DNA of 62,140 bases from Chloroflexota bacterium. Its GTDB lineage: Bacteria > Chloroflexota > UBA6077 > JACCZL01. The stretch covers positions 1-62,140 of the forward strand of contig JADZEM010000146.1 of NCBI GenBank assembly GCA_020850535.1, given 5' to 3'. Below, piece by piece: positions 1 through 62,140 of the stretch. The notes under the pieces are model-generated. The model worked only from the letters and a program-made list of their open reading frames with translations, was not told the DNA's origin and searched no databases. Position 1 is the first letter of the stretch. Every line of letters begins with the position of its first letter. The translations under genes and the position numbers were made by a program.

Positions 1-127
1 CGCGACGGCCGTCGGGAACGGCAGGCACTGGTGCGACTGGAGCGTCGCGCAGCGACTGCAGGATCGTAGGCGGGGCTTTCAAGCCCCGACGCGGCGGCAC
101 GACGACATCAACATGCAATCGCCCTGG
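1..127 (+). repeat. Edge copy of MITE-like palindromic repeat (family A)
   Basis: The perfect palindrome GGGGCTTTCAAGCCCC is at 72-87. The unit ends at 109-127 with the terminus AACATGCAATCGCCCTGG. Its left end lies outside the window. Bases 30-127 match the reverse complement of 61992-62089 at 97 of 98 positions, so the window is bounded by inverted copies of one repeat. A close relative in the same orientation lies at 56560-56781. It contains no coding signal. Confidence 0.85.
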
Positions 128-169
128 GGGGTAGGCGGCTGATGCGCCGCACGGAGCGCGCGAATCGGC

Positions 170-175
170 TACACT
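170..175 (+). promoter_or_regulatory. Candidate -10 box (TACACT) for the LysR gene
   Basis: TACACT lies 33 bases before the LysR start. Transcription would begin near base 182 and give a short leader of about 27 bases without a clear Shine-Dalgarno sequence. No convincing -35 box is visible. The assignment rests on similarity to the TANNNT boxes that precede several other genes here. Confidence 0.35.
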
Positions 176-208
176 GGGCGCGCCGGTCCCTGGCTGGCGT
201 CCTCTCCC

Positions 209-1174
209 ATGTCCGTCCGATTTCCGCCGCCCCTGCTCCGCAACTTGCAGACCTTCCTGGTCATCGTCGAGGAAGGCGGGTTTTCGGCTGCCGCCCGCCG
301 GCTCGGGATCACGCAGCCGTCTGTCAGCGAGCAGATCCGCGCCCTTGAGGAGCACTTCGGGCAGCCGCTGTTCGCCCGCCCGACGCGCAACGCTCGCCTG
401 AGCGTGGCCGGCCAGCGGGTCCGCGATCTCGGGACACGGGTGATCCTGGCGCTTGAGACCCTGGAGCGCGATCTCGAAGCGCTGCGGGCGGGGACTGGCG
501 GCGTCCTGTCGATCATCGCCAGCCCGGTCCCCGGCGAGACCGTCTTGCCGCGCCTGCTGCCGGTCTTCCAGGCGCGGCACCCCGGCAGCACGATCCGCAT
601 GGCGATTGCCGACACCCGAACGGCCATCGGGCGGCTGCTGCGCAACGAGGTCGAGCTGGCTGTCATCGGCGGGCCGTTCCGCCACGAGCGCTGCACCGTC
701 GAGGTGCTGGGGCGCAACGAGTTCGTGCCGATCGCCGCGCTCGGCCACCCGATCCTCGCGCTGCCGGATCTGACGGCCGCCCGGCTGGCCGAGGAGCCGC
801 TTGTCCTCCGCGAGGAGGGCTCCGGCGCGCGCAGCGCCGTGCTGGCGGCCTTCGAGGCGGCTGGCGTGCCGTCAGAGCGCGTGCGGGTCGTCGGCGAGCT
901 TGGCAGCACCGAGGCGGTGCTGACGGCGGTGAGTGCCGGCATGGGGATCGGGTTTGTGTCGGCCTACGCGCTGGTGGGGGACCACGCCCGCCACGATCTC
1001 GGGGTGCCGCGCGCCCGCGACCTCGCGCCGGGGCGCGATCTGGTGCTGGTGTCGGATCAGGCGCACGCCCTCAGCGCCGTCGCAACGGCGTTCCGCGAGT
1101 TCCTGCTCTCCGAGGAGGCGCGGGCGCTGGTGGCCACGATGGGCCGGGTGCTGCCGGAACTGTACGGGCAGTAG
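209..1174 (+). CDS. LysR-family transcriptional regulator
   Basis: A 321-residue DNA-binding regulator of normal LysR length. The N-terminal winged helix-turn-helix is at about residues 8-66, with the typical segment GGFSAAARRLGITQPSVSEQ. The rest is a periplasmic-binding-protein-like effector domain (about 90-300) that would bind a small co-inducer. The ATG at 209 is used because the HTH begins right after it. LysR proteins usually regulate a divergent neighbour, but here the upstream side is repeat and window edge, and the downstream gene is convergent. The target and effector therefore cannot be named. Confidence 0.93.
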   Translation: MSVRFPPPLLRNLQTFLVIVEEGGFSAAARRLGITQPSVSEQIRALEEHFGQPLFARPTRNARLSVAGQRVRDLGTRVILALETLERDLEALRAGTGGVLSIIASPVPGETVLPRLLPVFQARHPGSTIRMAIADTRTAIGRLLRNEVELAVIGGPFRHERCTVEVLGRNEFVPIAALGHPILALPDLTAARLAEEPLVLREEGSGARSAVLAAFEAAGVPSERVRVVGELGSTEAVLTAVSAGMGIGFVSAYALVGDHARHDLGVPRARDLAPGRDLVLVSDQAHALSAVATAFREFLLSEEARALVATMGRVLPELYGQ

Positions 1175-1192
1175 GCCAGGACGGAAAGGCCC

Positions 1193-2173
1193 TCACCCCG
1201 GGTAGGAGCCGGCCTCGCGGGCCCGGCGCACTACCAGGTGGTAGACCGTGTCTATCGTCGGGGTGGGCACCTCGACCAGCCGCCCAAGCTCCGACACCAC
1301 GCCCACCAGCGCGTCGATCTCCATCGGGCGGCCCTTCTCCAGATCCTGGAGCATTGACGTGCGGTGCGCGCCGACCTCTTGCGCCGCCTCGATCCGCTTG
1401 TCCACCGTCATCGCGAATCGCACCCCGAGCTTCTCGCCCACCGCCTGGGCCTCCACCATCATCTGGCGGATCACCGCGTGGGTGTGCGGATCGCGGGTCA
1501 GGTCCTCCAGCGTCGAGAGCGTCAGGGCGCTGACCGGGTTCAGCGAGAGGTTGCCCCAGAGCTTGACCCAGATCTCGTTGCGGAGGTTCGGGCGGATGGG
1601 CGCTTTGAGGCCGGCCGACGCCAGCGCCTGAGAGAGCGCCTGGACTCGCTCCGACTTGCTGCCGTCAGGCTCGCCCACGGAGATGCGGTCGCCGTACTCG
1701 TGCTGGATGACGCCCGGCTCCACGACCTCGCAGGCGGGCCAGAGGATGCAGCCGACAGCCCGCTCCGGCCCGAAAACGTCCCACTGCTTGTTCCCAGGAT
1801 CGACGGTCTCCAGACGGTGGTTCTCCCACGGTCCCGCCAGCTTGTAGAAGTACCACCAGGGGATGCCGTTGGACGCCGTCACCACGGCGGTGTTCGGGCC
1901 GAGCAGCGGGCGCATCAGCTCGGCCACGGGCGGCACCGAATGGGCCTTGAGGCTGATGAAGACGTAGTCCTGGGGGCCGGCCGCTTCGGCAGACTCGGCG
2001 AGGCGCGGGTGCGTGACGAACTCCTCGCCGTTCATGCGGATCGTCAGGCCGCGCTCGCGCATGGCCGCCAGGTGCGGCCCCCGCGCGACGAGCGTCACGT
2101 CCACGCCCTGCCGCGCCAGCAGGCCGCCGATCCAGCCGCCCATGGCGCCGGCCCCGAAGATACAGAGCTTCAT
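1193..2173 (-). CDS. 2-dehydropantoate 2-reductase family protein (ApbA/PanE-like)
   Basis: A 326-residue NADPH-dependent ketopantoate reductase family protein. The N-terminal Rossmann motif GAGAMGGWIGG follows the start, a SLKAHS segment carries the conserved lysine, and the C-terminal helical domain (about 175-320) includes the GRPMEIDAL stretch typical of the family. True PanE reduces 2-ketopantoate to pantoate for CoA synthesis. The window holds a second member at 56906-57847, and no other pantothenate gene accompanies either, so a role on another 2-keto acid is possible. GGAG lies just upstream of the ATG. It converges on the LysR gene with only 18 bases between. Confidence 0.88.
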   Translation of the reverse strand: MKLCIFGAGAMGGWIGGLLARQGVDVTLVARGPHLAAMRERGLTIRMNGEEFVTHPRLAESAEAAGPQDYVFISLKAHSVPPVAELMRPLLGPNTAVVTASNGIPWWYFYKLAGPWENHRLETVDPGNKQWDVFGPERAVGCILWPACEVVEPGVIQHEYGDRISVGEPDGSKSERVQALSQALASAGLKAPIRPNLRNEIWVKLWGNLSLNPVSALTLSTLEDLTRDPHTHAVIRQMMVEAQAVGEKLGVRFAMTVDKRIEAAQEVGAHRTSMLQDLEKGRPMEIDALVGVVSELGRLVEVPTPTIDTVYHLVVRRAREAGSYPG

Positions 2174-2285
2174 CTAGTCACGCTCCAACGCAATCTGACT
2201 CCGCCTCCCCAGTGCACTGTTCACTGAGTAACCCGTCTTCCCGTTGCCCCGCATTCCTCTCAAAGGTCGCCAGCCGGTCGAGAGT

Positions 2286-2378
2286 GTCATCCTGAGCTTG
2301 CGAAGGATCTCACCCGCTGACCTTCACGTCTGGAAGATCCTTCGACGCCGCTCGCAAGCTCGCTTCGCTCAGGATGAC
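2286..2378. repeat. Palindromic repeat with GTCATCCTGAGC ends (family B)
   Basis: The element begins GTCATCCTGAGC and ends GCTCAGGATGAC, exact inverted ends, with an inner inverted pair AGGATCT/AGATCCT. It lies in the gap between two minus-strand genes and could fold into a long hairpin in RNA. A related element with the same ends is at 46311-46475. It also carries the phrase CTCACCCGCTGACC that recurs there. Nothing else is seen in the 297-bp gap. Confidence 0.75.
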
Positions 2379-2470
2379 CCCTGAAGGCTGCGCGCCGCCG
2401 AGAAACGACAATCGCTCAGTTGATCCACGAAGCCTATGTGAGTGCGCCCCGGAAGCCGGGCTGGGGAAGG

Positions 2471-4012
2471 CTACTTCCCGAGGCCCAGCTTCTCCGCGAG
2501 GCCGATCCGCTGGATCTTGCCGGTCGCGCCCTTCGGGATCTCCGGCAGGATCACCACCTTGCGCGGCACTTTGAAGTCTGCGAGGCGGCCAGCGCAGAAG
2601 TCGCGAAGCTCGCGCTCGGTGGCCGGGATGCCCTCGATGAGCACCACCGCCGCCGCGACCTCTTCGCCCAGCTTCTCGTGCGGCATCGCGAAGGTGCAGA
2701 CCTGCGCCACGCTCGGGTGGTCGAGCAGCACCTCGTCGATCTCGCGCGGGGAGATCTTCTCGCCGCCCCGGTTGATGATCTCCTTCAGGCGGCCGGTCAG
2801 CCAGAGATACCCCTCGTTGTCGAGGTAGCCCTGGTCGCCGGTGCGGAACCAGCCGTTCGTGAACGCGTCGGCGTTGGCCTTCTCGTTGTTGACGTACCCG
2901 GCCGTGACGTTCGGCCCCTGGATGACGACCTCGCCGGTCTCGCTCGGGCCGAGCAGCTCACCCTCGTCATTCATGATGCTGACCTCGGGGCCGGCTGCCA
3001 CGCCCACCGATCCGGGCTTGCGGGCGCGCGGTGGCAGCGGGTTCGAGGCCATCTGGTGGGCTGCCTCGGTCATACCGTAGGCCTCGATGACCGGTGCGCT
3101 GAAGGTCGATTCGAGGGCGGCCATCACCTGCGGCGGCAGCGATGCGGACGACGAGCGGATCAGTCGCAGGGGGTGTTTCGCGATGATCTCGGCGTTGCGG
3201 TCGGCACGGGTCAGGATCGCCTGGTGCATCGTCGGGACGGCCGTGTACCAGGTCGGGTTGGCCTCGTCGAGCAGCGCGAAGAAGCGCAGGGCGTTGAAGC
3301 CTGGCGTGCAGAAGACCGAGCCGCCCGCCGCCAGCGACGAGAGGGTCGCGGCGATCAGGCCGTGGATGTGGAACAGCGGCATGATGTTCATGCAGCGGTC
3401 GTTCGGGGTGAGCTTGAGCGTCGCGCCGATGTGCCGCGCCGAGGCCGCGAGGTTCTTCTGGCGCAGCGGCACCTGCTTCGGGCGGGAGGTGGTGCCCGAG
3501 GTGTGGAGGATCAGGCCGACATCGTCTGGCTGGGCGAGGTCTGGCGCGCGGGCCGGGTCAGGTACGATGTCCTGGCCGTCCGGGCCACGCAGGGTGAACG
3601 TGCCGGATGGCCCCGACTTGTCGGCGACCAGCTCCACGATGGGGATGCCGAGCTTGTTCGCCACCGTTACGGCCGGGGAGTCGCTGCCGGCCTCGACGAG
3701 CAGCGCCTTCGCCTTGAGGTCTGAGAGGTAGAAGTCCAGCTCGTCGTCCACGTAGGCCGGGTTGAGCGGCGCGCTGACGCAGGCCGAGGCCACCGCGATG
3801 AACGACGTCGCCATCTCCGGGCCGTTCGGCAGGACGATGGCGACGGCATCGCCGCGCCCGTACCCGAGCTGATTGAGCGAGACGACGGTGTCCCGCACGA
3901 GCTGACGCAGCGCGCCGAAGGTCAGCGGCGGTCGCTCGGTTGCGGCGATGGCTACGGCGTCGGCGGCTCCAGTGTCTAGCAGCGCGTGGACGGTCTGCGG
4001 GGCGGTCGTCAT
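2471..4012 (-). CDS. Acyl-CoA synthetase, oxalate--CoA ligase-like
   Basis: A 513-residue AMP-forming acyl-CoA synthetase. The ATP-binding signature LHTSGTTSRPKQVPL is at about 170-185. A5-type motif AYGMTEAAHQMASNPLPPRA is at about 310-330. TGDQGYLDNEGYLWLTGR, followed by the hinge and the catalytic lysine region GATGKIQR near the C-terminus, completes the fold. The NPLPPRARKPGSVG segment resembles plant and yeast oxalyl-CoA synthetases (AAE3/Pcs60), so oxalate is a plausible substrate; this is inference. GGAGAGAAG precedes the ATG. No formyl-CoA transferase or oxalyl-CoA decarboxylase is nearby, so the pathway cannot be confirmed from the neighbourhood. Confidence 0.85.
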   Translation of the reverse strand: MTTAPQTVHALLDTGAADAVAIAATERPPLTFGALRQLVRDTVVSLNQLGYGRGDAVAIVLPNGPEMATSFIAVASACVSAPLNPAYVDDELDFYLSDLKAKALLVEAGSDSPAVTVANKLGIPIVELVADKSGPSGTFTLRGPDGQDIVPDPARAPDLAQPDDVGLILHTSGTTSRPKQVPLRQKNLAASARHIGATLKLTPNDRCMNIMPLFHIHGLIAATLSSLAAGGSVFCTPGFNALRFFALLDEANPTWYTAVPTMHQAILTRADRNAEIIAKHPLRLIRSSSASLPPQVMAALESTFSAPVIEAYGMTEAAHQMASNPLPPRARKPGSVGVAAGPEVSIMNDEGELLGPSETGEVVIQGPNVTAGYVNNEKANADAFTNGWFRTGDQGYLDNEGYLWLTGRLKEIINRGGEKISPREIDEVLLDHPSVAQVCTFAMPHEKLGEEVAAAVVLIEGIPATERELRDFCAGRLADFKVPRKVVILPEIPKGATGKIQRIGLAEKLGLGK

Positions 4013-4260
4013 CTTCTCTCCAGGCCGGCATGCGGACGGGCGGATGCGCCAGGCGTCCGGTCAGGATCACCCATGCGCCGAGGGCGAGCGCGGCCAGGAC
4101 GAGCCTGGGGCGGGGCGAGCGGCGCGCCGGAATTCTAGCCCACTCCCTGATGCGCTGCCGTTGGCGATCCGACATGCCGCTGCACGGCTGTCTAAAGGTC
4201 CGATGAAATACCTGCAAGAGGTTTCAGGTTTAGACGTCTCGTCTGCTAGGCTGCACCCAG

Positions 4261-4353
4261 CGGAGGGGAGTATCTCCCCGGGCGTTGTCGTCAGTACGGC
4301 CAGCTTTCCAGGCCCGGCGACGCCGATCCATGGCGGATCGAGAGAGACCTCCG
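4261..4353 (+). ncRNA. yybP-ykoY manganese riboswitch
   Basis: All parts of the yybP-ykoY aptamer can be drawn. P1 is CGGAGG (4261-4266) with CCTCCG (4348-4353). The conserved loop GGGGAGTA is at 4265-4272. A long stem GGCGTTGTCG (4281-4290) pairs with CGGCGACGCC (4315-4324) and opens into TCAGTAC, as in the family. A further hairpin GATCC/GGATC is at 4325-4339, followed by GAGAGACC before P1 closes. This class senses Mn2+ and commonly precedes TerC/Alx exporters. CCTCC at 4348-4352 can alternatively pair with the GGGAGGG ribosome-binding site at 4378-4384, which predicts translation switched on by metal. Confidence 0.88.
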
Positions 4354-4377
4354 ACGAACGCGCTACGGCGCTTTGTC

Positions 4378-4384
4378 GGGAGGG
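4378..4384 (+). promoter_or_regulatory. Ribosome-binding site that decides the TerC start
   Basis: GGGAGGG lies five bases before the TTG at 4390. It is complementary to CCTCC at 4348-4352, the 3' strand of riboswitch stem P1, so it can be hidden when the aptamer is not formed. This supports TTG 4390 over the in-frame ATG at 4330, which lies inside the aptamer. Confidence 0.75.
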
Positions 4385-4389
4385 CCTCG

Positions 4390-5343
4390 TTGATCGAGAC
4401 CTGGATGTGGGTTGCGTTCACCGCGTTGATTCTGGGCCTGCTGGCCCTGGACCTTTTCGTCTTCCACAAGGATGCGCACGTCGTGTCCGTCAAGGAGGCG
4501 AGCATCTGGTCCGTCATCTGGGTGAGCCTTGGCCTGTTGTTCGGCGGCGTGGTCTGGGCCTGGCTCGGCGCCGAGCGCGGCGGCGAGTACTTCGCCGGCT
4601 ACCTGATCGAGAAGGCGTTGTCGGTTGACAACATCTTCGTCTTCGCGATGGTGTTCGCGTACTTCGCCGTGCCCGGCAAGTACCAGCATCGAGTGCTGTT
4701 CTGGGGCGTCGTCGGGGCCATCATCTTCCGCGCGATCTTCATCGTGGCGGGCGCCGAGCTGCTGAAGCAGTTCCACTGGCTGATCTACGTCTTCGGCGCG
4801 ATCCTCCTGGTCACCGGCCTCAAGATGGCGTTCGGCGGCGATACCGAGGTGCACCCCGAGAAGAACCCGGCCCTGAAGCTCGTCCGCCGCCTCATCCCGA
4901 TCTCGAACGAGTACCACGGGCAGCGCTTCTTCGCGCGGCACGCCGGCAAGCTGGTGGCGACGCCCCTCTTCGCGGTGCTGCTGATCGTCGAGACCACGGA
5001 CATCCTGTTCGCCATCGACTCGATCCCGGCGATCTTCGCGGTGACCCGCGAGCCGTTCATCGTCTTCGCCTCGAACGCCTTCGCGATCCTCGGCCTGCGC
5101 TCGCTGTACTTCGTGCTGGCGGACATGATGTACCGCTTCAAGTACCTGAAGGTCGGGCTGGGCGGCATCCTGATCTTCGCGGGCGTCAAGATGGGCCTGA
5201 CCGAGACGGCCTACAGGGTCGATATCTGGCCCTCCCTGGCGGTGATCGGGCTGATCCTGGCCGTGTCGGTGCTGGCCTCGCTCTTCGCGACGCGCAACCA
5301 GAAGCCCGAGGGTGAGCGGCCTGCCGAGGTGGCTGCCGCCTGA
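4390..5343 (+). CDS. TerC/Alx-family integral membrane protein, likely Mn2+ exporter
   Basis: A polytopic membrane protein of 317 residues from TTG 4390. The TerC signature is clear: LALDLFVFHK near the N-terminus, EKALSVDNIFVFAMVFAYF at about 75-95, then repeated hydrophobic segments and TTDILFAIDSIPAIFAVT. The acidic residues in these helices are those proposed to handle metal. The family exports Mn2+ or serves metal loading. The manganese riboswitch at 4261-4353 directly upstream supports the Mn2+ role. Longer reading starts (ATG 4330, TTG 4285) are in frame but fall inside the riboswitch. The charged C-terminal tail is normal. Confidence 0.92.
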   Translation: MIETWMWVAFTALILGLLALDLFVFHKDAHVVSVKEASIWSVIWVSLGLLFGGVVWAWLGAERGGEYFAGYLIEKALSVDNIFVFAMVFAYFAVPGKYQHRVLFWGVVGAIIFRAIFIVAGAELLKQFHWLIYVFGAILLVTGLKMAFGGDTEVHPEKNPALKLVRRLIPISNEYHGQRFFARHAGKLVATPLFAVLLIVETTDILFAIDSIPAIFAVTREPFIVFASNAFAILGLRSLYFVLADMMYRFKYLKVGLGGILIFAGVKMGLTETAYRVDIWPSLAVIGLILAVSVLASLFATRNQKPEGERPAEVAAA

Positions 5344-5437
5344 TCCGGTCGTCTGATCCAGTTGCCGGCCGACCCCGTCGCTGGTACGGCTCGCTGACGG
5401 CGTCGAGATTCCCGTCGGCGAAGCGGTCCGCCTCTCG

Positions 5438-5443
5438 TACAAT
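5438..5443 (+). promoter_or_regulatory. Candidate -10 box (TACAAT)
   Basis: TACAAT sits in the gap after terC, 38 bases before the GTG of the small CxxC protein. It suggests that this gene has its own promoter. No good -35 hexamer is visible 17 bases upstream. Confidence 0.4.
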
Positions 5444-5481
5444 CATGACTCAGGGAGCAGGCCGCGCATGGAGGGACGACC

Positions 5482-5865
5482 GTGGGCCTCGTGGATGCGC
5501 TCAAGTCGATGTTTGGCTTCGGCAGCGCGAATGGGAGCGTCGACCGAGGCGTGTACGTCTACGTCCAGTGCAATCGCTGCCAGGACGTGGTCCGAGTCCG
5601 GATCAACATGTCCAGCGAGGTCAGCGAGATCAGCGAGCAGCCCGAGGACGACGAGGACATCGGCGCGCTCGCGAACGGCAACGCGAAGTACATCGTCAGC
5701 AAGGGCGTTGTGGACTCGAAGTGCTTCCGACCGATGAAGCTGCGCGTGCTGTTCGACGGCCGTCGCAAACAGATCGACCAGTCGGTGGACGGCGGGACCA
5801 TCGTAGACCAGGACGCCTGGGAGGCGGTGCGGGCGGCGCGGCAGACCGGCTCGGGTGGCAGCTAA
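5482..5865 (+). CDS. Small conserved CxxC protein of unknown function
   Basis: A 127-residue soluble protein starting at GTG 5482 with GGAGGGA just upstream. After a short glycine-rich N-terminus it has VYVQCNRCQDVVRVRINM, a CxxC pair that could bind zinc with a later cysteine (VDSKCF). An acidic stretch (about 58-66) and a beta-rich segment FRPMKLRVLFDGRRKQ follow. I do not recognise the family beyond a likely conserved Chloroflexota-type hypothetical protein. Its end lies 49 bases before meaB. No membrane segment or signal peptide is present. Confidence 0.75.
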   Translation: MGLVDALKSMFGFGSANGSVDRGVYVYVQCNRCQDVVRVRINMSSEVSEISEQPEDDEDIGALANGNAKYIVSKGVVDSKCFRPMKLRVLFDGRRKQIDQSVDGGTIVDQDAWEAVRAARQTGSGGS

Positions 5866-5900
5866 GGCCAGTCGTCGCCCCGTGCCGTTGGAAGCGGTGG

Positions 5901-5906
5901 TATCCT
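5901..5906 (+). promoter_or_regulatory. -10 box (TATCCT) for leaderless meaB
   Basis: TATCCT lies eight bases before ATG 5915. With the usual 6-7-base distance to the start of transcription, the RNA would begin within two bases of the start codon. The ATG has no strong ribosome-binding site. Confidence 0.45.
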
Positions 5907-5914
5907 CTGCGCCG

Positions 5915-6883
5915 ATGTCCGCAGCTGCCGCCGAACCGCTGACGCTGGATACGCCCCGGGCGCTGGCCCGGGCGATCACCCGCGTCGAGCGTGGCGGTCC
6001 CGAGGCTGCGGATGTGATGCGCCGCTTGGGGCCGCGACCGCTCCGCGCCTGGACTATCGGCGTGACCGGGCCGCCGGGCGCGGGTAAGAGCACCCTGGTT
6101 GACCGGCTCATCGCGGCGGCGCGGGCTGTTGGCCTGACGGTCGGCGTCATCGCCGTCGATCCCTCCAGCCCGTTCTCGGGCGGTGCGATCCTCGGCGACC
6201 GCGTCCGCATGATGAGCCACCACGCTGACCCGGGGGTGTTCATCCGCAGCATGGCCGCCCGCGACAACCTCGGCGGTCTGGCCGACGCCACCCGTGATGC
6301 TGCGCGCCTCCTCGACGCTTACGGCTTCGACCTCGTCCTGCTGGAGACGGTCGGGGTCGGGCAGAGCGAGCTGGACGTGGTCAAGATCGCGGATTCGGTG
6401 CTGGTTATCGCCGTGCCGGGCCTTGGGGACACCGTTCAGACGCTCAAGGCTGGCGTGCTGGAGATCGCCGACCTGTTCGTCGTGAACATGGCGGACCGAC
6501 CGGGTGCAGATCGCACCGTCGCCGAGCTGCTCTCGATGCTCCAGCTTGGCGGCCGGCGACCGCACGGCTGGAGTCCTCCCGTGCTGGAGACGGTCGCCTC
6601 GGAAGGCAGGGGCGTCGATGCCTTGTGGGCTGCGTTGCAGCGGCACCGCGGCCACCTGGAGGCCAGCGGCGAGCTGGCCGAGCGCCGTGCCAGCCGCACC
6701 GAGACAGAGGTCGTGGAGCTGGCCGAGCGGGCGCTGCGGCGGCAGCTTCGCCGTATGCTCCACGAGAACGCGGCTGTCCGCGACCTCCTCGACGCCGCGC
6801 GGGCCGGCACGCTCGACTCGCACACGGCGGCGGCCAGACTGCTGACGGCCGCCGGCTACCACACGACAGAAGGAGCAGGCTGA
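5915..6883 (+). CDS. meaB: Methylmalonyl-CoA mutase-associated GTPase MeaB
   Basis: A 322-residue P-loop GTPase of the MeaB/ArgK family, which guards and reloads adenosylcobalamin in methylmalonyl-CoA mutase. Walker A is GVTGPPGAGKST at 49-60. Family stretches follow in order: VIAVDPSSPFSGGAILGDRVRM, VFIRSMAARDNLGGLA, ETVGVGQSELDV and VVNMADRPGAD. The N-terminal helices and C-terminal dimerisation arm are present. The upstream GTG at 5855 overlaps the previous gene and is not favoured. No mutase subunit is in the window, although a methylmalonyl-CoA-epimerase-like VOC protein lies at 24155-24628. The stop overlaps the next start as TGATG. Confidence 0.93.
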   Translation: MSAAAAEPLTLDTPRALARAITRVERGGPEAADVMRRLGPRPLRAWTIGVTGPPGAGKSTLVDRLIAAARAVGLTVGVIAVDPSSPFSGGAILGDRVRMMSHHADPGVFIRSMAARDNLGGLADATRDAARLLDAYGFDLVLLETVGVGQSELDVVKIADSVLVIAVPGLGDTVQTLKAGVLEIADLFVVNMADRPGADRTVAELLSMLQLGGRRPHGWSPPVLETVASEGRGVDALWAALQRHRGHLEASGELAERRASRTETEVVELAERALRRQLRRMLHENAAVRDLLDAARAGTLDSHTAAARLLTAAGYHTTEGAG

Positions 6884-7365
6884 TGCCGCTGCTGCCGTAT
6901 CTGGGCATCACCCCGGTCGTCGGGGATGGCCTGGAGCTTGACGCTGAGGGCTTCGTGATCGGCAAGGTGACGCTCGGGGCGGGGGTCCGCATCGGCGCGC
7001 GCACGGTGCTGCGGGCCGACCAGGACACCATCACCGTTGGCGACCGCGTCCGGTTCGGACAGGCCATCTCGGTCCACATGGACCCGACGTTTCCGACGCG
7101 CATCGGCTCCGACGTGGTGGTCGAGGACGACGCCATTGTGCACGGCTGCACGCTTGGGGATGCCGTCCTGGTCGAGCGCGACGCCACGATCCTGACCGGC
7201 AGCAGCGTCGGCGAGGGGAGCATCGTGCAGGCCGGGACGCTGGTGCCCGAGGGCAAGGCGTTCCCGGCGCGCTCGGTGATCGCCGGGACGCCCGGCAAGG
7301 TGATCCGTGAGACCACCGACGACGAGGTGGCTGAGATCCGCCGGCGTGCAACTGCGCGCCCGTGA
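6883..7365 (+). CDS. Left-handed beta-helix protein, gamma-carbonic-anhydrase-like
   Basis: A 160-residue hexapeptide-repeat protein, translationally coupled to meaB through TGATG, with AAGGAG before the ATG. The repeats (IGKVTLGAGVRIGARTVLRA, then several coils) predict a left-handed beta helix of gamma-carbonic-anhydrase size. Two zinc-ligand-like histidines can be seen in SVHMDP and IVHGC. The place where the family usually has GHGA reads EDDA, so one of the three zinc ligands seems to be missing. It may therefore lack classical carbonic anhydrase activity, or bind metal differently. Coupling to meaB hints at a link to acyl-CoA metabolism, but this is only positional. Confidence 0.82.
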   Translation: MPLLPYLGITPVVGDGLELDAEGFVIGKVTLGAGVRIGARTVLRADQDTITVGDRVRFGQAISVHMDPTFPTRIGSDVVVEDDAIVHGCTLGDAVLVERDATILTGSSVGEGSIVQAGTLVPEGKAFPARSVIAGTPGKVIRETTDDEVAEIRRRATARP

Positions 7366-7368
7366 GGA

Positions 7369-7374
7369 TACCCT
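7369..7374 (+). promoter_or_regulatory. -10-like box (TACCCT) before the MBL gene
   Basis: TACCCT lies eight bases before ATG 7383 and overlaps the gap after the beta-helix gene. Its position matches the leaderless pattern seen elsewhere. The sequence is a weaker match than TATACT. Confidence 0.3.
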
Positions 7375-7382
7375 GAGAGCTT

Positions 7383-8390
7383 ATGAGTGACATAGTCCCC
7401 GGCGCCGAGGTTCTCCCAGGTGTTCACCTGCTCCGTCTGCCGCTGACCGGCAGCCCGCTGCGCTTCACCAACGGCTACCTGATCCGCACCGAGGACGGCT
7501 GGACCCTGGTCGATTGCGGCTGGGACATGCCAGACGTCCTGGACGCGCTTCACCATCAGCTGACGGGCCTGGGCGTGCGGCTGGGGGACATCCGAACGCT
7601 GGTCATCACCCATTTTCACACCGATCACTACGGCATGGCGGGGACGCTCATCGGGCTGACGCAGGCCCGGCTCATGATGCACCGCCTGGACTGGGTCCAC
7701 GTCCAGCAGGAGATGGTGGACTTCGGCGAGATGCTCGGGCGGCTCAACTCGTGGCTGTTGCTGAACGGCGCGCCCTCGGAGATGATCGACGAAGAGCGCG
7801 TGCGAATGGCGGCCATGCGGCAGCTCTGCACCGTGGTCGAGCCAGACGTGAAGCTGGAGGAGGGGTACGAGATCCACTCCGGCAACCACACGTTCAGGGT
7901 CGTCTGGACGCCGGGGCACACGAACGGCCACATCTGCCTCTACGACGAGGAGCGCCGCACGCTGATGACAGGCGACCACGTCCTGGACCCGATCTCCCCG
8001 AACGTCAGCCTTGCGCGCGAATACCTGGGCAACCCCCTCGGGCAGTATCTCAAGTCACTGCGGAAGGTGGGCGAGCTGGACGCCGACCTCGTGCTGCCGG
8101 CCCACGGCGATCCGTTCCACAGCATCAGCCGGCGGGTCCGCGAGCTGCTGGAGCACCACGACGAGCGCGAGGCCGAAGTGCTGGAGTCGGTCAAGCACGG
8201 CGCGTGTACAGGGTACCAGGTGGCCGCCGCGTTGCCCTGGACTCGCCGTCGGCGCAAGCTCTCCGAGCTGGGGCTGGGGCAGCAGCGCATGGCCCTGACC
8301 GAGACGCTCGCGCACCTCGAGGAGCTGCGGGTACGCGGTCTGGTCCACCGCGAGCGACGCGGCGACGTGCTCTACTTCACCCACGCCTGA
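7383..8390 (+). CDS. MBL-fold metallohydrolase with C-terminal winged helix
   Basis: A 335-residue metallo-beta-lactamase-fold hydrolase. The zinc motif THFHTDHYG is at about 78-86, further ligands are in WTPGHTNGH and MTGDHVLD, and the final PAHGDP motif is near 240. The C-terminal 80 residues form a winged-helix-like domain (AALPWTRRRRKLSEL, HLEELRVRGLVHR), the arrangement of the LACTB2-type and related thioester or RNA hydrolases. The exact substrate cannot be read from sequence. It follows the meaB and beta-helix genes on the same strand with a 17-base gap, so it may belong to the same transcription unit or use its own start. Confidence 0.9.
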   Translation: MSDIVPGAEVLPGVHLLRLPLTGSPLRFTNGYLIRTEDGWTLVDCGWDMPDVLDALHHQLTGLGVRLGDIRTLVITHFHTDHYGMAGTLIGLTQARLMMHRLDWVHVQQEMVDFGEMLGRLNSWLLLNGAPSEMIDEERVRMAAMRQLCTVVEPDVKLEEGYEIHSGNHTFRVVWTPGHTNGHICLYDEERRTLMTGDHVLDPISPNVSLAREYLGNPLGQYLKSLRKVGELDADLVLPAHGDPFHSISRRVRELLEHHDEREAEVLESVKHGACTGYQVAAALPWTRRRRKLSELGLGQQRMALTETLAHLEELRVRGLVHRERRGDVLYFTHA

Positions 8391-8528
8391 ACCCCACTCG
8401 AAGGGCCGATTTCCGGGCCGTTTTCTCCGAATTTCGTCCGAATGCCTCTTGCCCGGGGAAACGGGCGGGCTTGCCCGGGCCACCGCGAACTGTGATGCCG
8501 GGCAGCCACCGGCTGCCGGAGACACCCC

Positions 8529-8534
8529 TACAAT
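8529..8534 (+). promoter_or_regulatory. Candidate -10 box (TACAAT)
   Basis: TACAAT lies 37 bases before ATG 8572, and GGCGGAGGGGG follows it within the leader as the ribosome-binding site. This fits a conventional, leadered promoter for the LysM-like secreted protein. Confidence 0.4.
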
Positions 8535-8571
8535 GGCCGCCTGAGGACGAGGCGGAGGGGGTTGTTGGGGC

Positions 8572-9759
8572 ATGGTTGACCGCCGAAAGAGGGCGTGTCG
8601 GCAGCGGCATTCCTGGCGCCTGCTCGTCGCATTCGTGCTCTGCCTCTGGCCTGCCCTGGCCGGCGTGGCCTCCGCGCAAGGGGCCTACGAGATCACGCCG
8701 CTTGGCAATGACCCGGCCCGCCGCGTTGACCGCTATCAGATTACGCTGGGGCAGGGTGCGTCCCTCTGGGATCTCGGCTTCAACCGGCTGCCGATGATCG
8801 CCATCGAGCAGGGCGACCAGAAGGTCATCGAGCTGATCGAGCAGGGGTTCAAGGCGGCCTACCCGGACCGCGAGGCCGGCCTGGTGAAGCCCGGCGACCT
8901 CTTCGTGTTGGAAGTTCCGGCCGGCACCTTCGTCTCAAAGACCGTCACTCGCACGGCTGGCCCGCCCGAGCGTGTGCAGTTCGAGTCGTACAGCGGGGAT
9001 CAACTGACGACGTTTCCCAAAGACCCGATCGTGCAGTACCGGTTGACGCGGGCTGCCTCGCCAGATCAGGTCGAGGTGCAGATCCAGGGCGGCCAGTCGG
9101 ACGCCGTCGAAGAGGCGAAGAAGATCTACGACGTGCCTGACCCTGACTTTCTCCAGGTGCGGACGATTCGCGGGGCGCTCGCGGAGCGGACGGCCAAAAT
9201 CACCGTGGACGCCAACCGCCGGTACCTTGACGAGTTCCGCGCGGTGCGCGGCCGGGCGACTCGCACCGAAGAGACCCTCCAGGGCCTCCGTGCCTACTAC
9301 TTCGACGATCCGACCATCCCCTTCGTGCGCGTGGACGACACCGTTGGCGATCAGACCGATCCCGCCAACTTCACCCGCACCTTCCGTATCGCGTACCACC
9401 GAGACGGCACGGTTCGGAAGTACGTCATCACCGAGGCCGGCGACTCGACCGGCGCGCTCGGCCGCCCTGAGAGCGAGGTCTGGCGGCGCACGCTGCCCGC
9501 CTGGCAGGAATGGCTGCCGGGCACCCCGGAAGCGTTGCCGCCGTTCGCCCCGGCGATTGCCAGCTCGGGCGCGTTGCAGCCGGGGCGCATCCTGGTGCTG
9601 GCGTTCCGTCCGCGCATCGTCCAGGCGTCGCCGCGCCCGACTGGCGGCTCCAGCGCGGCTGGCGGCTCGGGCCTGACCTGCGCCGGCGTGCCCATCGGGA
9701 TGGTCCTGTTTGGGGGCGTGGTGGTGGCCGGGTACCGCAAGCGTACGGGCCTCTGGTAG
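8572..9759 (+). CDS. Secreted membrane-anchored protein with LysM-like domain
   Basis: A 395-residue exported protein. Residues 1-36 form a signal peptide with a basic start, a hydrophobic core LLVAFVLCLWPALAGV and a cleavage-like ASAQ. A region at about 50-125 (YQITLGQGASLWDLGFNRLP to VKPGDLFVLEVP) resembles a LysM fold with an enlarged insert, which would bind peptidoglycan sugars. The middle (150-330) has no family I know. A serine/glycine-rich linker leads to a final hydrophobic segment GMVLFGGVVVAG and a basic tail, probably a C-terminal anchor. The next gene is a peptidoglycan amidase, consistent with a cell-wall role. Confidence 0.72.
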   Translation: MVDRRKRACRQRHSWRLLVAFVLCLWPALAGVASAQGAYEITPLGNDPARRVDRYQITLGQGASLWDLGFNRLPMIAIEQGDQKVIELIEQGFKAAYPDREAGLVKPGDLFVLEVPAGTFVSKTVTRTAGPPERVQFESYSGDQLTTFPKDPIVQYRLTRAASPDQVEVQIQGGQSDAVEEAKKIYDVPDPDFLQVRTIRGALAERTAKITVDANRRYLDEFRAVRGRATRTEETLQGLRAYYFDDPTIPFVRVDDTVGDQTDPANFTRTFRIAYHRDGTVRKYVITEAGDSTGALGRPESEVWRRTLPAWQEWLPGTPEALPPFAPAIASSGALQPGRILVLAFRPRIVQASPRPTGGSSAAGGSGLTCAGVPIGMVLFGGVVVAGYRKRTGLW

Positions 9760-9800
9760 TGCGCGCTGCCCGGGGCGTCCCCCGCGCTCCGGCCGCCCGG

Positions 9801-9806
9801 TATACT
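9801..9806 (+). promoter_or_regulatory. -10 box (TATACT) for leaderless amidase mRNA
   Basis: TATACT ends seven bases before the A of ATG 9813, exactly the distance that places the transcription start on the start codon. No ribosome-binding site is present. One of the clearest leaderless promoters in the window. Confidence 0.6.
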
Positions 9807-9812
9807 GGGATC

Positions 9813-10535
9813 ATGGCCTCTCAGTATCTGACGCGCCGGCGGGTGTTACAGGCCGGCGTTCTCGTTGGAGCAGGGCTGGCGCTGCCGTCGTCTCGGGGTG
9901 TGCTGGCCGCGCCCGAGGGGTTCGACGCCGACGTGGGGCTGGACCCCGGACACAGCCGTGCGGATGTTGGCGCGAGCGGGGGCGGTTTCGGCGAGTACCA
10001 GCACACGCTCGACATCGCCGAGCGCATCAGGCCGATGCTCGAAGCAGCCGGCCTGTCGGTCAGGCTCAGCCGCACCGACCACGAGCCGCTGACGGCGATG
10101 TCCCACCGAGACATCAACGTCCGCACCGAGATCGAGCAATCAGCCCGCATCGCCGCGGTTGGGACCGTGCGGATCTACGTCTCGATCCACTTCAACGGCG
10201 GGCCCCCGTCGCTACGGGGCACCGAGACGTACTACAACAGCGAGAGTGCCGGCCCGGACAGTCGGCGGCTCGCGCTGGCGCTCCAGCGCTCGGTGGTGGC
10301 CGAACTGGCGGAGGTCGGCTACCAGACGGCCGACCGGGGCGCCAAGGAAGACCTGGCGGCCGGCAAGCCGTACGGGCACTTCTTCAGCCTGCGCGGCCCG
10401 ATGCCGAGCGCCCTGGTGGAGGGGCTGTTCCTCTCCAACCCCGCCGAGGCCGAGCTTCTGCTGCGCGAGGACGCGCGGCAGGCGCTGGCGAAAGGGTACG
10501 TCGGCGGCATCGTGGCGTACTTCGCCGGGGGCTGA
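9813..10535 (+). CDS. Tat-exported N-acetylmuramoyl-L-alanine amidase
   Basis: A 240-residue zinc amidase that cleaves the bond between MurNAc and the peptide stem in peptidoglycan. Residues 1-34 are a twin-arginine signal (LTRRRVLQAG then a hydrophobic stretch). The Amidase_3 core shows GLDPGHSRADVGASGG (zinc His), the glutamate in GEYQHTLD, VSIHFNG (second His) and the catalytic glutamate in ALVEGLFLSNP. Length matches a single catalytic domain with no wall-binding repeats. The upstream LysM-like protein could provide that function. It ends two bases from the convergent glycosyltransferase. Confidence 0.92.
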   Translation: MASQYLTRRRVLQAGVLVGAGLALPSSRGVLAAPEGFDADVGLDPGHSRADVGASGGGFGEYQHTLDIAERIRPMLEAAGLSVRLSRTDHEPLTAMSHRDINVRTEIEQSARIAAVGTVRIYVSIHFNGGPPSLRGTETYYNSESAGPDSRRLALALQRSVVAELAEVGYQTADRGAKEDLAAGKPYGHFFSLRGPMPSALVEGLFLSNPAEAELLLREDARQALAKGYVGGIVAYFAGG

Positions 10536-10537
10536 GG

Positions 10538-11287
10538 TCAGCTGCGCGGCGCCTTTGTCGTCGCGGCGGGCACGGAGTTCGGCGGCGGATCGCTCGAGAA
10601 CCGCAGTCGCCACACGACACCCATCGCCTCGACCACGATCCAGGCCGACATCTTGGACTTGCCGACGCGCCGATCCACGAACTTGATCGGCACTTCGACG
10701 ATCTTGTACCCCAGCCGGTGACAGCGGTAGTTCAGCTCGACCTGGAAGGCGTAGCCGTTCGAGTGGATCGAGTCCAGATCGAGTGACCGCAGGACGTACG
10801 CCGAGAAGCACTTGAAACCGCTGGTCAGGTCGTTGACCGGGACGCCGAGGATCGTCTTCGCGTAGACCGAGCCGCCCCGGCTGATCAGCGTACGCAGCAG
10901 CGACCAGTTCTCGGTGCCGCCGCCAGTAACCCAGCGTGACCCGATGGCACAGTCGCCGCGCTTCGCGCCGTCGAGCAGGCGCGGAAGGTCGTTCGGGTCG
11001 TGGGAGAAGTCGGCATCCATCTCGAACACGAAATCGAAGTTGTGTTCGAGCGCCCACTTGAAGCCGGCGACGTACGCCGTTCCGAGGCCGCGCTTGCCAT
11101 CGCGGTGGAGGACGTTGACGCGGGCGTCCGCGGCGGCGAACTCGTCGGCGATGGCGCCGGTGCCGTCGGGCGAATTGTCGTCCACGATGAGGACGTGGAA
11201 AATCTCACCTTGCCCCAGAATGGCGGGCACGAGCCTGGGGAGGTTCTCCCGCTCGTTATAGGTCGGGACGATGACGAGCGCTCTCAT
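10538..11287 (-). CDS. Polyprenol-phosphate mannose synthase-like GT2 glycosyltransferase
   Basis: A 249-residue family-2 glycosyltransferase of the Dpm1 type, transferring a sugar from a nucleotide donor to a polyprenyl phosphate. It begins MRALVIVPTYNERENLPRLV. It has VDDNSPDGTGAIAD, the DxD-type EMDADFSHDP and the family stretches GSRWVTGGGTENW and LTSGFKCFSAYVL. A C-terminal membrane segment is absent, as in soluble Dpm1 forms. ATG 11287 begins directly at the domain; a longer frame to 11338 adds only unrelated sequence. Together with the GT39-like gene at 51900 it suggests polyprenyl-linked glycosylation of envelope components. Confidence 0.9.
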   Translation of the reverse strand: MRALVIVPTYNERENLPRLVPAILGQGEIFHVLIVDDNSPDGTGAIADEFAAADARVNVLHRDGKRGLGTAYVAGFKWALEHNFDFVFEMDADFSHDPNDLPRLLDGAKRGDCAIGSRWVTGGGTENWSLLRTLISRGGSVYAKTILGVPVNDLTSGFKCFSAYVLRSLDLDSIHSNGYAFQVELNYRCHRLGYKIVEVPIKFVDRRVGKSKMSAWIVVEAMGVVWRLRFSSDPPPNSVPAATTKAPRS

Positions 11288-11404
11288 ACGTGTAGACAAC
11301 AGCGGGGGAGGATGCCATACGGAAGGGCCCCGGTGCAAAAGATCCAGCGGGCCATGACCACCGCAACATCCGCCTGCCGGTGGCGCCGGACGCTCGTTGC
11401 CACC

Positions 11405-12139
11405 TCAGGTGATCAGGACGGCGTCGGCGTCGTCGTGATCCGGCTCGCGGATCATGTAGCCGACGCCGGGCACGGTCTTGATCAGCCCCGGGTGGTGCGA
11501 GCTCTCCCCGAGCTTCCGGCGCAGCCGGCTGACCCAGACCCGCAGGTACTGGAGGTCGTTGCGGTACTCCGGCCCCCAGGTCATCCCGAGCAAATCCTCG
11601 TGGAGAATCACCCGGCCGGCGTTCTGGATCAGGTTCATCAGCAGCTGCCACTCGGTGGGCGAGAGCATGGCGTCCTCGCCGCCCACCGAGACGCGCCGCC
11701 GCTCCATGTCCACCTCGACCTCGCCGAACGACAGCACGGTCTGCTCGCTCATCGAGGGGAGGCCCTGCGTCCGGCGCATCACGGCGCGCATCCGCGCGGA
11801 CAGCTCCTCGGGGTTGAACGGCTTGGTCAGGTAGTCGTCCGCGCCCAGGTCCAGACCCCGGATCTTGTCCACGTCGCTGGCGCGCGCCGTGAGCACGATG
11901 ACGGGCGTACGCGCATGGACGCGGATCCGTCTGAGCACCTCAAAGCCGTCGAGATCCGGCATGATCAGGTCGAGGATGACCAGGGCCGGACGCTCCGTCT
12001 CATGCAACTCGATAGCCTGACGTCCATTGCTGGCGACGACTACCCGATAGCCGTCCGCTTCCAGCTCGGCGCGGACGAACCGCAGCACGCGCGGCTCGTC
12101 GTCGACGACCAGGACGCTGATCCGGCGATTCATACTCAT
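11405..12139 (-). CDS. OmpR-family response regulator, KdpE-like
   Basis: A 244-residue response regulator. The receiver domain (about 5-120) has the acidic pair in VVDDEPRVL, the phospho-acceptor aspartate in LVILDLIMPDLDG, the threonine in VIVLTARAS and the lysine in DYLTKPF. The winged-helix DNA-binding domain (about 145-240) ends WGPEYRNDLQYLRVWVSRLR, close to KdpE. ATG 12139 overlaps the kinase stop as ATGA, the usual coupling for such pairs; ATG 12133 is an alternative. No Kdp potassium pump is present, so its regulon is unknown. Confidence 0.92.
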   Translation of the reverse strand: MSMNRRISVLVVDDEPRVLRFVRAELEADGYRVVVASNGRQAIELHETERPALVILDLIMPDLDGFEVLRRIRVHARTPVIVLTARASDVDKIRGLDLGADDYLTKPFNPEELSARMRAVMRRTQGLPSMSEQTVLSFGEVEVDMERRRVSVGGEDAMLSPTEWQLLMNLIQNAGRVILHEDLLGMTWGPEYRNDLQYLRVWVSRLRRKLGESSHHPGLIKTVPGVGYMIREPDHDDADAVLIT

Positions 12140-12990
12140 GATCCGCACGCCTCTATGCTCGCAGAGAGTGAAGCCGCACGCTCGCCAAGTGGGAGCGTGA
12201 AGCGGAAGGTTGCGCCCTGACCAGGGCGTGAGTCAAGCTCGATAGCGCCCCCGTGGAGCTCCACGAAGCGCCGGCAGATCGCCAGGCCCAGGCCGGCCCC
12301 GGCCACTGTCCCGTGCTCGCGCTCGACTCGGAAGAAGCGTTCGAAGACCCGCTGGTGGTATTCAGGTGGGACGCCAGGGCCATCATCCTTCACGGCGATG
12401 GCGAGCAGCGTGCCCTGCGTCGTCGCGGTCACGTCGATGGTCCCGCCGTCCGGCGAGAATTTGACAGCGTTGTCTATCAGGTTTCTCAGCACCTGTTCGA
12501 TGCGGACCGGGTCCACCTCCGCACGGGGCAGGTCGGCCGGGACACGCACCCGCAGCCGCCGAGATCCGGCGCGCGGCGTCTGATCCGCGACAACCTTCCG
12601 AATCAGGACATCGAGGGACGTTGGCTCAGTCTTGAGGGCCGATGCGCCAGCGCCGACGCGGGCCAGTTGCAGCAGGTTGTCGATCAGCCGGTGCAGCCGG
12701 TCCGCCTCCTGATCGATGTCGGCCAGCATCTGGCGGGCAGCAGCCGGCTCCAACACGCCGAAGTGGCGCAGCAACGTGCGCGACGACCCCTTGATCGTTG
12801 TCAGCGGCGCGCGCAGCTCGTGCGAGAGGATCGAGAACAACTCGTCAATCGACGCCGTCGAATCTAGCGCGCTGCCGGATATGTTGCTGCGCGCCGATGC
12901 GAGCGCAACGAAGCCGTCGCCAGCAGCGTGCTGCGGCGGACGGGCGTCAGGTGCGCTGTGGTCGCGTTGCATCGTCGAATTGTCCATCAT
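12136..12990 (-). CDS. Soluble sensor histidine kinase, KdpD C-terminal-like
   Basis: A 284-residue histidine kinase made of dimerisation and catalytic domains only. The H-box SHELRAPLTTIKG is at about 55-67, the N-box NLIDNAVKFSPDGG near 170, the G1 box DDGPGVPPE near 202, and GAGLGLAICRRFVELHGG near 232. There is no membrane segment and no PAS, GAF or other recognisable sensor in the 50 residues before the H-box. How it senses a signal is therefore unclear: through a partner, or through its short N-terminus. It is directly coupled to the response regulator at 11405-12139. Confidence 0.92.
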   Translation of the reverse strand: MMDNSTMQRDHSAPDARPPQHAAGDGFVALASARSNISGSALDSTASIDELFSILSHELRAPLTTIKGSSRTLLRHFGVLEPAAARQMLADIDQEADRLHRLIDNLLQLARVGAGASALKTEPTSLDVLIRKVVADQTPRAGSRRLRVRVPADLPRAEVDPVRIEQVLRNLIDNAVKFSPDGGTIDVTATTQGTLLAIAVKDDGPGVPPEYHQRVFERFFRVEREHGTVAGAGLGLAICRRFVELHGGAIELDSRPGQGATFRFTLPLGERAASLSASIEACGS

Positions 12991-13176
12991 GTGCCGAAAC
13001 GACGGTAGCCCCTGAGCGTGCTCCTGTCAACGTCTGGGGTAGTCAGTGTGGGTGAATATGCGTCGGCTATGTCGGGCACGCTCACGCCTCCTGCGCATTC
13101 GTGGGACCTGACAGCACCCTTACAGGCTGATGCTTCTCGCCTGGGCGCAACGGCCGCACATCGGGGACGCAGCAAG

Positions 13177-15063
13177 CTATCGGTCAAACAGGCGGATCTC
13201 TCGCCAGCCCGTGCGACCTGCTGCCTGGGTCGTCGCGATGCGAACGCTCCGGACGTTCTGGACCGCTTCAGGAAACCGCGTGGTGAGCGTCTGGCCGTCA
13301 GACGTCGGCCCGACGAACGTGTGCATGCCCCGGAACTGGCCGTCCGCCGTCCAGACCCAGACCTCGTGAATGGTCACGTCTGGGGCATCCTGAGCCGTCA
13401 CCAGCTCGACCCCGGCCAGCGGTCCCGGTTGCGCGAGGTCGATCTCCATCCAGGTGGGAGCGCCCTTGTTCAGGTAGCCGGCGGTCTCCACCTTGCCGTC
13501 GAGCATCTCAGCCGAGCCGGGCGCACCGCCTTCCAGCCGAATCGCCCGGCCGGCCGCCAGGTTGCCCGTCGAGACGTACAGCACAATCGGCTGCCGCCGG
13601 TCCTCGGCGGCCTCCTGGGGGCTGGGCTTCATCCCGGCCACGGTGTTGGCCGGGCCGGGCAAGTCGCCGCGGCTCTCGGTGGAGACGGCGCTCCAGCCAG
13701 CCCGAATCAGGAGCACGCGCGCCTCCTCGACGGGCTTTCCGAGCACGCTCGGCGGACGAATGCCGGCGCTGATCGTGACCTTGATCTCGCTGCCGCGCCG
13801 GATCCGCTTCTCGGCGGCGGTGTCCTGGGTCAGCACGATACCCTTGGGCTGGTCGTCGGTGGGGACGCTCTCGCTGGCCTTGACGGTCAGCCCGTTCGAC
13901 TCCGCCAGCCCGATGGCCTCGGGGAGCGTCCGGCCGACCAGCGATGGCACGTCGGTCATCCGGAAGCCGTCGAACAGGCGCGGGATGAAGAACATGATCC
14001 CGCCGACCGCCGCCGCCACCAGGGCGGCCGTTGCCAGCAGCGGGATGATCGCCATCAAGAAGCTGCCGTCCCGGCCGCCTCGCTGCCGCTGGCGCGGCTC
14101 CGAGCGCCAGGCCGCCTGCATCGGCGTCGGCGCGGGTGGGGGCGGGGCCGTGGCGGCCGTCGTGCGGCCACTCAGGGCGAGGCGGAAGTCGGTGGCGCTG
14201 GTGATGCGCTCGCGGAGGTCTGGTTCGAGCGCCCGCCAGAGGGCCAGGTCGAGATGGGCGGGCACCTCCGGCCGGCGGCGTCGGACGGGGACCGGCGCGA
14301 TGGCGGCCTGCCGGTCCTGCCCGCTGCCCGGGCCGCGCGGAGTCGTCCCGCTCAGCATCTCGTACACGACGACGGCCAGCGCATAGACATCCGTTGGCTC
14401 GTCGCCGCTGTCGCGGATAGCCAGCTCGGGCGGGGTGTAGTTGGCGCGCTGAACGGTGCCGAGCAGGGTCACGTCCGTGGCGACGGCCGCCCGCACGAAG
14501 CCGAAGTCGGTCAGCTTGGCGTTGCCGTTCTCGTCGATCAACACGTTCTCAGGACGAAGGTCGCCGTGGATCACCCGCTGCCGGTGGGCTGTCGCCAGCG
14601 CTTCGGCCAACTGGAGCGCCAGTCGCTGGGCATCCGGGATGGGCAGGGGGCCACGCTCATTGATCCGCGAGCGCAGGCTCTGCCCCTCGACCAGCTCCAT
14701 CACCACGAAGGGCCGCCCGTCAGCCACCCCGGCATCCAGCACCGTCACCACGTGCGGGTGGATCAGCCGCCCGGCCGCTGCTGTCGCCGCCATGAACCGC
14801 TCGCGGAACTCGGCGTCGTCAGCGTAGCGGTCGGCCAACACCTTCACGGCGACGGGCCGTTGGAGCAGCACGTCCTCAGCGCGGTAGGTGGTTCCCAGGC
14901 TGCCCTGTCCGAGCGGCGTGCCGAGCTTGTAGCGCCCCTTCAGCCGCTTGTTGACGAACGGCGGCTGGCCGGCGGCCAGCGGATCGGTGCTCATGCGGCT
15001 GCCGCGGCCAGCCCGACTGGACCCGCCAGTCCGGCGCCCGGATTGGAACGGTGACGCGGACAT
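13177..15063 (-). CDS. Transmembrane Ser/Thr protein kinase with PASTA and discoidin-like domains
   Basis: A 628-residue kinase. Domains in order: glycine loop LGQGSLGTTY (51-60), ATP-binding K74, catalytic loop IHGDLRPENVL (165-175), DFG at 186-188, and a PPE in place of APE near 220. A proline-rich linker leads to one membrane helix (about 343-371), two PASTA-like repeats (about 378-510) and a C-terminal F5/8 type C (discoidin-like) domain (about 515-628). The usual HRD arginine is glycine (HGD). PASTA domains bind muropeptides and lipid II. The MurJ, GatD and MurT genes beside it fit control of wall synthesis. ATG 15063 has GGAG upstream; ATG 14994 is an alternative. Confidence 0.9.
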   Translation of the reverse strand: MSASPFQSGRRTGGSSRAGRGSRMSTDPLAAGQPPFVNKRLKGRYKLGTPLGQGSLGTTYRAEDVLLQRPVAVKVLADRYADDAEFRERFMAATAAAGRLIHPHVVTVLDAGVADGRPFVVMELVEGQSLRSRINERGPLPIPDAQRLALQLAEALATAHRQRVIHGDLRPENVLIDENGNAKLTDFGFVRAAVATDVTLLGTVQRANYTPPELAIRDSGDEPTDVYALAVVVYEMLSGTTPRGPGSGQDRQAAIAPVPVRRRRPEVPAHLDLALWRALEPDLRERITSATDFRLALSGRTTAATAPPPPAPTPMQAAWRSEPRQRQRGGRDGSFLMAIIPLLATAALVAAAVGGIMFFIPRLFDGFRMTDVPSLVGRTLPEAIGLAESNGLTVKASESVPTDDQPKGIVLTQDTAAEKRIRRGSEIKVTISAGIRPPSVLGKPVEEARVLLIRAGWSAVSTESRGDLPGPANTVAGMKPSPQEAAEDRRQPIVLYVSTGNLAAGRAIRLEGGAPGSAEMLDGKVETAGYLNKGAPTWMEIDLAQPGPLAGVELVTAQDAPDVTIHEVWVWTADGQFRGMHTFVGPTSDGQTLTTRFPEAVQNVRSVRIATTQAAGRTGWREIRLFDR

Positions 15064-15188
15064 GCTCTCACTCCGGGGGCACACCAACGGCTGACATCAC
15101 TCAGGCGCATCGCCACGAGCCGCCGACTTGGGGTGTGCCAGAGAGCGTCCGCATCGCAAGAGTCGTGCCCACCGTGCATCATGAGGCA

Positions 15189-16739
15189 TCAGCCGCGGGC
15201 ACGCGCGAGACGGAGCAGGACCCGTAGCTCTTCCGATTGTAATAGATATGAGAAGACGAAGTAGACCATCCCGCCCGAAATGCCCACGAACAGGACGACG
15301 AGCGTCAGCTCGACCGTCGAAGGCAGCGCCAGTCGATCCTGTAACAGTTGTGGGAGCATGGCGACGGTGAGCCCCATCAGCAGGCTCGCCACGACCGTCC
15401 GCGCCAGAGACTTGAGGACCGGGACGAGATCGAGGCTCGGGATGCGCCGTCGGATGATCGAGAGCAGCAAGGCGGCCTCGGCCAGCGCGGCCAGGGAGTT
15501 CGCGAGCGCCAACCCCCCGTAGTTCAGCGGCGACCACATCAGCGACAGCCCGAGCACGAGGTTCAGGATGAACGCCAGCGAGGCCGCCTTGACCGGCGTC
15601 CAGGTGTCGTGCAGGGCGTAGTAGACGCGATCCACGATCTCGACGGTGGCGTGCCCGGCCAGCCCGATGGCGTAGAACGTCAGTGCGAAGTGGGTGCGCT
15701 CGGTGCTGACGGCGGTGAACTCGCCGCGTTCGAAGAGGAGCCGGATCAGCGGCTCGCCCAGCGTCACCAGCCCGACCGCCATCGGGATGGTGAGGAAGAG
15801 GATCGTTCGCAGGGAGAGGACGAAGACCTCGCCGACGGCCTCCGAGTGGTCGCGGGCGCTCTCTTCGGCCATCGTCGGGAAGACGGCGGTCGAGACGGCC
15901 ATCGCCAGCACCAGCGGCGTCATCACCATCAGCCAGGCGACGTTGAGGTAGCCCAGGCTGCCGATCAGCAAGTACGAGGCGAGGACGACGTTGACCAGCT
16001 GGTTGACCTGGACCACGCCCAGGCCGATCATGCGCGGCCCCATCAGCCGCAGCACCTCGCGGACGCCCGGGTCCTTCAAGCTCAGCCCGAAGCGGTAGCG
16101 CATCCCGACGTCGATCAGCCCGGGCACCTGGATCAGCAGGTGGAGCAGCGCACCGGCCACCGCGCCAATCGCCACGCCCTCGATGCCCAGGTGACGGAAG
16201 ACCAGGGCGCTGACGATGATCGAGGCGTTGTAGAGGATCGGCGCGAGGGCCGTCAGCACGAAGCGCTGGAACGAGTTGAGGACGCTGATGGCGAAGCCGC
16301 TCACGGCGAAGATCGCCGGTGAGATCAGCATCGTCCGCATCAGCGTGGCGGTCAGCTCTTTGGACTCGGCGTCCCAGCCCGGCACGACGATCTCGGTGAG
16401 CGGGCGGGAGAACAGGGCCAGCAGCAGGGAGATCGGCGCGGTCACGACCAGGGCGAGGCTCATCACCCGGCTGGTCAGCCGCCACGCGCCGGCATCGTCG
16501 TCCCGCGCGAAATACCCCTTGAACACCGGAATGAACGCCGAGCCGACGGCCCCGCCGGCCAGCACCTGGAAGACCAGATCGGGGATCACCAGCGCGGCGA
16601 TGAACGCCTCGTACTCGCGGCCGGTGCCGAACTGCTGGGCGACCACCACATTGCGGACCAGGCCGAGCACGCGGCTCGCCACGAAGCCGGCCATGACCAG
16701 CAACGAGTAGCCAGCCAGCTTGCGCGCCTGGTGATACAT
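15189..16739 (-). CDS. murJ: Lipid II flippase MurJ (MviN family)
   Basis: A 516-residue polytopic membrane protein of the MOP exporter superfamily, with about 14 hydrophobic segments. Family marks include GFVASRVLGLVRNVVVAQQF in TM1, GSAFIPVFKGYFARDD after TM2, and a repeated pattern through the C-terminal half. MurJ flips undecaprenyl-linked lipid II across the membrane. It lies between the PASTA kinase and the GatD/MurT pair, all on the minus strand, forming a peptidoglycan block. Its start is 12 bases from the GatD stop. A start at ATG 16739 gives standard length, though no strong ribosome-binding site is seen. Confidence 0.92.
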   Translation of the reverse strand: MYHQARKLAGYSLLVMAGFVASRVLGLVRNVVVAQQFGTGREYEAFIAALVIPDLVFQVLAGGAVGSAFIPVFKGYFARDDDAGAWRLTSRVMSLALVVTAPISLLLALFSRPLTEIVVPGWDAESKELTATLMRTMLISPAIFAVSGFAISVLNSFQRFVLTALAPILYNASIIVSALVFRHLGIEGVAIGAVAGALLHLLIQVPGLIDVGMRYRFGLSLKDPGVREVLRLMGPRMIGLGVVQVNQLVNVVLASYLLIGSLGYLNVAWLMVMTPLVLAMAVSTAVFPTMAEESARDHSEAVGEVFVLSLRTILFLTIPMAVGLVTLGEPLIRLLFERGEFTAVSTERTHFALTFYAIGLAGHATVEIVDRVYYALHDTWTPVKAASLAFILNLVLGLSLMWSPLNYGGLALANSLAALAEAALLLSIIRRRIPSLDLVPVLKSLARTVVASLLMGLTVAMLPQLLQDRLALPSTVELTLVVLFVGISGGMVYFVFSYLLQSEELRVLLRLARARG

Positions 16740-16750
16740 ACGCGCCGCGC

Positions 16751-17521
16751 CTACCAGGCCCCGCTGCGCTGGTTGCCGAGCTTGCGGGCGCGGTTGACCA
16801 CGGCAGCATGGGCGCGATCCTCAAGCGAGTCGTCAAGAGGGGCGAGCGGGATCTCCTCGCCGTACCGCCGGAAGAGTGCGCGCTGGATCAGGTGATCGGC
16901 AAACCACGGGTTCTTGGGCAGCAGCGAGCCGTGGAGGTAGCAGCCGTAGGCGTCACGGTAGACAGCGCCCTCGGTGCCGTCCTCGCCGTTGTTGCCGCCG
17001 CCCTGGAGGACGTTGCCCAGCGGCCGGCAGCCGGGTCCGAGATAGGTCTGCCCGCTGTGGTTCTCGAACCCGACCAGCGTGCGCGTCGTCCCGTTCAGCT
17101 CGACCTCGGCCACCAGGTTGCCGATGTGGCGGCGCGATCCGGGCACAGAGCGTACGTCGAAGACGCCGACGCCCGGCAGCTCCTGACCGTCCACCGTGGT
17201 GTAGGTGTGCCCAAGCAGCTGATAGCCGCCGCAGACGGCCAGCAGGGCGGCCCCATCCTCGACGGCCTCGCGGACAGCCGCACCCTTCTCGGTCACGAAG
17301 TCTGGCGAGATCACCGCCTGCTCACGGTCCTGGCCGCCCCCAAAGAAGATCAGATCGGTCGTTTCAGCAGTGAGACGGTCGCCAAGACTCACCGGTTGCA
17401 CGTCCAGGTCGATGCCCCGCCAGGCGCAGCGGCGGCGAAACGTGATGATGTTGCCTCGGTCGCCGTAGACGTTCATCAGGTCGGGGTAGAGGTGGACGAG
17501 GGTCAGTCGCAGTGAACGCAT
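16751..17521 (-). CDS. gatD: Lipid II isoglutaminyl synthase, glutaminase subunit GatD
   Basis: A 256-residue class I glutamine amidotransferase of the CobB/CobQ-like type. It begins SLRLTLVHLYPDLMNVYGDR, has the nucleophile cysteine in LAVCGGYQLLG (about 95-105) and the catalytic histidine in GCYLHGSLLPKNP (about 200). GatD supplies ammonia to MurT, which amidates the D-glutamate of lipid II. GGAGAGA precedes ATG 17521; the long frame beyond it to 17899 is the antisense of MurT and is not used. The partner MurT lies 98 bases upstream in the same direction. Confidence 0.92.
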   Translation of the reverse strand: MRSLRLTLVHLYPDLMNVYGDRGNIITFRRRCAWRGIDLDVQPVSLGDRLTAETTDLIFFGGGQDREQAVISPDFVTEKGAAVREAVEDGAALLAVCGGYQLLGHTYTTVDGQELPGVGVFDVRSVPGSRRHIGNLVAEVELNGTTRTLVGFENHSGQTYLGPGCRPLGNVLQGGGNNGEDGTEGAVYRDAYGCYLHGSLLPKNPWFADHLIQRALFRRYGEEIPLAPLDDSLEDRAHAAVVNRARKLGNQRSGAW

Positions 17522-17619
17522 CAGGGGCGTCTCTCCGCGAGGCTCGCGCGGCGGCGGCGCCGCAGGCGCGCGGGTGAGGGGTGGTAGCGGCTCCGAATGG
17601 TGACGATCACTGCGCCCGG

Positions 17620-19008
17620 CTAGTCTTGCCAGAAACCTGCCACGTGACCATCCTGGCGCAGGACTTCGCGTAGCTCGAGCATGGCGGTGTAGGTTGGCAG
17701 GACGTAGATGGTCTCCCCCGGCGCAGCCCGCTCCAGCGCGAGCGCCAGCGCCCGGCGCGGATCGGCCTCGACGAGGATGCGCTCCTCGGGCACGAGGGCG
17801 TACTTGAGGCGGACGGCCATATCCTCGGCGCGGGTGCCGACGCAGATGGCTGTCCGCACGTGGCCCTCGAGTTGCTCGAAGTCCACATCCCAGAGCCATG
17901 AGATATCGGTGCCGTCGGCGAAATGGTCGTTGATGGCGATGACGAGGGATCGCTCCTCGCCGTCTGTCAGGATGGTGCGGAGCACCTCGCCAAAGCCGAC
18001 CGGGTTCTTGACCAGCGCCAGAAACAGCTCGCGCTCGCTGACCCGCACCCGTTCGAGTCGCCCGAAGGCCGCCGTGAAGCTCTCCAGCCCGGCGCGGATC
18101 GTTTCGGGATCGAGGCCGAGCGTGAGGCAGGTGGCAGTGGCGGCCAGCGCGTTGTAGACGTTGTAGAGGCCCGGCAGGCTGAGGGTCGCCTGGATCTCCC
18201 CGAGGGGCGTTCGCATGGTGACCAGGCTGCCACGGTCGCCCCGCAGCGTGACGCTGGTCGCCTCGACGCGTGGCTCGGGACGGTTCAATCCGCAGCTGGG
18301 GCAGCGATACTGCCCGAGGTGTCCGTAATAGTAGACGGTATAGACGAAGGCTGCGCCGCAGACGGGGCAGATGCGGGCGTCGGCGGCGTGAGGCGTCTCG
18401 CCGCTGCCCACGCTCGCGTCTCCGACGCCGAAGTAGACGGCGGCCTCGGCGCGCTCGTGGCCCAGCGTCGCGACGAGCGGATCGTCGGCGTTGAGCACCA
18501 GCGTGGTGTCGGTCGGCAGGTGTGCGACGGCCTTCGCCCAGAGGTCGGCCACGAAATGGACCTCGCCGTAGCGGTCAAGCTGATCGCGGAAGATGTTGTT
18601 CAGGAGGACGGCGCGCGGGCGGATCTCGCGGAGGGCGGCCGGCACCGTGGCCTCGTCGACCTCGAAGATGCCGACATCGGCCTGGGGCCAGCCGCCCAGG
18701 CTCGTCTGGGCCACGATGGCCGAGACCAGCCCTGAGACGAGGTTCGCGCCCGCCCGGTTGTGGAGCGGCTGGAGCGATGCCTGCTGCAAGATGTGTGAGA
18801 TCAGGCGGCTGGTGGTGGTCTTGCCGTTGGTGCCCGAGACGAGCACGCTGCCGTGGCGCAGGCGGCGGGTCACGGTCCGCAGGGCGGTCGGGTCGATGCG
18901 CGGCACGACGTGCCCCGCGATGACGGTGCCGCCCCCCCGTCCGAGCGTGCGGCTCAGACCCGTAGCGACGCGCCCTGCGAGTAGTGCGGCGGTCAGACGT
19001 GCATTCAT
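17620..19008 (-). CDS. murT: Lipid II isoglutaminyl synthase, Mur-ligase subunit MurT
   Basis: A 462-residue Mur-ligase homologue. The ATP-binding loop VLVSGTNGKTTTSRL is at about 55-69 and a zinc-ribbon-like insertion has CPVCG and CPSCG near 205-230, typical of MurT. The DUF1727-type C-terminal domain contains NPVGFGEVLRTI and NDHFADGTDISWLWD. With GatD it converts the alpha-carboxyl of D-isoglutamate in lipid II to the amide. ATG 19008 begins at the conserved helix; a longer frame to 19161 adds unrelated sequence. The pair is known from Gram-positives and also from Chloroflexota. Confidence 0.92.
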   Translation of the reverse strand: MNARLTAALLAGRVATGLSRTLGRGGGTVIAGHVVPRIDPTALRTVTRRLRHGSVLVSGTNGKTTTSRLISHILQQASLQPLHNRAGANLVSGLVSAIVAQTSLGGWPQADVGIFEVDEATVPAALREIRPRAVLLNNIFRDQLDRYGEVHFVADLWAKAVAHLPTDTTLVLNADDPLVATLGHERAEAAVYFGVGDASVGSGETPHAADARICPVCGAAFVYTVYYYGHLGQYRCPSCGLNRPEPRVEATSVTLRGDRGSLVTMRTPLGEIQATLSLPGLYNVYNALAATATCLTLGLDPETIRAGLESFTAAFGRLERVRVSERELFLALVKNPVGFGEVLRTILTDGEERSLVIAINDHFADGTDISWLWDVDFEQLEGHVRTAICVGTRAEDMAVRLKYALVPEERILVEADPRRALALALERAAPGETIYVLPTYTAMLELREVLRQDGHVAGFWQD

Positions 19009-19184
19009 CCTGCCAGCCCCCGCCTCCAGACTCGGCGTTGCCGCACGGGATGATATCAGAGCGCTGGCGCCGCTCAGGCTATTCCGGAGGGGGCCGTACC
19101 GCTTCTGTAGTGTCGGCACGGCCACGAATTGCGTTCTACGGTACGGGGCAAGAAGTCCCACCTGGCCCTGTTTGGGGGTGTATC

Positions 19185-19409
19185 GTGGCGATGACCCGCG
19201 AACAACTTCATGACCTTCTGGACGCCCTACCAGAGAGCCGCCTTCCAGAAGCTGAAGCTGGGCTGAAACCGCTGCTCGTCCCAGACTATCCCGAGGACGA
19301 TGAGCCGCTCACCGAAGAGGATCTCGTCGCTCTGGCCGAGTTTCGTGCGGAGAGGGCGCAAGGCCAGACAGTCTCTCACGCCGATGTCAGGCGTGAGATG
19401 GGCTGGTGA
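19185..19409 (+). CDS. Small acidic antitoxin-like protein
   Basis: A 74-residue protein from GTG 19185 (ATG 19191 also possible); GGGGG lies six bases before the GTG. It is rich in Glu, Asp and Leu (QLHDLLDALPESRLPEAEAG), with a central EDDEPLTEEDLVALAEFRAE and a basic end SHADVRREMGW. This layout is common in antitoxins paired with ParE/RelE toxins. A ParE-like frame starts on the antitoxin's last codon (GTG 19406 overlaps TGG TGA). No DNA-binding motif can be named with confidence. Confidence 0.6.
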   Translation: MAMTREQLHDLLDALPESRLPEAEAGLKPLLVPDYPEDDEPLTEEDLVALAEFRAERAQGQTVSHADVRREMGW

Positions 19410-19513
19410 GTCGCGCGGTCGAATGGAGTCGCCGTGCCCTTGATGACATTCGCGAAATCAGGCGGCGAGATCAGCGTCTTGCGGATCGCATTGGCGCTGC
19501 GCTCGATGACTGA
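19406..19513 (+). pseudogene. Truncated ParE/RelE-like toxin fragment
   Basis: GTG 19406 overlaps the antitoxin stop and opens a 35-codon frame reading VSRAVEWSRRALDDIREIRR, then RDQRLADRIGAALDD and TGA. This matches the first helix and loop of ParE/RelE toxins, which are normally 90-100 residues. The rest of the fold, including the catalytic or gyrase-binding part, is missing. The stop and about 40 bases of the fragment lie inside the 3' end of the convergent MFS gene. It looks like a remnant cut by rearrangement, leaving the antitoxin without an intact partner. Confidence 0.6.
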
Positions 19514-20715
19514 TGCCGCTCCTCGGTGAGCAGCGCGACGGCCACGATCCGCACGATGCCCAGGACGGTTGCCACGAGCCAGATCGTCTGGAACCCGAGG
19601 CCGAAGTCGAGCAGGGTGCCGTAGAACGGCCCGTCGAGCGACTGGCTCAACTGCCCGCCGGTGTTGATGATGGCCACTGCCGTGCCGGCCCCGACCGCCG
19701 CGAACCGCTCGCCGGCGTAGACGATCTGCATCGGGATGGTGGCGGCCATCCCCGCGCTGACCAGCATGCCGGCCAGGATCACCAGCCAGGCGTCGTGGGT
19801 CAGGAGCAGCAGCAGGAACCCGGCCATCCCCAGCAGGCTGCCGGCCATCATCACCCGCAGGCGCGATCCCCAGCGGTCCGCCAGCACCCCGAAGATCGGT
19901 GAGAAGACCATCAGGCCGGCCGAGATCGCTGCGCCGGCCATGCCGGCCTCGGCCACCCCGAACCCGAACTCGCGGCGGAGGTACGTCGGCGTCCAGGACA
20001 TCACCGCCGTCTGCGCCAGCATCCCGATGAACGCGAAGCCCATGAACAGCAGCCAGAAGTCGCGGTTACGGATCAGCGCACGGACGCTGCCAGTCGCCTT
20101 CTTCGCCTCCACCTCGGCGTCGGGCACGAACAGGGTCAGTCCGAACAGCAGCACGATGGCGATGGTCGGGTAGACGGCGTAGGCGCCGGTCAGGCCGAGC
20201 GCCAGGTAGAACGGCGGCATCAGAAGGATCGACAGGACGATGCCCGCGCCGATGCCGCTCTGGGCCAGCCCCATCGCCTTGCCTCGGTCCGCACGCCCGA
20301 ACGCGTTGAACAGGTAGGAGAGCGACGGCACGTAGAGCAGGCCGCCGGCGACGCCCATCAGCGCCCGCCCGGCAACTCCGAGCGGGTAGCTGTTGGCAAC
20401 GGCGAAGATGCCCGAGCCGAGCGCCATCGTCAGCAGGCCGGCTCGGATCAGCTTGACGTTGCCGAGGCGGTCGGCGGCGATCCCTGCCACCAGCTGGGCG
20501 AAGGCGTAGGCCAGCGTGTACGCCCCGATGGCCGCGCCGACGCCGGCGTAGTCGACGCCGTACCGGAGGCGGAACTCCTCGATCAGGGGGATCGGGGACA
20601 TCCGCGAGCCGTTGTGCAGCCCGAGCGCCGCGCACAGCACCAGGACGCCGAGCCAGCCGAACTTCTTCACGCCGTTGCTCCCGCTCGGCGCTGCGCCGAG
20701 ACTCGCGGCCTGCAC
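19471..20715 (-). CDS. MFS transporter
   Basis: A 414-residue major facilitator with about 12 predicted helices. It has the loop 2-3 signature in AGIAADRLGNVKLIR and its second-half counterpart GVLADRWGSRLRVMM. The N-terminus begins after GTG 20715, which has GGGAGG upstream; an internal GTG at 20670 is an alternative. The family resembles anion:cation and organic-acid symporters (FGWLGVLVLCAALGLHNGSR). It is divergent from the HpcH/HpaI aldolase gene, so the two may handle one carboxylic acid. Substrate unknown. Confidence 0.85.
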   Translation of the reverse strand: MQAASLGAAPSGSNGVKKFGWLGVLVLCAALGLHNGSRMSPIPLIEEFRLRYGVDYAGVGAAIGAYTLAYAFAQLVAGIAADRLGNVKLIRAGLLTMALGSGIFAVANSYPLGVAGRALMGVAGGLLYVPSLSYLFNAFGRADRGKAMGLAQSGIGAGIVLSILLMPPFYLALGLTGAYAVYPTIAIVLLFGLTLFVPDAEVEAKKATGSVRALIRNRDFWLLFMGFAFIGMLAQTAVMSWTPTYLRREFGFGVAEAGMAGAAISAGLMVFSPIFGVLADRWGSRLRVMMAGSLLGMAGFLLLLLTHDAWLVILAGMLVSAGMAATIPMQIVYAGERFAAVGAGTAVAIINTGGQLSQSLDGPFYGTLLDFGLGFQTIWLVATVLGIVRIVAVALLTEERHQSSSAAPMRSARR

Positions 20716-20834
20716 GCAGCCGGCCTCCCAGCCCGCGCCGCGCTCCGCCCGCCGATTCTACCCCGGCCCGGCTGGGAGCGCGGCGTGTCTCTCCCGCATG
20801 CGGGTGGGGGTCTGCCCCAGAGGCTACTGGTGGG

Positions 20835-20840
20835 CTACAA
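20835..20840 (+). promoter_or_regulatory. Candidate -10 box (TACAAC) before the HpcH aldolase
   Basis: TACAAC is 36 bases upstream of ATG 20877, with TGGAGGAC as the ribosome-binding site in between. It lies in the 161-base gap between divergent MFS and aldolase genes. No second box of similar quality is seen for the MFS side. Confidence 0.3.
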
Positions 20841-20876
20841 CCTCCCTCGGATGTTTCCAATGGAGGACGCCACCCC

Positions 20877-21836
20877 ATGCCCAAGCGCATCAGTCGGGCT
20901 ATTGAGCTGCTCGAACAAGATCAGCCGATCTACTACATGGGTCCGCACAGCGGTCATGTGCTGACTCGCGAGCAGGGCCGCATCGACGCGAAGACCTGGG
21001 CCGACTACATCAACGTCGGGATGGAGCACGGCTCGTTCGACATGGCCGGGCTGGCCGAGTACATGGCGGGCCTCGTCGAGGGCGGCCCCACCAACTCCGG
21101 CCACCGCACGCCGACGGTCATCGTCGAGGCCCCTGTCAACGGCATCAACGAGGAGTACGTCCTCTACAACGCCTGGCAGTTCCGCCAGATCCTGGCGCGC
21201 GGCGTCCACGGCATCCTGCTCTGCCAGGCCGAGACGGCGGGGGCGGTGCGGGCGTTCGTGGAGTCCTGCCGCTTCCCGCAGGGGCTGCTTGGGACCGATC
21301 CATCGTTCGCCTCGCCGTTCGACCGGCTGGCCGGCGCGGCCCGCGGCGCGGCCGGCTCGAAGGAAGGCCGCCCGCTGCTCGGGCTGGGCACGCGCGGACG
21401 CGGCTCGGAGAACACCTGCACGCCGATCTGGGGCGTCTCCCTCGAGGAGTACCTGGAGAAGTGCGACCCGTGGCCGCTGAACCCGAACGGCGAGATCCTG
21501 CTGGGCGTGAAGCTGGAGAGCCCCGAGGGCGTCGCCAACGCCGAGGAGATCCTCTCAGTACCGGGCCTGGGCTTCGCGGAGATGGGCCCCGGCGACCTCA
21601 GCTTCTCGCTGGGCTACAAGACGATGCAGCGCAACCCGTACCCGAAGGAGATGCAGGAGGCCCGGGACAAGATCTTCGGCCTCTGCCGCAAGTATGGCAT
21701 CGCGTTCCTCGAAGGCGCGCCGACGCCGGAGCTGACCCGCGCCAAGATCGACGAGGGCGTGCGGGTGATCTCCGGCCACAGCGAGGAGAACGCCAGGATC
21801 GGCCGGGCGCACTCGAAGCGCACGATGCCCGTCTGA
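20877..21836 (+). CDS. HpcH/HpaI aldolase/citrate lyase family protein
   Basis: A 319-residue protein of the HpcH/HpaI aldolase superfamily, which cleaves or forms carbon-carbon bonds of 2-keto acids using a divalent metal. The TIM-barrel pattern is visible: NVGMEHGSFDMAGLAEYM (general-acid region), PTVIVEAPVNG, GVHGILLCQAETAGAVRAFV, and the metal-binding glutamate in LGVKLESPEGVANAEEIL. Compared with short HpcH enzymes (about 260 residues) it has an insertion around 150-195. The exact substrate cannot be read. A long terminator-like hairpin follows. GGAGG precedes the ATG. Confidence 0.85.
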   Translation: MPKRISRAIELLEQDQPIYYMGPHSGHVLTREQGRIDAKTWADYINVGMEHGSFDMAGLAEYMAGLVEGGPTNSGHRTPTVIVEAPVNGINEEYVLYNAWQFRQILARGVHGILLCQAETAGAVRAFVESCRFPQGLLGTDPSFASPFDRLAGAARGAAGSKEGRPLLGLGTRGRGSENTCTPIWGVSLEEYLEKCDPWPLNPNGEILLGVKLESPEGVANAEEILSVPGLGFAEMGPGDLSFSLGYKTMQRNPYPKEMQEARDKIFGLCRKYGIAFLEGAPTPELTRAKIDEGVRVISGHSEENARIGRAHSKRTMPV

Positions 21837-21849
21837 CCTGAAGGTCATG

Positions 21850-21902
21850 GGTCGTGGATCGAGGGTCGTGGAAGAGGTTCCCACGACCCTCGATCCACGA
21901 CC
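21850..21902. terminator. 22-bp perfect hairpin between convergent genes
   Basis: GTCGTGGATCGAGGGTCGTGG (21851-21871) pairs perfectly with its complement at 21881-21901, and flanking G-C adds one pair. The loop is nine bases. It lies between the convergent aldolase and Calx-beta genes, so it may end both transcripts. There is no T-run, so factor-independent termination is uncertain. The same words (GTGGATCGAGGGTC) recur at 39713-39727 and 46252-46265. Confidence 0.55.
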
Positions 21903-21913
21903 TGCCACCCTCA

Positions 21914-23782
21914 TCAGTCGTCGTTCTGGATCGTGCCGGTGCCGCTGGGCACTGAGATCGTTGCGCCGGTCGCGGTCGTCAGGTTGACCTGGAACGTCTC
22001 GTCAGGCTCGGGGATCGCGTCGCCGATCACCTGGACGATCACGTTCTGGATCGTCGTGCCTGGGGCAAAGGTGACCGATCCACTGGTGCTCTGGTAGTCG
22101 CTGCCGGCCGTGGCGGTGCCATTGGCTGTCGTGTAGTTGACCGTCACGGTCGTGCCGCTTGGCGCGGACAGCGTCAGGGTGAACGCGGCGTGGGTTGTGC
22201 CGTCGCAGCCCTCCGCGACGATGGCGTTGCCGATGGAGACGGAGACCGGACCGTCGTCGTCGACGATCGTGCCGCTCGCCGTGGAGGCGCCAAGCGTCGC
22301 ACCGCTCGTCGGGTTGCTGATCTGCACCTGGACCGTCTTGTCAGGCTCGGGGATCGTATCCGTCAGGATCGGCACGGTGAAGGTCGCCGTGAGGGTGTTG
22401 GCCGGGATGTTGAGCGTGGTGAGCGGGACGGGCGTGTAGTCCACGCCGCTGATGGCCGTCCCCGCACCGATGGTCTGGTAGTCCACGTTGAACGTGGCGG
22501 GCGACGTGCGCGAGAGAGTCACGGTGAACTGCATGCTGGTGGTGCCAGTGTTGCCCTCAATCACCGACGTCGGCAGGACCGAGACGGTAATCGGCGAGTC
22601 GTCGTCCTGGATCACCCCGATGGCCGTGGCCGAGCCGATCGGCGCGCCGCTGGCGCCGGACAACGTCACGATGACCAGCTCATTCAGCTCGGGTGAGAGA
22701 TCGCCGTTGACCGTGATCGGGACGTCCTGCTGCGTGACGCCGGGCGCGAAGGTCAGCGTGCCGCTCCCCGCCACGAAATCGACGCTCGGTGTGGCCGTCG
22801 TGCCGGCTGTGCCGATGGCGTAGTTGACGGTGACCGTGCTGGAGGCGGCAGGCAGCAGGAAGACCGAGACGTTGAGCGTCGTCGGGCCGGCGTTCCCTTC
22901 GGTCACGCTGCCGAACCCGCCGAAGAGGCTCGGCGAGGGGCCGGGCGCCGGCGGGCCGCCGGCGATGATGCTGCAGCTTGAGAAGACGGTGACGACGTCC
23001 TTCTGATCGCGATCCTCGCGGTCCTGCCGCTGATCGGCGTGGCGCTGGCCGTCGTCGCGGCCGGGGTTGCTGACGCCGGGGCTGGTGTCGCCGCTGGCGC
23101 TCGCAAACGTCTGCTCGAACGTCGTAATCGCCTCGAACGCGGCGTTCCAGTAGTCCGCGCCCTTGTCCACCGATGTGACCTCGCAGTCGGACTGGGCCTT
23201 GCCGCCGCCGACCTGCACGCCGAACGCCGTGAACGGCGCAACCGGGCAGCCAGCGAACGATGTGCGACCGTCGCAGTCGTCCAGGCAGATGAGCGCCGAG
23301 ATGTTCCCGCGCGACGTGGCGACCGGGCCGATCAGCAGGAAGGTGGTGCCCCGCACCACCGCTGTCGCGCCGCCGGCGTCGATGCGGTACACCGACGAGG
23401 GGTCGGTCAGCGACTGCACCCGATTGAGGGTGGTCCCGAAGACCTGCTTGAGCGAGATGTCGACCTTTGAGCCATCCACCGCGATGCGGTCGACGGCGAG
23501 GATGGTGTCCTCGCCCATCTCGATCTCGGTGCCGGTGAAGAAGGTGATCAGCGCGCCCGTCTTCGAGAGGGTGCGGATCTCGTCGCCCGCCTTCACGAGC
23601 GTGCCGCTCGGCGCCGGCTGCACGGCGGTCCCGTCGGCGTGGATGACGGCGACTTGCCCGCGTAGGACCGTCATCGTGGCGCCGTCTCGCACCTGGGCGG
23701 ACGCCACCGGTGGTGGAACCGCCGGCATAGCGGCCAACAGCAGCAGGAGGGCCGCCAGGAGCAGCCGAACCTTTCGAAACAT
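21914..23782 (-). CDS. Secreted FecR-domain protein with three Calx-beta domains
   Basis: A 622-residue exported protein. Residues 1-30 are a signal peptide (LLLAALLLLLAAMPAV). A FecR-like domain at about 35-150 has VLRGQVAVIHADGTAVQ and the phrase VKAGDEIRTLSKTGALITFF. A cysteine-containing region (about 165-215) follows. Then a linker rich in Asp and Arg, and three Calx-beta repeats of about 110 residues, each ending in an acidic DDD or NDD motif (about 290-395, 397-510, 512-622). Calx-beta repeats usually bind Ca2+ in surface adhesins. No C-terminal anchor is visible, so it is secreted or held by a partner. Confidence 0.88.
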   Translation of the reverse strand: MFRKVRLLLAALLLLLAAMPAVPPPVASAQVRDGATMTVLRGQVAVIHADGTAVQPAPSGTLVKAGDEIRTLSKTGALITFFTGTEIEMGEDTILAVDRIAVDGSKVDISLKQVFGTTLNRVQSLTDPSSVYRIDAGGATAVVRGTTFLLIGPVATSRGNISALICLDDCDGRTSFAGCPVAPFTAFGVQVGGGKAQSDCEVTSVDKGADYWNAAFEAITTFEQTFASASGDTSPGVSNPGRDDGQRHADQRQDREDRDQKDVVTVFSSCSIIAGGPPAPGPSPSLFGGFGSVTEGNAGPTTLNVSVFLLPAASSTVTVNYAIGTAGTTATPSVDFVAGSGTLTFAPGVTQQDVPITVNGDLSPELNELVIVTLSGASGAPIGSATAIGVIQDDDSPITVSVLPTSVIEGNTGTTSMQFTVTLSRTSPATFNVDYQTIGAGTAISGVDYTPVPLTTLNIPANTLTATFTVPILTDTIPEPDKTVQVQISNPTSGATLGASTASGTIVDDDGPVSVSIGNAIVAEGCDGTTHAAFTLTLSAPSGTTVTVNYTTANGTATAGSDYQSTSGSVTFAPGTTIQNVIVQVIGDAIPEPDETFQVNLTTATGATISVPSGTGTIQNDD

Positions 23783-24154
23783 GCGTACCCCGAAGAGCGT
23801 GGTCGTGCGGATGACGACGATGTCCGCGTCATCCCGGTTCCGCGTGGACGGTGCGCGATGCCCGTGCCTCGGTCAACGCGGCGGTGGCGCCGGATGTGTC
23901 ACCAGGATACCCGAACGTCCGAGCGCGCGGATGGCTTCGTGTGAGGGCGTCCAGGGCACTGGCATGAGGGACTCGTCGTGCACCTCGTCGGGGCTTTCAG
24001 TCCCTGACCGCTCGCTTGACGGTGTTTCGGGAACACCAATGAACCTGCACGTGCCCTGGTGAGAGCCCCCGACCTGACGCACGGACTACGTGGTTCATTC
24101 GTCAAACGCCATCAAGCCCCGTCTGATTGCCAGCTGCGTTGATCTCTGCCGTGT
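23783..24154. other. 372-bp intergenic region with a repeat
   Basis: No gene is seen. The main content is a short copy of repeat family A at 23951-24059. The rest could hold the promoter of the Calx-beta gene on the minus strand, but I see no clear box. Confidence 0.6.
23951..24059 (-). repeat. Short MITE-like palindromic repeat (family A)
   Basis: Ends CCAGGGCAC and its inverted counterpart GTGCCCTGG delimit 109 bases. The inverted strand contains TTCATTGGTGTTCCCGAAA, shared with the copies at 56335-56550 and 56560-56781, and GGGGCTTTCAGTCCCTGACCG, a variant of the inner palindrome. It is about half the length of those copies, as if the middle had been lost. Confidence 0.7.
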
Positions 24155-24628
24155 CTACCCCGGCCGGTGAATGTGCGGGAACGCGTGCGGCGAGCACAAC
24201 TGCATCGGATCCTTGAAGCCGTCGTCCGTCTGCGCCAGTTGCACGATGGTGCCGTTGGCGCTGCGCGGCGAGATGAACGCCTCGAACCAGCGCGGGTTGT
24301 CGTAGTTCTCGTCCACGACGCGCACGCCGGCTGCTCGGGCCTCCGCCACGGCGGCCCTGAGGTCGTTGACCAGGAACGTGATGTGGTGGACGCCCTCGCC
24401 GCGCTTCGCCAGGAAGTCGTGCAGGAAGCCGCTCGGGCCGTACGGCTGGATCAGCTCGATGCCGCCGCCGTGCGGGTACCGGAGCTGCAACACCGAGAAG
24501 CCGGCCTGCTCGTTGTGGTGGATCTCCTCGGGATCCCCGCCGAGGAGGTCGCGGTAGAGCGGCAACGCCGCCTCGATGCTGTGAACGGCGATGGCGGTGT
24601 GGTCGAGCCAGCGAACCGAGACGGTCAT
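24155..24628 (-). CDS. VOC-family protein, methylmalonyl-CoA epimerase-like
   Basis: A 157-residue vicinal-oxygen-chelate protein with two beta-alpha-beta-beta-beta units. The first begins LDHTAIAVHSIEAALPLYRD, with a metal-ligand histidine. The second begins GEGVHHITFLVNDLRAAVAE, the hallmark of methylmalonyl-CoA epimerases. A glutamate ligand is in GIELIQPYG. MeaB at 5915 supports a methylmalonyl-CoA pathway in the genome, but no mutase is local. Glyoxalase or dioxygenase-like use of the same fold remains possible. GAAGG is close to the ATG. Confidence 0.8.
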   Translation of the reverse strand: MTVSVRWLDHTAIAVHSIEAALPLYRDLLGGDPEEIHHNEQAGFSVLQLRYPHGGGIELIQPYGPSGFLHDFLAKRGEGVHHITFLVNDLRAAVAEARAAGVRVVDENYDNPRWFEAFISPRSANGTIVQLAQTDDGFKDPMQLCSPHAFPHIHRPG

Positions 24629-24696
24629 CCTTCAGGCACTCCTCGGCCGGACGTTCTGGGGCTGCTGCCAGAGGCGCGGGAAGTATAGGCGGCGCA

Positions 24697-26013
24697 TCAG
24701 GCGTTGGCCTCGCCGTCGACGGGCACGGCGACGACGGGGCGCGGGAGCGGCGCGGCCCCCTGGCCGAGCATCGGCACGGCCAGCAGGGCCACCAGGGCGC
24801 TCAAGCCGAACAGCCACGGATACCCGAGCCACGCCACCAGTTGCCCGCCGAGCAGCGGCGCGGCGGCCGTACAGCAGCTCACCAGCGCCCCGGACAGCGC
24901 CACGTAGGTCGGCAAGCGGTCGTGCGGGGCGTAGTCGATGGGGCCGGCCATGCGGGCCAGCATGCTGCCAGACTGGACGGCCCCCAGCGGCAGGAAGGCC
25001 AGCAGCATCCAGGCTGCGCTCGGCGCGAGCAGTGCGACGACTGCCTGCACGGCAGACGACAGGCCCATCGCCATGCCGACCACCCGCATGTTGAAGCGGT
25101 CGGCCAGCCAGCCGCACGCGAGGCTGGCCGTTGTCTGCGCGATCAGCAGCGCCGCCGTGAACCACGCCACCAGATCATCAGATGCGCCCAGCTGCGAGAC
25201 GGCGTAGACGGCCAGGAACCCGTTGCTCATCGTCCCGAGCGCCGCCAGCATCAGGCCGCCCACGAACCGCCGAAAGCGCCTGTCGTCGATCATGATGCGG
25301 GGCAGATCGCCAAGCTGGTTCATCAGCGAGCGCTTGGGGCGCGGTGGCGGCCCGGGCGGCTCGCGGTAGATCCAGAGCGGGATCAGGCTGAGCAGGAAGA
25401 TGCCGAAGGCCAGCGCCCAGCAGGCTGCGAAGCCGTACGGGAACTCCAGCGAGTCCAGCAGTGGCGCGGCGAACGCGGCGGCTCCCGCGCCCAGGAGCGT
25501 GCCGACCATCGTGGAGCCGCCCAGGAAGCGGCCACGCAGGCGGCCCGGCACGGCGCGCGAGATGACCTCCAGCCAGGGCGTCGTGGCGAAGCCGCCGCAC
25601 ATCGTCTGCGCGAAGCAGGCGAGGTAGACCACGACCAGGATCGGGACGCCCACGCTCGGCGCGGCCAGCGCGCAGAGGGCCAGCACCAGGATCGGCAGGC
25701 GCTCGATGCTGCCGAACCACTGGACCCACGGCCACTTCTTGTGGCTGCGCTCGACGTACCCTGCCACGAACAACTGCGGGAGCCAGCCAAGCTGGAACGC
25801 CGCCGTGACCAGCCCGATGGCGAACGGATCGGGGTTCAGGCGGCTGACGAACAGCGGCACGAACGTCAGCGGGCCGACCAGGCCCATCGCCATCATGAAC
25901 AGGCCCATCTCGGACCCGATCATCCACATGGCCCAGCGCTGAGCCGGTGTGACGTCGCGGCTGCTTGGCCGGTCCTGCGCGCCAGTCCGGTCGGTGGATG
26001 TCGCGGCCGTCAT
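24697..26013 (-). CDS. MFS transporter
   Basis: A 438-residue major facilitator with 12 predicted membrane helices. Visible marks are VERSHKKWPWVQWFG at the 2-3 loop, ISRAVPGRLRGRFLGGSTMV in the centre of the first half and ACGWLADRFNMRVVG in the second. ATG 26013 (MTAATSTD) begins shortly before the first helix; the longer frame to 26217 is not convincing. The charged loop and absence of drug-pump motifs leave its substrate open. It is downstream of the metalloprotease gene with a 200-base gap that contains a palindrome. Confidence 0.82.
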   Translation of the reverse strand: MTAATSTDRTGAQDRPSSRDVTPAQRWAMWMIGSEMGLFMMAMGLVGPLTFVPLFVSRLNPDPFAIGLVTAAFQLGWLPQLFVAGYVERSHKKWPWVQWFGSIERLPILVLALCALAAPSVGVPILVVVYLACFAQTMCGGFATTPWLEVISRAVPGRLRGRFLGGSTMVGTLLGAGAAAFAAPLLDSLEFPYGFAACWALAFGIFLLSLIPLWIYREPPGPPPRPKRSLMNQLGDLPRIMIDDRRFRRFVGGLMLAALGTMSNGFLAVYAVSQLGASDDLVAWFTAALLIAQTTASLACGWLADRFNMRVVGMAMGLSSAVQAVVALLAPSAAWMLLAFLPLGAVQSGSMLARMAGPIDYAPHDRLPTYVALSGALVSCCTAAAPLLGGQLVAWLGYPWLFGLSALVALLAVPMLGQGAAPLPRPVVAVPVDGEANA

Positions 26014-26149
26014 GGCCGGGCGTCTCGCTGCCGTGGCGCACGGCGAGGCGCAGTTGTGCCGAGGAGGTCCACGAGCGCATTCACCCAGACGAGCAGCCCG
26101 CTGCCGCCCGTCACCCCTGTCGTGCCGTATCCTGCCACATGGTACCGGT

Positions 26150-26165
26150 CGGCGAGGCCTCGCCG
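26150..26165. terminator. 16-bp palindrome after the metalloprotease gene
   Basis: CGGCGAGGCCTCGCCG is a perfect palindrome. On the minus strand it lies just after the stop of the metalloprotease gene. It could act as a terminator or a dyad operator for the MFS gene downstream. No T-run is seen. Confidence 0.35.
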
Positions 26166-26213
26166 TGGCCCTCGACCGCCGAGTTTCCGTGAATCGAGTC
26201 GTCGTTCGAGTGG

Positions 26214-27200
26214 TCAATCGGTGGGGCGCTGTTCCTGGCCTGACGGGCTGTATCGCTTGAGCAACTGGGCGCGGTCGCTGGCGCTCGGGATCGCCTTGTC
26301 GCAGCGGGACGCCCCGACCGCCTGCATGCTCGATTTCAGGAGGCGTGAGCGCGGGTGATCCAGCCCGATCACGTGCCCAAGCTCATGCACGAGCGTGGAG
26401 AAGGCGCAGGCGCGGATCGTCTGGCCGGGCCGCTGCGCGTGGAGCCGCTCGAAGTAGCCTCGGCTGAGCATCACGTCCGTCTCGCTCAGCGTGCCTGAGT
26501 CGGCGTCGGGCCAGGCCAACCCGGCGATGACCAGGCCCACGTCCGGCGTCCAGCCGACGACGTTGACCTTGTCTCCGCGCAGGTTCGGGTCGGCCTCGCA
26601 GCGGCCGGTCGTGCGGAGGGGCAGGAGGCCATCCGCCGTGGCCTGCCAGCGTGCCACGGCCACCGCCACCAGCGTGACGAAGTCGTCGCCGTCGAGGCCG
26701 GGCGGCCCGCCGGCCGGGTTGGCGCAGATGACGATCTCGCCGGCCCAGGAGACGGCGGAGAGGTACGACTCGTCCCCGTCTGGCGGCGCGTCATCCGGTG
26801 GCTGCTCGCTCAGGAACAGGTCGGCGATCCAGCCCTCGTTGCCGAGCGGGTCGCGCGCAAGCTGCCAGCGGGCGTGGCCGTCCTCGAAGCGCTGCCCGAG
26901 GGCGGTCATTGGCGTGCCGCCGCTCCACTCGGCCAGGAACGGGCCGTCAGTTGGAGATTGGTAGAGCGACGCGCCGTAGCCCGGCGGCAGGTTCACGAAG
27001 CGGGGGCCAGCCTGGTCGGGCTGAGCCGCTTCGGGGACGCTCGGCGGCAGGCCGTGGAACACCGGTGGTGCTGGACGGACGGGTGTCCGGACCAGCAGTA
27101 CGAGCAGCAGCAGGCCCAGCGGGGCCAGGGTGCGTGAGGCCAGCGCAGCCCGTCGTACGCGCTGCGCTGGCCTCGTGTGCCGGGTGGCTGTCCCGGTCAG
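26214..27200 (-). CDS. Secreted SH3-like and zinc metalloprotease protein
   Basis: About 328 residues if it begins at CTG 27200. A hydrophobic N-terminal segment LAPLGLLLLVLLV directs export or anchoring. An SH3b-like module (about 95-155, GYGASLYQSPTDGPFLAEW to NEGWIADLFL) is followed by a metzincin-like protease domain with HELGHVIGLDH, that is HExxHxxGxxH, and a conserved DVMLSRGYF stretch. Extracellular peptide cleavage is likely. No ATG, GTG or TTG lies between the domain and the upstream VOC gene. The CTG overlaps that gene's TGA as CTGA, so coupled non-canonical initiation is inferred; the far upstream start at 27356 is the alternative. Confidence 0.72.
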   Translation of the reverse strand: MTGTATRHTRPAQRVRRAALASRTLAPLGLLLLVLLVRTPVRPAPPVFHGLPPSVPEAAQPDQAGPRFVNLPPGYGASLYQSPTDGPFLAEWSGGTPMTALGQRFEDGHARWQLARDPLGNEGWIADLFLSEQPPDDAPPDGDESYLSAVSWAGEIVICANPAGGPPGLDGDDFVTLVAVAVARWQATADGLLPLRTTGRCEADPNLRGDKVNVVGWTPDVGLVIAGLAWPDADSGTLSETDVMLSRGYFERLHAQRPGQTIRACAFSTLVHELGHVIGLDHPRSRLLKSSMQAVGASRCDKAIPSASDRAQLLKRYSPSGQEQRPTD

Positions 27201-27676
27201 CCTTCGGACTTCGGCCGCTGGATCATCTCCAGGGTCGTCCCATCTGGATCGGTGAAATAGACGGCCCAGCCGCCCTTGTTCGGGCCGGTCGTGGGGCTGA
27301 CCGGCTCGCACTTGAATTCGACGCCAGCCGCTGCCAGCCGGTTGTAGGCCGCCCACATGTCGTCTACGGTAAACCCGATGTGGACGTTGCCGACATCGTT
27401 CGGCGGGCCGGCCCGCGGAGCGCCCTTCGGCGCGATGTACTCGATCAGGTCAAGGTGCAGGCCGGGGATGTCCAGGCCGGCGATCTTCAACCGCGCGCCG
27501 GGGATGCCGACGAGGCGCGGCATGTACTCGGCGGTGACCTCGCCGCGCTCGTAGGCGATGTTGAAGCCGAGCAGGTCGCGATAGAACGCGATAGATCGGC
27601 TGAGGTCGCTGACGCTCACGCCGACGTGGTTTGCCGAGAGCTGAAACCCGCTGTCGGCGGGCGTTGTGTCACTCAT
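27197..27676 (-). CDS. VOC-family (glyoxalase/dioxygenase fold) protein
   Basis: A 159-residue vicinal-oxygen-chelate protein. The first unit starts LSANHVGVSVSDLSRSIAFY with a ligand histidine, the second has GNVHIGFTVDDMWAAYNRLA, and the C-terminal glutamate lies in DPDGTTLEMIQRP. These are the three-residue metal set of glyoxalase I and extradiol dioxygenase relatives. The substrate is unknown. It follows the E1 beta gene by 34 bases and overlaps the metalloprotease frame. A TACACT box lies ten bases before its ATG, so it may also have its own near-leaderless promoter. Confidence 0.82.
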   Translation of the reverse strand: MSDTTPADSGFQLSANHVGVSVSDLSRSIAFYRDLLGFNIAYERGEVTAEYMPRLVGIPGARLKIAGLDIPGLHLDLIEYIAPKGAPRAGPPNDVGNVHIGFTVDDMWAAYNRLAAAGVEFKCEPVSPTTGPNKGGWAVYFTDPDGTTLEMIQRPKSEG

Positions 27677-27710
27677 TGCAGCTCCGAGTGTACGAGAAGA
27701 GATCGGGAGG

Positions 27711-28688
27711 TCAGCGGACGCCGGCCGGGGCGGCGTACCCGAGCAGCTCGCGGACGGCCGCCAGGATGTTGCCCTCGTCCGGCAGGACGAAGTCTTCCAG
27801 CGGCGGGCTGAACGGGATCGGTACGGCGGCCGTCGTCACGCGGCGGATCGGGGCCTTCAGCGAGCGGCAGGTGTCCCAATCCTCGGCGGCCACGGCGGCG
27901 ATCTCCGAGGCCATCGAGCAGGTCGGCGCAGATTCATCCACGACGATCAGCCGCCCGGTCTTCTGGACCGAGTTGCGGATCGTCTCGGCGTCCAGGGGCA
28001 CCAGCGTGCGCGGATCGACCACCTCGACGGAGACGCCCTCGGCGGCCAGCTTCTCGGCGGCGGCCAGGGCCGGGTAGACCATGTAGCCGAGCGCCACAAT
28101 CGTCACGTCCGTGCCGGGCCGCTTGACCGAGGCGACGCCAATCGGCACCAGCCCATCGCCGTCCGGCACCTCCTCGGCGATCGGGTCGATGCGGCCCGGC
28201 TCGAAGAAGACGACCGGGTTGTCGTCGCGGATGGCCGTCTTGAGCAGGCCGCGCGCGTCCGCCGCGCCGGAGGGCAGCAGCACCTTGAGGCCGGCGAGGT
28301 GAGCGTACAGCGCGTACCCGGTCTGCGAGTGCTGGGCGGCCGAACGGGTGCCGTTCAGGTAGCTGGCGCGGAACACGATGGGAAAGTCGCGCTGGCCGCC
28401 GAACATGTAGCGGATCTTGCAGGCCTGATTCACCACCTGATCGAACGCCATGAAGGCGAACGTGACCGAGCGCCAGTGGACGACCGGCCGGAAGCCGCAG
28501 CCGGCCGACCCGACCGCGATGCCGGTCATGGTGGCCTCGGAGATCGGCATGCGGCGGACACGGGACTCGCCGTACTCCTTGAGCAGGGCCGGCGAGGGGG
28601 CGGTTGACATGGTGTAGACGCGCGAATCGCGCTGCATCTCTTCGGCCATCGCTGTTTCGAGCGCGGCGGCGAAGCTCATCGTGGGCAT
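27711..28688 (-). CDS. Thiamine-dependent dehydrogenase E1 component, beta subunit
   Basis: A 325-residue transketolase-fold beta subunit of a 2-oxoacid or acetoin dehydrogenase complex. It has RRMPISEATMTGIAVGSA near the N-terminus, the pyrimidine domain GQRDFPIVFRASYLNG, and a C-terminal transketolase domain from about 190, with VSVEVVDPRTLVPLDAETI and VVDESAPT. It pairs with the alpha subunit 28 bases upstream. No E2 lipoyl acyltransferase or E3 gene is nearby, so the substrate (pyruvate, branched-chain acid or acetoin) is not decided. Start chosen at MPTMSFAAAL, with AGGACA upstream. Confidence 0.9.
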   Translation of the reverse strand: MPTMSFAAALETAMAEEMQRDSRVYTMSTAPSPALLKEYGESRVRRMPISEATMTGIAVGSAGCGFRPVVHWRSVTFAFMAFDQVVNQACKIRYMFGGQRDFPIVFRASYLNGTRSAAQHSQTGYALYAHLAGLKVLLPSGAADARGLLKTAIRDDNPVVFFEPGRIDPIAEEVPDGDGLVPIGVASVKRPGTDVTIVALGYMVYPALAAAEKLAAEGVSVEVVDPRTLVPLDAETIRNSVQKTGRLIVVDESAPTCSMASEIAAVAAEDWDTCRSLKAPIRRVTTAAVPIPFSPPLEDFVLPDEGNILAAVRELLGYAAPAGVR

Positions 28689-28716
28689 GTGCACTGTCCT
28701 GTCTAGGAATGCGGCG

Positions 28717-29721
28717 TCACCGCGCGAAGACGTCTTCCAGGGCCTCTTCCGGCTCGGGGTACGGGCTGGCCTCGGCGAAGGCGACGGCGTCCTCAAGGTC
28801 GTGGTCGATGCTCTGGCCGACATCCGCAAGCTGATCGGCGTTCAGGATGCCCTGGCTCACCAGGTAGCGCTCGAACCCCTCGATAGGGTCGCGCCCAGAC
28901 CAGTAGGCGACCTGATCGGCCGGGCGGCTCTCGGGATTGACGACGTTCCGCAGCGCGTGCTGGTGCTTGCGCCAGGTCTTGCATTCGAGCAGCGTCGGCC
29001 CCTCGCCGGCCCGCGCCCGCGCCACCGCCTTCTTCGCGGCCTCGTAGACGGCCAGCACGTCGTTACCGTCCACCACGTAGCCGGGCATGTCGTAGCCGGC
29101 CGCGAGGTCTGCCACGTTGTGCGCGGCCAGCCCGGACGCGACCGGCGTATCCACCGCGAACTGGTTGTTCTCACAGACCCAGATGACCGGCAGCTTCCAG
29201 AGCGAGGCGATGTTGAGCGACTCGTGGAACGGCCCTTCGCCGGTCGCGCCGTCGCCGAAGAAGCCGACCGCCACGGCGTCGCCGCCTTCGAGCTGCGCCG
29301 CGACGCCTGCGCCAGCGGTGATCGGCAGGCCCGCCCCGACGATGCCGTTCGCGCCGAGCATCCCGACGTTGAAGTCGGCGATGTGCATGCTGCCACCCTT
29401 GCCCTTGCAGTAGCCGTCGCGCCGCCCGAACAGCTCGGCCATCATGCGGTCGACGTGGGCGCCCTTGGCGATGCAGTGGCCGTGGCCGCGATGGTTGCTG
29501 ACGATGCGGTCGGTAACGCGGAGGTTGGCGCAGACGCCGACGGCGATGGCCTCCTCGCCGACGTAGGGGTGCACGACGCCGTGGATGCGGTCGTCAAGGC
29601 GCAGCTTGAGGGCCAGCTCCTCGAAGCGGCGGATGAGCACCATCTGGCGGTACATCTCGATGCACTGATCGGGCGGCGGGGCGCTGGCGGTTGCCCCCAG
29701 GGTGAACGGCTGTGCCGTCAT
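28717..29721 (-). CDS. Thiamine-dependent dehydrogenase E1 component, alpha subunit
   Basis: A 334-residue alpha subunit that binds thiamine diphosphate and decarboxylates the 2-oxo substrate. The TPP motif GDGATGEGPFHESLN is at about 155-170. It is preceded by NHRGHGHCIAKGAHVDRMMA and GKGGSMHIADF, which resemble acetoin dehydrogenase and pyruvate dehydrogenase alpha chains. The phosphorylation-loop region of eukaryotic E1 is absent, as in bacteria. AAAGGAGC precedes ATG 29721. It is the first gene of a minus-strand run including E1 beta, VOC, metalloprotease, MFS and a second VOC gene. Confidence 0.92.
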   Translation of the reverse strand: MTAQPFTLGATASAPPPDQCIEMYRQMVLIRRFEELALKLRLDDRIHGVVHPYVGEEAIAVGVCANLRVTDRIVSNHRGHGHCIAKGAHVDRMMAELFGRRDGYCKGKGGSMHIADFNVGMLGANGIVGAGLPITAGAGVAAQLEGGDAVAVGFFGDGATGEGPFHESLNIASLWKLPVIWVCENNQFAVDTPVASGLAAHNVADLAAGYDMPGYVVDGNDVLAVYEAAKKAVARARAGEGPTLLECKTWRKHQHALRNVVNPESRPADQVAYWSGRDPIEGFERYLVSQGILNADQLADVGQSIDHDLEDAVAFAEASPYPEPEEALEDVFAR

Positions 29722-29886
29722 GCGTCCGTAGCTCCTTTGCGTCGAGGCCGGCCGGCGGCGTGTGCTGTCTGGCACGGAATCGCTGCCTGGACGTGGCCGC
29801 GCGGCCGTGCGAGCGGTGCACGGCCTCTGGGCCGGCATCGTAGACCGGCGCGGCGCGCGGTTCAACCTGGGAGGCCGGGCGTCAGG

Positions 29887-30249
29887 CTAGAACGTCAGGC
29901 CGAGCGGCTGGCGCAGGTGCTGCTTGATGACGTCATATTCGTACGCGCGCAGCAGCGCCACGTCTGCCGGGGTGAAGCGCCGACAGTCGTAGCGGGCGAG
30001 CAGGCTGGCGTCCTTCAGCTCACGATACTGACCGTAGATCGGGCGGAGCAGCGGATGCTGACGGACGCGCCCATCTCGCTCGATGTGGGTGCGCGAGTGC
30101 GCCTGCGGCGCCAGCACCGCTTCGACCAGGTGGAGCGCGGCGTAGAACAGGATGGTAACCGACCAGTCGAGCGCCGGCCCTGACTGCAGGGAGAGGCTGA
30201 GCGCCTCGTTCGCCTGCGCCTTTGCCAGATGCTCGGCACGGTTCGGCAC
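29887..30249 (-). CDS. HEPN-like domain protein
   Basis: A 120-residue mostly helical protein with the arrangement of a HEPN-like domain: NRAEHLAKAQANEALSLSLQ, then WSVTILFYAALHLVEAVLAP, a basic turn RVRQHPLL, and YRELKDASLLARYD near the C-terminal helix. HEPN proteins are often RNases or partners of nucleotidyltransferases in toxin-antitoxin and defence modules. The canonical R-x4-6-H motif is not cleanly present; the RVRQH segment is the closest. GTG 30249 starts one base after the stop of the upstream 128-residue gene. That tight coupling supports a two-gene module. Confidence 0.62.
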   Translation of the reverse strand: MPNRAEHLAKAQANEALSLSLQSGPALDWSVTILFYAALHLVEAVLAPQAHSRTHIERDGRVRQHPLLRPIYGQYRELKDASLLARYDCRRFTPADVALLRAYEYDVIKQHLRQPLGLTF

Positions 30250-30250
30250 G

Positions 30251-30637
30251 TCAGGCGCTGCCCTCGCCCGTGAGCCACTCGTCGGGCAGGCTTGGGACCA
30301 GCTGATGCAGCGTCTCCGCGCTGTGCTCGCGAACGTTGAGCAGGCGGAACGTCACGCGGGCTTCGGGCGCCTCGTCCGCGGCGGCAAGCTCGGCGTCGTA
30401 GACCTGCTGCCGGGCCGCGCGGTCGTCGAGCGGCGCGTCGATAATGGTCCAGATGGCGAGGCCGGCGTCCGTGTACTCGACGGTGCAGTTGCGGACGAAG
30501 TCGAGGTCTGCCAGGGCGCGCAAGAACGCTGCCGAGACCCGGTTCTCGCTCGATGCTTTCCGAGGATGCTCGGCGTCGCCCGCCCGCTTCGCTCTTGCCA
30601 CGTCGCTCCTCGTCCCGACAATCGCCCTGGTGTCCAT
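30251..30637 (-). CDS. Unknown 128-residue protein coupled to the HEPN gene
   Basis: Starts at ATG 30637. After a basic N-terminus (VGTRSDVARAKRAGDAEHPR) comes an alpha/beta core: VSAAFLRALADLDFVRNC, TVEYTDAGLAIWTIIDAP, then a helix with many alanines and a strand VTFRLLNVREHS. The end is acidic. I do not recognise a family. The core could be a degenerate nucleotidyltransferase-like antitoxin or a clamp-like partner, but the GSxxRG and DxD motifs of MNT antitoxins are absent. Its stop and the HEPN GTG are separated by one base. Function not assigned. Confidence 0.58.
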   Translation of the reverse strand: MDTRAIVGTRSDVARAKRAGDAEHPRKASSENRVSAAFLRALADLDFVRNCTVEYTDAGLAIWTIIDAPLDDRAARQQVYDAELAAADEAPEARVTFRLLNVREHSAETLHQLVPSLPDEWLTGEGSA

Positions 30638-30696
30638 GACCGTGCACGACCCGCAGAGCCATTGTACTGGCCGCTGCCAGATCTGGGGCCGATGAC

Positions 30697-31989
30697 CTAC
30701 CGAGCCGTGCGGGTGGCCGGGCTGGCGACGGCCAGGATCACCACGGCTGCCAGGACGGCCAACCCCGCTCCGAGCGTTGCCGTCTGCGGATTGATCACGT
30801 CGGTCAGCCATGCCAGGGGCATCGCGGCGATGGGCGTCACCGCGAACGTCATCAGGTAGACGCTCAGCACCCGACCGTACATCCGTGGCTCGGTGTTGCC
30901 CATCAGCATGGTGCTGTTCAGCGACATGTAGCACGACTGCGCCGCCCCGAACAGGCCGATCATCACCACGGCCATCGAGAGGCTCGGCGCAAGCGAGAAC
31001 CCGACGATGGAGAGGGCGAACGCGAACCCGAAGCCGACCTGGATCAGGCCGAGCCGCCGGAAGCCGGTCACGGCGGCCACGCCGACCGAGCCGATCAGCG
31101 CGCCGATGCCGTTGGCCGAGAGCAGCATGCCGAGACCCGTCGCGCCGACGTTGAAGACGTGCTCCGAGAAGACCGGCATGATCTGGAGGACCGGCGCGCC
31201 CAGGATCAGCAGCACGAACGCCGTGCCGAGCAGTCCCCGGTGGACCGCTGACGACAGGATGTAGCGGAACCCCTCCAGCAACGAGTCCCAGACGGCCCGC
31301 ATGCCGCTGCCGGCCGCCGGCGGCTTCGCGCTCGGCGGGAGCCGCAGCAGCGACACGAAGACGATGGCGTACATGATGCACATCGTGACGAACACGCCCG
31401 AGACGCCGATGCCGGGCGTGGCCAGCATGATGCCGGCGACGCTCGGGCCGACCACCCGCGAGAAGTTGGGCGCGGCGGTGTTGAGCGCGGCGGCGCTGCG
31501 CGTGAGCTTCGGCCCGACGACCTCCATCAGCAGGGACTGTCGGGCCGGCATGTTGAACGAGAACGCGACCCCCTGGAGCAGGCCCAGCGCTGCGAGATGC
31601 CAGACTTCCATGATCCCGAGCAGGCTGAGGATCGCCAGGGCCAGCGCGCCGGCTGCCAGGATGCACTGGGCCACGATGATGACGTTCTTGCGGGGAAAGC
31701 GGTCCGCCACCACGCCGCCAATCGGCGCGAGCACCAGCATCGGCAGGCCGCTCAGGCCGGTGACGATGCCCAGGACCGTGGCCGAGCCGGAGATGGTGAG
31801 GGCGGCGTAGCCCGTCGCAACGGCGCACAGCGACCACGTCATGGTGGACGGGAACGACATGAACCAGAGCAGGCGGAACTCGGGGACTGCGAGCGCCGGG
31901 TACAGGCGCACGACCGCCGAGAACAGACCACCGGTGGTCTCTCTGGGCAGCGCAGCCTCGGCGTCGATGGGCTGAACGTGCTGGCTCAA
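30697..31989 (-). CDS. MFS exporter (DHA3/EntS-like)
   Basis: A 430-residue major facilitator. Twelve hydrophobic segments and the loop GGVVADRFPRKNVIIVAQ are typical of the enterobactin-exporter-like (MFS_3) group. FNMPARQSLLMEVVGP after helix 4 is another group mark. Such proteins export siderophores, drugs or lipids. The start is a TTG at 31989 with TATCAT seven bases upstream, suggesting a leaderless message. It is divergent from the pirin gene and 59 bases upstream of the HEPN-associated gene. Confidence 0.85.
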   Translation of the reverse strand: MSQHVQPIDAEAALPRETTGGLFSAVVRLYPALAVPEFRLLWFMSFPSTMTWSLCAVATGYAALTISGSATVLGIVTGLSGLPMLVLAPIGGVVADRFPRKNVIIVAQCILAAGALALAILSLLGIMEVWHLAALGLLQGVAFSFNMPARQSLLMEVVGPKLTRSAAALNTAAPNFSRVVGPSVAGIMLATPGIGVSGVFVTMCIMYAIVFVSLLRLPPSAKPPAAGSGMRAVWDSLLEGFRYILSSAVHRGLLGTAFVLLILGAPVLQIMPVFSEHVFNVGATGLGMLLSANGIGALIGSVGVAAVTGFRRLGLIQVGFGFAFALSIVGFSLAPSLSMAVVMIGLFGAAQSCYMSLNSTMLMGNTEPRMYGRVLSVYLMTFAVTPIAAMPLAWLTDVINPQTATLGAGLAVLAAVVILAVASPATRTAR

Positions 31990-31996
31990 GACTCAC

Positions 31997-32002
31997 ATGA
32001 TA
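31997..32002 (-). promoter_or_regulatory. -10 box (TATCAT) for leaderless MFS mRNA
   Basis: On the minus strand TATCAT lies seven bases before the TTG start of the MFS exporter at 31989. The predicted transcription start is at the start codon or one base away. No ribosome-binding site is present. Confidence 0.5.
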
Positions 32003-32110
32003 GCGACTCGGGCGCGAACCGGCACCAGCGGTCGGCAGGGCGCTTGCATGTTGAGCGCGTCGTGCAGCGTCGTCGGGGCTTGATGAAGATTGATTACTTC
32101 CTGTGGTAAG

Positions 32111-32162
32111 GGCCCTCACCCCCCGACCCAGTCGGGCCTCCCTCGGTCGGGGGGTGAGGGCC
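32111..32162. repeat. 18-bp perfect inverted repeat
   Basis: GGCCCTCACCCCCCGACC (32111-32128) pairs perfectly with 32145-32162 across a 16-base loop that itself contains GGGCCTCC. It lies between divergent genes, where a terminator is not expected. It may be another dispersed palindrome or a structured leader of the pirin message. Confidence 0.6.
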
Positions 32163-32333
32163 TCCAGCCTGGAGCACGGAATACGGCTGCCACGCCCGCT
32201 GTTATCGTTCATGGCTGAACGATCCGACGCAGTGCGGGCGTCGAGGCACTCAGCTCCCTGTCCGCTCAGCGCGCTGTGCTGGCCGGGGCAGGCTGCACCG
32301 CACGCCATCGTGCGTGCGCGGAGGCACACTCTC

Positions 32334-33062
32334 GTGGCGCAGACCGTTCCCACCGTCGACATCCGACGTGCCGCGGACCGATTCCAGACCCGGACCGGCT
32401 GGCTCGACTCCCGGCACAGCTTCAGCTTCGGCCGCCACTACGATCCGAAGAACACCCATTTCGGCCTCTTGCTCGTCTCGAACGACGACGTGGTCAAGGC
32501 TGGCACCGGCTTCGACACCCATCCGCATCGCGACATGGAGATCGTGACCTGGGTGCTGGAGGGCGAGCTCGAGCACAAGGACTCCCAGGGGAACCGTGGG
32601 CTGATCGTGCCGGGCGACGCGCAGCGCATGTCGGCCGGCAGCGGCATCCTCCACTCCGAGATCAACTACTCGGCGAAGACGGATGTGCGCTTCGTCCAGA
32701 TGTGGGTGCTCCCCGACACGAAGAGCATCAACCCCGGGTACCAGGAGACCCATATCGGCAGCCTGATCGACAGCGGCCAGCTCGTCCCCATCGCCTCCGG
32801 GCGCGGCCACGACGGCGCGGTCACCATCCAGCAGCAGGCGGCGACCTTGTGGGGCGCTCGGCTGACGGCCGGGGCCAGCGTGGCCCTGCCGGACGCGCCC
32901 TTCGTCCACCTGTACGTGGCGCGCGGTCCGGTTGACCTGGAGGGAGCCGGCTCGCTCGCGGAGGGCGACGCCGCCCGGCTGGTGGCGGCGGACGGCCGCA
33001 CGGTGACGGCGCCGGCGGGTGGCGCGGGCGCGGAGGTCCTCGTCTGGGAGTTCCGCCCGTAG
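32334..33062 (+). CDS. Pirin-family bicupin protein
   Basis: A 242-residue two-domain cupin. The metal site in the first cupin is seen in FDTHPHRDMEIVTWV and SAGSGILHSEIN (His, His, His and Glu of pirin and quercetin 2,3-dioxygenase YhhW). SFSFGRHYDP near the N-terminus is the family signature. The second cupin (about 140-242) lacks metal residues, which is usual. Bacterial pirins may act as dioxygenases or regulate pyruvate metabolism; the role here is not clear. GTG 32334 is used because GCGGAGG lies nine bases upstream and the family start aligns. Confidence 0.9.
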   Translation: MAQTVPTVDIRRAADRFQTRTGWLDSRHSFSFGRHYDPKNTHFGLLLVSNDDVVKAGTGFDTHPHRDMEIVTWVLEGELEHKDSQGNRGLIVPGDAQRMSAGSGILHSEINYSAKTDVRFVQMWVLPDTKSINPGYQETHIGSLIDSGQLVPIASGRGHDGAVTIQQQAATLWGARLTAGASVALPDAPFVHLYVARGPVDLEGAGSLAEGDAARLVAADGRTVTAPAGGAGAEVLVWEFRP

Positions 33063-33245
33063 CGCGTCATGCCTCCCTGCTTCGCCTGGAGCACACCGGG
33101 TAGGCATAGATTCTGCACTTGCCGGGGCCACGGGGCGAACGCCCTTCCGAGGCGAGCCGTGCTTGCCAGGCTCCGCGCGCTGCCAGTCAGCGTGCGGAGC
33201 CTCTGTGGTCGGGCCGCCCATCCGCAACCGAGGAGGAGCAGGGTC

Positions 33246-34619
33246 ATGGATGCAAATCCACGAGATGAGTCCCGCGCGGCGACGGTCCGCGAGGGCGGCC
33301 CCGAGTCCTGGACCGAGGCCGGCGAGCTGATCGACACCCCGACGAATATGCCGACAGCGGCCGGCGCGCGGACAAGCGGCGGCTCAGTGCCCCCGGCCGC
33401 CGGCGAGGCGACCTCGCCGTTTTCCAGCCAGGGGCCGGCAGCCGCCCAGCGCAGGCGGGCCGGCAGCTCGGCCAGCCGCGTCGAGTCGTCCCATCCGAGC
33501 GGTTCTGATTTCAGCTCGTCGGCCGCCCCGGCCGGACAGGGCAGCAACACTCCGGTTGGCGCGGAGTCCAGCGGCTACCGGGCCTGGGACGACCGGCAGG
33601 AAGAGCCGGGCACGTTCGGGCGCGGCGAGAGCAACGGCATGATGCCCATCATGTCGTCGCTGGGCGGGCTGGCGATGACGGCGGCGGCGGGTGGTCTGGG
33701 CTATCTCTGGTGGAAGCGCCGCCAGAAGCAGCAGTCCCGCGGCGAGCGGCTGAAGGCAGCCCTGCTGGCGGCGGGCACATCGCTGGGGGCATCGGCCGGC
33801 AGCGACTTCCCGCGGATGCTCGGGCAGGCAGCGGCGCAGTCGAAGTCGGCGTGGCTGCCGCTGGCCGTGTTGCCCATCGCCATGATGCTGCGTGAGTACG
33901 GCAAGGCCGGCGAGCGCGCCAGCGATCAGCTTCTGCAGCCGCTGGAGCTCGACAAGCGCAGCAAGCTGTTGGCGAAGCAGGGCTCGGACCTGATCGACGC
34001 CAAGCTGCACGAGTACCGCAAGCGGCTCGTGCAGGAGGTCGATCCGTCCTACAACTCGGGCTGGGGCTGGACGCCCTGGCTGCTCGGCGGGGCGATGGCC
34101 GGCGGCGCGTACGTGGCGTACCGTCAGGGCTGGCTCGATTCGATGATGGGCGGCTCGGCCGGCACGATGTCTGGTGGCAGTGAGCCAGCCGTGCGGGACG
34201 TCATGACCCGCAGCGTGGCGACGGTCGATCCAGAGGCGACGATCGCCGAGGTTGCGCGGAAGATGCGGGATCTCGACGTCGGCTCGCTGCCCGTCTGCGA
34301 CGGCTCCAAGCTGATCGGCATCGTCACCGACCGCGACCTCTCGGTGCGGGCGACGGCTGCCGCGAAGGATCCGAACACCACCCACGTCCGCGAGGTGATG
34401 TCGCCGCAGCTGACCTGGGTCTTCGAAGACGAGCCGGCCGACGCCGCCGCCCGCGTGATGCGCGAACGGCAGATTCGACGCCTGCCGGTGCTGGACCGCG
34501 GCGACCGGCTGGTCGGCGTGGTGGCCCTGGCCGACCTTGCGACGGACCTGGGCGACGACCGGCTGAAGGGGGCAACCCTGGAGGAGATCTCGCAGCCGTC
34601 GGGCGCGAACCCCCGGTAG
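33246..34619 (+). CDS. CBS-domain protein with low-complexity N-terminus and membrane segments
   Basis: A 457-residue protein. Residues 1-125 are low-complexity, rich in Ser, Gly, Ala and Pro. A hydrophobic stretch MSSLGGLAMTAAAGGLGYLWW (about 137-157) leads to an alanine-rich helical region with a second hydrophobic part. Another short segment WLLGGAMAGGAYVAY is near 280. Two CBS motifs close the protein (about 318-375 and 382-440: VRDVMTRSVATVDPEATIAE and VREVMSPQLTWVFEDEPA), which normally bind AMP, ATP or SAM. The combination suggests a membrane-tethered energy sensor, but no effector domain is recognised. GGAGGAG precedes ATG 33246. Confidence 0.85.
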   Translation: MDANPRDESRAATVREGGPESWTEAGELIDTPTNMPTAAGARTSGGSVPPAAGEATSPFSSQGPAAAQRRRAGSSASRVESSHPSGSDFSSSAAPAGQGSNTPVGAESSGYRAWDDRQEEPGTFGRGESNGMMPIMSSLGGLAMTAAAGGLGYLWWKRRQKQQSRGERLKAALLAAGTSLGASAGSDFPRMLGQAAAQSKSAWLPLAVLPIAMMLREYGKAGERASDQLLQPLELDKRSKLLAKQGSDLIDAKLHEYRKRLVQEVDPSYNSGWGWTPWLLGGAMAGGAYVAYRQGWLDSMMGGSAGTMSGGSEPAVRDVMTRSVATVDPEATIAEVARKMRDLDVGSLPVCDGSKLIGIVTDRDLSVRATAAAKDPNTTHVREVMSPQLTWVFEDEPADAAARVMRERQIRRLPVLDRGDRLVGVVALADLATDLGDDRLKGATLEEISQPSGANPR

Positions 34620-34785
34620 GCAGAGAACGGCAGGAAGCCCCTCACTGCTCCGTGTGTTCGTCGCCAAACACCGCGCCACTGCATCGGGCGGCAATCGTTG
34701 GCCGATGGCCCGCCCGATGGTACGCTTCCTTCACGACGACTCGTGCTGAACGGATCGGCACGTGTGAGTCGCCTGGGAGACATGT

Positions 34786-35796
34786 GTGGCAGAGCAGCCG
34801 TTTCGATGGGGCATCCTGAGCGCCGCCAACATCGCGCGCAAGCGCTTCGTGCCGGGCGTCCGGACGGGATCCGAGGGTATCGTGGCGGCCGTGGCTGCCC
34901 GCGATCTCGAGCGCGCCCAGGCATTTGCCTGCGAGCTTGGCATCCCGCGGGCGTACGGCTCCTATGAAGAACTCCTGGCCGATCCCGAGATCGACGGCGT
35001 CTACATCGGACTGCCGAACTCGCTGCACACGGAATGGACCGTCAAGGCAGCCGCCGCCGGCAAGCACGTCCTGTGCGAGAAGCCGCTCAGCCGCCGCGTG
35101 TCGGATGTCGAGCAGATGATCGCGGCGTGCGAGGCGGCCGGCGTGGTGCTGATGGAGGCGTTCATGTACCGCCACCATCGGCAGCACGCCCGCGTTCGTG
35201 AGCTGATCGCCAGCGGCGCGATCGGCGAGCCGACCATCGTGCGGGCCTCGTTCACCTATGCGATGCCTGATGAGCGGCGCGCGGCTCCGACTCCGGATGT
35301 CCGGGTGCAGGCCGGTCTCGATGGCGGCGCGTTCATGGACGTCGGCTGTTACGCGCTGAATGCTGCGCGTCTCCTCTTCGACGCGGAGCCAGTCGAGGTC
35401 ACGGCGTTCCAGCGCAAGGATCCCCTCCTGGGCGTCGACACCCTCTTTGCAGCGGTGGTCCGGTTCCCGGGGGATCGGATGGCGCTGATCGATGGCAGCT
35501 TCGACACGACCAGCACCGCTCGGTACGAGGTCAGCGGCTTCGACGGGGCGATCCTCGTCGAGAAGGCGTTCCAGCCGGAGCGCCTGCCGTCCGAGATCAC
35601 CATCACGTCGCGCGGGGAGCGGCGGACGGAAACGGTCCCTGGCGCCGATCAGATGGGGTTGGAGGCCGATCACTTCGCCAGGAGCGTGCGGGCAGGCAGG
35701 CTCCTGGCGCCGGCCGAGAACGGGCTGGCCCAGGCACGGGCGCTGGAGGCGCTGTACCGCAGCGCCGAAACCGGCCAGGCCGTTCGTTTGTCATAA
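34786..35796 (+). CDS. Gfo/Idh/MocA-family oxidoreductase
   Basis: A 336-residue NAD(P)-dependent dehydrogenase, probably acting on a sugar or cyclitol. The Rossmann half contains RWGILSAANIARKRFVPGV in place of the usual GxGxxG. It continues with VYIGLPNSLHTEWTVKAAAA and the catalytic-site EKP lysine in VLCEKPLSRR. The C-terminal half begins with MYRHHRQHARVRELI and GGAFMDVGCYALNAARLLF, the substrate-binding sheet. It resembles the xylose or dihydrodiol dehydrogenase branch. GTG 34786 follows GGGAGA. No sugar operon surrounds it, so its substrate is undefined. Confidence 0.88.
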   Translation: MAEQPFRWGILSAANIARKRFVPGVRTGSEGIVAAVAARDLERAQAFACELGIPRAYGSYEELLADPEIDGVYIGLPNSLHTEWTVKAAAAGKHVLCEKPLSRRVSDVEQMIAACEAAGVVLMEAFMYRHHRQHARVRELIASGAIGEPTIVRASFTYAMPDERRAAPTPDVRVQAGLDGGAFMDVGCYALNAARLLFDAEPVEVTAFQRKDPLLGVDTLFAAVVRFPGDRMALIDGSFDTTSTARYEVSGFDGAILVEKAFQPERLPSEITITSRGERRTETVPGADQMGLEADHFARSVRAGRLLAPAENGLAQARALEALYRSAETGQAVRLS

Positions 35797-35943
35797 CCGA
35801 TGCATCGCACAACGTCGGGCCTGACTGATCGCGGTGGCGCGTGCGGCGGGCGAGCCGTGCTGCCAGCGGTCACCGGCGCGCTGCGTCGTTCGTTGTACGC
35901 CGAAGACAGTTCGACAGGCGGTCCGGAAGGCGATCCGACGTTG

Positions 35944-35961
35944 CCCGACCGTCCGGTCGGG
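35944..35961. other. Small perfect hairpin in the leader of the HExxH protein gene
   Basis: CCCGACCG-TC-CGGTCGGG forms an 8-bp stem 27 bases before ATG 35989. It could be a leader hairpin or an operator. Nothing else is seen in the 192-base gap. Confidence 0.3.
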
Positions 35962-35988
35962 ACGCCCACACGAGGCGGGGGAACTCGC

Positions 35989-37128
35989 ATGCATACGCTG
36001 GCTCGCATCGTCGGGGCGTTTCTCGCCCTGACCATTCTTCTGGGGCAGCCCGCGCCGATGGCACTGGCGCAAGGCGCGCCGTTCTGTGCTCCCGGCGCAG
36101 CCCCCGCCTTTGTGCAGGGTTTCGCGCAGCTCAAGTCGATCCTGGGCGACGTCATGGGCGATCCCGTCGAGTGCGAGCACACCGACGGCGCGAGCGGTGA
36201 CGTGCTCCAGCAGACGACCACCGGTCTCGCCTTCTGGCGCAAGTCCACCAACACGGCCACCTTCACGGATGGGTATCGGCACTGGGCGCTGACCGCTCGC
36301 GGCCTGCTGACCTGGGAAGGCAACAGCATCGATCCGCCGGCGACGGCCCGGCCGGCTGGCGGTCAGCCGTCCGGCGCACCGGCGAGTGGGTCCGGCTCCG
36401 TTGCCAGCGGCGGGCGCACCGAGTCGGCGGCCGTCTCCGCGATTGGCGCTGGCCGGCGGCGCACCCCGAACGAGTTCGTCTTCCGGACCATCGACCAGGC
36501 CCCGGCGAACAACGGCTGGCCCTGCCTGAGTCGAAACCCGAGCTGTGGCCGCGAGGAGTGGTGGGCGCAGTGGAACGAGCTGCAAGACTCGAACTGGCTC
36601 CAGTACAAGTACATCGGGGCCGGGCTGGTGACCGAGGCTCGCTTTGCCGAGGCCATCTCGTTGCTCTGGCTCTGGCCGGAAGGTCGTGAGCTGCTGACCA
36701 CCGCGGCCAACCACGGCGTGGCGATCTACAGCTCGCAGGAGATCGCGCGGCGGGCGTTCGCGGCGTACCGCCCGGCGGACCGCACGCTGATGGTCAACCC
36801 GAACTTCACCGAGGTCTCGACGTGGCTGCTGGCCGACGTGCTGGCCCACGAGCTGCGGCACGCTTCGGATCATGCCACGACCACGCGGATGGGCGGTGGC
36901 TACGGCGACTGCGTGGCCCGCGAGCAGGCCGCCTTCAACACCGAGCGCGACTTCGTGCGCTGGCTGGCCGAGCGGCAGGGCGGCCTGCCCTCGTCGGACG
37001 AGGTGTCCAAGCTGCTCTCGCAGGAGGATTTCGCCCTCTTCTCCGACATCTACCGCACGCTCAACTCGCCGAACCTCAACGCCCAGGTCGAAGAGAGCTA
37101 CCGTTCGATCTGTCGTGGCGGGCGGTGA
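35989..37128 (+). CDS. Secreted putative metalloprotease with an HExxH motif
   Basis: A 379-residue exported protein. Residues 1-27 form a signal peptide (LARIVGAFLALTILLG to ALAQ). The next about 85 residues contain a pattern LQQTTTGLAFWRKSTNTATF and WALTARGLLTWEG, which looks like a small repeat module of secreted Chloroflexota-type proteins. A Ser/Gly/Pro linker follows. The C-terminal domain has paired cysteines (CLSRNPSC) and HELRHASDH with HExxH at 287-291, a zincin signature, then a second acidic helix REQAAFNTERDF that may hold the third ligand. I do not recognise the peptidase family. Confidence 0.72.
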   Translation: MHTLARIVGAFLALTILLGQPAPMALAQGAPFCAPGAAPAFVQGFAQLKSILGDVMGDPVECEHTDGASGDVLQQTTTGLAFWRKSTNTATFTDGYRHWALTARGLLTWEGNSIDPPATARPAGGQPSGAPASGSGSVASGGRTESAAVSAIGAGRRRTPNEFVFRTIDQAPANNGWPCLSRNPSCGREEWWAQWNELQDSNWLQYKYIGAGLVTEARFAEAISLLWLWPEGRELLTTAANHGVAIYSSQEIARRAFAAYRPADRTLMVNPNFTEVSTWLLADVLAHELRHASDHATTTRMGGGYGDCVAREQAAFNTERDFVRWLAERQGGLPSSDEVSKLLSQEDFALFSDIYRTLNSPNLNAQVEESYRSICRGGR

Positions 37129-37142
37129 GCACACGCCACGGC

Positions 37143-37179
37143 GCCGTCCGCGAGCGCCTGCCGCAGGCTTGTGGACGGC
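37143..37179 (+). terminator. Candidate terminator after the HExxH protein gene
   Basis: GCCGTCC (37143-37149) pairs with GGACGGC (37173-37179), and an inner stem GCCTG/CAGGC (37156-37168) lies within. It begins 14 bases after the stop. A short GGGCTTT follows, weak for a U-tract. Confidence 0.45.
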
Positions 37180-37262
37180 GGCCGGCGGGCTTTGCTGATG
37201 CTCGTAACGTGCTCGCAAGGTGATGACACGCATTTCTCTGGCTGATAGGGCGAGAAGCGCAG

Positions 37263-37268
37263 TATGAT
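37263..37268 (+). promoter_or_regulatory. Candidate -10 box (TATGAT) for the VTT-domain gene
   Basis: TATGAT lies 104 bases before ATG 37373 in the 244-base gap. If used it gives a leader of about 98 bases. No -35 consensus can be seen. Confidence 0.3.
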
Positions 37269-37372
37269 CCGCTCGCTGCCGTCCCAATGAGAGGGGCATG
37301 CGCGTTCCACGGAGTGAGACCTCCGGAGCATCCGTACAAGGCCCGATCCGTGTTGAACGATTTTTCCCGTGC

Positions 37373-38068
37373 ATGACTGACCACGTATCCTCGGCTGCCG
37401 CCTCGCGCCCCGTACCGGTGCGCCCCATCACGCCGCCCGTCGAGCTGCGCCCGTCTGGTGACCAGCAGCCCGAGGCCCCGCCGGCGAAGCGCTCGGTCTG
37501 GAAGCTCGTCCTGACCCTGCTGGCGCTCGGGGCGATGAGCGGCCTGTTTCTGTTCTTCCCGATTGACTGGGACAAGGTCGGAAACTGGGGCTACGTCGGC
37601 GTGTTCGGCGTCGTGTTCGTGGCGACGGCCAGCGTGGCCCTGCCGATCCCATACCTCTTCATCGTGGCGCGGGCCGCGCTGTATCTCGATCCGTTCGGCG
37701 TGACCCTGGTGGCCGGCATCGCCGGCGCGCTCGGCGAATTGTCGGGATACGTCCTTGGGGCCAGCGGGCGCGAGCTGTTTCCGCAGAACAAGGTGTATGA
37801 CCGCGCCAACCACCTGATGGTCAAGTACGGGTTCTGGTGCGTCGTCTTCTTCGCGTTTGTGCCGAATCCCGTCTTCGACGCCATCGGATTCGCGGCGGGC
37901 GTGCTCAAGTACCCGCTCTGGCGCTTCCTGCTGGCCTGCTTCCTCGGCAAGTCGATGAAGTTTGCGATGGCCGCCTTCGCCGTCCCGATGATCCGCTTCA
38001 CCTGCCTCTACCTCCCCGACGCCTGCGGCTGGGTGTCGCATGGGCCGCTCGGACGCCTGGTCGGCTAG
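37373..38068 (+). CDS. VTT/SNARE-associated (DedA-like) membrane protein
   Basis: A 231-residue membrane protein. After a soluble Pro-rich N-terminus (1-40) come about five hydrophobic segments. The VTT core has GVFGVVFVATASVALPIPYL, AGIAGALGELSGYVLGASG (the G-x-x-x-G-E segment) and FAFVPNPVFDAIGFAAGVLK (an R/P-rich re-entrant loop). DedA/VTT proteins move or scramble phospholipids, including undecaprenyl phosphate. The short length is normal. Substrate not determined. Confidence 0.85.
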   Translation: MTDHVSSAAASRPVPVRPITPPVELRPSGDQQPEAPPAKRSVWKLVLTLLALGAMSGLFLFFPIDWDKVGNWGYVGVFGVVFVATASVALPIPYLFIVARAALYLDPFGVTLVAGIAGALGELSGYVLGASGRELFPQNKVYDRANHLMVKYGFWCVVFFAFVPNPVFDAIGFAAGVLKYPLWRFLLACFLGKSMKFAMAAFAVPMIRFTCLYLPDACGWVSHGPLGRLVG

Positions 38069-38177
38069 CGACGCCGCGCTCGGCTGGCTGTCCGGCTGCT
38101 CGTTACGTCCTGCTACGAACCCGTCACGCCTGAAGGCTCGTTCTAGACGACGATGCCTGTATCGCCTGGAGGGGTTC

Positions 38178-39695
38178 GTGCGGCTCTGGTTCTCTGTGGT
38201 CGGCGTGACGCTGCTGGTGCTCGGAGTGCTGACCACGTCGCTGCCGTCAACGCCGGCCCTCGCGCAGTCGAGCGGCGAGGCCTTCGATGATTTCGCGGTC
38301 GGCATCATCGTCGACACCACCAACCCGCGCAGTATGGCGATGGCGCGTGAAGGCGGCTTCACCCACGCCAAAATGATCGTCAACTGGGCGCGCCTGGAGC
38401 CGCGCCGGGGCCGCTACACGTTCCGCGAATCGTCCGAGAACGATCTCGACAACGTGATGAAGGCGGCGCGCGGCGAGGACATGAAGCTCGTGGTGCGGGT
38501 GGACGGCGCGCCCGACTGGGCCGGTGGCAAGCCGTCGAAGGCCGACACCGGCGCGGTCGAAGCGTTCTACGCCGCGATGGCCGCGCACGGGAAGGGGGCC
38601 ATCGTCGCCTACGAGGTCCTGAACGAGCCGAACCTGCCGTTCGAGTGGGGCGGCGACCCCAGCCCGTCCGGCTACGCGCAGTTCGTGAAGGCGGCGTACC
38701 GGGGCGTCAAGAAGGGCGACGCGAACGCCCTGGTGATCGCCGGCGGCCTCTCGCCGGCCGCGCAGGTGGACGACCTGGAGTTTCTGCGCGGGATGTACGC
38801 GGCGGGCGTCAAAGGCTCGATGGATGTGGTGGCCATCCATAACTACGGCGGCAACTTCGAGCCGGAGACGGACCCTGGCAGTTGCGGCATCTGCTTCCGC
38901 CGTGCCGAGCTGTATCGGCAGATCATGGTGGAGCAGGGCGACGGCAACACGCCGCTCTGGGGAACCGAGTTCGGCTGGTTGCTGGACTCGGGCAAGAACA
39001 TGGGCCAGTACGACTGGATGCGTGTCTCGGCAGAGAAGCAGGCCGAGTACGTCGTGCGCTCGTTCCAGTACGCGCAGAGGAACTGGCCCTGGATGACCGG
39101 GCTGCTGCTCTCGAACCTGGACGCCAGCACCTCGCCGTACCACACCGCGCCGCAGGACGGGATGCCCTGGTTCGCGATCCTGAACAAGGACCACTCGCCG
39201 CGCCCGGCCTGGAAAGCGGTGAAGGCGTGGCGCGAGCAGGAGCTGGCGCGGGGGGCGTCACGCCCTCGCCTGTCGGCAGCCGCGCAGGCGGCCTCGCCGA
39301 CTCCGGTTGCGCCGACACCCGAGCCGACGCTCGCGCCAACGGCGACGCTCGTCCCGGCCCTGGAGCCGACGCCCGAGCCGAGCGCCGCCCCGCTGCTGGA
39401 GACGCCGGCTGCACAGGCCAGCCCGGCCACGGCGGCTCTGCCCGAGCCACCGGCGGCGTCGCCAACGGCGCTCATCCGCTTGCGGATCACGAAGACGGGT
39501 GGGACCGGTGCGAACCTGCGTGCCGAGCCTCGGCCCGATGCGCGGGTCATCGCCATCCTGCTGGACGACACGCAGCTCGACGTGGTCGGCGAGGACGTGA
39601 AGGCCGGCGGCGTGACCTGGAAGAACGTCCGCACCACCGGCAGCACGTCGGATGGCGTCACCGGCTGGGTGTCGGCGCAGTACCTGTTGCCGTAG
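38178..39695 (+). CDS. Secreted clan-A-like glycoside hydrolase with C-terminal SH3b domain
   Basis: A 505-residue exported protein from GTG 38178 (GGAGGGG just before). Signal peptide at 1-32. A TIM-barrel glycosidase domain spans about 40-345. The acid/base glutamate is in YEVLNEPNLPF and the nucleophile glutamate in LWGTEFGWLL, the pair spacing of clan GH-A. It resembles GH39/GH5-type enzymes, but the exact family is not decided. A linker of repeated Pro, Thr and Ala (about 355-425) follows. The last 65 residues are an SH3b domain (GTGANLRAEPRPDARVIAIL to GWVSAQYLLP), likely for wall binding. Confidence 0.87.
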   Translation: MRLWFSVVGVTLLVLGVLTTSLPSTPALAQSSGEAFDDFAVGIIVDTTNPRSMAMAREGGFTHAKMIVNWARLEPRRGRYTFRESSENDLDNVMKAARGEDMKLVVRVDGAPDWAGGKPSKADTGAVEAFYAAMAAHGKGAIVAYEVLNEPNLPFEWGGDPSPSGYAQFVKAAYRGVKKGDANALVIAGGLSPAAQVDDLEFLRGMYAAGVKGSMDVVAIHNYGGNFEPETDPGSCGICFRRAELYRQIMVEQGDGNTPLWGTEFGWLLDSGKNMGQYDWMRVSAEKQAEYVVRSFQYAQRNWPWMTGLLLSNLDASTSPYHTAPQDGMPWFAILNKDHSPRPAWKAVKAWREQELARGASRPRLSAAAQAASPTPVAPTPEPTLAPTATLVPALEPTPEPSAAPLLETPAAQASPATAALPEPPAASPTALIRLRITKTGGTGANLRAEPRPDARVIAILLDDTQLDVVGEDVKAGGVTWKNVRTTGSTSDGVTGWVSAQYLLP

Positions 39696-39710
39696 GCTGC
39701 GCCCGCCGGT

Positions 39711-39802
39711 CGTGGATCGAGGGTCATCGGTCATGGGAACGAGCTGACGGTGTATCGTTCTCGGACTGACCACGATCCCTACCACCCACGATCTACGATC
39801 CA
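39711..39802. repeat. Degenerate heptamer-like repeat between genes
   Basis: The 92 bases before the alcohol dehydrogenase gene carry GTCGTGGATCGAGGGTCATC and near the end a partly complementary run (CCACGATCCCTACCACCC, CGATCTACGATCCATGACC). The words match the 21851-21901 hairpin. It looks like a decayed copy of the same type of palindrome. Confidence 0.5.
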
Positions 39803-39826
39803 TGACCCACTAAGCGGAGGGACACG

Positions 39827-40936
39827 ATGGCAAAGACTGGTCGCGCGGTCGTCCTGGCGAAGGCGGGCGCACCGTTTGAGATCCGCGAGTACCCGGTCCC
39901 TGACGTGGAACCAGGAGCCGCCCTGGTCCGGATCACGCTCTCGAATGTGTGCGGGTCCGACCTGCACATCTGGCGCGGCGAGCTGGACCCGATCAAGCGG
40001 AACTGGGCGCTGCCCCGCCACAACGGCCACGAGATGACCGGCTTCATCGAGAAGCTCGGCGAGGGCGTCACGACGGATTCGGATGGGCAGCCGCTCAAAG
40101 AGGGCGACCGCGTCGTCTTCCAGTACTTCTTCCCCTGTGGCCGCTGCAAGAACTGCCTCGCCGGGCGGAGCCGGGCCTGCCCGCTGCGCTACGCTCACAC
40201 AGCCGTGCCGTGCGATCAGCCGCCCTACTTCAACGGCGGCTGGGGCGACTACTTCTACCTGCGGCCCCGGCACACCGTCTTCAAGGTGCCGGACCATCTG
40301 TCTGACGACCTGGTCGTCGGCGTCAACTGCGCGTTCTCGCAGGTGGTCTGCGGCATGGACGTTGGCAATCTCCAGACCGGCGAGACGGTGGTGATCCAGG
40401 GCGCCGGCGGCCTGGGCCTGTACGCCATCGCCGTGGCGAAGGAGCGCGGCGCGGGACAGGTCATCGTCGTGGACGGGGTGCCGGAGCGGCTGGATCTTGC
40501 CGAGGCGTTCGGCGCGGATCATGTCATCGATATGCGCGAGTCGAAGACGCCTGAGGATCGCGCGGCTCGCGTCAAGGAACTGACCGGCGGCTGGGGCGCG
40601 GATGTCGTAGTGGATGTGGCTGGCTTCCCGGCCGTCGTGGCCGAGGGCATGAAGATGATGGCCCAGGGCGCGCGCTACGTCGAGATCGGCAATATCTCGC
40701 CGGGCCTGACCTACGACGCCGATCCGTCGTTCTGGGTGACCAACAACTGCACCATCACCGGCATTCACGTCTACGAGCCGCGCCACCTCCGCGAGGCGCT
40801 GCGGATGCTGGATCGGAAGAGCAGCGTCTACCCGTTCCACAAGATCGTCTCGCACCGCTTCCCGCTGGAAGAGGTCAACGAGGTGCTGGCGGCCCAGGAC
40901 AAGGGGCACATCACCCGGGCCAGCCTCGTACCGTAG
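39827..40936 (+). CDS. Zinc-dependent alcohol/polyol dehydrogenase (MDR family)
   Basis: A 369-residue medium-chain dehydrogenase. The catalytic zinc site shows NVCGSDLHIW and HNGHEMTGFIEKLG. The structural zinc loop is CGRCKNCLAGRSRAC. The cofactor-binding segment is VVIQGAGGLGLYAIAVAKER. Close relatives act on threonine, sorbitol or other polyols with NAD+. Its neighbours (enolase-superfamily dehydratase and SDR oxidoreductase) suggest a pathway for a sugar acid or polyol. AGCGGAGGG precedes the ATG. Confidence 0.9.
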   Translation: MAKTGRAVVLAKAGAPFEIREYPVPDVEPGAALVRITLSNVCGSDLHIWRGELDPIKRNWALPRHNGHEMTGFIEKLGEGVTTDSDGQPLKEGDRVVFQYFFPCGRCKNCLAGRSRACPLRYAHTAVPCDQPPYFNGGWGDYFYLRPRHTVFKVPDHLSDDLVVGVNCAFSQVVCGMDVGNLQTGETVVIQGAGGLGLYAIAVAKERGAGQVIVVDGVPERLDLAEAFGADHVIDMRESKTPEDRAARVKELTGGWGADVVVDVAGFPAVVAEGMKMMAQGARYVEIGNISPGLTYDADPSFWVTNNCTITGIHVYEPRHLREALRMLDRKSSVYPFHKIVSHRFPLEEVNEVLAAQDKGHITRASLVP

Positions 40937-40948
40937 GTTTCGGACTCT

Positions 40949-40992
40949 GGGTTTCGGGTTTCGGGGGCGCCATCCCCGGAAACCCGAAACCC
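40949..40992. terminator. Bidirectional hairpin between convergent genes
   Basis: GGGTTTCGGGTTTCGGGG and its counterpart CCCCGGAAACCCGAAACCC form a stem of about 18 bp with one bulge and a short loop. It lies between the convergent alcohol dehydrogenase and dehydratase genes. The GGGTTTC word recurs at 61908-61981. No T-run. Confidence 0.55.
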
Positions 40993-41003
40993 GAATCCCC
41001 GTG

Positions 41004-42137
41004 TCAGATGTCGGCCACCGAGCCGTCGGGGTAGTACTCGCTGGCGTAGTCGCGCGGGCTGTACGGGTGTGCCGCGATGACCTCCTCGTCAAGCTCGATG
41101 CCGAGGCCCGGCGTCTTCGGCAGCTCGATCCAGCCGTTCTCGATCTTCAACCCCGTCTTCTGGGCAATCGTCCGATGCGGCTCGTTCTTGGCCGTTTCGA
41201 GGATCAGGAAGTTCGGGATGGCGGCTGACAGGTGCAGCGAGGCCGCCGTGGCGACCGGCCCGTTCGGGTTGTGCGGCGCGACCTTGATGTAATGCGCCTC
41301 GGCCATCGCCGCGATCTTCTTCAGCTCCAGGATGCCGCCGGCGTGGCAGATGTCCGGCTGGACGATGTCCACGATCTGCTCGTCGATCAGCTCGCGGAAC
41401 TCCCACTTGCTGAACAGCCGCTCACCCGTCGCCAGCGGCACGTTCGCCTTGACGTCGGTGACCTTCTTGAGCGCCTGGAGGTTCTCCGGCGGCACCAGCT
41501 CTTCGAGGAAGAGCATGTTGTACGGCTGCAGGGCGTGCATCAGCTCGATGGCGTAGAACGGCGAGAACCGCCCGTGATTGTCGAGCGCCAGGTGGACGTC
41601 CTCGCCCACCGCCTTGCGGACGGCCTCGATCTTCTTCGCGGCCGCGCGGATCAGCGTGCGCTCGTCCATGCCGTTCTTCGGCTGGCCGGTCCCGAGCTTG
41701 AACGCCCGGTAGCCCTCTTCCATCAGCTTCTGGACGTGCTCGACCGTGGCCTCGGCGGTCGGGCCGCCGGCGTGGGTGTAGACCTGGACCCGGTTGCGGG
41801 TCGGCCCGCCCAGCAGCTCGTAGACGGGCGCACCGAGCTTCTTGCCCTTGATGTCCCAGAGCGCCTGCTCGATGGCCGCGATGGCCGAGTTGAGGATGAT
41901 CCCGCCGCGCCAGAAGCCGTGACGGTGCAGGCGCTGCCAGTGGTGCTCGATCGGCCCGGGATCCTCGCCGATCAGGTAGCGCTTGAACTCGTCGACGGCG
42001 GCGCAGACCGTCAGCTCGCGCCCCTCGACGGACGCCTCGCCCACGCCGGTGATGCCCTCGTCCGTGGTGATCTTGACGAAGTGCCAGTTCTGGCGCTCGA
42101 CCCGCATCAGCAGGTTGTCGATGGCGACAATCTTCAC
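41004..42137 (-). CDS. Enolase-superfamily (mandelate racemase-like) dehydratase
   Basis: A 377-residue member of the mandelate racemase/muconate lactonizing enzyme group, closest in layout to D-galactonate dehydratases. The capping domain starts MKIVAIDNLLMRV. The barrel contains the metal ligands as D in HLALDNHGR, E in LFLEELVPPEN and E in ATGERLFSKWE. A catalytic histidine is in VAPHNPNGPVATAAS. It abstracts the alpha proton of a sugar acid carboxylate. GGAGGAGGG precedes ATG 42137. It is divergent from the SDR gene with a duplicated palindrome in the gap. Confidence 0.88.
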   Translation of the reverse strand: MKIVAIDNLLMRVERQNWHFVKITTDEGITGVGEASVEGRELTVCAAVDEFKRYLIGEDPGPIEHHWQRLHRHGFWRGGIILNSAIAAIEQALWDIKGKKLGAPVYELLGGPTRNRVQVYTHAGGPTAEATVEHVQKLMEEGYRAFKLGTGQPKNGMDERTLIRAAAKKIEAVRKAVGEDVHLALDNHGRFSPFYAIELMHALQPYNMLFLEELVPPENLQALKKVTDVKANVPLATGERLFSKWEFRELIDEQIVDIVQPDICHAGGILELKKIAAMAEAHYIKVAPHNPNGPVATAASLHLSAAIPNFLILETAKNEPHRTIAQKTGLKIENGWIELPKTPGLGIELDEEVIAAHPYSPRDYASEYYPDGSVADI

Positions 42138-42153
42138 GTTGTCCGCCCTCCTC

Positions 42154-42191
42154 TTCGATGGCAGCCATCATGTTCGATGGCAGCCATCATG
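42154..42191. promoter_or_regulatory. Twin operator-like sequence (two 19-bp direct repeats)
   Basis: The 19 bases TTCGATGGCAGCCATCATG occur twice in a row without change (42154-42172, 42173-42191). Each holds the dyad GATGGC-A-GCCATC (42157-42169, 42176-42188). They sit between the divergent dehydratase (start 42137) and SDR (start 42297) genes. This is the expected form of a binding site for a dimeric repressor, two sites side by side. The dehydratase ribosome-binding site lies just beyond. Confidence 0.55.
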
Positions 42192-42296
42192 GTACCTCGT
42201 GTGCGGCTACCATGATCGGGTGCCGGCCCTGTGGCAGCATGCCCGAGGTCGGCTCACGCAGCCAACTCAACACCAGCTCGCAGCGAGGGGGTCCAC

Positions 42297-43133
42297 GTGG
42301 AACGACTGTCAGGACAGGTCGCGATTGTGACGGGCGGCGCAACGGGCATCGGCGGCGCGACGGCCCGGCGCCTGGCCGAAGAGGGCGCGAAGGTGCTGAT
42401 CGCCGACATCAACCCGGCGTTGGCCCAGGAGAATGTCGAGCGGATCAGGGCGAACGGCGGCATTGCCGAGGCGATGCAGGCCGACACCGGCAGCCACGAC
42501 GACATCAAGGCGATGGTGCAGCGGGCCGTCGACGAGTGGGGCTCGCTGCGGATCCTGGTGAACAACGCCTACTCGCCGTCGGGCGCGGACGGGGCCGGCG
42601 GCGCGACCGAGATCTCGGAGGCGGCCTGGGATCGTGGAATGGCGGTCCTGGTCAAGTCGATGTTTCTGGCGACCAAGTACGCGGTGCCGCACATGCGGGA
42701 GAGCGGCGGCGGCTCGATTGTGAACCTGTCGTCGGTGCATGGGCTGCTGACGGCCGCGAAGTCGCTGATCTACGAGGCCGGCAAGTTCGCGGTGATCGGC
42801 GTGACCAAGCAGATGGCCTGCGACTACGGCCAGGACGGGATTCGGGTGAACGCGATCTGCCCTGGGCACATCGTGACGGAGCGGATGCAGCAGCGCTGGG
42901 ACACCAACCCTGAGGGGCTGCGCTTCTTCGAGCAGCAGTACCCGCTGCGGCGGACGGGCCGCCCGGTCGATATCGCCAATGCCATCGTGTTCCTCTGCTC
43001 GGAGGAGGCGTCGTTCATCACCGGGCACGCGCTGGTCGTCGACGGCGGCCTGACGATCCAGTTGCAGGAGAACCTGGGCGTGGCCCAGGCCCGCTACGCG
43101 CAGCAGCGGCCTGACCTCGAGTTCCCGTACTGA
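42297..43133 (+). CDS. Short-chain dehydrogenase/reductase (SDR)
   Basis: A 278-residue classical SDR. The cofactor loop TGGATGIGGATARRL is at about 12-26, NNA at LVNNAYSP near 88, catalytic Ser in VNLSSVHG near 143, and Tyr-Lys as YEAGKFAV near 160. The C-terminal substrate loop ends LVVDGGLTIQLQ. NAD(P)-dependent oxidation of a secondary alcohol, probably from a sugar acid, fits its divergent position to the dehydratase. GTG 42297 follows GAGGGGGT; earlier starts add nothing conserved. Confidence 0.9.
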   Translation: MERLSGQVAIVTGGATGIGGATARRLAEEGAKVLIADINPALAQENVERIRANGGIAEAMQADTGSHDDIKAMVQRAVDEWGSLRILVNNAYSPSGADGAGGATEISEAAWDRGMAVLVKSMFLATKYAVPHMRESGGGSIVNLSSVHGLLTAAKSLIYEAGKFAVIGVTKQMACDYGQDGIRVNAICPGHIVTERMQQRWDTNPEGLRFFEQQYPLRRTGRPVDIANAIVFLCSEEASFITGHALVVDGGLTIQLQENLGVAQARYAQQRPDLEFPY

Positions 43134-43254
43134 GGGTGTGACGGGCGGCGGCTGGTACGATACCCATGCGAGGCCCACACGGGAGGAGCACGATGACGCT
43201 GACTGGCCGCCGCCTGACCCTGGACGAGTTCCTGGCGCTGCCCGAGGAGAGCCC
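43132..43254 (+). repeat. Conserved 5' block, copy 1 (promoter plus Uma2 N-terminus)
   Basis: These 123 bases match 43835-43957 with two differences that I can count. The block spans the intergenic leader, the ribosome-binding site GGGAGGA and the first 20 or so codons of each Uma2 gene. Beyond it the two genes diverge clearly. Confidence 0.85.
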
Positions 43255-43759
43255 GGCCCTCGAATTCATCGACGGGGTGGTGGTACCCAAAGTGTCGCCA
43301 AAGATGTACCACGGTCGGATTCAGTCGAAGTTCGTTGAGCGCGTCAACGTCTACGCCGAGCCCCGTGAGCTTGCGGTGGCCTTCTCTGAGACGCGAGCCA
43401 CGTTCGGCGGGCAAAGCCGCATCCCTGATGTGGGCGTCTACCGATGGTCCCGCGTACCTCAGGATACGGATGGTAAGGTCGTCACGGACTCGTTCGTACC
43501 CTGGGACATCGCGGTCGAGATCGTCTCGCCAGATCAAAGCCGGTCCGACGTAGCTGACAAGTGTCAGTGGTACTGCGCCAATGGCGTCGAGATCAGTCTG
43601 ATGATCGACCCGATCCGAGAGGATGTTCTTCGGTTCGGAGCGGATGGCTCGCGCATCGTGGTGCGAGGCGACGATGTCATTGACCTTGAGAGCGTCATCC
43701 CAGGCTTCCGCATCACACCGTACGAACTGTTCTCGGCGCTGTATTTCGGACGCCGGTAG
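43193..43759 (+). CDS. Uma2-family endonuclease (PD-(D/E)XK fold), copy 1
   Basis: A 188-residue Uma2 (DUF820) protein. The nuclease-like core shows an aspartate in RIPDVGVYRW, a glutamate in DIAVEIVSPDQS and a lysine in DVADKCQWY, in the order of PD-(D/E)XK enzymes. The final sheet has GVEISLMIDPIRED. The family is abundant in Chloroflexota and cyanobacteria; its role is largely unknown. Its 5' end is nearly identical to that of the next gene. ATG 43193 has GGGAGGAGC upstream. Confidence 0.9.
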   Translation: MTLTGRRLTLDEFLALPEESPALEFIDGVVVPKVSPKMYHGRIQSKFVERVNVYAEPRELAVAFSETRATFGGQSRIPDVGVYRWSRVPQDTDGKVVTDSFVPWDIAVEIVSPDQSRSDVADKCQWYCANGVEISLMIDPIREDVLRFGADGSRIVVRGDDVIDLESVIPGFRITPYELFSALYFGRR

Positions 43760-43834
43760 TCGAGCGTGCCCTGGAAGCATTGACGCGAGCGCCCGATACG
43801 CTCGACGTGGCTTCGACACGCCGAGATCCCCCCC

Positions 43835-43957
43835 GAGGGTGTGACGGGCGGCGGCTGGTACGATACCCATGCGAGGCCCACGCGGGAGGAGCATGATGAC
43901 GCTGACTGGCCGCCGCCTGACCCTGGACGAGTTCCTGGCGCTGCCCGAGGAGAGCCC
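43835..43957 (+). repeat. Conserved 5' block, copy 2 (promoter plus Uma2 N-terminus)
   Basis: Second copy of the 123-base block at 43132-43254, offset 703 bases. It includes a TACGAT box, GGGAGGA and the first codons. The identity stops sharply inside the coding region. Confidence 0.85.
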
Positions 43958-44456
43958 CGGACTTGAGTACCTCGACGGGAGGGTCGTACGAAAGGTGTCC
44001 CCAAAAGCGTATCACGGTGCGACCCAGTATGCTCTCACCGAGAGGGTGAACCTGTACGGGCGTCCCCGTCGACTTGCACGGGCATTTCCCGAAACGCGCG
44101 CAACATTCGGGGGCTGGTCGCCCGTCCCGGATGTTGGGGTGTATCGCTGGGAGAATCTGCCGAGACGAGCGGATGGTAAGCTCCTCAGGGAATTTCAGAC
44201 GCCGTGGGATATCGTTGTCGAGATCGTCTCGCCGGACCAAAGCCGGGCTGACCTTAAGGCCAAGTGCCGTTGGTACTGCGCGAACGGGGTGGAGATCAGC
44301 CTGATGATCGATCCCGACCGCGAGGATGTGATCTGCTTCGGCGCGGATGGCTCACGCGTTGAGCTGCGCAACGAAGATCGAATCGACCTGGATAGCGTCC
44401 TACCCGGCCTTCATCTCACGCCAGACGACCTCTTCTCAGAGTTGTACGCGGACTAG
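43896..44456 (+). CDS. Uma2-family endonuclease (PD-(D/E)XK fold), copy 2
   Basis: A 186-residue paralogue of the preceding gene. The core residues are again visible: PVPDVGVYRW, DIVVEIVSPDQS, DLKAKCRWY and GVEISLMIDPDRED. ATG 43896 corresponds to the start of copy 1; an ATG three bases before is also possible. Tandem Uma2 genes are common and may assemble as paired subunits. The shared first codons and leader point to a recent duplication or gene conversion of the 5' part only. Confidence 0.9.
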   Translation: MTLTGRRLTLDEFLALPEESPGLEYLDGRVVRKVSPKAYHGATQYALTERVNLYGRPRRLARAFPETRATFGGWSPVPDVGVYRWENLPRRADGKLLREFQTPWDIVVEIVSPDQSRADLKAKCRWYCANGVEISLMIDPDREDVICFGADGSRVELRNEDRIDLDSVLPGLHLTPDDLFSELYAD

Positions 44457-44491
44457 CCGGAGCACGTTCGCCTGGGTAGGCATGGTCCGGG

Positions 44492-44497
44492 TACACT
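44492..44497 (+). promoter_or_regulatory. -10 box (TACACT) for leaderless HAD mRNA
   Basis: TACACT ends seven bases before ATG 44504, so transcription is predicted to begin on the A of the start codon. No ribosome-binding site is visible. Confidence 0.55.
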
Positions 44498-44503
44498 CGG
44501 CGC

Positions 44504-45169
44504 ATGAGTGTCTGCCTGTTTGATGCCGTCATCTTCGACATGGACGGCGTGCTGCTCGACTCCGAGCCGATCTACCTCGCGGCCACCAACGGCGTGCTGG
44601 CCCGCGAGGGCAAGTACCTCAGCCCTGAGGAGAACGCGCGCTACATCGGGGTGCGGTTCCCGGACATGCTGGCCGAGATCATCCCGGCGATGGGGCTGGC
44701 CCACGACGCCGCCTACTATATCGCCGAGACGCGCCAGCAGGTGCTGATCGAGTTCGGGAAGCCGCTGACGCCGCCGGCGGGCGCGCGAGAGCTGATCGAG
44801 CGGCTGGTGGATCACGGCGTGCCGCGCGCGGTCGGATCGTCGAGCGGGCACGGCTGGGTCGAGCAGATCCTGACGAACCTGGGCGTCCGCCAGTATTTCG
44901 ACGTGATCGTTGGCGGCGACGACGTGCAGCATGGCAAGCCAGAGCCGGACATCTTCCTGCGCTGCGCCGAACTGCTCGGCGTGCAGCCGGAGCGTTGCGC
45001 CGTCATCGAGGACTCGGCCAATGGCGTGCTGGCGGCGCGGCGGGCCGGCATGACAGCCATCGGGCTGCGAACGGCCTCGACGGCGACGCTGGTACTGGAA
45101 GGGTGCCTGGCCGTGGTGGACACGTTCCACGAAGCGGCCGGCCACCTCGGCGTGGCGCTCGAACGGTAG
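44504..45169 (+). CDS. HAD-superfamily hydrolase, beta-phosphoglucomutase-like
   Basis: A 221-residue HAD phosphatase. Motif I DAVIFDMDGVLLDSEPIY carries the nucleophile and acid aspartates at the N-terminus, and a helical cap follows. Motif II is AVGSSSG, motif III lysine in QHGKPEPDIFLRC, and motif IV AVIEDSANGV. Members act on sugar phosphates or phosphoglycolate. The cap sequence does not decide between phosphatase and mutase. It lies between the Uma2 pair and the convergent acyltransferase. Confidence 0.92.
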   Translation: MSVCLFDAVIFDMDGVLLDSEPIYLAATNGVLAREGKYLSPEENARYIGVRFPDMLAEIIPAMGLAHDAAYYIAETRQQVLIEFGKPLTPPAGARELIERLVDHGVPRAVGSSSGHGWVEQILTNLGVRQYFDVIVGGDDVQHGKPEPDIFLRCAELLGVQPERCAVIEDSANGVLAARRAGMTAIGLRTASTATLVLEGCLAVVDTFHEAAGHLGVALER

Positions 45170-45225
45170 CCGTCCGTTCCCCGCACGTCATCGCGTCTTG
45201 CGCGCGGGCAACGGCGGACGCGCGC

Positions 45226-46185
45226 TCACACGACGAGAAGGTCGTTGCGGGCCGCTGCGATCTGCTGCCGGACGATGCCCTGCACGCGAGCCGTGATCGC
45301 CTCGGGGCTGGGTTCCTCGGCCGCAAGCTCGGCAGCATCGATCGGCTCGCCGTAGGTCACACGGATCGTCGTCGGGCCGAACGACGGGAACGCGACCTGG
45401 AGCACGGCCACCAGATCCTCGCGCCGACGGAGCGTCGGACGGCGGCGGATCAACGGTCCGAACCAGTTCCAGGTGCTCAACGAGAGCACGCCGACGATGG
45501 AGGTCGGGACGACTTTCAGCGGGATGCCCTGGCGCGCGGCCATCCTGACCATCGTACCGATACCGGCCGACCACGGTTGAAACGGCTCGGTGGGAAAGTC
45601 GTCACCCGGGCCGTGCCGCCCGATCAGCACCGGCTCGGGCTCCAGGTGGCCGGCCGGGAAGATCAGCAGTGGCGTGCCCTCGCGCAGGACGCGCAAGACC
45701 TCGCGCAGGCTGCCGGAACGGCCGGGGCCTTCATCTGGCAGGAGGAGCAGGTTCGGGGCCAGCGAGGAGAGCAGATTCAGCAGCGGCTGCGGCCGGGCGA
45801 TGGCCCGGATATCCTGTCGCGGCAGCGTGGCGTAGATCGCCAGCGTGTCGAACATGCCCGGATGATTCGAGGCCAGCAGCAGCGGCCCGTCAGCGGGAAT
45901 CGACTGCGCGCCGCGCGAGTCCACCGTGCCGTTGTAGCGGGCGCAGATATCGACGGCGGCGTGGGCAAGCCCGTGGCTGTCCAGACGCTCGTTGAAGTGC
46001 GCCATACTGTCGGCGAAGCGCCGCAGTTGGCCGCGCATGCCGATCTGGAGCGCGTTCCGCGCAAACCACGAGGTGTGCACGCCCGCCAGCTGCACGAGAT
46101 CGCGCCGGCAGACCTCGTGAAACTGGCGGAGCCGCTCGGCCTCGTCAAGGCCGGTTGCTGATTGGGCAGGAGCAAGCGCGACCAT
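45226..46185 (-). CDS. Lysophospholipid acyltransferase family protein (PlsC-like)
   Basis: A 319-residue acyltransferase. The HX4D motif is SNHPGMFDTLAIY at about 112-124, followed by the glycerolphosphate-binding region, and IFPAGHLEPEP in place of FPEGTRS. The long N-terminus (1-95) has a DUF-like helical part before the catalytic domain. It would acylate a lysophospholipid or another acceptor at the membrane. Start chosen at ATG 46185, which has TATGCT eight bases upstream and no ribosome-binding site; longer starts lead into repetitive sequence. Confidence 0.85.
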   Translation of the reverse strand: MVALAPAQSATGLDEAERLRQFHEVCRRDLVQLAGVHTSWFARNALQIGMRGQLRRFADSMAHFNERLDSHGLAHAAVDICARYNGTVDSRGAQSIPADGPLLLASNHPGMFDTLAIYATLPRQDIRAIARPQPLLNLLSSLAPNLLLLPDEGPGRSGSLREVLRVLREGTPLLIFPAGHLEPEPVLIGRHGPGDDFPTEPFQPWSAGIGTMVRMAARQGIPLKVVPTSIVGVLSLSTWNWFGPLIRRRPTLRRREDLVAVLQVAFPSFGPTTIRVTYGEPIDAAELAAEEPSPEAITARVQGIVRQQIAAARNDLLVV

Positions 46186-46193
46186 ATGGGCAC

Positions 46194-46199
46194 AGCATA
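46194..46199 (-). promoter_or_regulatory. -10 box (TATGCT) for near-leaderless acyltransferase mRNA
   Basis: On the minus strand TATGCT lies eight bases before ATG 46185. The transcript would start within two bases of the start codon. Confidence 0.45.
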
Positions 46200-46310
46200 C
46201 GCGATTCTGCCGCTCGTGTCTGTCGTCTCGCGAACAGATACGTGAAGGAGTGGATCGAGGGTCGCGGATGGTGGGGCGTGGATGATTGTGCAAACGTGCA
46301 AGTTGCAATT

Positions 46311-46475
46311 GTCGTCCTGAGCGCAGCGAAGAACCTCACCCGCTGACGCGAACGTTGACGGCCAGTGGGTGACACGAACGTTGACGGTCAGCGGGTGGGG
46401 TGCAAGGTGACGCTCGGCGGGTGGCGCGAGCGTTGACGGTCAGCGGGTGAGGTCCTTCGCTGCGCTCAGGATGAC
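46311..46475. repeat. Palindromic repeat B with an internal tandem array
   Basis: The ends GTCGTCCTGAGCGCAGCGAAG and CTTCGCTGCGCTCAGGATGAC are inverted copies, and an inner CCTCACCCGCTG pairs with CAGCGGGTGAGG. Between them are four 26-base units (46346-46371, 46372-46397, 46398-46423, 46424-46449) built on CGAACGTTGACGGTCAGCGG. The element is related to 2286-2378, which lacks the array. Confidence 0.8.
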
Positions 46476-46506
46476 ATGGGGAGTTGCTTCCTTTCACCGC
46501 ATCATT

Positions 46507-46567
46507 CCCACGCCCACGCCCACGCCCACGCCCACGCCCACGCCCACGCCCACGCCCCACGCCCACG
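46507..46567. repeat. Hexanucleotide microsatellite (CCCACG)n
   Basis: Eight perfect CCCACG units, one unit with an extra C, one more unit and a final CCC. It lies three bases beyond the stop codon of the permease gene on the minus strand. Arrays of this kind can slip in replication. Confidence 0.9.
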
Positions 46568-46570
46568 CCC

Positions 46571-47509
46571 TCAGCTCAGGCGCTGCTTCAGCCTCGGGTC
46601 CAGCATGTCGCGGAGGGCGTCGCCGAACAGGTTCGCGGCCATGATCGTGATGGTGATGGCCAGGCCCGGGAACACGATCAGCCACCAGGGCGGCCGGAAC
46701 GCCTCGCTCAGCACGCCGCCGAGCATGCGGCCCCACGTCGGCGTTGGCTCGGGCACGCCGATGCCCAGGAACGCCAGCGCTGACTCGGCAAAGATCGCCG
46801 TGCCCAGGTTGGCGCTGAAGATCACCAGGAACGGCGCCAGACACTGCGGCGCAACGTGGCGCACCATCACCCGGAGGGACGTCGCTCCGATGCAGCGGGC
46901 CGACTCGACGTACGAGGTCTCCTTGACCGACAGCACGACGGCCCGGATCACCCGCGTTGAGAGTGGCACCCGCGAGATGGCGATGGCGATGATGACCGTC
47001 TCCAGACGTGGCCCGAGGCCGGCCATCAGCAGGATCGCCAGGATCAGGCCGGGGAACGAGAGCATGATGTCCAGCACGCGCTGGCTGATCATGTCGAAGC
47101 GGCGGCCGATGTAGCCGGACGCTACGCCCCAGACGAACCCGATGGAGTCGCCCAGCAGCACCGAGGTGACGGCCACCAGCAGGCTGATCCTCGCCCCGTA
47201 GAAGATGCGCGAGAGGACATCACGGCCCAGGTAGTCGGTCCCGAGCAGATACTGGAGCGACGGCTCGCGGCGGGTGGCGGCGAAGTTCGCGGCCAGCGGA
47301 TCGTACGGGCTGACGACGCTCGCGAATGCGCCGATGCCGAAGATCACCAGCAGCGCGATGGCCGCCCCGGTGCCGAGCAGCGACGAGCGGTAGAACCGAA
47401 CGAGGAAGCTGGTCCGCGGTCGCCGTCGCATCTGCGTCGGCGCGGCGACTTCCCCCATGGGGGCCGGTCCGGGCCGCGCGTCCGGGGCCATCTCAAGCGG
47501 CCTTGCCAT
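46571..47509 (-). CDS. ABC transporter permease, DppC/OppC type
   Basis: A 312-residue membrane permease of the peptide/nickel family. The N-terminal OppC-type segment SFLVRFYRSSLLGTGAAIAL and the periplasmic VVSPYDPLAANFAATRREPS come first. Then the permease domain has the EAA-like loop ARCIGATSLRVMVRHVAPQC and six hydrophobic segments. GGAG lies nine bases before ATG 47509; starts at 47524 or 47533 are possible. It is the last gene of the set (binding protein, DppB, DppC). No ATPase genes follow; the next gene on this strand is an acyltransferase. Confidence 0.9.
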   Translation of the reverse strand: MARPLEMAPDARPGPAPMGEVAAPTQMRRRPRTSFLVRFYRSSLLGTGAAIALLVIFGIGAFASVVSPYDPLAANFAATRREPSLQYLLGTDYLGRDVLSRIFYGARISLLVAVTSVLLGDSIGFVWGVASGYIGRRFDMISQRVLDIMLSFPGLILAILLMAGLGPRLETVIIAIAISRVPLSTRVIRAVVLSVKETSYVESARCIGATSLRVMVRHVAPQCLAPFLVIFSANLGTAIFAESALAFLGIGVPEPTPTWGRMLGGVLSEAFRPPWWLIVFPGLAITITIMAANLFGDALRDMLDPRLKQRLS

Positions 47510-47557
47510 ACGGTGTAGCTCCATTGCCAGCACAGCGCTGGCCGATGTCTCGGCAGC

Positions 47558-48517
47558 CTAGCTGTACCGGATGCGGGGATCGATGAGCGCGTAGCTGACG
47601 TCCACCATCAGGTTCACCAGGATGAACACGACGCCGTAAAACAGGGCCAGGTTCTGGATCAGCATCCAGTCTCGCTCGGTGACAGCCATCACCAGCGCCA
47701 GCCCGAGGCCCGGCACCCCGAATGCCCGCTCGACGGCCACCGAGCCGCCGATCAGACCGCCGAGCGCCAGGCCGGAGACGGTCACCACGGGCAACAGGGC
47801 ATTCTTGAGGACGTGCCGCACCAGGATGCCCTTGTCACGCAGGCCCTTGGCGCGAGCGGTCCGCACGTAGTCCTCGCCCAGCACTTCGAGCGTCGAGGAG
47901 CGGGCGATGCGGGCAATGAACGCCCCCAGCCCGACGCCGAGCGCCAGCGCCGGCCCGACCGTCATCTGGAAGTTCTTGACCGGATCGTCCCAGAGGTAGA
48001 CGATGGTCATGGACGGCCGCCAGCTGAAGTACAGGATGCCGACCAGGATGGCGAGCATCCCCAGGAAGAAGCTCGGGATGGCCTGGAACAACGTGACGAA
48101 GAAGCGTGCGGCGTAGTCCAGGCCGGAGTTTCTGCGGACGGCCGACAGCATGCCGATGGGCAGGCCGATGACCCACGAGACGACGATGGCCATGATGGCG
48201 ATCTGGATGGTGATCGGGGCGCGGCGCATGATCAGCTCGATCAGCGGCTCGCCCCGCCAGAACGAGGTGCCGAAGTTGCCGCGCAGCACGTCGTACATCC
48301 AGCTCAGGTACTGTTGGTAGTACGGGCGGTCCAGTCCGAGACTGGCGCGCGCCGCCGCAAGCTGCTCGGGGGTCAGGCGGATGGTGCCCACCTGCTCGCT
48401 CTCGATCATCTCGAGCGGGTCGCCGGGCAGGATGCGCATGGCGAAGAAGATCAGCAGCGTGACGCCGATGATCGTCGGGATGGAGATCACGAGGCGGCGC
48501 AGCACGTAGAGATGCAT
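47558..48517 (-). CDS. ABC transporter permease, DppB/OppB type
   Basis: A 319-residue permease that pairs with the DppC type. It begins MHLYVLRRLVISIPTIIGVT with the typical first helix. The periplasmic loop has LRGNFGTSFWRGEPLIELIM, and the coupling loop is LGEDYVRTARAKGLRDKGIL. The last helix ends YALIDPRIRY, the DppB/OppB signature. The cargo is probably a peptide or similar solute. The start is 24 bases from a 24-bp hairpin that separates it from the binding-protein gene. Confidence 0.92.
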   Translation of the reverse strand: MHLYVLRRLVISIPTIIGVTLLIFFAMRILPGDPLEMIESEQVGTIRLTPEQLAAARASLGLDRPYYQQYLSWMYDVLRGNFGTSFWRGEPLIELIMRRAPITIQIAIMAIVVSWVIGLPIGMLSAVRRNSGLDYAARFFVTLFQAIPSFFLGMLAILVGILYFSWRPSMTIVYLWDDPVKNFQMTVGPALALGVGLGAFIARIARSSTLEVLGEDYVRTARAKGLRDKGILVRHVLKNALLPVVTVSGLALGGLIGGSVAVERAFGVPGLGLALVMAVTERDWMLIQNLALFYGVVFILVNLMVDVSYALIDPRIRYS

Positions 48518-48536
48518 CGTGGACGTTCTCAGTCTT

Positions 48537-48597
48537 CAGGTGTCAGTCGTCAGTTCTCAGAGGACTGCTCCTGCTGAGAACTGACGACTGACACCTG
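48537..48597 (-). other. 24-bp perfect hairpin between binding-protein and permease genes
   Basis: CAGGTGTCAGTCGTCAGTTC and four more bases (48537-48560) pair perfectly with 48574-48597 across a 13-base loop. It lies inside the operon, after the binding-protein stop and 20 bases before the permease start. Such hairpins often lower permease expression and protect the upstream message, as known for other ABC operons. Confidence 0.7.
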
Positions 48598-48608
48598 ACA
48601 ACTCGCTC

Positions 48609-50444
48609 CTACTTGTCGATCCACATGGTGTCGGTCTTGTTCCAGGAGAGCCGCACGCGCTCCATCGGCATCCCCTTGAGGTACTTTTTCCACATGTGGA
48701 GGTGGCTGGTGAAGCCGATGGTCATCCACGGCGATTCCTGATCGAGGAAGTCCTCGATCTCACGGAACATCGGCTTGCGCTTCGCCGGGTCCGTCTCGGC
48801 GTCGAGCTTCTTGAGCATCTCGTCCATCTTCGGGTTGGTGTACTTGCCGAAGTTGGTCGGGCCTTCCTTGGTGAAGTAGTCGATCCAGCCGAGCGTTGGA
48901 TCGTACATGCGAAGCTCGATGGTGTTCAGCGAGAGATCCCACTGGCCGTTCTTCAGCTCGTCGTTGAGGACGGCCCGCTCGACGGCCTTGATGGTCGTCT
49001 CCGCGCCGATGTTCGCCTTGAGGATCGCCTGGGAGGCCGGCGCGAGCGTCTGAGCGTGTGGCCCGACGGACGCGGTCAGGATCTCAATGCCCTTGAGCTT
49101 GTCGGCCACGCCGGCTTCCTGGAGCAGCTTCTTCGCCTCGGCGATGTCGGCGGCCTTGTCTGCACGGTAGCCCGGCAGCTTGAGCACCTCGTCGGGCGGC
49201 GTCGCGAACTCGAAGCCGTGGCTCATGTACCGGGTGTAGTTGAGCGGCTCCTGGGTCTTGAACGCCTCGAAGAGATCCTGCCGGCTCAGGGCCAGGTGGA
49301 ACGCTCGCCGCACCTTCGGATCGTCGAACGGCTTCTTGGCGGTGTTGAAGTAGAGCATGTACGCGCCCGCGCCCGGCACCATGTAGGTGCCGATCTCGTT
49401 GGCGCGGCCCTTGCCCTCTTCAAAGGTCTCCTTGGAGACGTTCCAGGAGATATCGGCCTGCCCGGCCAGGATCGCGGTGCCTCGGTCACTCCACTGCGGC
49501 GCGTGGATGAACTCGAGCGTGTCGATGTACGGCAGCTCTTTGTCCCAGTAGTTGGGGTTCTTTTCGAGGATCCAGCGCTCGCCGACCTTGTGATCCTTGA
49601 AGACGTAGGCCCCGGTGCCCGGGGCGATGATCTTCCGCAGGTCGCCCCCGTTCTCGTCCAGCACCTTCTTCGAGTAGATCATGCCCTGCTCGCCGGTGAG
49701 CAGCTCGAGGAAGTAGGCGCGCGGCTCGGAGAGCGTCATCTTGACGGTCTGCTTGTCCGGGGCCTCGACCGACTTGAGCGCGCCGAAGCGGGCCTTGAAC
49801 ACGCTGACGATGCCGGAGGGCGGGTTCAGGATCCGGTTGTAGGTCGCCAGGATGTCGTCGGCTGAGAAGTCGGTGCCGTCGTGCCACTTGACGCCCTGGC
49901 GCAGCTTGAATGTGTAGACCTTGCCGTCCGGCGAGACCTCCCAGCTCTGGGCCAGCTCCGGAACGATGGTCTTCAGGCCGTCGACCGGGTTCAGCCGGAC
50001 GAGGTTGCTGTAGGTGTGCCAGAGGATCGGGGCCGGGCCGCCGCCCTGGTGGATGTCGAAGTGGTTCGTAGTGACGCTGAAGGCGAAGGTCGCCTTGCCG
50101 CCGCGCTTCGGGTTGGCGTCGGTGGCGCGGAGGATGCCGGCATCCGCGGGCTTGGCCGCGGCCGGGGCAGCGGTCGGCTTGGCCGCTTCGGCCGGCTTGG
50201 CGGCCTCGGCTGGCTTGGCGGCAGCCGGAGCCTCCGTCGGCTTGGCGGCGGCGGCTGGTGCTGCCGGAGCGGCAGTCGGGACGGGAGCGGTCGTCGGGGC
50301 GGGTGCGGCGGGCTTCGACTCAGCAGGCTTGCTGGGCGCGGGCGCCTGGGCGCTGCAGGCCGCCAGCAGCGCGGCGCTGAATCCCAGGGTCGAGCCGAGC
50401 ATCATGCGGCGCGAAATGCGTGAAGCGGTGTGATGAGCGGTCAT
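48609..50444 (-). CDS. Extracellular solute-binding lipoprotein, family 5 (DppA/OppA-like)
   Basis: A 611-residue binding protein. The signal has a twin-arginine-like SRISRRMMLGSTLGF and a lipobox ALLAAC near residue 31, so export as a lipoprotein, possibly by Tat, is inferred. Residues about 35-105 are an Ala/Pro/Lys low-complexity tether with repeats of AAKPAE. The rest is the family 5 fold: KATFAFSVTTNHFDIHQGGG, LAQSWEVSPDGKVYTFKLR (the family pattern), and VRRAFHLALSRQDLFEAF. GGAGGAC precedes ATG 50444. It is the first gene of the ABC set. Confidence 0.93.
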   Translation of the reverse strand: MTAHHTASRISRRMMLGSTLGFSAALLAACSAQAPAPSKPAESKPAAPAPTTAPVPTAAPAAPAAAAKPTEAPAAAKPAEAAKPAEAAKPTAAPAAAKPADAGILRATDANPKRGGKATFAFSVTTNHFDIHQGGGPAPILWHTYSNLVRLNPVDGLKTIVPELAQSWEVSPDGKVYTFKLRQGVKWHDGTDFSADDILATYNRILNPPSGIVSVFKARFGALKSVEAPDKQTVKMTLSEPRAYFLELLTGEQGMIYSKKVLDENGGDLRKIIAPGTGAYVFKDHKVGERWILEKNPNYWDKELPYIDTLEFIHAPQWSDRGTAILAGQADISWNVSKETFEEGKGRANEIGTYMVPGAGAYMLYFNTAKKPFDDPKVRRAFHLALSRQDLFEAFKTQEPLNYTRYMSHGFEFATPPDEVLKLPGYRADKAADIAEAKKLLQEAGVADKLKGIEILTASVGPHAQTLAPASQAILKANIGAETTIKAVERAVLNDELKNGQWDLSLNTIELRMYDPTLGWIDYFTKEGPTNFGKYTNPKMDEMLKKLDAETDPAKRKPMFREIEDFLDQESPWMTIGFTSHLHMWKKYLKGMPMERVRLSWNKTDTMWIDK

Positions 50445-50579
50445 TCCGTGTCCTCCCCAGGTCGTGAAGAAACAGACATCTCTGTCGCGAGGCACCGTTG
50501 CCATCGCCTGGGCGAACTGCTCTGACTGGCGCTACGAAGTCGGGAACGTGAGCCGGTGGCAAACCTCTCCCCAAGAGTC

Positions 50580-50606
50580 GGCCGCCGGAGGGGCGGCTAG
50601 GCGGCC
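50580..50606 (-). terminator. Candidate terminator after the MFS gene
   Basis: GGCCGCC (50580-50586) and GGCGGCC (50600-50606) form a stem with a 13-base loop, 65 bases after the MFS stop on the minus strand. No U-tract. The remaining 130 bases up to the binding-protein gene should hold its promoter, but no clear box is seen. Confidence 0.4.
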
Positions 50607-50670
50607 ATTGTAGCGCGCTGGTTCTGCCGCGTCACGGTGGCCCGAAGGTCAGGACACGCCGACACCCGTC

Positions 50671-51891
50671 TCAGGCGCCCGTGGGCGCGAGGCCGGTGGT
50701 CCCGGCCGACGCGCCATACCGGACCGGGCGGGTATCCATCGCGAAGCTGAGCAGGGCGCCGGTCAGGGCTACGCCCACCGCCACGATGATGACGGGCGGG
50801 TAGCCGCCGAACAGCTCGTAGCCGCGCCCGGCGACATACGAGCCGAGCGCCGCGCCGGTCTGGTGGGCGACGGCCAGGAAGCCGGTCAGCACGCCGAGCA
50901 TGCGCGGCCCGAACATCTGGACGGTGGCCGCTGCCGAGAACGGGATCGTCGCCATGTCGGTCAGGCCAAAGATCAGCGCGAAGAGCATCAGTTGCCCCTC
51001 GGTTGTGGCGTTGGCGAGCCAGAGCAGCGCCACCGAGCGGATCGTGAAGGCGGCGATCAGCGGCCGGCGTCCGCCGAAGCGGTCGGCGATGCGGCCAGCC
51101 AGGATCAGCCCGCCGATGTTGAACAGCCCGACGAGGCTGAGGATGCCGGCCGCCGAGATCTGCGGCAGGCCGCGGTCTGCGCCGTACGCCACCACGTGGG
51201 TGTGGACGAGGCCGAGGGTCGTCACGCCGCAGATGAAGTAGGCCCACCAGAGCAGCACGAACCCCTTCGCACGGAACGCGAGGCGGATGGTCTCGCCGAG
51301 GCTGGGCAGCGGCTCCTTGCGCGGCGGCGCAGAGCCTCGCAGCAGCACGGCGACGAGCGGCAGGACGGCCGCCAGGAGCACCACGCCGAAGAACAGCATC
51401 GTCTGGCGCCAGCCGAACGCCTCGACCCCGGCGGCAGCGACGGACGCCAGCGTCATCTGTCCGAGCGGCCCGCCGGCGCTGCAGATGGCGTAGATCAGGC
51501 CCCGATTCTGCTCGAACCGCTGGGCGACCAGCGCGACGATGGTGGCGTTGGCCGCCCCGGCGAAGCCGAGCGAGGCGATCATGCCGAAGGTGATGACGAA
51601 GCCAGCATAGGAGGGCATCAGCGACGCCGCGACGACCCCGACGCCCGTCAGCAGCACGGACCCGGGGACGATCAGGCGCGGCCCGCGCACGTCCACCTGT
51701 CGGCCCAGGAGCGGCTGCCCCAGCCCGAACACCAGCAGCCCGAGTGACGCCACAAGGCTGATCGCGCTGCGATCCACCCCGAAATCGGACTCCAGGGGCC
51801 GCATCCAGACCCCGAAAATCAACCGGAGGCCGCCCAGCCCAAACACGACCAGGAACGCCCCCGCGACCAGTCCGACACCGCTCCAGCGCAT
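50671..51891 (-). CDS. MFS transporter (oxalate/formate or monocarboxylate-like)
   Basis: A 406-residue major facilitator with 12 hydrophobic segments. The first loop motif is LLGRQVDVRGPRLIV, the later one LAGRIADRFGGRRPL. The N-terminal helix LVAGAFLVVFGLGGLRLIFG and the central layout resemble the oxalate:formate and monocarboxylate transporter group. Substrate unproven. TAGAAT lies five bases before ATG 51891 with no ribosome-binding site, a leaderless start. It lies eight bases from the GT39-like gene. Confidence 0.87.
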   Translation of the reverse strand: MRWSGVGLVAGAFLVVFGLGGLRLIFGVWMRPLESDFGVDRSAISLVASLGLLVFGLGQPLLGRQVDVRGPRLIVPGSVLLTGVGVVAASLMPSYAGFVITFGMIASLGFAGAANATIVALVAQRFEQNRGLIYAICSAGGPLGQMTLASVAAAGVEAFGWRQTMLFFGVVLLAAVLPLVAVLLRGSAPPRKEPLPSLGETIRLAFRAKGFVLLWWAYFICGVTTLGLVHTHVVAYGADRGLPQISAAGILSLVGLFNIGGLILAGRIADRFGGRRPLIAAFTIRSVALLWLANATTEGQLMLFALIFGLTDMATIPFSAAATVQMFGPRMLGVLTGFLAVAHQTGAALGSYVAGRGYELFGGYPPVIIVAVGVALTGALLSFAMDTRPVRYGASAGTTGLAPTGA

Positions 51892-51896
51892 GGGGG

Positions 51897-51902
51897 ATTC
51901 TA
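51897..51902 (-). promoter_or_regulatory. -10 box (TAGAAT) for leaderless MFS mRNA
   Basis: On the minus strand TAGAAT ends five bases before ATG 51891. It overlaps the stop of the upstream glycosyltransferase gene. The predicted transcription start falls at the start codon. Confidence 0.45.
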
Positions 51903-53552
51903 GCGCGGCGCTGTGACTGCGCGCGGGCGGACTTCCAGCACAGTCAGCTTCTCGTCCGACCAGATACGGTCCGGGGTCAGGAAGTCATAGAGGTTGGCGT
52001 GCGGCACGTCGATGACGATGTAGCGGATGCCGTACTGCTCGATCAGGTGCTCGATGATGTCGGGTGGGTAGCCCGTCGAGTTGACCACCAGCGGCATCCG
52101 TGTGAACGGCGCCAGGATGTGGTCTGCCAGGATCGTGCCCTGGCCGCGCGCGACGATGGCGTCGGCGGCGGCTCGGAAGCGGGCGGCATCTTCCATGAAG
52201 ATGCGCTCGCCCTGCTGCCCGAAGTTGTCCCCGACCAGGCCGCCGTTGTAGTAGTAGGTCCGACTCGGGATCGAGAGCATCGTCCAGGCGTTGGTGAAGA
52301 GGCAGAGGGCGGCGGTGATCGCGGCGAGCCGGTGGCGGACGGCGACCGGCCCGATCTGCCCGAGCGCCCAGGCCCCGATGCCGAAGACCAGCGGCAGCAG
52401 CGGGATCAGGTAGCGGAACTTGGTGGTGGGCCACCAGACGATCAGCGCGAGGTGGGCGAGGGCCAGTACCGCCACGGGGATGGGGTTCGGCTCGGGTGGC
52501 GCGGCCTGGCCGGCCGGTGCAGACTCGCGGAGACGCGGCGTGCCGGGAACCAGCAGCACCAGCCCGAGGGCGAAGAGGCCGGCCAGGATCGGCGCGATCA
52601 CCAGCGACTGCTTCACCAGGAAGCCGACGTTGCCGTAGAGATCCAGGGCGCGCTCGCGGAGGAGGGCCGCGCGGCTGGCGGTCTGCGGGAGGTTTCGCTT
52701 GACGGCCTGCCCGTTCACCAGGACGTATTCAACCTGTCGGCTGCCGCCGGCGAGCGTCCGCTGGAACGGCTGGCTCCAGAACGGTCCGCCGAACTGCGCG
52801 GCGTTGTAGGCCAGCCACGGCAGGATGACCAGGAGCATCACGACGGCGCTGATGGCCGGCCCGGCCAGCGCCTGGGGACGGAAGGCGGCCAGCCGGTGGC
52901 GCACGAGATGCAGGGCCAGCAGCGCAATGGGCAGCACCACGGCCGGGTAGTTGGTGAGATACCCCACGCCCATGACCGCGCCGAGGCCGGCCCATCGAAG
53001 CGACGTATTCCTGGATGACGTAGCCATGTTCGCCACGTCACAGGGTATGAGCCAGAGCCAGCCGAGGTAGCAGGCCGCCAGCAGCACCCAGAGCGAGCCG
53101 TTGCCAGAGAAATCGGCGAGCGGGAACGAGCAGGCCGCCAGCACGGTGGCGAAGAGGGCGGCGGGCTGACCGACGTGCCGACGCAGCCCGACGAATGTGA
53201 GTGGGACCAGGGCCACGCCGACGAGCAGGCTCACCACCTTGAGCGCGCTGTAGCCGTCGTCGGTGAGGGGCACGAGCAGCGCCCCGAGCAGCGGCCAGAG
53301 CGGCGGATGCTGATCCGGCGGATAGCCGAACCCGAACGGCTCGCTGGGGTAGTACCGCACGTCCACGAACGGGACGAGCAGCCGACCCTGCCACGCGACG
53401 CTCTCGGCGATGGCGGCGTCGATGACGACATCGCCGTGCGGCCAGACGTTGAACCGGACCGACGCCAGCCGCCAGAGCGCACCGAGGACCGTGACCAGGG
53501 CCACCAACGGCTCGGGGCCGGCCAGGTGGAGACGGTCGCGGAGGGCGCTCAC
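51900..53552 (-). CDS. GT39/ArnT-like polyprenol-dependent glycosyltransferase
   Basis: A 550-residue polytopic GT-C enzyme. The first loop has the conserved acidic residues in HGDVVIDAAIAESVA and then QHPPLWPLLGALLVPL, typical of PMT/ArnT family members. About 11 hydrophobic segments follow, and a C-terminal soluble domain (about 440-550) has IRYIVIDVPHANLYDFLTPD. It would transfer a sugar from a polyprenyl phosphate to lipid or protein on the outer face. The Dpm1-like enzyme at 10538 could make its donor. GTG 53552 follows GGAG. Confidence 0.82.
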   Translation of the reverse strand: MSALRDRLHLAGPEPLVALVTVLGALWRLASVRFNVWPHGDVVIDAAIAESVAWQGRLLVPFVDVRYYPSEPFGFGYPPDQHPPLWPLLGALLVPLTDDGYSALKVVSLLVGVALVPLTFVGLRRHVGQPAALFATVLAACSFPLADFSGNGSLWVLLAACYLGWLWLIPCDVANMATSSRNTSLRWAGLGAVMGVGYLTNYPAVVLPIALLALHLVRHRLAAFRPQALAGPAISAVVMLLVILPWLAYNAAQFGGPFWSQPFQRTLAGGSRQVEYVLVNGQAVKRNLPQTASRAALLRERALDLYGNVGFLVKQSLVIAPILAGLFALGLVLLVPGTPRLRESAPAGQAAPPEPNPIPVAVLALAHLALIVWWPTTKFRYLIPLLPLVFGIGAWALGQIGPVAVRHRLAAITAALCLFTNAWTMLSIPSRTYYYNGGLVGDNFGQQGERIFMEDAARFRAAADAIVARGQGTILADHILAPFTRMPLVVNSTGYPPDIIEHLIEQYGIRYIVIDVPHANLYDFLTPDRIWSDEKLTVLEVRPRAVTAPR

Positions 53553-53677
53553 CGGGGCTCCTGGCGGGGTCGATGGTCGCGGCAGGCGAGGTCGTTCACG
53601 CCGGCCGATGATACCAGCCGACTGCGACTATCCCGGAGCCGGTGTTGCCGCGTGCCGGGAACGACGGTTGCCGCCGG

Positions 53678-54358
53678 CTACGCCTCGACGCCGACCTTCG
53701 GGCAGACGGCCGTCAGCGGGCAGGCGCCGCAGCGGGGGCGCAGCGCCTTGCAGAGCACGCGGCCGTGCCGGATCAGCAGCATGTGAGCCTCGTACATCTG
53801 GTCGGGCGGCATGCTGGCTTCAAGGATCTGGTGGGCGGCCTCAGCGCTGACCTTCGGGCCGATGAGTCCGAGCCGCTTGCTGACCCGGTGGACATGCGTG
53901 TCCACCGGCATGGCCGGCATCCCCAGCGCGAACAGGAGGACGCAGGCGGCAGTCTTCGGGCCGACGCCGTTCAGCCGGGTGAGGTACGCCCGCGCGTCGT
54001 CGAGCGGAAGCTCGGCCAGGAAGTCCAGGCCCAGCTCGCCACGATCCTGCTGGATGACGTGAAGGACGCCCTGGATGCGCGGCGCTTTGATCTCGGCAAG
54101 CCCACCGGAGCGGATCGCGTCGGCGACGGCGGCCGTCGGCGCGGCCCGGATCGCTTCCCACGAGCCGAACGTACCCCAGAGACTGGCAAAGGCTCGGTCC
54201 GTGTTCACGTCCGAGGTGTTCTGCGAGAGGATGGTCTGGATCAGCCCGGCCAACGGGCCGTTGGTCTGGCGCGGGGCCGGCGGGCCGTAGTACTCGAACA
54301 GGGCGGCGAGCACATCGGTTGGGCTCGGGGATGGGGCGGGCGCGACTGACGGGGTCAT
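53678..54358 (-). CDS. nth: Endonuclease III (DNA glycosylase/AP lyase)
   Basis: A 226-residue HhH-GPD DNA repair enzyme. The helix-hairpin-helix LNGVGPKTAACVLLF carries the catalytic lysine, VDTHVHRVSKRLGL carries the catalytic aspartate, and the C-terminal iron-sulfur loop CKALRPRCGACPLTAVC has the C-x6-C-x2-C-x5-C pattern. It removes oxidised pyrimidines and nicks the strand. The first residues (MTPSVAPAPSPSPTD) form a disordered lead. TATACT lies six bases before ATG 54358 and no ribosome-binding site is present. Confidence 0.94.
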   Translation of the reverse strand: MTPSVAPAPSPSPTDVLAALFEYYGPPAPRQTNGPLAGLIQTILSQNTSDVNTDRAFASLWGTFGSWEAIRAAPTAAVADAIRSGGLAEIKAPRIQGVLHVIQQDRGELGLDFLAELPLDDARAYLTRLNGVGPKTAACVLLFALGMPAMPVDTHVHRVSKRLGLIGPKVSAEAAHQILEASMPPDQMYEAHMLLIRHGRVLCKALRPRCGACPLTAVCPKVGVEA

Positions 54359-54364
54359 GGGGCG

Positions 54365-54370
54365 AGTATA
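54365..54370 (-). promoter_or_regulatory. -10 box (TATACT) for leaderless nth mRNA
   Basis: On the minus strand TATACT is six bases before ATG 54358, so the transcript should start on the start codon. It is the same box and distance as before the amidase gene at 9813. Confidence 0.6.
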
Positions 54371-54587
54371 GCGCCACTCCTGGTGTAACAGGCGGCATCT
54401 TCTGCGCGCGCGGTCGTCGACCTCCTGGGCGCTTCGCCGGCGGGTTGACTCAAACGGGGGCGGCGGAGATCGCTGCGCTCCTAGGGGGGACGCTGCGCTC
54501 CCAGGCCGTGCTACGCTGTCGCGCGGATAGATGGCAGCGATGAGGCACGGATGGCCGAACGGGCGGACCGTGCGCGAGGGGAGCACC

Positions 54588-55877
54588 ATGGCGGCGATCA
54601 GGGTGGGCATCGTGGGGGCCGGGCGGATCGTGCCGGCCCACCTGCACGGCTACAAAGCGCTGCGGGCGGCTGGCTTCGACGATTTCCGGATCACGGCGGT
54701 CTGCTCGCGCGATCCGGAGCGGGCGCATGCGCTGGTCGGGACGGATGGCCGCAGGGCGGGCGGCATGGCCGGACCGCCCTCGATGGCCGCCGATCCGCTG
54801 CTGGCGCCGCCCATCGCCGTCTCGGACTTCCAGGACGATGCCGAAGTGCAGGTCTTCACCGACGTGCGCGACATGCTGGCGGCAGGCGTGGTAGACGCCG
54901 TGGACATCACCACCGAGGTCAGCGTCCACCACACCCAGGCCCTGGCGGCCATCGAGGCCGGCTGCCACGCGGTGGTGCAGAAGCCGCTGGCGATCTCGGT
55001 GCGGGCGGCGCGCATGATGCTGGACGCGGCGCAGCAGCGTGGGGTCTCGCTGGCCGTGCTGGAGAACGCCCGCTACAACCGGAGCGTCCGTATCGCGAAG
55101 TGGCTGGTGGACCGGGGCGATCTCGGCACGCCGCAGATGGTCTCGGTGACGGCGCTCGGCACGGCGATGTGGTCGCCGGACCACTTCGTCGGGAACTCGC
55201 CGTGGCGGCACCAGAAGCTGGTCGGGGCGGGCGGCGCCTCGCTGGACATCGGGCCGCACATCTTCCACCGCCTGCGGATGCTCTGCGGCGAGGTCGAGTC
55301 GGTGGCGGCGTTCGCGCGCGTGTTCGAGCCGACTCGCTACTACCGAGACGTCGATGGGAACGTCGTGGACACCGTCCAGTGCGACGCCGACGACGCGTTT
55401 ATGGCCGTCGCCTGTTTCGAGTCAGGGGCCATCGGGCAACTGTCGTTCTCGTTCGCGGGGCACGGCGATCCGATGCCGTCGTCTGGCCTGAACCTGTTCG
55501 GCAGCAAGGGCAGCCTGCGCGGCGACGCGCTGCACCTCGACGGCCAGGAGCCGACCTCATTGGAGGCGTACTTCTTGGAGCGGGCGACGGCTGCCGAGGT
55601 GGCGCGGCTGTTTCCGCGTGACCTGTCGGACTCGTTCGCGCTGCTCTACGAAAGCTGGCTTGGGGGCATCCTCAACGGCACGCCGGCCGAGACCAGCGGC
55701 CAGGAGGGCCTGCACGACCTCGCGGCGAGCTTCGCCATCGTGGAGGCCTCGCAGGCCGGGCGCGCCGTCCGCCTGAGCGAGGTGCTCGACGGCTCGGTGG
55801 ATGCCTACCAGCGGGATCTCGACGAGCACTACGGGCTGCTCGGGCAGCGGACGGCGCGCGAGGGATACCCCGCGTGA
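54588..55877 (+). CDS. Gfo/Idh/MocA-family oxidoreductase
   Basis: A 429-residue NAD(P)-dependent dehydrogenase. The Rossmann half is VGIVGAGRIVPAHLHGYKAL, with an insertion near 55-80. The catalytic motif reads VVQKPLAIS, so the usual glutamate before Lys-Pro is glutamine. The C-terminal half has GGASLDIGPHIFHRLRMLCG, and the protein is about 80 residues longer than simple members. It probably acts on a sugar, cyclitol or amino sugar. GGGGAG precedes ATG 54588. Confidence 0.87.
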   Translation: MAAIRVGIVGAGRIVPAHLHGYKALRAAGFDDFRITAVCSRDPERAHALVGTDGRRAGGMAGPPSMAADPLLAPPIAVSDFQDDAEVQVFTDVRDMLAAGVVDAVDITTEVSVHHTQALAAIEAGCHAVVQKPLAISVRAARMMLDAAQQRGVSLAVLENARYNRSVRIAKWLVDRGDLGTPQMVSVTALGTAMWSPDHFVGNSPWRHQKLVGAGGASLDIGPHIFHRLRMLCGEVESVAAFARVFEPTRYYRDVDGNVVDTVQCDADDAFMAVACFESGAIGQLSFSFAGHGDPMPSSGLNLFGSKGSLRGDALHLDGQEPTSLEAYFLERATAAEVARLFPRDLSDSFALLYESWLGGILNGTPAETSGQEGLHDLAASFAIVEASQAGRAVRLSEVLDGSVDAYQRDLDEHYGLLGQRTAREGYPA

Positions 55878-55967
55878 CAGCATCGGCATGTTGACAGAAT
55901 GGCGAATCAGCGCCAGCCGGAGGTTCCGGCCGGGGGCAGGGTGGTTGCCTGGTGACGGCATCGTGCA

Positions 55968-55999
55968 GCGCAGTCGGGGCTTGAAAGCCCCGACTGCGC
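55968..55999. terminator. 32-base near-perfect palindrome after the oxidoreductase gene
   Basis: GCGCAGTCGGGGCTT and its complement flank a short centre. It lies 90 bases after the stop of the Gfo/Idh gene. The core GGGGCTTGAAAGCCCC is the same as in repeat family A, so it may be a short A-related hairpin that works as a terminator. Confidence 0.5.
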
Positions 56000-56122
56000 G
56001 TCTTACCACGCTCTGGAAACGCCAAGAAGCATGCGATTGCGCTGCGTCCGGCTGGCGGCGGGGACGCATCATCGGGTATTCTCGACTTTGCTGACTGTCT
56101 AACCAGAAAATACGCAGGTCGG

Positions 56123-56225
56123 GCGCGGCAGGGTCCGCGAGCGGGGCTGCTGGCTGGATCTCGCGAGGGTGCGCGGCTGACCGGACGCCTGGAGGCCAGG
56201 GGGGACATCCCCTCTGGCCTTCTTG
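56123..56225 (+). ncRNA. Candidate small RNA with a terminator hairpin
   Basis: TTGCTG (56088-56093), a 17-base spacer and TACGCA (56111-56116) resemble a promoter. Downstream is a GC-rich segment with a possible stem CGCGAG/CTCGCG (56136-56141, 56160-56165). At 56194-56219 it ends in a strong hairpin, GGCCAG paired with CTGGCC and GGGGA with TCCCC, followed by TTCTTGTCGTCT. A terminator far from any gene suggests an RNA product. The sequence matches no small RNA family that I know. It could also be another repeat. Confidence 0.35.
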
Positions 56226-56334
56226 TCGTCTCTGGCAGCGATGACTCGGGAGCGCGAATGGCCGAACGAACCGGATGGCAGCTACCGGGGCCGGTGTCCC
56301 CGGCGGACCCTGCGCGCGGCGGCCTGCGAGAAGC

Positions 56335-56550
56335 AGGGCGATGGCATGTTCATTGGTGTCCCCGAAGCATCATGGAACGGGCGGTCGGGGACTGACGTCC
56401 CCGCCTACACTCACGCCGTCGCTGCGCGACGGCCGCCGGGCACGGACAGGGACTGGTGAGACTACAGCGTCGCGCAGCGACTGCAGGATGGTAGGCGGGG
56501 CTTTCAAGCCCCGTCGAGGCGGCACGACGCGCTCAACATACGATTGCACT
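56335..56550 (+). repeat. MITE-like palindromic repeat (family A)
   Basis: A 216-base copy. Left end AGGGCGATGGCATGTT, then TTCATTGGTGTCCCCGAAG, two arms with GTCGGGGACTGACGTCCCC and GGGGCTTTCAAGCCCC, and a decayed right end. The arms (CCGCCTAC and GTAGGCGG) face each other across GTCGCTGCGCGAC/GTCGCGCAGCGAC. Confidence 0.8.
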
Positions 56551-56559
56551 GGTAGCAGC

Positions 56560-56781
56560 ATCAGGGTGATTGCCTGTTCATTGGTGTCCCCGAAGCATCA
56601 CGGAACGGGCGGTCGGGGACTGAAGTCCCCGCCTACAGTCATTCAGTCGCTGCGCGACGGCCGTCGGGAACGGCTGGGGCTGGCGAGCCTGGCGCGTCGC
56701 GCAGCGACAGCAGGATGGTAGGCGGGGCTTTCAAGCCCCGACGCGGCGGCACGACGACATCAAACATGCAATCGCCCTGAT
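56560..56781 (+). repeat. MITE-like palindromic repeat (family A), best-preserved copy
   Basis: A 222-base copy. The ends ATCAGGGTGATTGCCTGTT and its counterpart at 56763-56781 match at 17 of 19 inverted positions. The body has the same two arms as its left neighbour, from which it is separated by nine bases. GGTAGCAGC before it and GGTAGCCGC after it form a near direct repeat, which may be a target duplication or part of the element. Confidence 0.85.
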
Positions 56782-56905
56782 GGTAGCCGCTCGGACGTTG
56801 TAGCCAGCCGCGCCGTGCGCCATACTCCCCCGGCCGCGCCGCCCCTGGGACACTCTGCGTGCCCGGATCTGGCGAGCGGCCGGAGCGTTCAGGAGGCAGA
56901 TCGGA

Positions 56906-57847
56906 ATGCGCGTCGCGGTGATCGGCTCGGGTGGGGTCGGCGGGTACGTCGGCGGACGGCTGGCGCAGGCCGGCCACGAGGTCGTGTTTCTGGCCCGCGG
57001 GGCGCACCTGGACGCCCTCAAGGCGGGTGGGCTGCGGGTCCAGAGCACCGACGGCGATTTTGCCTTGCCGTCCGTCAACGCCACGGACCAGTTCGGCGAG
57101 CTTGGCCCGGCCGACCTCTTCCTCTTCACCGTCAAGACCTACGACACCGAGTCGGCCGCTGCCGCCCTCAAGCCGCTGCTGCGCCCCGGCGCGACGGTGC
57201 TGACCGTCCAGAACGGCATCGACAACCACGAGCGCATCGACGCCGTGCTCGGGGCGGGCGTGGCGCTGCCGGGCACGATCCGCATCGAGACGAGCATCGC
57301 CGAGCCGGGCGTCATCGCCCACACCAGCAAGGGCGCGATCGCGCGGTTCGGGGAGCTTAACTCCGGCGGCTCGGGCAGCGAGCGGGTCGAGACGCTGCGG
57401 GCGGCCTTTGCCGAGGCGAAGCTGAACGTGGCCGTCCCGGAAGACATGCGCGCCGAGCTGTGGGACAAGTTCCTGTTCATCGTGCCGTTCGCCGGGCTGA
57501 CGACACTGACCCGCGCGCCCATCGGCGAGATCCTGGCCTCCGAGGAGCTGACAGCGACCCTGGGCCAGTTGCTGGCCGAGGCCGCTGCCGTGGCGAAGGC
57601 CGAGGGCGTGGACTTCGGGGACGATGTCGTGCAGAAGCGGCTCGGCTGGATGCGCCGGCTGCACCCGGAGTTCAAGTCGTCGATGCAGCGTGACCTCGAA
57701 CGGGGCAAACCGCTGGAGATCGACGCGCTGGCCGGCGCGCTGGCCCGGCTCGGCGTGAAGCACGGCATTCCGACGCCCGTCACGTCGTGCGTGAACGCGG
57801 TGCTGGCGTTGGAAGATCGGCGCGCCCGCGCGGCGGCCGGCCTCTGA
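56906..57847 (+). CDS. 2-dehydropantoate 2-reductase (ApbA/PanE family)
   Basis: A 313-residue ketopantoate reductase. The nucleotide loop is VIGSGGVGGYVGGRLAQAG. The conserved lysine is in TVKTYDTE, NGIDNHERI carries the conserved asparagine, and ELWDKFLFIVPFAGL has a catalytic lysine. The C-terminal helical domain ends with GKPLEIDALAGAL. It resembles true PanE more than the protein at 1193. It lies immediately before the GH84-like gene. AGGAGGCAG precedes the ATG. Confidence 0.9.
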   Translation: MRVAVIGSGGVGGYVGGRLAQAGHEVVFLARGAHLDALKAGGLRVQSTDGDFALPSVNATDQFGELGPADLFLFTVKTYDTESAAAALKPLLRPGATVLTVQNGIDNHERIDAVLGAGVALPGTIRIETSIAEPGVIAHTSKGAIARFGELNSGGSGSERVETLRAAFAEAKLNVAVPEDMRAELWDKFLFIVPFAGLTTLTRAPIGEILASEELTATLGQLLAEAAAVAKAEGVDFGDDVVQKRLGWMRRLHPEFKSSMQRDLERGKPLEIDALAGALARLGVKHGIPTPVTSCVNAVLALEDRRARAAAGL

Positions 57848-57852
57848 GCGGC

Positions 57853-59307
57853 ATGTCCCACGACGTGCGCAACGCAGCCAGCGCCAGCGGGGCAGGGGCG
57901 GCGGGCTGCCCGCTGCGCGGCCTGAAGGGCCTCTGGTGGGAGCCTGAGCAGTACATCGGCTGGCCGGCCTTCCTGCAGGGCGCGGGCTACGACTTCCTGA
58001 TGCTCTGCTACACGTTCTGCCCCGAGACGGGGCTGACGTGGCGGCAGCCGCTCCGCCCCGCCGAGCGCGAGATCGTCCGCGAGCTGGCGGCCGACTGTGC
58101 CGCACGGGGGATCACCCTCTGCCTGGCGCTGCACCCGCTGATCGCCGGGCAGGCCTGGGCGCCCGAGGGGGCCGCCGTCCGCTTCCACCCGACCTCGGGC
58201 CGCAGCTGGTTCGTGGGGTACTGGCAGGCCCGCCGGCCCGGCGAGTCGATCCAGCCCAGCCCGCCGATCTGCTACGGCTCGGCGGACGACCTCGCGATCC
58301 TGGTCCGCGCCTGCCAGGAGGCGAAAGCACTCGGCGTCGGGGCTATCGCGCTCTGCCTGGACGACGTGGACCCGGGTTCCGCGCCGGACGGCTTCTCCGA
58401 TCTGGCAGCGGCCCATCTGTGGCTCGCCAACGGCCTGCGCGAGCAGTTGCCGGACGGTCTCAAACTGTACGTCGTGCCGACCTACTACTGGACCGCGGGC
58501 GCTCGCGAGCACACCGCCTACACGGCTGGGCTGGCGGCCGGCCTGCCCGCCGACGTTGACGTGTTCTGGACCGGCACGGTCGTCCGCGACCACGACATCA
58601 CGGCTGAGAAGGCCCGCGAGGCGGCCAGCCTGTTCGGGCGGAAGACGGTCGTCTGGCTCAACTACGCCTCGAACGACTCGTTCAGGTTCGCCGTGCAGTT
58701 GCCGCCAGACCGGCCGCCGGCCGCTGATCTGGCCTCCGAGACGGCCGGCCTGCTGCTGAACTCGACCCGTCAGACCGGGCTGGCCCGGCTCGACGCGCTG
58801 GTGATCGGGGCGTACCTCGCCGATCCGGCTGGCTACCACCACGAGACGGCCGTGCGCGCGGCGCTCGTCGCCCTGGCCGGCCAGCGGGCTGCATCGCTGC
58901 TCTGGGATCTGCTGGAGGCGTGGCGGGCCGTCCCCGACGTGCGGACCCTGACGGCCGATCTCCAGGCCGGCGGCAAGGTGTTCCTTGATGGCGTCCTCGG
59001 GCGGCTGCGGCCAGCCCTGGTGGCCATCGCCAACCTGGAGTCCACGTGTGACGCCCAGGTGGCGGACCGTCAGCTCTGGAGTGAGATCGCGGCGGGCATC
59101 ACGCGGCTGCGGTTGCTGGCTGACGCGCTCGGCGTGCTGGAGTCCGAGCTGTCCGCCGCAGGCGCAACGAGCCTATCCCCGTCTGCCGGTCCTGGCTCAC
59201 CGGCCCGTGCGGCACTGGCGTCGCGCCTTGCCGCAGCCTCCCCGGAGGCCGCCTGCGACGCCGACGCCGTCCTGACGCTGGCGCCATCGCGTGCGGTCGG
59301 GGGCTGA
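57853..59307 (+). CDS. GH84-like beta-N-acetylglucosaminidase domain protein
   Basis: A 484-residue protein without an evident signal peptide. The domain at about 20-310 resembles the NAGidase (GH84) TIM barrel. LRGLKGLWWEP starts the fold, ALCLDDVDPG carries an acidic pair in the place of the catalytic Asp-Asp, and VDVFWTGTVVRDHDI with TVVWLNYASNDSF are family stretches. It could remove N-acetylglucosamine from muropeptides or glycans. The C-terminal 170 residues are helical with no known family. Its start lies five bases after the reductase stop. The last codons and stop are within a palindrome (59296-59318). Confidence 0.8.
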   Translation: MSHDVRNAASASGAGAAGCPLRGLKGLWWEPEQYIGWPAFLQGAGYDFLMLCYTFCPETGLTWRQPLRPAEREIVRELAADCAARGITLCLALHPLIAGQAWAPEGAAVRFHPTSGRSWFVGYWQARRPGESIQPSPPICYGSADDLAILVRACQEAKALGVGAIALCLDDVDPGSAPDGFSDLAAAHLWLANGLREQLPDGLKLYVVPTYYWTAGAREHTAYTAGLAAGLPADVDVFWTGTVVRDHDITAEKAREAASLFGRKTVVWLNYASNDSFRFAVQLPPDRPPAADLASETAGLLLNSTRQTGLARLDALVIGAYLADPAGYHHETAVRAALVALAGQRAASLLWDLLEAWRAVPDVRTLTADLQAGGKVFLDGVLGRLRPALVAIANLESTCDAQVADRQLWSEIAAGITRLRLLADALGVLESELSAAGATSLSPSAGPGSPARAALASRLAAASPEAACDADAVLTLAPSRAVGG

Positions 59308-59318
59308 AGCCCCGACCA
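59296..59318. terminator. Hairpin overlapping the end of the GH84-like gene
   Basis: GGTCGGGG and CCCCGACC pair around GCTGAAG, which contains the TGA stop of the GH84-like gene. The core resembles repeat family A. It may work as a terminator and has set the C-terminus of the protein. Confidence 0.5.
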
Positions 59319-59402
59319 CGCGCCTACGCCGGCAGGTCTCCACGGGCTACCATGCCCTCACGTGACACCGACTGTCACCTTTCCCCTGGGAGGGCCGCAA
59401 CG

Positions 59403-60392
59403 ATGATTGTTGGCGAGGGCAAGTACCGCTACGAGTACGTCGATGGCTGGGAGCAGTTGCCGGCTGGCTGGTCGCATGGCGACGTGGCCGGCGTGGCGAC
59501 CGACTCGCAGAACCGCGTCTACGTCTTCAACCGGAGCGAGCATCCGGTCATCGTCTACGACGAGGACGGCAAGTTCCTCGACAGCTGGGGCGACAACAAG
59601 CTGTATCCCCGGCCGCACGGCATCACCATCGTGGACGACGTCGTCTTCCTGGCCGACGACACGGACCACACCGTCCGCAAGTGCACCCTTGACGGCAAGA
59701 TCTTGATGACCCTCGGCGTCTCGGGCAAGCCGTCGGACACGGGCTACCGCGCCAACGTCCCCGCCAACCTGACCACCATCGAGCGCGGCGGCGGCCCGTT
59801 CAACCGCCCGACCCGCCTCTCGGTGGCCCAGAACGGCGAGCTGTACGTCTCGGATGGCTACGGCAACGCCCAGATCCACCGCTTCACGGCGGACGGCCAG
59901 TTGATCCAGTCCTGGGGCGGCCCCGGCACCGGCCCGAGCGAGTTCATGCTGCCGCACTCGGTGTGGGCGGCCACGGACGGCCGCATCTGGGTCTGTGACC
60001 GCGAGAACGACCGTATCCAGATCTTCAGCCCGACCGGCGAGCTGCTGAAGATCATGACCAACGTCCGCCGCCCTGGCGATCTCTACATCGACAGCGACAA
60101 CATCGTGTACGTCGGCGAGATGTCCTGGGAGAAGGGCGAGACGAGTCTCTCCGGACAGGTCTGGCCCGAGAGCTACAACTCGGAGCTGACCATCCGCGAC
60201 ATCGAGGGCAACGTCATCACGAAGTGGGGCAACGCCGACGTGTGCGGCCCGGGCGGCTTCTCCTCGCCGCACGGCCTGTGGGTGGACGCCAAGGGCAACA
60301 TCTACGTGGGCGAGGTCACGCACACGGCGCTGACCCGCTACAACCGCTGGCACGAGGGCTGCCACTCGATTGTGAAGTACGCGAAGATCTAG
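59403..60392 (+). CDS. NHL-repeat beta-propeller protein
   Basis: A 329-residue protein of about six propeller blades. The NHL-like repeats are FNRSEHPVIVYDEDGKFLDS, ADDTDHTVRKCTLDGKILMT, SDGYGNAQIHRFTADGQLIQ, CDRENDRIQIFSPTGELLKI and a last one with GLWVDAKGNIYVGEV. Similar proteins include 6-bladed peptidylglycine lyases and strictosidine-synthase-like lactonases, but catalytic residues cannot be fixed. No signal peptide, so cytoplasmic or exported by another route. GGGAGGG precedes ATG 59403. Confidence 0.85.
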   Translation: MIVGEGKYRYEYVDGWEQLPAGWSHGDVAGVATDSQNRVYVFNRSEHPVIVYDEDGKFLDSWGDNKLYPRPHGITIVDDVVFLADDTDHTVRKCTLDGKILMTLGVSGKPSDTGYRANVPANLTTIERGGGPFNRPTRLSVAQNGELYVSDGYGNAQIHRFTADGQLIQSWGGPGTGPSEFMLPHSVWAATDGRIWVCDRENDRIQIFSPTGELLKIMTNVRRPGDLYIDSDNIVYVGEMSWEKGETSLSGQVWPESYNSELTIRDIEGNVITKWGNADVCGPGGFSSPHGLWVDAKGNIYVGEVTHTALTRYNRWHEGCHSIVKYAKI

Positions 60393-60458
60393 GCGTCGCC
60401 ATGGCCCTGCGTGACGTTGTCACTTCGGACATCACCACGCTGGACGTGATGGGTTCGT

Positions 60459-60530
60459 CATCCCGAATGGGTCGTTCTGCTCGGGATGATGTACCCGATC
60501 ATATCAGCCGTCCAACGGCGTGCCGGCTGA
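60459..60530. terminator. Two hairpins between convergent genes
   Basis: CATCCCGA (60459-60466) pairs with TCGGGATG (60481-60488), and TCAGCCG (60504-60510) with CGGCTGA (60524-60530). Both lie between the convergent NHL and threonine synthase genes and may end either transcript. Confidence 0.45.
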
Positions 60531-60551
60531 CATAACCACGCACTGAACGCG

Positions 60552-61892
60552 TCAGGCCCGGTGGGCGGCGTCCACGCCCTCAAGCGCCGCGCGCTTGACC
60601 GCCTCGTACTCGGCGGGCAGCAGCACCGGCGTGTTCGCCAGCGCCGGGGCGATCCCCTCCATCGTCCCCTGGTGGTATCCGACCTTGAAGTCCGGGAACT
60701 TCAGCCCGGACGCCGTCGAGACCACCACCACCCGGTCAGACTTCGCGATCTCGCCGCCTGCCACCAGCTTCTCAAGCACCGCCAGCGCCACGCCGGTGTG
60801 TGGGTCCGTGAACATGCCCGTGCGGTCGGCGCGGGCGGCCGCCTGCGACAGCTCGTCCTCCGTCGCCTGCCCCACCACGCCGTCGAACCGCTTCAGCGTC
60901 TGCACAGCCTTGTCGAAGCTGACCGGGTTGCCGATCTGGATGGCCGAGGCGAGCGTCGGGCGGGCGTGGATCGGCTCCAGCGGCGCGAACCCGTGCACAT
61001 ACGACTGGAACAGCGGGTTGGCGCGCTCGGCCTGGGCCACGGCGATGCGCGGCAGCTTCTGGATCACGCCAAGCTCGTGCATCATCAGGAAGCCGGCCCC
61101 GAGCGCCGCCGTGTTCCCGAGATTGCCGCCGGGGATGATGACCCAGTCCGGCACGCCCCAGTCGAACTGCTGGACCGTCTCGATGCTGACCGTCTTCTGG
61201 CCCTCGACGCGCAGCGAGTTCATCGAGTTGGCGAGATAGATGCCTGGCTCCTTCGCCAGCCGCTTGACCATCTCCATGCAGCCGTCAAAATCGGTGTCCA
61301 GGGAGAGGACCAGCGCGTTGTTGGCGATGGGCTGGATCAACTGGGGGACGCTGATCTTGTCGCGGGGCAGGATCACGACGGCGGGGATGCCGGCCACGGC
61401 GCAGTAGGCACCCAGCGCCGCCGAGGTGTCGCCGGTCGAGGCGCAGGCGACGGCCTTGATCGGCATGCCCTGCGAGATCATCTGCTTGACCGTCGAGACG
61501 AGGACCGTCATCCCGAGGTCTTTGAACGATCCGGTGTGGCTGTTGCCACACATCTTGACCCACAGGTCGGTGAGGCCAAGCTGCGAGCCGTAGCGCTCGG
61601 CCCAGAACAGGTTGGTGCCGCCCTCGTCCAGCGAGACGACGTTGTCGTCCGAGACGTGCGGCGCGACCCACTCCTTTTTGCCCCAGACGCCGCTGCCGTA
61701 CGGCCAGGTAGTCCGCTTGTAGCGGGCGTCGAAGAGGCGGGTCCAGGCGGCAGCGCTCTGCCGCTTCAACTGGCCGATGTCGTGGGTAACCTCCAGCAGC
61801 GCCCCGCACTGGGGGCACTCGTAGACGATATCGGTGAGCGGCAGCTCGCCGGGACACCCCTTGATGCACTGGAACCATGCTCGCGGCTGCAC
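60552..61892 (-). CDS. thrC: Threonine synthase
   Basis: A 446-residue PLP enzyme that converts O-phosphohomoserine to threonine. An N-terminal zinc-ribbon-like part has CIKGCPG and [12 protein letters not shown]. The PLP lysine is in [16 protein letters not shown] near 125, and the phosphate loop [17 protein letters not shown] near 260. Fold type II, class with the N-terminal metal ribbon. GTG 61892 follows AGGAGC. No other threonine gene is adjacent. Confidence 0.92.
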
Positions 61893-62140
61893 GCTTGCTC
61901 CTGACGATGGGTTTCGGGTTCTTGGTTTCGGGTTTCAGGGGAAAGCGTACCTGACGCACGCCCCCCGAAACCCGAAACCTGGCACCCAGACCAGGGCGAT
62001 TGCATGTTGATGTCGTCGTGCCGCCGCGTCGGGGCTTGAAAGCCCCGCCTACGATCCTGCAGTCGCTGCGCGACGCTCCAGTCTCACCGGACGACGGCTG
62101 TTCCCGGTCTCCGTCGCGCAGCGACGGTGTGACTGTAGGC
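61893..62140. other. 248-bp end region of heptamer words and repeat A
   Basis: No gene. The first part, 61908-61981, carries GGGTTTCGGGTTC, GGTTTCGGGTTTC and later CCCGAAACCCGAAACC, which can form a hairpin like that at 40949-40992. The rest is the edge copy of repeat family A. Confidence 0.7.
61992..62140 (-). repeat. Edge copy of MITE-like palindromic repeat (family A), inverted
   Basis: It begins with the terminus CCAGGGCGATTGCATGTT and continues through GGGGCTTGAAAGCCCC (62032-62047) to the window end, where the second arm is cut. 61992-62089 is the inverted copy of 30-127 with one mismatch. Confidence 0.85.

Follow-up and report, generated by a model that had tools for sequence, protein, structure and literature searches.

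The yybP-ykoY riboswitches are a widespread manganese-sensing class. The member from Lactococcus lactis acts by transcription termination (PMC11087558). In Escherichia coli mntP, the ribosome-binding site is hidden without manganese and freed with manganese (PMC11647493). Helix P1.1 is stabilized by Mn2+ (PMC6754395). A terC gene downstream of the riboswitch is induced by manganese (PMC13274385), and a reference title in the same paper describes Alx from E. coli as a TerC protein. A P2 hairpin, which gives a four-way junction, is usual, but it does not define the class: a three-way-junction member has been described (PMC9495176).

We analyzed 62,140 nucleotides of DNA from a Chloroflexota bacterium (the window), in which an initial annotation had proposed a manganese riboswitch upstream of terC. 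Sequence and comparison establish the fold, its covariation, its class, two mutually exclusive pairings, the gene, and the gene's start position. By these, the leader 5' of terC is a yybP-ykoY-class RNA of the three-way-junction form, with P2 absent. The best explanation, which we think is very probably correct, is that it is a P2-less yybP-ykoY Mn2+ riboswitch and a translational ON switch for terC.

The aptamer upstream of terC

All features at this locus are on the forward strand. Helix P1 (P1.1) pairs CGGAGG (4261-4266) with CCTCCG (4348-4353) and covaries in 81 relatives (see below). L1, the docking loop of the class, has GGAGTA on its 5' side (4267-4272, aligned to the consensus) and GAGA on its 3' side (4344-4347, from the model alignment). 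P1.2, which is also supported by covariation, pairs TCTC (4273-4276) with GAGA (4340-4343). At the position of P2 there is only a linker, CCCG (4277-4280), which joins P1.2 to P3 and is alike in the relatives. The P3 arm (4281-4324) is made up of P3.1 (GGCGTTG at 4281-4287 with CGACGCC at 4318-4324, supported by covariation and the model alignment), L3 (TCGTCAGTACG, 4288-4298) opposite CCGG (4314-4317), and P3.2 (GCC with GGC). The P4 hairpin, GATCC-ATGGC-GGATC (4325-4339), has the in-frame ATG (4330-4332) in its loop, so the initial annotation was right to place this ATG inside the aptamer.

The motifs named in that annotation can be read directly at their coordinates: GGGGAGTA spans 4265-4272, with the GGAGTA of L1 within it; GTCGTCA is at 4287-4293; GAGAGACC is at 4342-4349; and GGGAGGG and TTG lie further downstream. 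(TCGTCA includes the adenosine that, in this class, putatively contacts Mn2+.) The annotation also claimed that all of the paired parts of the aptamer are present. This is correct for P1.1, P1.2, P3.1, P3.2, and P4, all of which are backed by covariation, but not for P2. Other features of the class are also present: GGGGAGUA in L1 and GAGACC flanking P1, the L3 core UCGUCAnnnCG ... CCGG in P3, and a position in the leader of a gene for Mn2+ homeostasis (TerC). The P2 hairpin is absent from the window and from at least 119 loci that were chosen for a short gap between L1 and L3. We considered the loss of P2 as a novelty and dropped this idea, given those loci in several phyla and the published three-way-junction member.

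Relatives and covariation

Immediately 5' of the two nearest TerC orthologs in the class, which are 66 and 61% identical, lies the same element, carrying compensatory changes. A small covariance model built from the window and these two loci (three sequences) has hits in 21 of the 400 phylum genomes. At least 119 loci, in genome records from Actinomycetota, Bacillota, Pseudomonadota, and Chloroflexi, fit an exact pattern in which the gap between L1 and L3 is short. We also trained a model on 81 relatives that did not include the window (R2). R2 matches the window at 4250-4361 with 90.1 bits and E = 5e-22 (next match, E = 0.2), where the E-values are rough due to a shortened calibration, and where R2 is independent of the window in its parameters but not wholly in its training alignment, which was aided by an earlier model that included the window. 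Across the 7.65-Mb genome, the terC aptamer has E = 6e-20, and R2 has matches in 72 of the 400 phylum genomes. (A weak match in the same genome, L157, with E = 0.06, falls within a gcvPA-like gene; we regard it as chance.)

In the alignment of the 81 relatives, 24 of 25 pairs have two-sided changes, which, together with the R2 match, supports the proposed class. Paired cells amount to 92.5% (versus 66.4% after shuffling and no more than 58% after sliding), and the covariation score is 0.699 (versus 0.226). Because this alignment was fitted to the structure, we also counted P1 and P1.2 without gaps from fixed anchors. Across the at least 119 loci, the anchored count agrees with the covariation in the alignment, and P1.2 covaries position by position, with UA, CG, GC, and AU types.

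The initial annotation had suggested a search with Rfam model RF00080 and took the lack of a significant hit as a refutation. RF00080 has no match at 4261-4353, even at E ≤ 10, which, taken literally, is that refuting outcome. We consider this a property of the model and give it little weight, because clear TerC-linked relatives are missed as well. RF00080 is silent on 20 relatives that were found by structure. Across seven genome records, it recovered two sites in Paenibacillaceae, which at 43.6 and 36.9 bits fall below the 45-bit cutoff, and the ones in Streptomyces, Mycolicibacterium, Bacillus, Aeromonas, and Chloroflexi went undetected. In its printed alignment, the consensus lacks the P1 pairs and has a different L3. 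The terC aptamer does not reach the gathering score, which is an operational test and not a property of the class.

As an observation about the model itself, RF00080 (Rfam release 15) misses most P2-less members, even those from Streptomyces and Mycolicibacterium, and the family is probably undercounted. Pipelines that rely on this model would undercount the riboswitch, as the P2-less form is missed in this phylum and in actinobacteria.

Genes near the riboswitch

The proposal that a riboswitch controls terC is well supported by comparison: besides the nearest orthologs, a TerC-family gene lies no more than 1.6 kb away in 98 of the 119 pattern loci among the matches listed. Loci in the phylum also precede genes for CaCA exchangers, MneA-like proteins, a P-type ATPase, and an MgtC-like protein (names other than TerC come from reading the sequences, not from Pfam). 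Such genes are the usual company of the yybP-ykoY class.

Two further members of the class occur in the same genome, one preceding a CDF exporter and the other a CaCA exchanger. The site before the cation diffusion facilitator gene (L001 1501-1601, reverse strand; G000:C95) has a P2 and scores 35.6 bits with RF00080, below the cutoff. The site before the CaCA-type exchanger (L156, about 1501-1646, reverse strand; G000:C107:9025-9170) has a P2, together with what looks like a terminator (CCGCGGC..GCCGCGGGTTTTT). The class appears to work through both transcriptional and translational platforms within this one genome. The terC aptamer is predicted to add Mn2+-responsive control to the genome, in which the three members of the class each precede a different transporter family. 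Three other sites of the class (L020, L019, and L026) precede genes outside our transporter queries, a response regulator-like ORF at L020 and unassigned genes at L019 and L026; these are possible unusual targets.

The start codon of terC

The gene terC (4390-5343) encodes an integral membrane TerC protein of 317 amino acids (PF03741, E = 8e-52, 176 bits versus a cutoff of 27.8). Its reading frame stays open upstream as far as TTG 4285. The N-termini of the orthologs align within one residue of TTG 4390 (4390-4392), and nothing in this comparison aligns with the 20 extra residues that a start at ATG 4330 would add. TTG 4390 is in frame with TerC and lies five bases after the last G of GGGAGGG. 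These results support the start proposed in the initial annotation, TTG 4390, over ATG 4330. Going by the sequence alone, ATG 4405 may be an alternative start, which would make the protein five residues shorter; it has no well-spaced Shine-Dalgarno sequence.

Just 5' of the aptamer is a -10-like element, TAGGCT (4247-4252), which is a likely promoter with a weak -35. Among 23 phylum loci, 18 have TAnnnT within the 28 nt that precede P1, versus 5.3 expected by shuffling; a strict sigma-70 scan near the terC aptamer found no promoter. Transcription of terC probably starts near 4258, and this argues against any start codon further upstream. The start of terC is corrected to TTG 4390, instead of ATG 4330 or a codon upstream of it.

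A predicted translational switch

The Shine-Dalgarno sequence GGGAGGG (4378-4384) is five bases before TTG 4390, and the relatives have GGAGG at a similar spacing. As the initial annotation noticed, the 3' strand of P1, CCTCCG (4348-4353), has two exclusive partners: CGGAGG (4261-4266) or the Shine-Dalgarno arm GTCGGGAGG. In the second fold, an anti-P1 hairpin (CCTCCGACGAACGCGC...GTCGGGAGG, 4348-4383) hides the Shine-Dalgarno sequence. This hairpin has a folding energy of -24.2 kcal/mol (z = -5.1), and none of 200 shuffles was as stable. For the window alone, a contiguous duplex between this strand and the Shine-Dalgarno sequence is not significant (p = 0.1). This test is weak for the window because of one bulged G, so we used hairpin folding instead.

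Our scan of the terC leader found no T-tract or terminator-like site after the anti-P1 hairpin, so the control of terC is most likely translational. Comparison points the same way. The 3' strand of P1 has a downstream complement (p ≤ 0.05 by mononucleotide shuffles) in 72 of the 118 loci listed; of these 72, 47 (mainly from actinobacteria) carry a Shine-Dalgarno-like sequence and lack a T-tract, and a T-tract is present in 21. The platform in the window sorts with the Shine-Dalgarno-like, T-tract-free loci. The translational platform of the initial annotation is thereby favored, with the choice of translation over transcription predicted from sequence features.

By nearest-neighbor energies, which lack tertiary and metal terms and cannot model docking, the OFF fold (-71.5 kcal/mol) is favored over the aptamer fold (-60.0) by 11.5 kcal/mol. 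Switching would therefore rest on metal docking and on co-transcriptional order. Calculated without metal, a favored OFF state is as expected for an ON switch. In free folding, the core of the Shine-Dalgarno sequence is mostly paired. If the aptamer fold is forced, A4381 and the TTG are free and the G's are partly so (unpaired probability of about 0.2-0.75), and part of the Shine-Dalgarno sequence may still pair locally.

We propose that, without Mn2+, CCUCCG (4348-4353) would pair downstream with GUCGGGAGG and the Shine-Dalgarno sequence would be buried. Mn2+ (with Mg2+) would dock L1 and L3 and stabilize P1, whose 5' strand (4261-4266) would take CCUCCG back. Ribosomes could then use the freed Shine-Dalgarno sequence to start TerC at TTG 4390, and TerC would export Mn2+. 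From the class and the gene context, we infer Mn2+ sensing and switching; we likewise predict that the ligand is Mn2+, that it turns terC on, that control acts on translation and not through Rho or pausing, and that TerC is the exporter.

There might be a second closing point. In the OFF state, the 5' strand of P1.2 (UCUC/UCCC) could pair with the GGGGA of L1 in place of its P1.2 partner, which would hide the loop that docks the metal. The competing hairpin in the window (AGGGGAGTATCTCCCC, 4264-4279) has -10.4 kcal/mol and z = -3.6, and 89 of the 93 listed loci whose P1.2 begins with neither GC nor AC could form such a hairpin with four or more pairs. This may be only a by-product of sequence constraints on P1.2, and we think that the second closing point is doubtful. 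If it were true, the P2-less, G+C-rich branch would close at two places, the Shine-Dalgarno sequence and the sensor loop.

Alternative explanations

The same aptamer could act on transcription, by intrinsic or Rho-dependent termination, instead of on the ribosome-binding site. The 21 of 72 complement-bearing relatives with a T-tract after the anti-P1 hairpin, the apparent terminator before the CaCA exchanger in the same genome, and E. coli mntP, which joins translational control to Rho termination (PMC11647493), are consistent with this. But the terC leader has no T-tract or terminator-like site, and the Shine-Dalgarno sequence itself sits in an arm of the hairpin; transcriptional control is unlikely here. 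We think it is slightly less likely still that the ligand is a different divalent ion (Ca2+, or both), as has been reported for the three-way junction before mgtA in Streptococcus. The three-way-junction member from Streptococcus binds Ca2+ and Mn2+ (PMC9495176), and some relatives of the terC aptamer precede CaCA exchangers and P-type ATPases. On the other hand, the target gene here encodes TerC, a family tied to Mn2+ (PMC13274385), and the L1 and L3 core fits the consensus of the class.

It is extremely improbable that the element is a chance G+C-rich foldback that resembles the motifs, with TerC starting from ATG 4330 or upstream. The silence of RF00080 and the open frame back to TTG 4285 would fit such a foldback; the window-free model (E = 5e-22), the strong covariation, and the ortholog starts within one residue of TTG 4390 do not. 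A P2-less Mn2+ riboswitch that acts on translation remains our preferred explanation.

Comparison with known systems

The yoaB riboswitch of L. lactis and the riboswitch of Xanthomonas oryzae (RF00080, four-way junction) share with the terC aptamer L1 (GGGGAGUA), L3 ((U)CGUCA..CCGG), GAGACC, helices P1.1, P1.2, P3.1, P3.2, and P4, and a downstream Mn-exporter gene. Unlike these, the terC aptamer lacks P2 and is unscored by RF00080 of release 15. The mgtA riboswitch of Streptococcus has the three-way junction and the class core in common with it (Martin et al. 2019, cited in PMC9495176). That member acts on transcription of a Ca2+/Mn2+ P-type ATPase (PMC9495176), whereas the terC aptamer precedes TerC and most likely acts on translation. 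In E. coli mntP, a gene for Mn2+ efflux is regulated at translation, as predicted for terC, but the mntP leader is longer, at 229 nt (PMC11647493). Both mntP and alx are of the sequence type of the Rfam model, unlike the terC aptamer.

The P2-less terC elements of Actinomycetota (such as L043 from Streptomyces and L048 from Mycolicibacterium) share the junction, the four-pair P1.2, and the TerC gene. Their Shine-Dalgarno sequence, GGAGG, is complementary to the 3' strand of P1, as it is at terC; they differ in having their own loop lengths and in the start codon, which is usually ATG or GTG. A three-way-junction member (PMC9495176), translational members (PMC11647493), and TerC targets (PMC13274385) have already been published, and the terC aptamer adds an unambiguous but unremarkable member to the class.
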